Position numbers and translations under genes: made by a program. From positions 1-34,440 of the forward strand of contig CATOPA010000005.1 in NCBI GenBank assembly GCA_951801965.1: a DNA stretch of 34,440 nt. The letters are read 5' to 3'. The stretch comes from an uncultured Erysipelotrichaceae bacterium (GTDB lineage: Bacteria; Bacillota_I; Bacilli_A; Erysipelotrichales; Coprobacillaceae). The notes beneath the pieces are model-generated. The model was not told the origin of the DNA. It saw only the letters and a program-made list of their open reading frames with translations, and ran no database searches. This document shows positions 1 through 34,440 of this stretch, piece after piece (position 1 is the first letter of the stretch; every line of letters begins with the position of its first letter).

Positions 1-1073
1 AAAGAAGCAATATTCACATCATCCCTCATTAACAAAATATTCCCAATAGTTTCACCCTTTTTAAATGGTGGAACAAGATTGGTATAATTCATAACATAAG
101 TCACATCTTCTTTAACACTTTTGTCTTTCACATAAACAACATCTTCTTTACTGACAACTTCAACATAATCTTCTTTAGCATCATTAATTTTCACTTTTTC
201 AATAACTTCATCTTTCTTAAATAAAACAACATTCTCATACAAAGAAAATCCATAATCTAACAACTGTGAAACTTCTTGATTTCTTACTTTAGGTTCACTC
301 TCTTTTAAAACAACAGCAATCAATCTTAAACCATTCCTTTTTGCAGTAGAGACAATACAATATCCTGCCTCATTTGTATATCCTGTTTTTAATCCATCAC
401 ATCCATCATACGATTTTAACAATTTATTCGTATTCACAAGCCAAAATTTTTGTGGACTTTTTTCTCTAATATAACTATCATACAAGGATGTTGTTTCAAA
501 CAATTTTTCTCCACCTATTTCAATCAAATAAGCAGCCATTAATCCCAAATCTAATGCACAAGTATAATGATTATCATCATGTAAGCCTGTCGCATTCATA
601 AAATGTGTATTCACAAGATTCAATTCTTTTGCCTTCTCATTCATCATTTTTACAAAGCCATCATTTGTTCCTGCAATTCTTTCTCCAATCATAACACAAG
701 CATCGTTAGCAGAAGCAATACTAATGGCTTTAAACAAGTCTGAAACACTCATCTGTTCTCCTTCTTCTAGATAGATCTGACTTCCACCCATACTTGCTGC
801 ATATGCACTGCAAGTCAAAGTATCATCCCATTTTAATGTCCCTTTTTCAATAGCTTCAAACATTAAAATCATTGTCATAATTTTTGTTGTAGATGCTGGA
901 AAGAGTTTTTCATTTTCTTTTGATGAATAAAGAACTTGTCTCGTAGATGCTTCCAATAAAATTGAAGAAGCAGCATGAGGAGCAAGTTTCAATTCTTCAC
1001 CATGAATATCATTGACACTTGTAAAAACAAACAAAATCAATACCATAAAACTTATCAACATTTTTTTTAACAT
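1..1073 (-). CDS. D-alanyl-D-alanine carboxypeptidase (peptidase S11, PBP5-like), C-terminus cut by window edge
   Basis: Absent from the ORF track because its stop lies beyond base 1. Reading the minus strand from ATG 1073 gives a hydrophobic N-terminal signal segment (LISFMVLILFVFTS), then all three penicillin-binding motifs in order: PASTTK (SxxK with the nucleophilic Ser), SAN, and KTG in LKTGYTNEAG. These define the S11 DD-carboxypeptidase fold. The enzyme trims the terminal D-Ala of peptidoglycan stem peptides outside the membrane. After the catalytic domain comes the start of the beta-rich PBP5 C-terminal domain (FKKGETIGNI), and the usual membrane-anchoring helix would be beyond the window. 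The start is supported by GAGGTG six bases upstream. DacA and DacF cannot be told apart here. Family call is sure; substrate preference is inferred. Confidence 0.95.
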   Translation of the reverse strand, partial: MLKKMLISFMVLILFVFTSVNDIHGEELKLAPHAASSILLEASTRQVLYSSKENEKLFPASTTKIMTMILMFEAIEKGTLKWDDTLTCSAYAASMGGSQIYLEEGEQMSVSDLFKAISIASANDACVMIGERIAGTNDGFVKMMNEKAKELNLVNTHFMNATGLHDDNHYTCALDLGLMAAYLIEIGGEKLFETTSLYDSYIREKSPQKFWLVNTNKLLKSYDGCDGLKTGYTNEAGYCIVSTAKRNGLRLIAVVLKESEPKVRNQEVSQLLDYGFSLYENVVLFKKDEVIEKVKINDAKEDYVEVVSKEDVVYVKDKSVKEDVTYVMNYTNLVPPFKKGETIGNILLMRDDVNIAS

Positions 1074-1146
1074 GGAAACACCTCAAAATATTATATGATA
1101 GATTCATATAATTATGATATTTGACTTTCAATTACAAAAAACTTTC

Positions 1147-1191
1147 AAAAAAAAGAAGATATAGATATACACATAATGATACCTTATCTTC
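1147..1191 (-). terminator. Intrinsic terminator after the 1312-1824 gene
   Basis: On the minus strand GAAGATA-AGGTAT pairs with ATATCT-A-TATCTTC (one G-U pair, one bulged A, loop of about 10) and is followed by eight T. It lies downstream of the lipoprotein-like gene and before the dac promoter region, so it separates the accessory island from the carboxypeptidase gene. The rest of 1074-1311 holds nothing else I can support. Confidence 0.7.
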
Positions 1192-1311
1192 CTTAAATTG
1201 TTTTTTGATACAAACATTGTCCATTTTTCTAGCTTCATACCAAAAAAATTTTTAAAATCAAATAATTTTTTTGATATATGATTGTAATCATGGTGATAAA
1301 CATATATCATT

Positions 1312-1824
1312 TTAGCATGATAATGATGCAATATACTGATATAAAATATCTAATAAATCTTGTTCTAGGATTGTTTTATACTGAACAATAATAAACTTAT
1401 AATAGCAATCTTGATTTTCAAATCCAAATATTAAATTTTTATCATTTGAATCTTCAAAATAATATTCTAATTTGATATTATTTATGATTTTATTTGAATA
1501 ATCATTCCTTTTTGAAGAAATAGAGTCAATTAAGTGAGAGTATTTGATAACTTGAATATGGAAATCCTGAGACTCAAAGTTAATACTACATACTGAATCT
1601 TCATTAGGCATAACAGTAATATCTAGATTATCTTCAGATGATAGCCTTGAAATAGTTTTGTTTTCAAAAAATGCCATAGGATTATTAATATCAAGAAATT
1701 CAATTTCCTCTTTTGTTTTTAACTCTTCTAATGAATGATATGTTCTAACTGGTCTACTGGGCGAACAACTACTTGACATCACTATGAATAAAGAAGCAAA
1801 AATACATATAATACTTTTTCTCAT
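1312..1824 (-). CDS. Putative lipoprotein of unknown function
   Basis: 170 aa. The N-terminus is a positive RK, a hydrophobic run (IICIFASLFIVM) and then SSSC, which resembles a lipoprotein signal with Cys about residue 20. The -3 position is Ser rather than the usual Leu, so the lipobox is imperfect. The rest is polar, mixed alpha/beta, rich in Asp, Asn, Glu and Ile, and I recognise no family in it. Its start lies 9 bases after the stop of the upstream papain-like gene, with no good ribosome site of its own, which suggests translational coupling to that gene. A terminator follows. A surface-anchored partner or inhibitor of the neighbouring protein is possible but is only inference from position. 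Confidence 0.6.
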   Translation of the reverse strand: MRKSIICIFASLFIVMSSSCSPSRPVRTYHSLEELKTKEEIEFLDINNPMAFFENKTISRLSSEDNLDITVMPNEDSVCSINFESQDFHIQVIKYSHLIDSISSKRNDYSNKIINNIKLEYYFEDSNDKNLIFGFENQDCYYKFIIVQYKTILEQDLLDILYQYIASLSC

Positions 1825-1833
1825 ATATTTGCG

Positions 1834-2265
1834 TTAATTCAGATAAATTCCTTGTCCAACCCAATTTCTATTTATCCAAGCCAAATTTCCCCAGTTATCA
1901 CTCGCCTTAAACCATAGATAGCCATTATAATCTACATATTTATATGCACATACCATATGTGCACCATATGAATTTGGTTTTACACTTGGTAATTCTAATA
2001 CTACAGGTTGACCAGCTTTTATTTTAGATTTAATAGTTGATTCACTTGAAGTTTGATTTCCTACTTTTGAACTTTTGTTATCTAATGCATATAAAGCTCT
2101 TGTTATTCCATTAGCAACTGAATATGGTGTTGATCCGCCATTATTTAAAACTTCACAATATTTTTTAAAATGATTGATAATCCATTTCGCGTGATCATCA
2201 GTTGAGCAATTATATGGTTGATTTATATAGCTTGAACTCACATACATATCATGATATGTTACCAT
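1834..2265 (-). CDS. Short papain-like/C39-like cysteine peptidase domain protein
   Basis: 143 aa, start supported by GGGAGG six bases upstream. The second half has the shape of a C39-like/papain-fold domain: IKAGQPVVLELP, then GAHMVCAYKY with His at residue 103, then KASDNWGN with Asp 123. In this fold these would be the catalytic His and Asp. A candidate Cys is C20 in YNCSTDD, but the usual C-x-P-T sequence around a catalytic Cys is absent, so activity is uncertain. There is no signal peptide and no propeptide, and the protein is short for the fold. It could be a cytoplasmic peptidase, a detached toxin domain or a degenerate copy. It leads into the lipoprotein-like gene and closes an island of immunity-type genes. 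Confidence 0.5.
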   Translation of the reverse strand: MVTYHDMYVSSSYINQPYNCSTDDHAKWIINHFKKYCEVLNNGGSTPYSVANGITRALYALDNKSSKVGNQTSSESTIKSKIKAGQPVVLELPSVKPNSYGAHMVCAYKYVDYNGYLWFKASDNWGNLAWINRNWVGQGIYLN

Positions 2266-2422
2266 TTTATTCCCTCCCTATAAAATATTATTTTTGATAA
2301 TTTTGATTATCATTAAATTATAATTAAATTCAAAATAATAATCTTATAAGTCAAATTATTACGATAAAAAGCATATAATTGTATTTTATTTAAAATGTTT
2401 AATCCGTTAAACTGAAAATTAT

Positions 2423-2716
2423 CTATTTCTTTTTAGAAAAATGATTTGTAATTATTATTCCTACTATTATAACAGCAATACCTATTACAACAGTGTCATT
2501 AAAAGAAATAATATAATTTGCTCCAAATATCAATACAATTCCAGCAATAAATAATGTTATTCCTATACATCTACAAACCTTTGATTCATAATATTTCTCT
2601 TTTTCTTTTTCGTCCATCATATTATATCCAGCAATTAAGTTAAATCCTTTGCCTAATAGTAAAGGAATTGCTAATATAATTAAAATAATAGCACAGATTA
2701 TAAATACTGTATTCAT
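2423..2716 (-). CDS. DUF3784 family small membrane protein
   Basis: 97 aa from the ATG at 2716, which has AGGAGG nine bases before it. The track start 14 residues earlier has no such site. There are three hydrophobic segments (about residues 4-22, 50-69 and 72-91). Between the first and second lies GKGFNLIAGYNMMDEKEKEKY, whose GxxxLIAGYN and DEKEKEKY stretch is the hallmark of DUF3784 proteins. The family is common in Firmicutes, often beside small immunity or defence genes; its function is not known. The short element AAATTAGAATTTGTA sits directly before the ribosome site, as in the neighbouring genes. Family call is good; role unknown. Confidence 0.8.
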   Translation of the reverse strand: MNTVFIICAIILIILAIPLLLGKGFNLIAGYNMMDEKEKEKYYESKVCRCIGITLFIAGIVLIFGANYIISFNDTVVIGIAVIIVGIIITNHFSKKK

Positions 2717-2744
2717 GAACAATCGTCCTCCTACAAATTCTAAT

Positions 2745-3011
2745 TTATTTGTTTTCAATAATTATTTCTTTTATTGAAGAATTATCATCTATAAGAGTAA
2801 GTTCATCAAGATGAAAATGATTATCATTATTTTTAGATATAGCCAATGAAACAAGTAAATCTGATAATTCTATAAAATCTTCACCTGTTCCTTTTATTAT
2901 CAATTCCTTGTTATCTTTTAAAGAAATTTCTAATCCAAATTGTTTATTTTCAGGTTTAGGATATAAACCTTTTTCTTTTAAACTACTACTTACAAAATTT
3001 GTGTTTTTCAT
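2745..3011 (-). CDS. Small Imm32-like immunity protein candidate
   Basis: 88 aa from ATG 3011 (GTAGGA about ten bases upstream; the track begins one TTG codon earlier). The protein is cytoplasmic. Its middle reads LIIKGTGEDFIELSDLLVSLA followed by HFHLDELTLIDDNSSIKEIIIE. This arrangement of a strand, a helix with a Leu-rich DLL, a His-rich HFHLDE turn and a terminal strand recalls the Imm32 family of polymorphic-toxin immunity proteins. The match is from memory of the pattern, so the family name is tentative. It lies between DUF3784 and the broken Imm11 gene and carries the repeated AAATTACAATTT element upstream. Confidence 0.5.
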   Translation of the reverse strand: MKNTNFVSSSLKEKGLYPKPENKQFGLEISLKDNKELIIKGTGEDFIELSDLLVSLAISKNNDNHFHLDELTLIDDNSSIKEIIIENK

Positions 3012-3030
3012 CAATAATCATCCTACTTTC

Positions 3031-3042
3031 AAATTGTAATTT
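3031..3042 (-). repeat. Island upstream element, copy 1 (AAATTACAATTT)
   Basis: On the minus strand AAATTACAATTT precedes the ribosome site of the Imm32-like gene. The same 12-mer occurs at 3677-3688 and 5433-5444, each time upstream of a start codon. Confidence 0.55.
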
Positions 3043-3051
3043 GTATTTTTA

Positions 3052-3662
3052 TTATAGTTCTTCAAATTTAAAACCTTTTATATCATTTTCTTCTACAATC
3101 TTTTTAAAATCCTCAGTAACAAATATATGAGTATTTGAAAATTCAGGTAGTTTAAATATTGCTACTTTCGATAATAAATTTTCTTTAAAGGCATATTTTT
3201 CTACTCTCATGATTCTTCCAGATGATGGAAAAAGTTTAAAGTCTGAATTGTTATAGTCAAGGCAATCAATTAGATTAGTAACATTTACAACATATAAATT
3301 ATCTTCATCTTAAATATTTGTACTTCATTTTTTATATATGGATATAAAATTTTATAACTTTTTTCATTAAGAATAAAAGAACTAACTTCAATACTAAATA
3401 TATCCCCAATAGGTTTATCTATTTCATCTTTATGTTCGCTAAGAAATACATTATCAAAATCTCTTTCTTTTACAGGCATACCATCAAACATATATGATTT
3501 ATAGCCATCTTTTGGTGTTGGCTCATAAGTTCTATAATTATGATCCATCCATAATTTATATACTTTAACTTTTTTATTAAAATTTTCATTATCAATTTTT
3601 CTTTTTGTTCGTAATGCTAATTTTGATAATGAACTAACTGTATGACCTAAATCGAAACTCAT
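3052..3662 (-). pseudogene. Imm11 (DUF1629) immunity protein, single-base frameshift
   Basis: The track shows only the N-terminal half (ending KMKIIYML). Its true start is ATG 3662 with GGTGGAG just before; the GTG at 3674 is part of that ribosome site. Near 3309-3314 the frame is lost. Adding one A to the ATATTTAAGATG stretch restores reading from EVQIFK into DEDNLYVVNVTNLIDCLD and on through IFKLPEF, THIFVTEDFKKIVEEN and IKGFKFEEL to a stop at 3052. The repaired product is about 203 aa. Its C-terminal half (nV.n.idclD, then iFklpe....iFVtddFk..ve...i.GfkF.eL) matches the Imm11/DUF1629 family, which neutralises contact-dependent or polymorphic toxins. Either a real pseudogene or a sequencing slip in a short A run. 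Confidence 0.75.
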
Positions 3663-3676
3663 AATATTCTCCACCT

Positions 3677-3688
3677 AAATTGTAATTT
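3677..3688 (-). repeat. Island upstream element, copy 2 (AAATTACAATTT)
   Basis: Identical 12-mer to copies at 3031 and 5433, directly before the GGTGGAG ribosome site of the Imm11 gene. Confidence 0.55.
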
Positions 3689-3690
3689 TT

Positions 3691-4197
3691 TTATTCCATC
3701 ACTTTTTCAAAACGAAAAAAGTAATCTCCACCTATCATATCATCTGGTATTTCTGGGTCTTTATGTCTAGGATTAAAAAATTCAACTGCATGAAATCCTA
3801 AACAATTGATATAAAAATGAACATTCCTTTTTTCAAAATATGGTGTGAATGTTTCCCATACTTTTGTTTTTGGATATAATCTTTCAACTTCATTCCATAT
3901 TTTTTGACCAATTCCTTTACTTTGGATACCATATTTAACATATAAAAAATCAAGATGATTGTGTTGTGTAATTTTATCTATAACTACAATATCTCCTCCT
4001 AACATTTTACCATCAACCACTGCTTTATATGCTATTGCCCCCTTTTTGGATAAAGATTCATCAATATCTTTTTCTGGTAATATTTCAACTTTTAAATCAT
4101 TAAATTCTTTCATTGCACCTTGTTGAAATGCTTCTTGCATATCTTTTTTATAATTAACTATATCTTTTTTTTCAATTGGTATAAGTTTAAAATCCAC
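3691..4197 (-). CDS. GNAT family N-acetyltransferase
   Basis: 168 aa with a GTG start at 4197 preceded by AAGGAGG. The GNAT fold is visible. A central strand LDFLYVKYGIQ leads into the acetyl-CoA pyrophosphate loop QSKGIGQKIW (the Q/R-x-x-G-x-G motif), followed by the helix WNEVERLYP. The next strand TKVWETFTPYFEKRNVHFYINCLGFHAVEFF is the usual motif B region, where a helix and the phrase FYxxxGF precede the last strand. The acceptor cannot be told from sequence. It lies downstream of DUF5131 and ASCH, and its stop is 28 bases before the Imm11 start, so it is probably co-transcribed in the island. It may modify a toxin, an RNA or a small molecule. Confidence 0.85.
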   Translation of the reverse strand: MDFKLIPIEKKDIVNYKKDMQEAFQQGAMKEFNDLKVEILPEKDIDESLSKKGAIAYKAVVDGKMLGGDIVVIDKITQHNHLDFLYVKYGIQSKGIGQKIWNEVERLYPKTKVWETFTPYFEKRNVHFYINCLGFHAVEFFNPRHKDPEIPDDMIGGDYFFRFEKVME

Positions 4198-4213
4198 TTT
4201 ATAATCCTCCTTA

Positions 4214-4228
4214 CAAATTCTAGTTTAT
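4214..4228 (-). repeat. Island upstream element, variant copy (AAACTAGAATTTGTA)
   Basis: On the minus strand ATAAACTAGAATTTGTAAGGAGG overlaps the stop of the DUF5131 gene and runs into the ribosome site of the GNAT gene. The related ATAAATTAGAATTTGTAGGAGG is at about 2728-2749 before DUF3784. Confidence 0.5.
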
Positions 4229-4941
4229 CTTTTACCTTTAAAATCAATATTTGCCATTTTTGCTTGTTTACATAAATCTTTTGTTTGTAATTTATATTGT
4301 TTGCCATCTTTTATAAAATAAGTCCCACATTGCCTAAATTCAAAATCAATATTTTTTCTTATACATTGTTCTCTAATATCTAATACCCAATTATAATCTA
4401 ATGGTCTTGCATTATAATCTGATTCTCCTCCTACTACAACTAATTCTATATTATCAAGATATTTCTCTATATCAATTTTTTCAATTAAAGGTTGCGCGGT
4501 AATACATTTATGTTTTATTGGTAAATCTTTGAATATAGATAATTTATAATCAGCATTTTTTTGATTTTCTATCGTGCAGCATACTACAACATTGTCATAT
4601 CCAATATTCCAGTCGTCTGGAATACATTTCATAAATCTATCAATTCTTTTTGTCAAAAATAAAAAAGTACAGTCGCTTCTTTCCTTTATCATCTGCCAAC
4701 ATTCTTTTCTCCACTCATCTGCTTCTTCAATTAGAAAATCTGTTGAAAAACACAGATATACTATTCCAGATTTCATTTTATAGTTTCCATTTTTCAATTT
4801 TTCTATTGGCTTATTGAAGTCTTTTGTTTTTACTATTTTATTTGTATCTACATTTCTTTTTGAATCGCCTTTATGAATGTAGCAATGTAAACAACCGTCA
4901 CTACATTTTTTACAACCTCGCCAAGCATTCCACATTGCCAT
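4225..4941 (-). CDS. DUF5131 family protein (phage Gp37/Gp68-like)
   Basis: 238 aa, start at ATG 4941 with GGTGG seven bases upstream. The N-terminus WNAWRGCKKCSDGCLHCYIHK has a dense CxxC-x3-CxxC cluster followed by Tyr, the signature of the Gp37/Gp68 family. This cluster looks like a radical-SAM-type or zinc site. Other family blocks are present: FLTKRIDRFMKCIPDDW, VVVCCTIENQKNADYK and VVVGGESDYNARPLDYNWV, with FRQCGTYF near the end. The last Cys and the GGES loop are typical of the family. Its biochemical activity is not established. The ASCH gene directly upstream ends 12 bases before this start, so the two are translated from one message. ASCH and DUF5131 genes are often partners, which hints at RNA or nucleotide modification. 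Confidence 0.85.
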   Translation of the reverse strand: MAMWNAWRGCKKCSDGCLHCYIHKGDSKRNVDTNKIVKTKDFNKPIEKLKNGNYKMKSGIVYLCFSTDFLIEEADEWRKECWQMIKERSDCTFLFLTKRIDRFMKCIPDDWNIGYDNVVVCCTIENQKNADYKLSIFKDLPIKHKCITAQPLIEKIDIEKYLDNIELVVVGGESDYNARPLDYNWVLDIREQCIRKNIDFEFRQCGTYFIKDGKQYKLQTKDLCKQAKMANIDFKGKR

Positions 4942-4953
4942 ATTTCTACCACC

Positions 4954-5406
4954 TTAAAATTTTGACTTTTCATAATTGTAAGGAATACTTGTTCCTACAA
5001 CTACATCTTCTATTTTTTCAACAATTAACCAATCGTCCATATTTCTTTGATGGTCAAAATCTAATGCTGTAATTTCTTCTACACTTTTAAATTCAACTAA
5101 ACACAAGCATTTTTTGTGCCATCTTTCTTTTTGTTTATCAGTGAGTTGTAATTTGCTATTATTATCTTCAATAGTTTTTGTTATTTCTTCATCACTTAAT
5201 TTTACATAGTTTTGCACATCTACTACAACTGCTTTTGCCGTAATCTTTTTTGTTCCTTTTTCCATAAAATAAAGTATTTCATCTTTAAATACTCTACTAT
5301 GTGGTATTTTTCTTCCTGCTGCTCCTCTTATAATCATTGTTTTGCTACCATCTAAAATTTTTGATAGTTCTTTTGATTTATCATCACAATATACTAAATG
5401 CACCAT
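4954..5406 (-). CDS. ASCH domain-containing protein
   Basis: 150 aa, start at ATG 5406 with AGGAG nine bases before. The first half reads VYCDDKSKELSKILDGSKTMIIRGAAGRK, then a beta strand DEILYFMEKGTKKITAKAVVVDV. An early Lys/Arg loop and a beta-barrel strand of this kind are the pattern of ASCH domains, which belong to the PUA-like RNA-binding superfamily. The C-terminal strand MDDWLIVEKIEDVVV fits the end of the barrel. Such proteins are thought to act on RNA or on modified nucleosides; the substrate is not visible. It is the first gene of the minus-strand island operon and has its own promoter. Confidence 0.75.
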   Translation of the reverse strand: MVHLVYCDDKSKELSKILDGSKTMIIRGAAGRKIPHSRVFKDEILYFMEKGTKKITAKAVVVDVQNYVKLSDEEITKTIEDNNSKLQLTDKQKERWHKKCLCLVEFKSVEEITALDFDHQRNMDDWLIVEKIEDVVVGTSIPYNYEKSKF

Positions 5407-5430
5407 TTTTTAATTCTCCTTTTCATCTCG

Positions 5431-5446
5431 ATAAATTGTAATTTAT
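5431..5446 (-). promoter_or_regulatory. Inverted repeat ATAAATT-AC-AATTTAT before the ASCH gene
   Basis: A perfect 7-bp inverted repeat with a 2-bp centre, inside the leader of the island operon. Its core AAATTACAATTT is the same 12-mer that precedes two other island genes. It could be an operator for the whole operon or just the first copy of the shared upstream element. Confidence 0.5.
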
Positions 5447-5466
5447 CTTTCTGTTTCTTTCAGTAT

Positions 5467-5495
5467 ATTTTACTATGTATCTTATTTCATGACAA
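5467..5495 (-). promoter_or_regulatory. Promoter of the accessory-island operon
   Basis: On the minus strand TTGTCA, 17 bases, TAAAAT. A second inverted repeat, ATCAAT-TTTA-ATTGAT, abuts the -35 box at 5495-5510 and could hold a regulator. Confidence 0.6.
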
Positions 5496-5579
5496 TCAAT
5501 TTTAATTGATAATATTCATTGAATGATTTCTTAATAAAAACATATACAAAATAGTATTTATAACAACTTTGTTTTTACA

Positions 5580-5609
5580 TTGACAATAATCATGACTTTT
5601 ACCTATAAT
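5580..5609 (+). promoter_or_regulatory. Promoter of the FAD-dependent dehydrogenase gene
   Basis: TTGACA, 18 bases, TATAAT, about 43 bases before the start codon. Both boxes match the housekeeping sigma consensus perfectly. Confidence 0.8.
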
Positions 5610-5651
5610 GAAAAAGGATAAATCATTTTATAGTGAGAAAAGAGGAATTTT

Positions 5652-7070
5652 ATGCAAAAGAATTATGATGTTATTATTGTTGGAGCTGGACCTGCTGGAA
5701 TTATGACGAGTTATGAACTCGTCTTAAAAGATCCAAGTAAAAAAGTTTTATTAATTGATAAAGGTCATGATGTCATGAATAGGCATTGTCCTATTAAAGA
5801 AAAAAGAATGAAAAGCTGTCCAGTGATTAAAGACAATGAACCTGGATGTTTACCTGCTTGTTCAATTACTGCAGGGTTTGGTGGTGCTGGTGCTTATTCT
5901 GATGGTAAGTTTAATATTACAAGTGAATTTGGAGGTTGGTTAACTGATTATTTGGATAATCATGAAGTTGAAGAAATTATTCAATATGTTGATGAACTCT
6001 ATTTAAAACATGGCGCAACTTTAGAAATTACAGATCCAACAACTGATAAAATCAAAGAAATTGAAAAAAGAGGATACGCTGTTGGCTTAAAACTGTTACG
6101 TGCAAAAGTACGTCATTTAGGAACTGAAGAAAACTTACGTATTATGACAGAAATGTCTAATGAATTAAAAAAACATATTGATGAACAATTCAAAACTGCT
6201 GTCAAAGATATCTTAGTAGAAAACAATAAAGTCAAAGGTATTATTTTAGAAAATGGTGAAGAGATTTATGCACCTTATGTTGTATTAGCACCAGGTAGGG
6301 ATGGTTCAACATGGCTCACAAAAATATTTAAGAAACAAGGATTAGACTTATATAATAATCAAGTTGATATTGGTGTTCGTGTTGAAACAAGCAATATTGT
6401 TATGGATGAAATCAATACCAATTTATATGAAGGTAAGTTTATTTATAATGCATCAGTTGGTACAAAAGTGAGAACCTTCTGCTCTAACCCAAGTGGACAT
6501 GTTGTTGTGGAAAATCATTCTGGAACAATGTTAGCAAATGGACACGCATATCATGATCCGAAACTCGGAAGTCCAAATACCAATTTTGCATTACTTGTTT
6601 CACATGTTTTTAGTGAACCATTTAATGAGCCTAATGAGTTTGCTCATGAAGTCGCAAGACTTGCCAATATGTTATCTCATGGAAGCATTATTGTACAAAG
6701 ATATGGAGATATAAAAAGAGGAAGACGTACGACTGAAAAGCGTTTAAAAGAAGGATACACAGTTCCAACTTTACCTGAAGCTGTACCTGGTGATTTAGGA
6801 TTAGTATTACCATATAACACAATGAAATCAATCATTGAAATGATTGAAGCTTTAGATCATATCACTCCAGGTATTGCTAATGAACATACATTGTTATATG
6901 GAGTAGAAGCAAAATTCTATTCAGCAAGACCTAAAGTACGTGATGGTTTTGAAAGTGAAATTGATGGTTTATATGTAGGTGGCGATGGTGCTGGCTTAAC
7001 AAGAGGACTTGCTCAAGCAGGAGCTAATGGTATCATTATTGCTAGACATATTATCAAAAAATCTAAATAA
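5652..7070 (+). CDS. FAD-dependent dehydrogenase (COG2509 type)
   Basis: 472 aa, start at ATG 5652 with GAGGAA before it. The N-terminal strand and loop DVIIVGAGPAG (residues 6-16) is a Rossmann FAD-binding motif, and a charged residue at the end of the next strand (LLIDKG) contacts ribose. It is followed by a Cys-rich insert (C46, C56, C66, C70) and GFGGAGAYSDGKF, both typical of the COG2509 branch. The C-terminal FAD motif is GLYVGGDGAGLTRGLAQAGANG. The family resembles the HI0933/BaiN-type flavoproteins, and its physiological substrate is unknown. The Cys cluster could hold a metal or a redox disulphide. Monocistronic by its own promoter. Confidence 0.88.
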   Translation: MQKNYDVIIVGAGPAGIMTSYELVLKDPSKKVLLIDKGHDVMNRHCPIKEKRMKSCPVIKDNEPGCLPACSITAGFGGAGAYSDGKFNITSEFGGWLTDYLDNHEVEEIIQYVDELYLKHGATLEITDPTTDKIKEIEKRGYAVGLKLLRAKVRHLGTEENLRIMTEMSNELKKHIDEQFKTAVKDILVENNKVKGIILENGEEIYAPYVVLAPGRDGSTWLTKIFKKQGLDLYNNQVDIGVRVETSNIVMDEINTNLYEGKFIYNASVGTKVRTFCSNPSGHVVVENHSGTMLANGHAYHDPKLGSPNTNFALLVSHVFSEPFNEPNEFAHEVARLANMLSHGSIIVQRYGDIKRGRRTTEKRLKEGYTVPTLPEAVPGDLGLVLPYNTMKSIIEMIEALDHITPGIANEHTLLYGVEAKFYSARPKVRDGFESEIDGLYVGGDGAGLTRGLAQAGANGIIIARHIIKKSK

Positions 7071-7131
7071 AAAAATTGGTATGTTATAAATTTAATGATA
7101 TATCACATACAGCAAAGAAAAATAAAAAGTA

Positions 7132-7160
7132 TTGACAATTTTATGATATTTTTATAAAAT
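7132..7160 (+). promoter_or_regulatory. Promoter of the ECF S-component/kinase operon
   Basis: TTGACA, 17 bases, TAAAAT. The predicted start of RNA is about 7166, so the leader before the ECF gene is about 85 bases and includes the repeats and terminator described next. Confidence 0.7.
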
Positions 7161-7169
7161 TATCAGTGT

Positions 7170-7235
7170 TAACCACGAAGGTTATTTATCACCATGAAGG
7201 TGTTTGAAAAAAACATTTTTATGGTGTTTTTATTT
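7170..7235 (+). promoter_or_regulatory. Leader attenuator: tandem ACC-N5-GGT repeat plus 16-bp terminator
   Basis: Directly after the promoter comes TAACC-ACGAA-GGTTA (7170-7184) and 19 bases later CACC-ATGAA-GGTG, a near repeat of ACCAYGAAGGT. The second copy is also the 5' arm of a long hairpin: CACCATGAAGGTGTTT (7190-7205) pairs with AAACATTTTTATGGTG (7211-7226) over 16 bp with three G-U pairs, and is followed by TTTTTATTTT. The local CACC/GGTG hairpin and the terminator are mutually exclusive, which is the layout of a ligand-sensing attenuator. Alternatively the two ACC-N5-GGT half-palindromes, two helical turns apart, are a repressor operator. No known riboswitch class fits well. Confidence 0.65.
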
Positions 7236-7250
7236 TATGGGGGAAATTAT

Positions 7251-7781
7251 ATGAAAAATTCAAAAACATACAAAATAACTTTATCAGCACTTTTTTTAGC
7301 ATTAGGTATTGTTATGCCTTTTTTCACAGCACAAATTCCTTCTATTGGAAGTCAATTATTGCCTATGCATATACCAGTTTTATTATGTGGATTTGTTTTA
7401 GGTGGACCATATGGTGCTATCATTGGTTTTATAACACCACTACTTAGAAGTGCACTTTTTTCTATGCCACCAATGTTTCCTACAGCTATATGTATGGCGT
7501 TTGAACTTGCTGTTTATGGATTTATGAGTGGTTATTTATATAGACATCTTCAAAAAACAACAATGAATGTATACTTATCTCTTATTACTGCGATGATATG
7601 TGGACGTGTTGTATGGGGAATTGTCAGTGTCATTCTATTTAGCATGCAAAATCAAGCCTTTTCTTTATCAATGTTTATTGCAGGAGCATTTGCTAATGCA
7701 ATGATAGGAATTGTTTTACAAATCATTATTATTCCTCTTTGTATTATGGCTTTAGAAAGGGCTCATTTGATATATGAATAA
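7251..7781 (+). CDS. ECF transporter S component (substrate-binding membrane subunit)
   Basis: 176 aa from ATG 7251, which has GGGGGA seven bases upstream. The track start at 7194 lies inside the leader terminator and has no ribosome site. Six hydrophobic segments are seen. The first is TLSALFLALGIVMPFF. The next block GSQLLPMHIPVLLCGFVLGGPYGAIIGFITPLL and the later MAFELAVYGFMSGYLY are characteristic of ECF S components, which capture a vitamin or similar small molecule and dock with shared EcfA/A'/T subunits. Those subunits are not in this window, so this is a group II orphan S component. The substrate cannot be read from sequence. The kinase gene overlapping its end suggests the imported compound is phosphorylated. 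Leader control fits a vitamin or nucleoside-like ligand. Confidence 0.85.
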   Translation: MKNSKTYKITLSALFLALGIVMPFFTAQIPSIGSQLLPMHIPVLLCGFVLGGPYGAIIGFITPLLRSALFSMPPMFPTAICMAFELAVYGFMSGYLYRHLQKTTMNVYLSLITAMICGRVVWGIVSVILFSMQNQAFSLSMFIAGAFANAMIGIVLQIIIIPLCIMALERAHLIYE

Positions 7782-8820
7782 TCCTCTCTGGAGTAAGTAT
7801 TTTCAAGAATACCCTTTTTCAACCATACAAGATTTCATCAAATATTTATATCAATCAACTCTTGGATCTGCGCATTTTATCACAGATCCTTCAGAAAATT
7901 TTGAGGCTTTTATCAATGAATATCATTCTATTGATCATGATGACCAACATGTTTTATATGAACCTCTCAACGAAGATTTTGGACGTATTCATCTAGAAGC
8001 ATTAAATGAACAACATCTTAAAATAATACATCAATGGATTTTAAAAAGTGTGTCAGTCACTTCATCAAAAGATTCTTTGATACAATGTTTTAACAAAGTA
8101 GAAAAAGGCATTTTAGAAGGATGGATTCCTTTTTCACTTGAATCATGGCAAACAGAAATAAAAAATTATCAACAAAACGGATGTCCTGCTGTTTCACATA
8201 GTCAGATTTTTAAACAACACTATCATCCACATTATCGTATTATAAAAAAGGAATATATACCTTTAATGCATATCATGCAACAAATTGATGAATTACCTCC
8301 TTATAGTATCATTGCTATTGAAGGACAAAGTGGTTCTGGAAAAAGTAGTCTCGCTAATATGTTACATGAAATTTATAACTATCCAATCATTCATATGGAT
8401 GACTTTTTCTTACAAAAGCATCAAAGAACATTAGAAAGACTCAATGAAGTTGGTGGGAATATAGATTATGAACGTTTTTATCAAGAAGTGATTACTCCAA
8501 TAAATCAACATCAATCATTTGATTATTCCATTTTTGATTGTCAATCAATGTCTATACAAGGGCAAAGACATATACATTTTGATTCTCAAATTATTGTAGA
8601 AGGAAGCTATAGCTTACATCCATTTTTTCAAGACTATGCATCTTTTTCTATTTTCTTATCATTGCCTTTTGAATTACAAAAGCAAAGAATAAAAAAACGA
8701 AATGGTGACAAAATGTTAGAAAGATTTATTCATGAATGGATTCCTAAAGAAAATCAATATTTTCAATATTTTGATATAGAAAAAAAAGCTGATATGATCA
8801 TAAAAAATGATTCCCTTTAA
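7774..8820 (+). CDS. P-loop kinase of the uridine kinase/phosphoribulokinase fold with an unknown N-terminal domain
   Basis: 348 aa, starting eight bases before the ECF stop, so tightly coupled. The C-terminal half holds IIAIEGQSGSGKSSLA (P-loop at residues 184-192), then YPIIHMDDFFLQ, the Asp-rich stretch found in uridine and pantothenate kinases, and IIVEGSYSLHPFF plus the lid KQRIKKRNG. The N-terminal 170 residues (WSKYFQEYP, LGSAHFITDP, HPHYRIIKKEY) form a separate domain I do not recognise. Fusion of this domain to a small-molecule kinase and coupling to an S component suggest an uptake-and-trapping pair. The phosphate acceptor is unknown; a nucleoside, a vitamin or a sugar are all possible. 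Confidence 0.8.
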   Translation: MNNPLWSKYFQEYPFSTIQDFIKYLYQSTLGSAHFITDPSENFEAFINEYHSIDHDDQHVLYEPLNEDFGRIHLEALNEQHLKIIHQWILKSVSVTSSKDSLIQCFNKVEKGILEGWIPFSLESWQTEIKNYQQNGCPAVSHSQIFKQHYHPHYRIIKKEYIPLMHIMQQIDELPPYSIIAIEGQSGSGKSSLANMLHEIYNYPIIHMDDFFLQKHQRTLERLNEVGGNIDYERFYQEVITPINQHQSFDYSIFDCQSMSIQGQRHIHFDSQIIVEGSYSLHPFFQDYASFSIFLSLPFELQKQRIKKRNGDKMLERFIHEWIPKENQYFQYFDIEKKADMIIKNDSL

Positions 8821-8836
8821 TAGAGAATCATTTTTT
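8802..8836 (+). terminator. Bidirectional terminator between kinase and aldo/keto reductase genes
   Basis: AAAAAATGATTC and GAATCATTTTTT form a perfect 12-bp stem with an 11-base loop. The A and T tracts on each side let it stop RNA from both converging genes; both stop codons lie in it. Confidence 0.85.
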
Positions 8837-9817
8837 ATTTGTTGCCATCACTCCAACTAATTTATGTGGAGTATAAAGTTCTTCTAAATATTGTAATTCT
8901 TCTTTAGAAAGTTTCATATCAACAGCTTTAATGGCAGTATCGATATGACTCTTTTTCGTTGCGCCAATAATTGGAGAAGCGACTTTACTCATTAACCATG
9001 ATAAAGAAATTTCACTCATTGAGACTTCTTTTTGATTTGACAATTCAACAACTCTTTGAATAATCTGAGAATCAGCATTTTCACTTGCATCATATTTTCC
9101 CTTAGCATACGTATCTTCTTTTAATCTTTGAGATGTCTCTCCTGGCTTTTTTGCAAGGCGTCCTGATGCCAAAGCACTGTATGGAGTCATAGCTATATTA
9201 TGCAAGTCGCAATATGGTTTCATTTCTCTTTCTTCTTCTCTAAAAATCAAATTATAATGTCCTTGTACTGTGATAAATGGTTCATATCCTTTTGCTTTTG
9301 CAATTTCATTAGCTTTTGCTAATTGCCATGCATAACAATTAGAAATTCCAATATATCTTATTTTATGACTCTTTATCAATGTATGCAAAATATCTAACGT
9401 TTCTTCTATTGGCGTATATTCATCCCACATATGCATAATATATAAATCTATATAATCACTTTGTAATCTTTCTAAGCTTTTATTTAAGCATAATTCAATA
9501 TGTTCTCTTGCACTGATTCCTTGTTGAACTTGTTCCAATGTTCGAGGTGTATATTTTGTTGCTATAATGATATCCTCACGTTTGATACATTCCTTTATAA
9601 ATCTTCCTACATACTCTTCGCTTGTTCCTCCTTGATATGCCATAGCTGTATCAAAAAAGTTGATACCTTGATCAAAAGCATACTTCATAATTTCTTTTGA
9701 TTCTTCATATGGCAATGTCCATGAATGCATTCCTTTTGATGCTTCCCCAAAGCTCATACACCCTAAACAAACACGTGATACCATTAAATCTGAATTCCCT
9801 AATTTTATATACTCCAT
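8828..9817 (-). CDS. Aldo/keto reductase
   Basis: 329 aa, a TIM-barrel NAD(P)H-dependent carbonyl reductase. The catalytic tetrad is in place: D56 in FFDTAMAY, Y61 in the same motif, K88 in IATKY and H129 in YIMHMWD. The NADP-binding C-terminal part reads SPIIGATKKSHIDTAI, with the KxxH(I)xxA pattern of the family. The length and the start (LGNSDLMVSRVCLGCMSFG) fit the AKR11-13-like branch that reduces small aldehydes. It is the last gene of a three-gene run (MBL hydrolase, phosphatase, reductase) starting 11 bases after the phosphatase stop. A detoxification operon behind the adjacent TetR is plausible. Substrate not known. Confidence 0.92.
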   Translation of the reverse strand: MEYIKLGNSDLMVSRVCLGCMSFGEASKGMHSWTLPYEESKEIMKYAFDQGINFFDTAMAYQGGTSEEYVGRFIKECIKREDIIIATKYTPRTLEQVQQGISAREHIELCLNKSLERLQSDYIDLYIMHMWDEYTPIEETLDILHTLIKSHKIRYIGISNCYAWQLAKANEIAKAKGYEPFITVQGHYNLIFREEEREMKPYCDLHNIAMTPYSALASGRLAKKPGETSQRLKEDTYAKGKYDASENADSQIIQRVVELSNQKEVSMSEISLSWLMSKVASPIIGATKKSHIDTAIKAVDMKLSKEELQYLEELYTPHKLVGVMATNKK

Positions 9818-9828
9818 AATTATCTCCT

Positions 9829-10404
9829 TTAATCTTTTTGACGAATGACTTCTTTTAAAACAAATTGATGATTGCTATAACAATAAACAAATATGCAACA
9901 ATTCCCAAATCCTTTTTTTAACTCATCACCAGGATCTTGAATAGCTCTTAAAAAATTATAACATGCACCACTATGACTGACTGCTAAAACACAATGATGA
10001 TCATCTTTTTCCATGATATCAGTTAAAGTTTTCATCATTCTATCTCTTGTTGTATTTGAAGACTCTCCTCCATATTGAAGATAAAAAGTCTCACAATCTT
10101 TTGGTGTCAAATGTTGATTTAAACGTTCACTTTCTCCTTCTAGCTCACCATAAAAATTCTCTTTTAATCCTTTTAATCTGACATATGACATATCAACAAC
10201 AAGTTCTAAAGTATCACTACATCTTTCACTTGTAGAAGAATATGCATGGTCAAAAACAATATGATGTTCCTTAAAATATTGTCCTGCTTTTTTTGCTTGC
10301 TGCTGACCTTTTTTTGTTAATGGTGAATCACACCATCCTTGAATTTTATGTTGGGCATTAAACAATGTTTCTCCATGACGCATTAAGTATAATAGTTTAT
10401 CCAT
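9829..10404 (-). CDS. Histidine phosphatase family protein
   Basis: 191 aa. The phosphate-binding and nucleophile motif LMRHGET has H10 as the phospho-acceptor, and the second catalytic His is H144 in AVSHSGA. R61 in TSERC is the usual second Arg. This places it in the phosphoglycerate-mutase-like branch (cofactor-dependent mutase/broad phosphatase). It overlaps the upstream MBL gene by one base (TAATG) and is followed by the aldo/keto reductase, so the three are one transcript. Whether it is a sugar phosphatase or acts on another phospho-ester cannot be read from sequence. Confidence 0.9.
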   Translation of the reverse strand: MDKLLYLMRHGETLFNAQHKIQGWCDSPLTKKGQQQAKKAGQYFKEHHIVFDHAYSSTSERCSDTLELVVDMSYVRLKGLKENFYGELEGESERLNQHLTPKDCETFYLQYGGESSNTTRDRMMKTLTDIMEKDDHHCVLAVSHSGACYNFLRAIQDPGDELKKGFGNCCIFVYCYSNHQFVLKEVIRQKD

Positions 10405-11219
10405 TACTTCTTTATAAGCTGATAAGCTTCTCCTGGTGCTAAAACATGAATACGTTCAGGATGAACAATATGTTCAAATAAATCTAATGGATTCCCATTA
10501 AATGGTGTCATAGTTGGAGCATCAACACAACCCCAATGAATACAAATCAAGTCACTGTTTGGATAAGCATTCGCAAGCTGAATTGCCCCTTCTAATGTGA
10601 TATGCCATTCATTATCAGCAAAATCAAATAAAATAACATCTGGTTCAGGCATATGTAAATGTTCATCTAATAAACGTGAATCCCCTGGTAACCATATTGT
10701 TCCATCTTGTGTCTCAATCCAATATCCACAATAATCTTTTTCTTCCCAATATCTATATTGCCATTTTTGTGATCCATTTTGCCAATTATGCAATGCTTTT
10801 GTGACAGTTACCTTGATATCATTAATAAAGAAATTGTCATGAATATCATGCTTTTGAGTAGGATATCCTTCTTCACTCATCACATCAGCAACATAGCTTG
10901 GAGCATGGTATGAAAGACAAACATTTTTTACATCTTGACATGTTGCTCTTGAAAAATGGTCATTGTCTATATGTGTAATGAGTAAACCATCTAAGGTAGG
11001 AATATCTTCTATAGATAAAGGGATATCATAAAGTAATGGCATATCAAATCCTTTTAAAACAGGATCAATCATTATATTTGTTTGATGAGAATGAATCATA
11101 GCACCTCCTTGTCCAAGCCAATAAATCTTTGTTTGGCAATCTTCTTGAAAACACCTTTGATTCATAAATATAGTTTGTGGAGCTATAGCTTGTCCACTTT
11201 GACTTTGTCTTATTTTCAT
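10404..11219 (-). CDS. MBL-fold metallo-hydrolase (Lactamase_B_2-like)
   Basis: 271 aa, start at ATG 11219 with AAAGGAGG nine bases before. Strand-loop GQGGAMIHSHQTNIMIDPVL and the metal motif THIDNDHFS are those of the MBL fold. The usual HxHxDH is HxDxDH here (H83, D85, D87, H88). Later metal ligands may be LPGDSR and ICIHWGCVD. The family breaks phospho- or carboxy-ester, lactone or amide bonds; UlaG-type members act on sugar lactones. The substitution of the second His is seen in some branches, so the site may still bind one or two metals. First gene of the MBL-phosphatase-reductase operon, preceded by the TetR gene. Confidence 0.85.
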   Translation of the reverse strand: MKIRQSQSGQAIAPQTIFMNQRCFQEDCQTKIYWLGQGGAMIHSHQTNIMIDPVLKGFDMPLLYDIPLSIEDIPTLDGLLITHIDNDHFSRATCQDVKNVCLSYHAPSYVADVMSEEGYPTQKHDIHDNFFINDIKVTVTKALHNWQNGSQKWQYRYWEEKDYCGYWIETQDGTIWLPGDSRLLDEHLHMPEPDVILFDFADNEWHITLEGAIQLANAYPNSDLICIHWGCVDAPTMTPFNGNPLDLFEHIVHPERIHVLAPGEAYQLIKK

Positions 11220-11296
11220 TATAAAACCTCCTTTGACAATATCTTATATCATCACAAAAGGAGGTGCAACAAACAGTTTATTCATTTTGTCAATAA

Positions 11297-11322
11297 ATTG
11301 ACTTTTTTATAAAAAAGTCAAT
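11297..11322. promoter_or_regulatory. 26-bp perfect palindrome between tetR and the MBL operon
   Basis: Each arm is ATTGACTTTTTTA, with no spacer, and it overlaps the tetR stop codon. A third GTCAAT lies beside it at 11289-11294, giving a second inverted repeat GTCAAT-AA-ATTGAC. There is no T tract after the stem on either strand, so it looks more like an operator for the adjacent TetR protein than a terminator, though a terminator role cannot be ruled out. Confidence 0.5.
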
Positions 11323-11893
11323 GTCTTTGATATGGATTACCTTGAGTCTTTCCATTTTCAAATAGCTTTTCCATACCTACACTTCTCAATTGAGTAATAA
11401 TATCTGCCATTTCTTCGCAACTTGAAGACATATCAGATAAAATCCAAGACAAAACCATACTACTTGATGCATTTGCATGATACTCTGTCGCAAAGCGTAA
11501 AGCTTCTGGTATTTCTTCTTTTCCATAAAGTGTTTGATGCCATTTGAGATCAAATTCTTTACAATGCTTAAACATATAATCTTTTAAACAATTTTGATCA
11601 TTCCTTAAGCATGCTTGTTTCATAAATAAATGATATTTTTTCATATTATAAAATGATTTTAAAAGCTGTGTATAAAAATCGAAATCTGTTTCTCCATCTT
11701 GAAATCCAACTATAATTTTATGGGTATAAATATATTGAATCAAATCATTTTTATCAATAAAATGATTATAAAATGTTTGCTTGCTCACATGACTTTCATT
11801 GAGTATTTGCTTAATTGTTATTGAATCTAAATGAGTTGTTTCACATAATCTTAATAAAGCTTCAGCGATTATATTTTTTATATCAATAGCCAT
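11318..11893 (-). CDS. TetR/AcrR family transcriptional regulator
   Basis: 191 aa. The N-terminal 60 residues are a TetR DNA-binding domain: helix NIIAEALLRLCET, then the turn SITIKQILNESHVSKQTFYNHFIDKNDLI, where SKQTFYNHF is the recognition helix. The C-terminal part (about residues 75-190) is the ligand pocket and resembles the DhaS/TetR_C_8 type (FYTQLLKSFYNMKKYHLFMKQA). It lies just upstream of the MBL operon, in the same direction, and divergent from tag. Repeated ATTATGATA in the tetR-tag gap and the long palindrome downstream are candidate binding sites, so it may control itself and the MBL operon. Effector unknown. Confidence 0.85.
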   Translation of the reverse strand: MAIDIKNIIAEALLRLCETTHLDSITIKQILNESHVSKQTFYNHFIDKNDLIQYIYTHKIIVGFQDGETDFDFYTQLLKSFYNMKKYHLFMKQACLRNDQNCLKDYMFKHCKEFDLKWHQTLYGKEEIPEALRFATEYHANASSSMVLSWILSDMSSSCEEMADIITQLRSVGMEKLFENGKTQGNPYQRH

Positions 11894-11920
11894 TTTATCA
11901 ACTCCTTCTTATTTTTATTA

Positions 11921-11959
11921 TATCATAATCTTTTCTTTCGTCATCATAAAAATTATGAT
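11921..11959. promoter_or_regulatory. Divergent tetR/tag promoter region with ATTATGATA repeats
   Basis: An inverted repeat ATCATAA-AAA-TTATGAT (11943-11959) sits between the two genes. Reading outward, ATTATGATA leads into TAAAAT (tag, plus) and, at 11921-11929, into TATAAT (tetR, minus), so both -10 regions carry the same sequence. Consistent with a shared operator. The -35 boxes are weak. Confidence 0.45.
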
Positions 11960-11981
11960 AAAATAATAATGGTGAGAAAAA

Positions 11982-12527
11982 ATGAAAAGATGTGCGTGGG
12001 CAAAAAATCAATTACTAAATGATTATCATGATCATATTTGGGGCAAACCTCAACATGATGAAAAAATGTTATTTAAAATGTTAATATTAGAAGGACTTCA
12101 GGCTGGTTTAAGCTGGGAAATTATTCTCAAAAAAGAAGAAGCATATAGACAGGCATTAGATGATTTTGACTATAAGAAAATTGCATTATATGATGAGAGA
12201 AAATATGAAGAATTAATGAATACCCCTTATCTTATTAAAAACAAATTAAAAATGAAAGCTATTATAACAAATGCTAAAGCTTTTCTTGATGTTCAAAAAG
12301 AATTCCAAAGCTTTGATTCTTATATATGGTCTTTTGTTGATTTTAAGCCTATTGCTCATACATATCAAGCTTCATCAGATGTTCCATCATTTGACGAACT
12401 TTCAACACGCATTTCTCATGATTTAAAAAAACGTGGATTTCGTTTTGTAGGTCCTACAATTATCTATTCTTACTTACAAGCCATTGGTATATATAACGAT
12501 CATGAAATTGATTGCGATTTCTATTGA
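11982..12527 (+). CDS. tag: DNA-3-methyladenine glycosylase I
   Basis: 181 aa, the usual size of Tag. It starts MKRCAWAK and has HIWGKPQHDE, LEGLQAGLSWEIILKK and a C-terminal NDHEIDCDFY, all Tag signatures. The structural zinc ligands of the family appear as C4, a His near residue 16-18, H174 and C178. The enzyme excises 3-methyladenine from alkylated DNA in the cytoplasm. Start at ATG 11982, preceded by TGGTGAGA. It is transcribed away from tetR. Whether the TetR protein controls it is not known, but the shared promoter gap allows it. Confidence 0.95.
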   Translation: MKRCAWAKNQLLNDYHDHIWGKPQHDEKMLFKMLILEGLQAGLSWEIILKKEEAYRQALDDFDYKKIALYDERKYEELMNTPYLIKNKLKMKAIITNAKAFLDVQKEFQSFDSYIWSFVDFKPIAHTYQASSDVPSFDELSTRISHDLKKRGFRFVGPTIIYSYLQAIGIYNDHEIDCDFY

Positions 12528-12552
12528 TTTTTTTTCAAATTTATAATATAAT
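12524..12552 (+). promoter_or_regulatory. Promoter of tRNA-Leu
   Basis: TTGATT, 17 bases, TATAAT, 24 bases before the tRNA 5' end. A second overlapping TATAAT at 12542 is out of spacing. Confidence 0.6.
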
Positions 12553-12576
12553 GATTGAGCAATGAAAAAAGGATAT

Positions 12577-12660
12577 GCCCGAGTGGCGAAATTGGTATAC
12601 GCACAGCACTCAAAATGCTGCGGTTCTGCCATGTCGGTTCGAGTCCGACCTCGGGCACCA
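12577..12660 (+). tRNA. tRNA-Leu(CAA)
   Basis: 84 bases, including an encoded CCA. Acceptor stem GCCCGAG pairs with CTCGGGC, discriminator A. The anticodon stem CAGCA/TGCTG encloses loop CTCAAAA, so the anticodon is CAA, reading UUG. A long variable arm (class II) and the T arm GTCGGTTCGAGTCCGAC confirm leucine type. Confidence 0.97.
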
Positions 12661-12670
12661 TTTAAAACTT

Positions 12671-12697
12671 AGATTAACTTAGGTTAATCTTTTTTTA
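12671..12697 (+). terminator. Terminator after tRNA-Leu
   Basis: AGATTAAC-TTAG-GTTAATCT hairpin (8 bp, tetraloop) followed by seven T. The remaining bases up to 12848 show no other feature. Confidence 0.85.
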
Positions 12698-12848
12698 TAT
12701 AAACTTTGATAAACATCATTTCTATACTGTATCTTATTCTTAGATAATTATTCTATTTCAAAATAGTCTCATTATCAAATCCGCAATAAGAAAACTGATT
12801 CATTTCCCCAAAACACTTTTTTCCATTTTCAAAAGATGTACGTTTTCA

Positions 12849-12877
12849 TTTACATCATAAACGAATCTTTGTATAAT
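12849..12877 (+). promoter_or_regulatory. Promoter of the RsmF-like gene
   Basis: TTTACA, 17 bases, TATAAT, 17 bases before the start codon, which leaves a very short leader. Confidence 0.6.
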
Positions 12878-12893
12878 AATTGAGGTGAAGACA

Positions 12894-14216
12894 ATGAATA
12901 TATTATTTGAAAAACAAATGAAAGATCTTTTAAAAGATGAATATAATGATTTTAAAACAGCATTAGAGAAACCAGCAATCAAAGCATTTTATACCAATCC
13001 ATTAAAACCTCATGTTATTTCTTATTTAGATACTGATTACATTCAACCCCATGTTGTATGTAAAGATGGATATTACTTTGATTATGAAAACTATCCTCTA
13101 GGAAAATCACCTTTTTTCTTATGTGGTTGTTATTACATTCAAGAACCAAGTGCTATGCTCGTTTCTCATTTTTTAAATGTCAAAGAAGATGATTATATCT
13201 TAGATATGTGTGCTGCACCAGGTGGTAAAACGTGTGCTATCGCTTCTCAACTTTCTCATCAAGGACTTATGATTGCTAATGATATCGTTCCTTTAAGAGC
13301 AAAAATTCTTTCAGAAAATATTGAGAGATTTGGTTTAAAAAATACCATTGTCACAAATTGTGATCCTGTCCTCTTTCAAAAACAACTCCCCCACTTTTTT
13401 GATAAGGTCATTTTAGATGCTCCTTGTAGTGGTGAAGGTATGTTTAGAAAAAATGACCAATCTATAGAAACATGGTCAATAGAAAAAATTCATGAATGTG
13501 TTTCTATTCAAAGACAACTTATTGATGAAGCTATGTTTGCTTTAAAACCTGGTGGTCAATTGATTTATTCAACATGCACTTATAATATTCACGAAAATGA
13601 AGAGCAAGTTCAATATATCCTAGATCATTATGATTGTTCATTAATTCCTTTACAAAAAAGTCATGGTATGAAGGAAGGAATCAATATGAGTGAGGTTGTA
13701 CGTCTATACCCTCACCATTATCAAGGAGAAGGTCATTTTATTGCTCTTATTCAAAAACATGGAGAAGAATTGCCAACAAAAGTAAAGGCTCAAAAGCCAA
13801 AAATATCTAAGCAAAATCTTAAGCTTGTGGAAGATTTCTATAAACAATACTTGAATATTCCTGTACCTAAATATCTCTATGAAAATAATCAGCATATCTA
13901 TGCTTTGCTTCCACAATTTCCAGAGATGAAAGGAATCAGAATATTAAGAAATGGTCTATATTTGGGTGAATGTAAGAAGAATCGTTTTGAGCCTAGCCAT
14001 GCTCTCGCATTAACACTTCATAAAAATGATGTTAAACAGTCTTATACTTTTCATGAAAATGATGAAGACATTAGAAAATATATTCATGGAGAAACAATAG
14101 AAGGAAGTCAACAAAAAGGTTATGGTGTTATTTTTGTTGAAGAATTTCCACTCTCCTTTTATAAAGAGAGTGGGCATCAAGCTAAAAATTTATACCCAAA
14201 GGGGCTAAGACGATGA
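12894..14216 (+). CDS. rsmF: RsmF/Nol1-Nop2-Sun family rRNA (cytosine-5) methyltransferase
   Basis: 440 aa. The start is ATG 12894 with GAGGTG six bases before. The track start (GTG 12885) is part of the ribosome site. SAM-binding motif I is LDMCAAPGGKT, motif IV is DAPCSGEGMFRK and motif VI is YSTCTYNIHENEEQ; the two Cys (PC and TC) are the general and catalytic Cys of RNA m5C enzymes. The C-terminal 150 residues (LYPHHYQGEGHFIALI, then IRILRNGLYLGECKKNRFEPSHALAL) are the RsmF-type PUA-like extension. It methylates 16S rRNA in related species. The HD-domain gene overlaps its last four bases. Family sure; exact target position inferred. Confidence 0.9.
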   Translation: MNILFEKQMKDLLKDEYNDFKTALEKPAIKAFYTNPLKPHVISYLDTDYIQPHVVCKDGYYFDYENYPLGKSPFFLCGCYYIQEPSAMLVSHFLNVKEDDYILDMCAAPGGKTCAIASQLSHQGLMIANDIVPLRAKILSENIERFGLKNTIVTNCDPVLFQKQLPHFFDKVILDAPCSGEGMFRKNDQSIETWSIEKIHECVSIQRQLIDEAMFALKPGGQLIYSTCTYNIHENEEQVQYILDHYDCSLIPLQKSHGMKEGINMSEVVRLYPHHYQGEGHFIALIQKHGEELPTKVKAQKPKISKQNLKLVEDFYKQYLNIPVPKYLYENNQHIYALLPQFPEMKGIRILRNGLYLGECKKNRFEPSHALALTLHKNDVKQSYTFHENDEDIRKYIHGETIEGSQQKGYGVIFVEEFPLSFYKESGHQAKNLYPKGLRR

Positions 14217-14662
14217 ATATATATGAAGAACTTCAACATATCTTTTTTACAAATATAGAACAATATTGTCATGGCATTTACAAAGAAAAAGCATATTTTC
14301 ACAGTTTGCAAGTTTGTGCCCTTTGTCAAAAACTTGCTATACAAAATAATTTAGATATTGAAATTGCTGCCATCATGGGTCTTTTTCATGATTATAGTCA
14401 ATTTATCAATCATTCTTCATTTCAACATGCAATAAGAAGCAAAGAGCTTCTTATTCCTATCTTAAAGCAAACATCTCTTTCATTAGAGAAACAAAAGATT
14501 ATCCTTTATGCTATTGAACATCATAGTGATAAAGAAAACGAACACGATATATATAGTGAATTATTGAAAGATGCTGATGTTCTTGCACAATATTTACAAG
14601 AACCTGATAGAATATTTAAAAAGAGCTATTTAAAGAGATTAAAAAAATATCTACCAAGGTAG
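14213..14662 (+). CDS. HD domain protein
   Basis: 149 aa. The metal-binding set is H30 (YFHSLQVC), the pair in LFHDYSQF, and the Asp of KDADVLAQY, with an IEHHSD between. These are the parts of an HD phosphohydrolase. The domain takes up almost the whole protein, so there is no partner domain. It begins four bases before the methyltransferase stop (ATGA), so the two are translated together. The family acts on nucleotides or small phosphate esters; the substrate is unknown. Confidence 0.85.
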   Translation: MNIYEELQHIFFTNIEQYCHGIYKEKAYFHSLQVCALCQKLAIQNNLDIEIAAIMGLFHDYSQFINHSSFQHAIRSKELLIPILKQTSLSLEKQKIILYAIEHHSDKENEHDIYSELLKDADVLAQYLQEPDRIFKKSYLKRLKKYLPR

Positions 14663-14672
14663 ATATTTTTTT
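14641..14672 (+). terminator. Bidirectional terminator between HD protein and thioredoxin
   Basis: AAAAAAATATCTACC and GGTAGATATTTTTTT give a perfect 15-bp inverted repeat around AA. It serves both converging genes; the last codons of each lie within it. Confidence 0.85.
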
Positions 14673-14979
14673 ACTTAATCATATTTTCTAATGCTTCATA
14701 AGGCATAAATCCCATTTGACGATTTACTGGTTGACCATTTTTAAAAGTTATCAATGTTGGAATAGATTGAACTTGAAATTGCATTGCTAAAGAAGTTTCT
14801 TGATCAACATCAACCTTTACAACTTTGATTTCTGGATGTTCCTGTGCTAACTTTTCAATACTTGGTGCTAACATTTTACAAGGTCCACACCAATTTGCAT
14901 AAAAATCAACAAAAACCAATTCGTTTTGAGAAATTAAGCTTTGAAATTCTTGATTATTAACATGTAATACACTTGACAT
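14671..14979 (-). CDS. trxA: Thioredoxin
   Basis: 102 aa from ATG 14979, which has AAAGGA before it; the track start is 17 residues too early. The active site WCGPC has C31 and C34. FVDFYANW before it and the cis-Pro loop SIPTLITFKNG after it complete the thioredoxin fold. It reduces disulphides in the cytoplasm. A TGATAG-CTCT-CTATCA inverted repeat just upstream (15005-15020) may be a regulatory site. It lies 97 bases after the ABC permease and may receive read-through, as I see no terminator between. Confidence 0.95.
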   Translation of the reverse strand: MSSVLHVNNQEFQSLISQNELVFVDFYANWCGPCKMLAPSIEKLAQEHPEIKVVKVDVDQETSLAMQFQVQSIPTLITFKNGQPVNRQMGFMPYEALENMIK

Positions 14980-15076
14980 ATATATCATCCTTTCTTTTAT
15001 AGTATGATAGCTCTCTATCAATCTATTCAAAGATTATCATAGATATTTCTTTTTTTCAACTTATATGCTTTTTATC

Positions 15077-17128
15077 TTACACTCTATTCTCTAGACCTGT
15101 ATTTTTAAAATGAAAATAGAAAGGAAAAATAGATATAACATTCAATAAAACAATCAATGAAAGTGAATAAATAATAGATTCCCATTGTAATATATCATAA
15201 GTGTTTCCAAAAAAGAATAAAGCCAAACTATATCCCACAATAATTAAATATAATGCCTTAAAAATATAAATAGACAAAATCTCTCTTTTAGTAAAGCCTA
15301 TCAATTGATATGTAGAAATAGTCTCTTTTTCTTTATACATTTCATAAGATGCATGATAGAAATACATACAACAGAAAAATAATACAAAGATGGACTGTGA
15401 ATATGAAGGAGAAGGCGAATAATCTATCACACTTTCTTCAGTGGCATCAACATATCGAATAGGTTCTTCAAAACTTAATACAAAATCAAAAGTTCCTTTC
15501 TTTTTACTTTCTAATGTATCAAATTGAGCATATATTGCTTGCTCATCATAAGAGAACATATCATAATGATCTTGTGATAATACCACAAATATTTCACTCA
15601 TAAAAGGATATCGTTCATTAACGATTTCAACAATTTCATAATCTTGTCCTTGTATTTTAATCATATCTGATAAACAAAGTTGATAATTGTCAGCAACTTG
15701 TTCTGAAATAGCAACTTGTCTTTCATTAAGTTCTTCAATATATTGATAAACATTCTGATTTGGTAAATAAACATAAATCTCTGCATCTACTGACATATCA
15801 ATTTCTTCATCAAAAGTATAATAATAGACAAGAATCTGTGCTTGTTTTTGCAAAAGACTTATAGAGTCTTTAGGAAAATGATTTCCATAAAACCTCATAT
15901 CAATATAATCATCTAATAAAACAGTATCATCCAAGTAGGTATCCTCTTGTCTTTGATTATTAACTAATACCATCACATTATATCCTATTACAAAAATCAT
16001 CAAACATTTTATCCACAATTCCTTTTTTGAAACCAATTGTCTCCAAGCCAAATAAAATGGTCTCATGTAATGACGCTTATGATAACGATAATAAAAATAC
16101 TGAAATTGTGATCCATCAAATGTTGATGCCAATATATTTCGTAAAGACGAACGAAGCGGTAAAAAGAAACTGAAAAAAACAAGACAAAGGACAAAAAACA
16201 AACAAATAAGAAAGGCTGACAATGTATAATGACAATATATAGAAGTAGGAAATATGATCGATTTCAATAGAAAAAAGATAAAATGAGAGATCATTATTGA
16301 AATTATTGTCAGAATGCATGCTTGAAAAAGGATGATAAACAGCAACTGCCTGTGTGTTGCACCAATTCCTCTTAAAAGAGCAAAGTCATGTTTTTTATCC
16401 TCAAAAGAAGACAAAGTAACGCCAGTTAAAATGGAAAAAGCTAATAAAAATGTTATAAAATAGACAAATGTCAATATATATGCTTTTTCAGCATCAGTTA
16501 CAAATAGACCGTTATATATAACAGAAGCTTCCTGTGATGTCACTGTTGCATTTTGAACATCTAAAAATAATTCAGATTGTTCTATTTGATCACTATATCC
16601 AACATATCCATATTCATAAGGATTTTCTGTAATACCAACAACTTGAAAATCTTTAAGTATGTTCTGCCCATTTTCATACCACAAAATTTGAATTTGTTGA
16701 TTTATTTTCTCATCATATCCCCAGGCTTTTAAAAAGTGCTTTGAAACAAGCAATTCATCTCTTGCCTTTGGCATATGACCTGCTTGTACAGATATTCCTA
16801 ATATTTCATAATCTCCCTCAACATATTTGATATTTGGCACTCCTATAATATCATGTCTAATTGCTGAATGAATTCGCTCATCACCATACTGCATCTCTAC
16901 ACCATTAACCACAAAATGGACATCTTTGATATCTTTTCCACTTTCTTCAAGCAGAGAATATTGATAAGTTTGATTAGTAAAATTTTTAAGAGAAAACAAA
17001 GGCGACAAATAGCTTACTATTATGATAATTAAACATGCAATGATTAATGTTATAATAGTTATCCAAGTATCTTTTTTATGTGTTTTTAAATCATGCAGTG
17101 CATAAAATGAAAGAAAATTACTTTTCAT
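15077..17128 (-). CDS. ABC transporter permease with two FtsX domains
   Basis: 683 aa from ATG 17128 (AGGTG before it). The track start GTG 17137 lies within the ribosome site. One membrane helix near residues 24-44 is followed by an extracellular domain of about 165 residues and a triplet of helices (about 215-330). The pattern repeats, with a helix near 375-395, a second extracellular domain of about 160 residues and three C-terminal helices. FtsX-type coupling helices are seen (KKHDFALLRGIGATHRQL, KEKETISTYQLIGFTKREIL). It forms a complex with the ATPase just upstream, overlapping it by 11 bases. The layout is MacB/YtrF-like doubled FtsX rather than the ten-helix BceB, so the substrate could be a peptide, a lipid or a mechanical signal. 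Confidence 0.85.
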   Translation of the reverse strand: MKSNFLSFYALHDLKTHKKDTWITIITLIIACLIIIIVSYLSPLFSLKNFTNQTYQYSLLEESGKDIKDVHFVVNGVEMQYGDERIHSAIRHDIIGVPNIKYVEGDYEILGISVQAGHMPKARDELLVSKHFLKAWGYDEKINQQIQILWYENGQNILKDFQVVGITENPYEYGYVGYSDQIEQSELFLDVQNATVTSQEASVIYNGLFVTDAEKAYILTFVYFITFLLAFSILTGVTLSSFEDKKHDFALLRGIGATHRQLLFIILFQACILTIISIMISHFIFFLLKSIIFPTSIYCHYTLSAFLICLFFVLCLVFFSFFLPLRSSLRNILASTFDGSQFQYFYYRYHKRHYMRPFYLAWRQLVSKKELWIKCLMIFVIGYNVMVLVNNQRQEDTYLDDTVLLDDYIDMRFYGNHFPKDSISLLQKQAQILVYYYTFDEEIDMSVDAEIYVYLPNQNVYQYIEELNERQVAISEQVADNYQLCLSDMIKIQGQDYEIVEIVNERYPFMSEIFVVLSQDHYDMFSYDEQAIYAQFDTLESKKKGTFDFVLSFEEPIRYVDATEESVIDYSPSPSYSQSIFVLFFCCMYFYHASYEMYKEKETISTYQLIGFTKREILSIYIFKALYLIIVGYSLALFFFGNTYDILQWESIIYSLSLIVLLNVISIFPFYFHFKNTGLENRV

Positions 17129-17798
17129 CAGTATCACCTACAATTCGTCCATCCTCTAATGTAATAATGCGATCAGCATAAGAGGCTATTGTTTCATCAT
17201 GTGTTACAACAACCAATGTCTGCTTATATTTCTTTTGAGAGAATTTTAAAAGTTCTATTACCTCTTGAGAACTCTTGCCGTCTAAATTACCAGTGGGCTC
17301 ATCAGCTAAAATAATAGCAGGTTTACAAGCAAGTGCTCTTGCAATAGCAACTCTTTGTTGCTGTCCACCAGATAGTTCTTTAACAAACGCTTCTTTTTTA
17401 TCTTCCAAATTTAAAGTATTTAATATTTCATCAATATATTCTTGATTTTCTTTAAGATGATCTAAATGAATAGGTAAAACAATATTTTCATAAACATTTA
17501 AATTTCCAATCAAATTAAAGAATTGAAAGACAAAGCCTATTCTTCTCCTACGAAATCTTGATAATTGATCATCTCGCATTTCATAGATAGACTTTCCTTC
17601 TAATAAGACTGTTCCCTTTTGTGGTTTGTTCAACCCACCCATTATATGAAGCAAAGTCGATTTTCCACTTCCACTTGTTCCTACAATAGCAACAAAACTT
17701 CCTTCTTCAATAAATAAATCAACATTAGATACAGCATCAATTTTATTTTCATCATATCCATAGCTTTTTCTTACACGATGTAGCTCTAATAGTGACAT
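17118..17798 (-). CDS. ABC transporter ATP-binding protein (MacB/LolD/BceA type)
   Basis: 226 aa from ATG 17798 with AGGAGG eight bases upstream. Walker A is GTSGSGKST, the Q-loop lies at FVFQFFNLIG, the signature is LSGGQQQR, Walker B is IILADEPTG and the H-loop is VVVTHD. The sequence NVYENIVLP and DEPTGNLD place it in the MacB/LolD/BceA group. It energises the FtsX permease encoded immediately downstream. It starts 37 bases after the sensor kinase, in the order regulator, kinase, ATPase, permease, as in antimicrobial-peptide sensing modules. Confidence 0.92.
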   Translation of the reverse strand: MSLLELHRVRKSYGYDENKIDAVSNVDLFIEEGSFVAIVGTSGSGKSTLLHIMGGLNKPQKGTVLLEGKSIYEMRDDQLSRFRRRRIGFVFQFFNLIGNLNVYENIVLPIHLDHLKENQEYIDEILNTLNLEDKKEAFVKELSGGQQQRVAIARALACKPAIILADEPTGNLDGKSSQEVIELLKFSQKKYKQTLVVVTHDETIASYADRIITLEDGRIVGDTDEK

Positions 17799-17835
17799 AC
17801 CTTTCACCTCCTATCTTTAATATACTTCTTCTTTC

Positions 17836-18852
17836 TTACATTTTAGTGACACTATACTTACTTTTGGTTATTTTTTTAGGAAGTGCTATTGTAAACAATG
17901 CTCCGTGATGATTCTTTGCTGAAATAGTTCCATGATGTTGATGAATAATTGCTTGACTGACAGAAAGTCCTATACCAATACTTTCTTTTTTATGTACATT
18001 ATGATAAAACCTTTCAAAAATATGTGGCAAATCATCTTTTGAAAAACCAGAACCATTGTCTTGAATATATAAATAAGTTTCCATTAGAGATTCTTTACAG
18101 CTAATCATGACTTGCGAACACTCTTCTTGTTCAACACAATTCTTAATAATATTTTCTAAAGCTTCTTCAAACCATCTTGGATCACAATAAATCTCTTTAC
18201 TAAATTCACATTGTATAGTGACCTGATATTTATCTAATAAAGGTTTCAAATTCAAACGTATGTTTTCAATAAGTAATGATAACGAACATTCCTGAAAATG
18301 ATACTGTATTGTTTGTGATTCTATTTTTGCTAAATGTAAAAGTGATTCAATTAATGATTTCATTCTTTGTGTCTGATAAATCATGTCTTCAATATGACTT
18401 TCTTCTTGGGGAATTTTTTCGAGTAGAATATCTTCTTTTAACATAAGTGATGTGAGAGGTGTTTTCATTTGATGTGAAATGTCTTCAACATAATCTTGGA
18501 TTTTCTTTTGTTCTAGGGATAATTGTTCTAACATATGTTTGATTCTTTTATCTAGTAAATAAAGCTGTGACGAAAGAACAGATATATAACTCTCTCCATC
18601 TATCCATTCATTGATATCTTTTTGTTCTAAAATATTTTCACTTGTTTGAATTAAATTCAATAATGAAAGCTTTATATGCCTGATTGATATCAAGTAGCAT
18701 ATTAAACCTATAAAAAGTATAACAAATATCAACAGACATACTTTTGATGCTTCAAAAAAATAATCTATCAGAGTTAGCATCATTGCTATTATTAAACATA
18801 TTATCAAACTTAATGAATATATTGTTTGCCCCTTTGTTACTCTTGTTTCCAT
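17836..18852 (-). CDS. Sensor histidine kinase with short extracellular loop
   Basis: 338 aa. Two helices at about residues 11-32 and 37-56 are joined by only a few residues, so there is no real sensor domain outside; this is the intramembrane-sensing plan. The dimerisation/phospho-acceptor box is DISHQMKTPLTSL with H127. The ATPase domain has an N box in ENIIKNCVEQ, a G box in IQDNGSGFS and a second in SIGIGLSVSQAI. Such kinases usually sense through the partner ABC transporter. Its start overlaps the regulator by 16 bases. Signal unknown; peptide antibiotics are the usual type. Confidence 0.92.
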   Translation of the reverse strand: METRVTKGQTIYSLSLIICLIIAMMLTLIDYFFEASKVCLLIFVILFIGLICYLISIRHIKLSLLNLIQTSENILEQKDINEWIDGESYISVLSSQLYLLDKRIKHMLEQLSLEQKKIQDYVEDISHQMKTPLTSLMLKEDILLEKIPQEESHIEDMIYQTQRMKSLIESLLHLAKIESQTIQYHFQECSLSLLIENIRLNLKPLLDKYQVTIQCEFSKEIYCDPRWFEEALENIIKNCVEQEECSQVMISCKESLMETYLYIQDNGSGFSKDDLPHIFERFYHNVHKKESIGIGLSVSQAIIHQHHGTISAKNHHGALFTIALPKKITKSKYSVTKM

Positions 18853-19496
18853 CTATATCCCACTCCCCTCACTGTTTCTATATAATCTTTTCCTTGATAA
18901 GTTCCTAACTTTTCTCTCATTCTTTTGATATGAACAGAAACAGTATTATTTTCAATCATATGTCCTGTTTTTTCCTCAATGAGTTCAGTAAGCCTTTCTC
19001 TTGTCATAACCATTTTTTGATATTTAACAAATAAAAAAAGCATTTCATAACTTATAGCACTTAATATGATTTCTTCATCATTTTTATAAACATGATACCC
19101 TTGTGTATCAATAACTAAATCATCTATAACAATCACATCATTTTTAATCGTTCTTCTCATTATACTTTTGATTCTTGCAATCAGTTCACTTGCTCTAAAT
19201 GGTTTAATAATATAATCATCACCGCCTCTGTTTAATGCTTCTACAATTGTGCCTTCATCATCTTTAGCTGTTAAAAAAAGAATAGGAACTGATGATAAAT
19301 CTCTTATTTTTTGACATAATGATATTCCATTTCCACCAGGCAATTGAATATCGATTAGCACAAATTGTATATTCTTATTAAAAGCATTTAATGCTTGTTG
19401 ATAGGAAAAAGCTTGTACAACATCATATCCTTTCATCATGAGCAGTTCTTTAAGAGAATTTTGAATAGCATCATCATCTTCTACAATAAGTATCAT
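18837..19496 (-). CDS. OmpR/PhoB-type response regulator
   Basis: 219 aa from ATG 19496 (AGGAGG nine bases upstream); the track start is 16 residues too early. The receiver domain has the acidic pair in VEDDD, the phospho-acceptor D49 in VLIDIQLPG, a Thr in FLTAK and K98 in IIKPF. The C-terminal winged helix has ENNTVSVHIKRMREKLG and YIETVRGVGYRW, the PhoB-type recognition and wing. It is the first gene of the four-gene module and most likely activates the ABC genes beyond the kinase. TATAAT lies just upstream of its ribosome site. Confidence 0.94.
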   Translation of the reverse strand: MILIVEDDDAIQNSLKELLMMKGYDVVQAFSYQQALNAFNKNIQFVLIDIQLPGGNGISLCQKIRDLSSVPILFLTAKDDEGTIVEALNRGGDDYIIKPFRASELIARIKSIMRRTIKNDVIVIDDLVIDTQGYHVYKNDEEIILSAISYEMLFLFVKYQKMVMTRERLTELIEEKTGHMIENNTVSVHIKRMREKLGTYQGKDYIETVRGVGYRWKQE

Positions 19497-19527
19497 TTTT
19501 TTCACCCTCCTTTTTTCATTATAACAT

Positions 19528-19558
19528 AAAAAAAGAATTAACATGAAAGCTAATTCTT
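19528..19558 (-). terminator. Terminator after the second Gfo/Idh gene
   Basis: On the minus strand AAGAATTA, a ten-base loop, TAATTCTT, then TTTTT. It closes the Gfo/Idh operon just before the response-regulator promoter. Confidence 0.7.
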
Positions 19559-19567
19559 CTTTTTCAA

Positions 19568-20560
19568 TTATAATGATTGGTCAGCTGTAAAAACAACACC
19601 TGCACTTTGTCTTGCTTGAGTTGCGATAGTCATAGCAATCAAGCTCTTTTCCATCATCTGATTTGCTCTATCAAAATCTTTATTCTCAAAAATCTTCACA
19701 AATTCCTCAAATTCATAATACATTCTATGTGTTTCACCTTGAAGATCATATTCTTCTTCTGTTCCATCATTTCTCAACAACTTAAATCCTCTCAAACCAT
19801 TCGCAGGTGTTGTAATATTGATGCACCCTTTATCTCCTTGAATGCTTGTTGAAATAGGTGCTTTACAATCCTTTGCACCAATCAAAACAGCTTTAAAAGA
19901 TTCATAATCCAATGTAATGATTCCTGAAGTATCTATACCCTTTTCAACATTTGCTTGATATTGAACTTTCTTTGGCATACCAAATAATGCAACCATTAAA
20001 TGAATATTATAAATATTCAAATCCATTAAAGCACCACCAGACTTTGTATAATCAAAAGCTGGTAATATATTTCCTTCTTTAAAAGCATTATAGCGAGATG
20101 AATATTGTGAATAATTAGCAGTCACAATTTTCACATTTCCAACTTCATCCATCATTTCTTTCATTTTCAATGTATTTGGTAAATATTGTGTAGAAATAGC
20201 TTCTAATAAAAGTAAATTCTTTTCCTTAGCCATTGCATTTAAAATTTCTAATTCTTTGATATGTGAAGTAAATGGTTTTTCACAAATAACATGTTTATTG
20301 TTTTCTAATGCTTGTTTTGCCATTGAAAAATGTAAATGATTAGGAACACCAAGATAAATCACTTCAACATCATTATCCTTTAGCATATCTTCATAACATT
20401 CATATGCTTTTTTTACACCATTTTCCTTAGCCAATGCTTGAACTTTTTCATATTCTGCTGGAATAGAGGCAATAGCTTCTAACTCTACACCTTGCACATC
20501 ATGAATAAAGCGGAACAAGTCATTAACAATCATTCCACAACCAGTTATACCTAACTTCAT
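19568..20560 (-). CDS. Gfo/Idh/MocA family oxidoreductase (copy 1)
   Basis: 330 aa from ATG 20560, with AAGGAGG nine bases upstream. The ORF track begins seven residues earlier, inside the previous gene. A Rossmann fold opens with LGITGCGMI, a mid-domain EKPFTSHI is the family's catalytic Lys motif, and the C-terminal domain reads GGALMDLNIYNIHLMVALFG with a His two turns on. The family oxidises or reduces sugars, inositols or N-acetylated sugars with NAD(P). It follows the other oxidoreductase with one base between, so the two are made together. It may act on a glycoside made or cleaved by the GH1 enzymes upstream. Reaction unknown. Confidence 0.9.
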   Translation of the reverse strand: MKLGITGCGMIVNDLFRFIHDVQGVELEAIASIPAEYEKVQALAKENGVKKAYECYEDMLKDNDVEVIYLGVPNHLHFSMAKQALENNKHVICEKPFTSHIKELEILNAMAKEKNLLLLEAISTQYLPNTLKMKEMMDEVGNVKIVTANYSQYSSRYNAFKEGNILPAFDYTKSGGALMDLNIYNIHLMVALFGMPKKVQYQANVEKGIDTSGIITLDYESFKAVLIGAKDCKAPISTSIQGDKGCINITTPANGLRGFKLLRNDGTEEEYDLQGETHRMYYEFEEFVKIFENKDFDRANQMMEKSLIAMTIATQARQSAGVVFTADQSL

Positions 20561-20561
20561 G

Positions 20562-21587
20562 TTATTTTGCCTCCTTAGCAACTACAGTCGCTTCTTCGAT
20601 AATCTTTAAAACTTCAATAACTTCTTCATCTTTCACAATCTTTTCACCATTGTTAAATAAAACATCATAAATATTATCGTAAATAATACCATAATCTCCT
20701 ATTTCAGTAGGCACTTTTTGAGTAATATCATTTCCTTCATCATCAATAAATGATAAAGTTCCCCACTTATCCTCTGGCAATGGATCAAAACTGATTTCAA
20801 TTGGTCCTGGTTTTGGTTTTAATGAACTTTGATGTCCTAATGATGGCATCAAGAAACTTCCTTTTCTACCATGAACAATAAATCTTGGATAATCTAATTT
20901 AACATAATAACTTGTTTTTACAATCGCTTTTAAACCACCTTCATAGAAGAAATCAATGTCATAATAATCATCAGATTCACCTGGATTATCAATACTTCTA
21001 CAGTCATAAACAACTTTCTTTGGTTTTCCAAATTGTCCAATAATCTGATCAATAGGATGCACTGCTAAACCATATAAGATTCCAAAACCTTTTCTATCTT
21101 TAATGCTTGGACGATAATAATCATAATGAGATTCTACTTCTAAAATATCTCCTAAAACACCTGATTCAATGACTTTTCTTACAGTTCTCATATCTGCATC
21201 ATAGCGTCTATTTTGATTTGACATAACAAGTAAACCTTTTTCCTTAGCATAAGCAAACACTTCTTTCGCTTCTTGTGATGTCATCGCAAATGGTTTTTCA
21301 CACAAAACATTTTTTCCATGATCTAAAGCCATCATTGTATAAGAAACATGGAATTGATCTGGTGTATTAACAACAATTAAATTGACTTCTTCATCATTCA
21401 TGACTTGATCAATATCTGATGTAAAAGTAATATGTGGATACCAAGTTTCTCTTTCTTCATCTCCCACTCTATCTTCTTGTCTACGATAAATATATTTGAC
21501 TTGAATTGTGTCTTTTCTTCTTTCAACATATGGTAAATGGTAACGACACACACTATTACCAAATCCAATATAAGCAACTACTAACAT
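20562..21587 (-). CDS. Gfo/Idh/MocA family oxidoreductase (copy 2)
   Basis: 341 aa, start at ATG 21587 with AAGGAGG nine bases before. The nucleotide motif is AYIGFGNSVCRYHLPYV and the catalytic Lys motif is LCEKPFAMTSQEA. LYGLAVHPIDQIIGQFG carries the family's His/Asp. It resembles the YdgJ/YhhX-type putative oxidoreductases. First gene of the operon, with the paired RpiR-like operators between 21661 and 21708 upstream. Substrate unknown, but the regulation ties it to the GH1 genes. Confidence 0.9.
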   Translation of the reverse strand: MLVVAYIGFGNSVCRYHLPYVERRKDTIQVKYIYRRQEDRVGDEERETWYPHITFTSDIDQVMNDEEVNLIVVNTPDQFHVSYTMMALDHGKNVLCEKPFAMTSQEAKEVFAYAKEKGLLVMSNQNRRYDADMRTVRKVIESGVLGDILEVESHYDYYRPSIKDRKGFGILYGLAVHPIDQIIGQFGKPKKVVYDCRSIDNPGESDDYYDIDFFYEGGLKAIVKTSYYVKLDYPRFIVHGRKGSFLMPSLGHQSSLKPKPGPIEISFDPLPEDKWGTLSFIDDEGNDITQKVPTEIGDYGIIYDNIYDVLFNNGEKIVKDEEVIEVLKIIEEATVVAKEAK

Positions 21588-21660
21588 GATTTATTCCTCC
21601 TTGTTTTGATAATTCTATTTTACATATTATCAGAAAGGAAAACAGTCTTTTCCCATGACT

Positions 21661-21708
21661 TGAAATTAGATTTCATTAAAACAATTCTCTCTTTGAAATC
21701 AAATTTCA
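21661..21708. promoter_or_regulatory. Two RpiR-type operators before the Gfo/Idh pair
   Basis: TGAAATTAGATTTCA (21661-21675) and TGAAATCAAATTTCA (21694-21708) are both perfect TGAAAT-N3-ATTTCA palindromes, with starts 33 bases apart. The first is identical to the one at 29411-29425 in front of rpiR. A GGAAAA-CAGTC-TTTTCC hairpin lies nearer the gene (21637-21653). Confidence 0.75.
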
Positions 21709-21737
21709 AAAAAAGAATAAGAGTCTAGCTTATTCTT
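21708..21737 (-). terminator. Terminator of the GH1/HAD operon
   Basis: On the minus strand AAGAATAAG, loop of seven, CTTATTCTT (9 bp), then TTTTT. It comes right after the second HAD gene stop and abuts the operator at 21694. Confidence 0.8.
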
Positions 21738-22530
21738 TTGACATATTTTCTAGTAATTCTTCTATTTTTAAAATAACACCTTGTTCATCGTTAGAATGAA
21801 CAACTTCATAAGCAATGTCTTTAATAGTTTCAACAGCATTATCCATAGCATAGGCATACTTCACATTTTTTAACAGCTCATAATCGTTCATCTGATCTCC
21901 AAAAGCAGCACATTCATCACGACTGAAATGAAGATGATTTTGGAGATGAATCATACCTGACCCTTTATGAATGTGTGTATATTGTATATCCATCCACTCA
22001 TTTCCTGATGTTAAGATTTTCATACCTTGAGGCAAATCTTTTTGAATATCTTCAACATATTGTTCAACGTGATAGTTAGGATCATGAATGGAAAATTTTA
22101 AAATACCATCATCAATTTCATCAATGTTGTCAATAAATTGATAAGCATCATAATGCTTTTCTATTTCATCTTTATAGAGCGAATAGTTTCTATGAATATA
22201 TGCTCTTTTTTCTCCACAAATGACAACCATCAATTGAGGGTACTTTTTAAAAATGTTCATAATGTCATAAACAATAGACATTTCCATAGTAGAGCTATAA
22301 AAAGATTTTTTTCCATGAGAAATGAAAGCACCATTTTCAGCTATATAGTACAATTCATCACAAATAGATGGAAAAGTATTATAAAGATGTAAGAATTGGT
22401 TTCCACTCGCTATAACAAACACAATACCTTTTTCTTTAAGTTTTTGAAAAACAGTATAGAACCTTTCATCAAACTGTTTTGATGAATCAAGAAAAGTTCC
22501 ATCCATATCTGTCGCAATTAATTTAATCAT
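21730..22530 (-). CDS. Cof-type HAD-IIB phosphatase (copy 1)
   Basis: 266 aa. Motif I is IATDMDGTF (D8 nucleophile, D10), motif II is VIASG, and motif IV is CAAFGDQMNDYELL. The long cap between residues 85 and 190 makes it a class IIB enzyme. Members hydrolyse sugar phosphates, FMN or PLP; the usual partner in such loci is a sugar-phosphate. It lies 24 bases after a GH1 gene and ends the operon. Ribosome site is weak and distant, so it may be coupled. Substrate unknown. Confidence 0.9.
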   Translation of the reverse strand: MIKLIATDMDGTFLDSSKQFDERFYTVFQKLKEKGIVFVIASGNQFLHLYNTFPSICDELYYIAENGAFISHGKKSFYSSTMEMSIVYDIMNIFKKYPQLMVVICGEKRAYIHRNYSLYKDEIEKHYDAYQFIDNIDEIDDGILKFSIHDPNYHVEQYVEDIQKDLPQGMKILTSGNEWMDIQYTHIHKGSGMIHLQNHLHFSRDECAAFGDQMNDYELLKNVKYAYAMDNAVETIKDIAYEVVHSNDEQGVILKIEELLENMSKE

Positions 22531-22554
22531 AAATAACCAAAGCTCCCAATTTTA

Positions 22555-24027
<1,473 letters not shown>

Positions 24028-24786
24028 TTATTCCTCCTTATTTCCCTTTTGACATAATATATTGATTGCTTCCTCAATATCTTCCACAATATAATCAGCA
24101 TGATCTTGAATACTTTGAGGAGAACTCAAAAATGTAAATGATGTATCAACAACATCTAACATAGGTAAATCATTATAAGAATCTCCAATACCTGCAATTT
24201 GTTCAAAATGAAAGATTTCTTTTAATTTTATAATAGCCTCTCCTTTAGAACATCCTTTCGCAACAATATCAATAGAATCAACATTCTGAAAGGCTTCTAC
24301 CTCTTGATATTTCTGATTAATTTCTAAAGTAATTTGTGTTGCTCTTTCAACAGTGCTCTCTATTAAAGAAATACTATAAATATCTTCATCTTTCATGTCC
24401 AACACAGAATGAATCTTTGTTCTTTCTCCGTCTTCTTTGATATTTGTGCAATAAAATTTATCTTGTGATAATGTTTGAACAATGAGTTCTGTTTCTTTTT
24501 GATATGTTAAATAAATTTCATGAGCAATATCAAAAGGTACAGTCTTTCCATATAACAAATGATAATCTTTATCTAAAATTGCTCCACCTGTACTCACAAT
24601 AAAAAAATCAGGTTTTAATATCCCTTTCATTGGTCTTAACAAACCTGAAAAAGGTCTACCAGAACAAATACCAAAAAGATGACCATCTTTTTGAAACTCT
24701 TTAATTCTTTTTATATCACTTTCTTTAAAACGCTCACTATTTTTAAAAAATAATGTATTATCAAAATCACTCGCTAAAACGTTCAT
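24028..24786 (-). CDS. Cof-type HAD-IIB phosphatase (copy 2)
   Basis: 252 aa from ATG 24786, with AAGGAGAA before it; the track start lies 17 residues upstream in the spacer hairpin. Motif I is ASDFDNTLF (D7, D9), motif II GICSGR, motif III KGCSKGEAI and motif IV IAGIGDSYNDLPML. The cap domain is again type IIB. It is placed between two GH1 genes, starts 58 bases after the first of these and ends 3 bases before the next. A sugar-phosphate substrate that follows hydrolysis or side-product dephosphorylation is the likely role; not proven. Confidence 0.9.
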   Translation of the reverse strand: MNVLASDFDNTLFFKNSERFKESDIKRIKEFQKDGHLFGICSGRPFSGLLRPMKGILKPDFFIVSTGGAILDKDYHLLYGKTVPFDIAHEIYLTYQKETELIVQTLSQDKFYCTNIKEDGERTKIHSVLDMKDEDIYSISLIESTVERATQITLEINQKYQEVEAFQNVDSIDIVAKGCSKGEAIIKLKEIFHFEQIAGIGDSYNDLPMLDVVDTSFTFLSSPQSIQDHADYIVEDIEEAINILCQKGNKEE

Positions 24787-24810
24787 CTCTTCTCCTTTAA
24801 ATATGAAAGA

Positions 24811-24832
24811 GAATATGGCATGAGCCATATTC
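24811..24832 (-). repeat. Intra-operon hairpin between GH1 copy 2 and the HAD gene
   Basis: GAATATGGC-ATGA-GCCATATTC, a perfect 9-bp stem with a tetraloop in the only sizeable gap of the GH1 operon. No T tract follows, so a processing or stability element is more likely than a terminator. Confidence 0.6.
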
Positions 24833-24844
24833 CTCAATCATGTT

Positions 24845-29275
<4,431 letters not shown>

Positions 29276-29286
29276 TTATCATATCA

Positions 29287-29316
29287 ATAAGTATAAAGTT
29301 TAAAAACTTCTTATTG
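29287..29316 (-). repeat. Nested hairpin in the GH1 operon leader
   Basis: AATAAG ... CTTATT encloses AAGTTT-AA-AAACTT. It lies between the GH1 promoter and copy 4, with no T tract close by. Possible mRNA-stability element. Confidence 0.4.
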
Positions 29317-29334
29317 TTTAATCATATATTTATC

Positions 29335-29362
29335 ATTTTATATATATTCTTTTTGTATTCAA
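29335..29362 (-). promoter_or_regulatory. Promoter of the GH1 operon
   Basis: On the minus strand TTGAAT, 16 bases, TAAAAT. The two operators lie 17-63 bases upstream of the -35. Confidence 0.5.
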
Positions 29363-29378
29363 TGTATCCTTTTCCTTT

Positions 29379-29425
29379 TGTAATTTGATTTCAAAAAATC
29401 AAAAACATGATGAAATTAGATTTCA
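29379..29425. promoter_or_regulatory. Two RpiR-type operators between GH1 operon and rpiR
   Basis: TGAAATTAGATTTCA at 29411-29425 is identical to the site at 21661. TGTAATTTGATTTCA at 29379-29393 matches the same palindrome except for one base. Their starts are 32 bases apart, almost the same as at 21.66 kb. The nearer one touches the rpiR -35 region, so rpiR is probably self-regulated. Confidence 0.75.
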
Positions 29426-29449
29426 AAGTTATTCATAATTTGTTATAAT
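29421..29449 (+). promoter_or_regulatory. Promoter of rpiR
   Basis: TTTCAA, 17 bases, TATAAT. The -35 box overlaps the operator at 29411-29425. Confidence 0.6.
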
Positions 29450-29470
29450 GTGCTTATGGAGGGAAGAAAT

Positions 29471-30268
29471 ATGATCAAAGAACTTATTTCAACAACAACA
29501 TTTACACATCAAGAACAAGCAGTTGTTACATACATCTTAGAAAATCCTAAATGCTTATTACATGACAATGCTAAAGAACTTGCTAAAAAAACATATGTCA
29601 GCTCACCTACAATTATTAGACTTGTCAAAAAATTGGGATTTAAAGGATATCTAGACTTTCAGCACACATATATTCAAGAATATATGATGCATGAAAATAA
29701 TAAAACACAAACGATTACCAAAGAAAGTAGTATTGATGATATTATCTCAACACTACCAGAAATATATAAACAAGTCTTTTTAGAAACACAGCATATTATG
29801 CATAAAGAATCCTTTGTAAGAACAATCAATTACATGTTGCAGGCAAAACAAATTGACTTTTATGCTAATGATAACAATTTTTCTCAAGTACAATCTGCTT
29901 GTTTAAAACTAACGTCTCTTGGTATAAGAGCCCAAGCTTTCAATACCATTAGTCAAAGTTATGTTGACACATTTCAACCACAAGATGTTCTCTCTTTTGT
30001 TGTTAGTCACTCTGGAAAAAATCAAACGATGGTTGATGCTGCCTACTATTTGCGAAAAAAACGAACTCGTGTCATTGCAATTACAGGTAAATTTGATCCA
30101 ACCTTAGAACTGATTTGTAATGAAAGCTTATATATTGATGTTTCTGATCACAATGCTCCTGAAAACATCATTCTTTATGGATTATCTATTTATTATATTA
30201 TAGATATTCTTGTTGTTGCTTTGGCTGCTAAGAAAAATAAACTCATTTATAGGAAAAGACATCAATAA
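29471..30268 (+). CDS. MurR/RpiR family transcriptional regulator
   Basis: 265 aa from ATG 29471, with GGAGGG seven bases before; the track GTG at 29450 overlaps the -10 box. The N-terminal HTH_6 domain reads FTHQEQAVVTYILENP, then AKELAKKTYVSSPTIIRLVKKLGFKGYLDF. The remaining residues (about 110-250) form a SIS sugar-phosphate-binding domain: KQIDFYANDNNF, DVLSFVVSHSGKNQTMVDAA and RVIAITG. Such regulators sense phosphorylated sugars. It lies between the GH1 operon and the isomerase/aldolase operon, and palindromes of its likely site stand at its own promoter and before the Gfo/Idh genes. Confidence 0.93.
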   Translation: MIKELISTTTFTHQEQAVVTYILENPKCLLHDNAKELAKKTYVSSPTIIRLVKKLGFKGYLDFQHTYIQEYMMHENNKTQTITKESSIDDIISTLPEIYKQVFLETQHIMHKESFVRTINYMLQAKQIDFYANDNNFSQVQSACLKLTSLGIRAQAFNTISQSYVDTFQPQDVLSFVVSHSGKNQTMVDAAYYLRKKRTRVIAITGKFDPTLELICNESLYIDVSDHNAPENIILYGLSIYYIIDILVVALAAKKNKLIYRKRHQ

Positions 30269-30285
30269 TATCTTTTCCTTTTTTT
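30252..30285 (+). terminator. Terminator after rpiR
   Basis: GGAAAAGA, loop of 11, TCTTTTCC, then seven T. The converging Gfo/Idh gene ends at 30287, so it also helps the other strand. Confidence 0.8.
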
Positions 30286-30286
30286 C

Positions 30287-33273
<2,987 letters not shown>

Positions 33274-33310
33274 TTTTCTTTCCTTCCTTATAAACACTAA
33301 AGAGATTTGT

Positions 33311-33955
33311 TTATAAACAAATCTCGATAAGTTCACCATCTAATCCAGGATAATCCCCTGACTCTACTTTTTCTATATTACTTTCATGAGCAATAAACCA
33401 TTTGTTTTTCTTTTTAAGGATACCACATCTTTCAATCGTATCCCCTGTACCTTTTAGCAGTAAACATATCGTTACAAAACCAGATTCATCAACACAAATA
33501 GGTGTATAATGAAGTGTTGTACTATAACTCTCTATAATCGTTCCTTGAGGAACATAGAAATATTTACAAAGTGAAGAATGATATGTTTTCCCCTTCATGT
33601 CCCAAATATGTCCAACAACATATATAAAATCCGTCACTGCAACAATTGTTTCACTTCCTTGATGATATTCAATACCATTAAGAACATGATTATTTCCTGC
33701 AACAACTCCTGCCATAACATCTAAATATCCATAAACTTTCTTTGATAATGTTTGAATCGATGACATATCTTCTAAGCTTTTAACACTAGGTAAATAATTA
33801 TTTCCGTTTTTGGGAGGATGGAAATGAGCTGATACATATGATATAGCTTCTTCGATATTTTCATTAACAATTCTTCCATAAGTTAAGAAAGAGGAATCAT
33901 GAACATCTTTTATTTTATATTGTGGATTCTTTTCTTGTAATTCCTTTAAATTCAT
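33311..33955 (-). CDS. DUF4867 family protein
   Basis: 214 aa from ATG 33955, two bases after the isomerase stop; a TTG eight codons earlier is the track start, and neither has a strong ribosome site. The N-terminus MNLKELQEKNPQYKIKDVHD and the blocks SAHFHPPKNGNNYLPS, GYLDVMAGVVAGNNHVLNGIEYH and KYFYVPQGTIIE are those of DUF4867. The strings of His and Glu (GIEYHQGSE) and the beta-rich pattern suggest a cupin-like metal site, perhaps a sugar isomerase or epimerase. The family often sits beside LacAB/RpiB-type isomerases, as here. Function not known. Confidence 0.8.
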   Translation of the reverse strand: MNLKELQEKNPQYKIKDVHDSSFLTYGRIVNENIEEAISYVSAHFHPPKNGNNYLPSVKSLEDMSSIQTLSKKVYGYLDVMAGVVAGNNHVLNGIEYHQGSETIVAVTDFIYVVGHIWDMKGKTYHSSLCKYFYVPQGTIIESYSTTLHYTPICVDESGFVTICLLLKGTGDTIERCGILKKKNKWFIAHESNIEKVESGDYPGLDGELIEICL

Positions 33956-33959
33956 ATAA

Positions 33960-34409
33960 TTACTTTTGTCTTTCTTCAATCTCTTTTAACATATCAATTC
34001 TTACTTGATGTCTACCACCTTCATACTCACCAGTTAGCCATGCATCAACAATCATTTTTGCAAGTTCAAGACCTACAACTCTTGCTCCAAAAGCTAACAT
34101 ATTTGTATTATTGTGCTCTCTAGATAACTTTGCACTGTATGGCTCACTACAAGTCACACATCTAATACCATTAACTTTATTAGCAGCAAGAGAAATCCCT
34201 ACACCTGTTCCACAGATCACAATGCCCTTATCTACTTCACCTGATACAACTGCATTAGCAACAGCTTCACCAGCTACTGGATAATTAAATCTTTCAGTGC
34301 TATCAGTTCCAAAATTCACAACTTCATAACCGTACTTTTCTTCAATATACTGTGTAATTATTTTTTTGTATTCCACAGCAACATGATCATTTCCTATTCC
34401 AATCTTCAT
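33960..34409 (-). CDS. rpiB: RpiB/LacA/LacB family sugar-phosphate isomerase
   Basis: 149 aa, start at ATG 34409 with GAGGTGAG before it. IGIGNDHVAVEYK holds the D8-H9 phosphate/substrate pair; C66 in VICGTGVGIS is the catalytic base; SREHNNTNMLAFGARVVG is the C-terminal signature. The family interconverts ribose/ribulose 5-phosphate or, in LacAB and related types, hexose 6-phosphates. The context (DUF4867, deoC, GH1, Gfo/Idh) favours a hexose-phosphate or unusual pentose-phosphate. It may not be first in its operon, because the window ends 31 bases upstream. Confidence 0.88.
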   Translation of the reverse strand: MKIGIGNDHVAVEYKKIITQYIEEKYGYEVVNFGTDSTERFNYPVAGEAVANAVVSGEVDKGIVICGTGVGISLAANKVNGIRCVTCSEPYSAKLSREHNNTNMLAFGARVVGLELAKMIVDAWLTGEYEGGRHQVRIDMLKEIEERQK

Positions 34410-34440
34410 TTTCTCACCTCTTCTACATTTTTTATCATCA

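Follow-up and report, generated by a model that had tools for sequence, protein, structure and literature searches.

A probable RNA transcription attenuator with tandem A(N)GAA hairpins before an ECF S-component gene, and DUF3842 as its candidate partner

How is transcription of the ECF transporter S-component gene at position 7251 controlled, and does the leader of 80–90 nt between its promoter and its start codon act as RNA or as DNA? The question arose in a stretch of 34,440 nucleotides (the window), one contig of the 2.0-Mb genome G000, for which a sequence-only reading had proposed an attenuator or an operator. Our analysis makes it very probable that the leader is a real, cis-acting RNA transcription attenuator belonging to a new RNA family, so that of the two earlier proposals the attenuator is the one borne out, by conservation, covariation and an exclusive terminator. 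The features concerned are as follows.

7132..7160, + strand: sigma-70 type promoter, TTGACA(7132)-17-TAAAAT(7160), 11 of 12 consensus bases
7170..7184, + strand: hairpin 1, UAACC-ACGAA-GGUUA, 5 bp, loop ACGAA; covariation in 13 leaders
7190..7202, + strand: hairpin 2 (putative antiterminator), CACC-AUGAA-GGUG, 4 bp, loop AUGAA; conserved in related leaders
7190..7236, + strand: predicted intrinsic terminator, a 16-bp hairpin (7190–7226) and a U-rich tail (7227–7236)
7239..7243, + strand: ribosome binding site GGGGG, assigned from sequence; ATG at 7251
7251..7781, + strand: gene 1, ECF transporter S component, 176 aa, PF12822
7774..8820, + strand: gene 2, 348-aa protein with a C-terminal uridine-kinase-like P-loop domain, conserved beside the S component

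The promoter had been called clear, and this description holds; transcription is expected to start at about 7165–7168, both the start and the promoter strength being read from the sequence. Within the leader, ACCACGAAGGT (7172–7182) and ACCATGAAGGT (7191–7201) are spaced 19 bases apart, as had been noted. The small ACC-N5-GGT hairpins ascribed to them are present but slightly longer, with 5 bp (UAACC/GGUUA) in hairpin 1 and 4 bp (CACC/GGUG) in hairpin 2. Two matches to ACCNNGAAGGT were observed against 0.05 expected, and two matches were reached in 1 of 100 shuffles. Nowhere else in the window is there a tandem pair of A(N)GAA hairpins. The second copy also forms the 5' arm of the 16-bp hairpin at 7190–7226, which is directly followed by TTTTTATTTT and ends before the ribosome binding site. 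Hairpin 2 and the terminator share 7190–7202, and the two folds are mutually exclusive, in agreement with the earlier reading. The folding energies were –3.4 kcal/mol for hairpin 2 and –18.4 kcal/mol for the 16-bp terminator, which should therefore win unaided; the leader as a whole had a folding z-score of –3.4. Judged by folding and conservation, the predicted arrangement is that of an intrinsic-terminator attenuator, with an exclusive antiterminator/terminator pair 5' of the gene.

The comparison drew on relatives of the S component in 98 related genomes and in named genome contigs. Related leaders shared one plan, with two or three hairpins, the last of which overlaps the 5' arm of a terminator. 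The hairpins had stems of 4–8 bp that differed between species and near-invariant loops of 4–5 nt, consisting of A, any base or none, and GAA, usually with C-G closure; the spacers between hairpins ranged from 0 to >40 nt, and the distance from the promoter also varied widely. The same layout was found before related S-component genes in both Erysipelotrichales and Lachnospirales, the latter being the order of the Lachnospiraceae MAG G651 (for example L213, L221, L234, L243 and L245). MAFFT could not co-align tetraloop and pentaloop copies, and the covariation analysis thus rests on 13 S leaders aligned without structure, all but one with a pentaloop. In these, 98.5% of the pairs of hairpin 1 were kept and 4 of its 5 pairs had changed on both sides, so that the compensatory changes in homologues, whose absence the sequence-only reading had named as a refutation, were found. 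Over both hairpins, two-sided changes were counted in 26 cells, compared to 7.1 in shuffles (0/500), and controls with slid partners gave ≤4 such cells. The terminator arm was likewise conserved across related leaders. A tandem hairpin pair occurred in 1 of 920 shuffled leaders.

Two covariance models were also run. The model R1 found little outside its training set in 316 genomes, and R2, run on 80 genomes, returned three real sites and missed the known G734 site, making it too weak for counting. The covariance matches L240, L243 and L245 each lie before an S gene in a DUF3842-carrying genome. As a separate observation, the 5' end of the leader in the window's own family (L004–L009), ACATGA...AAGC, can pair with GCTTTTTTCATGT at the terminator U-run and might form an extra antiterminator helix around both hairpins; this pairing is absent in the window.

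The element is not confined to S-component genes. It was found before cbiM (nickel/cobalt uptake) in lar operons (L119, L197 and L200), with variants before cbiM at L111, L112, L117, L120 and L122, before larE at L125 (with a terminator) and L222, before larB at L192, before a FecCD-type permease gene at L211, and before the gene for DUF3842 itself at L125, L130 and L134. DUF3842 (PF12953) is the neighbour of about 140 aa seen at many element-bearing loci. Twelve lar loci from genomes lacking DUF3842 contained no tandem hairpins. The element thereby ties an ECF S component and a kinase to genes for nickel/cobalt uptake and for nickel-pincer cofactor synthesis. At L115, L117, L124, L130 and others we also saw long-spacer promoters that hold an inverted repeat (TTGACTTAAAGTnnACTTTAG...TATAAT) and resemble MerR-family operators; the genes that follow them are DUF3842, larE or aldo-keto reductase genes.

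The distribution of the element followed that of DUF3842. All 14 other relatives with the element in the S leader carried DUF3842, which was absent in 28 of the 31 relatives whose S leader lacked it. In the three exceptions (G005, G013 and G021), the S homologues are all distant, and A(N)GAA hairpins stand before DUF3842 or cbiM instead. An automatic test scored tandem hairpins in 10 of 17 S leaders from genomes with DUF3842 and in 1 of 29 from genomes without it (p = 4e-5), and at the genome level the element was scored in 19 of 28 and 1 of 36 genomes, respectively (p = 1.3e-8), both p values being optimistic because related genomes are not independent. By eye, the element was recognized in four further leaders from DUF3842-carrying genomes (L005, L006, L043 and L049). 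The genome-level criterion was a single hairpin of ≥5 bp before an S, cbiM, larB, larE, larC or DUF3842 gene, and several DUF3842-carrying genomes scored as misses show shorter-stemmed variants. The same tandem-hairpin test against LarC gave p = 1.0; LarC does not track the element, and the idea that the element marks lar genes was therefore rejected.

Similar co-occurrence was seen further afield. Among the Clostridia MAGs fetched, all five with the element have DUF3842 and the single one without it has none. In Lachnospirales, DUF3842 was present in 63 of 196 genomes, and 7 of 35 DUF3842 loci had tandem hairpins within 1.5 kb by strict criteria, compared to 0 of 10 whole-set shuffles; two of the seven (L207 and L208) hold elements already known from L038 and L032. 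ECF S components were the commonest DUF3842 neighbours in this order (11 of 51 scanned proteins; 4 were LarC). That the element occurs almost exclusively in DUF3842-carrying genomes across gut Firmicutes makes DUF3842 its likely partner. The sole exception is the genome of the window, G000, which carries the element and in which no DUF3842 was found (92.5% complete, 197 contigs), nor any relic within the window. This may reflect an assembly gap or a recent loss, or may be evidence for a riboswitch.

We compared the element with known RNA classes. Apart from one tRNA elsewhere, the whole window gave no match to Rfam models at gathering scores, and the element in ten loci, including the window leader, gave none at E values up to 1. 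Like the element, the TPP, FMN, THF, preQ1 and cobalamin riboswitches stand before an ECF S-component gene and come with a terminator, but no Rfam model matches the element, which agrees with the earlier statement that the leader does not fit these classes; known Rfam riboswitches and leaders were rejected on this ground. The guanidine-II (mini-ykkC) riboswitch consists of two small hairpins with near-identical ACGR tetraloops that contain the expression platform. Tandem small hairpins with near-identical loops are common to both, whereas the loops of the element are A(N)GAA, closed by C-G and with the second base variable or absent, in place of ACGR, and its genes are S components, cbiM and lar rather than guanidine genes.

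The closest likeness in architecture is to the targets of the ANTAR proteins EutV, NasR and AmiR. These have two hairpins joined by a short linker, with hexaloops whose first base is A and whose fourth is G. The second hairpin shares sequence with the 5' arm of an intrinsic terminator, and read-through is thought to ensue once both hairpins are bound (PMC3369931). Two small hairpins with conserved loop bases, a short linker and terminator overlap are found in the element as well, but its loops are ANGAA or AGAA, of 4–5 nt, instead of A1/G4 hexaloops. Among relatives, an ANTAR protein (PF03861) was missing from 11 of 15 element-bearing genomes, G000 included, and present in G002, G009, G079 and G095. 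Regulation by ANTAR was rejected on genome content and loop size. By the tests applied, the element belongs to no known class and, as far as sequence can tell, is a previously undescribed RNA switch, a regulatory RNA that is conserved across Erysipelotrichales and Lachnospirales and has no Rfam entry.

What might read the hairpins? The AlphaFold model of DUF3842, a modest one (pLDDT 76, five sequences), is Rossmann-like, and a fold search with it returned only generic Rossmann-like nucleotide-binding folds. A sequence search for a relative of known structure found none, the protein shows no sign of a known RNA-binding domain, and our literature search found no paper naming DUF3842. The motifs DGxGGxxG, GTN, ATGEN, GPxG and GE are strongly conserved over 59 copies, which suggests a nucleotide-type ligand. 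On the basis of the model, DUF3842 could be an RNA-binding sensor or a pathway enzyme. It is the best candidate for the factor, since its gains and losses match those of the element from genus to genus and since the element is found at its own gene and at neighbouring genes. If DUF3842 were instead an enzyme in the pathway under control, the co-occurrence would arise as well.

The mechanism that we favour would run as follows. By default, the terminator would overrun hairpin 2 and transcription would stop before the S-component and kinase genes. In the active state, a factor would grip the A(N)GAA loops of both hairpins at once and keep hairpin 2 closed as an antiterminator, allowing RNA polymerase to read through. 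We infer three steps: binding turns the genes on, the factor is a protein, and this protein is DUF3842, which is small and Rossmann-like and probably acts as a sensor of a nucleotide-type ligand. We lean slightly towards this combination of default termination and read-through by a factor on the twin loops, with DUF3842 as the best candidate. Whether DUF3842 itself binds the twin hairpins directly we regard as evenly balanced. Tentatively, we propose it as a ligand-sensing, RNA-binding antiterminator of a new class that is not related to ANTAR and that regulates S/kinase, cbiM and lar genes in gut Firmicutes by way of the twin hairpins. It would be a first functional hypothesis for DUF3842 and, if true, a second protein family would independently use a dual-hairpin antiterminator.

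Two alternatives give the twin hairpins no such role. As a DNA operator, it would offer its ACC-N5-GGT pairs to a repressor, and the presence of two 11-bp near-repeats near a promoter suits this idea. An operator would have conserved arms and a promoter spacing fixed at the DNA level; here the arms compensate while the A(N)GAA centre is conserved, the opposite of an operator, and both promoter distance and copy spacing vary widely. Compensating arms around a conserved centre indicate an RNA element, and we consider the operator half of the earlier proposal highly improbable. An ordinary constitutive terminator, or a leader-peptide attenuator in which the ATG in the loop of hairpin 2 opens a frame into the gene, is in our estimate extremely improbable. 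The terminator is strong, and this ATG, at 7194, shares its reading frame with the S gene, but it has no ribosome site upstream and is not conserved, the loops elsewhere being ACGAA, AAGAA, AGGAA and AGAA; moreover, either version would leave hairpin 1 functionless, yet hairpin 1 covaries.

The other two accept the twin-hairpin attenuator and differ on what binds it. In a tandem-hairpin riboswitch, the A(N)GAA loops would bind a small molecule and DUF3842 would act in the same pathway, as enzyme or carrier, a role that its Rossmann-like fold would permit; possibly the two loops would pair with each other, by analogy with the guanidine-II riboswitch. The element is very compact, with at least two copies of one hairpin and a near-invariant loop, and G000 carries it although no DUF3842 was found there. 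Such short hairpins and small loops would, however, offer a selective pocket little space, and ligand binding would turn the gene ON, which is unusual for an uptake gene. The lack of an Rfam match and the variable spacers speak against it too, and we regard a riboswitch as unlikely. The sequence-only reading had found the layout riboswitch-like, which may hold, but the nearest architecture is protein-driven (ANTAR/EutV) and the element tracks DUF3842. It is distinctly improbable, in our view, that another RNA-binding antiterminator, unrecognized or remotely ANTAR-like, uses the hairpins and that DUF3842 is merely a member of its regulon. This would account for G000 as well, and the architecture equals that of EutV/NasR dual-hairpin antitermination (PMC3369931), but most element-bearing genomes lack ANTAR, and any such protein would have to share the gain-and-loss pattern of DUF3842.

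The transporter had been called vitamin-type; it is an ECF S component, but 'vitamin' found no confirmation, and the element also precedes cbiM and lar genes. Its score with the folT-family model TIGR04518 was 33.5 bits against a cut-off of 60, which is too low for assignment to the FolT type. The kinase gene starts a few bases before the S-component gene ends. The N-terminal ~170 residues of its product (window 7774–8290) form a separate family, which, tested in L213, had no Pfam or NCBIfam match; an AF2 model of the kinase protein without an alignment reached a pLDDT of 37. The sharing of the element with cbiM and lar genes, together with an epimerase in L081, hints at nickel or pyridinium-nucleotide metabolism. 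Lar_N above cut-off and the hexonate-epimerase family were absent from nearly all S-bearing relatives, G000 included. With LarA-type enzymes missing to this extent, a general role of the S component and kinase in nickel-pincer cofactor salvage is unsupported.

Several minor observations concern these gene neighbourhoods. At L081:90-1367, a LarA homologue, a putative nickel-pincer-dependent hexonate epimerase (NF052594), lies directly upstream of the S/kinase operon, and LarA-like C-termini immediately precede the S gene in L083, L086, L087 and L091 as well; LarA/S/kinase neighbourhoods of the L081 type occur in genomes without the hairpin leader. Operons of LarB, LarC and LarE are common in the genomes of L170–L180 and L181–L204, although few of these genomes have a LarA-type enzyme; what uses the cofactor is thus a question that they pose. 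The N-terminal family of gene 2 occurs as a stand-alone gene beside S components in L213 (2569–3066) and apparently in L031. A DUF5131 protein (PF07505) of radical-SAM type is encoded at 4225–4941 on the – strand of the window. In L096–L102 the S component lies inside a longer reading frame of ~385–600 aa, with a methyltransferase domain fused to it in L097, a possible hint to the substrate pathway.
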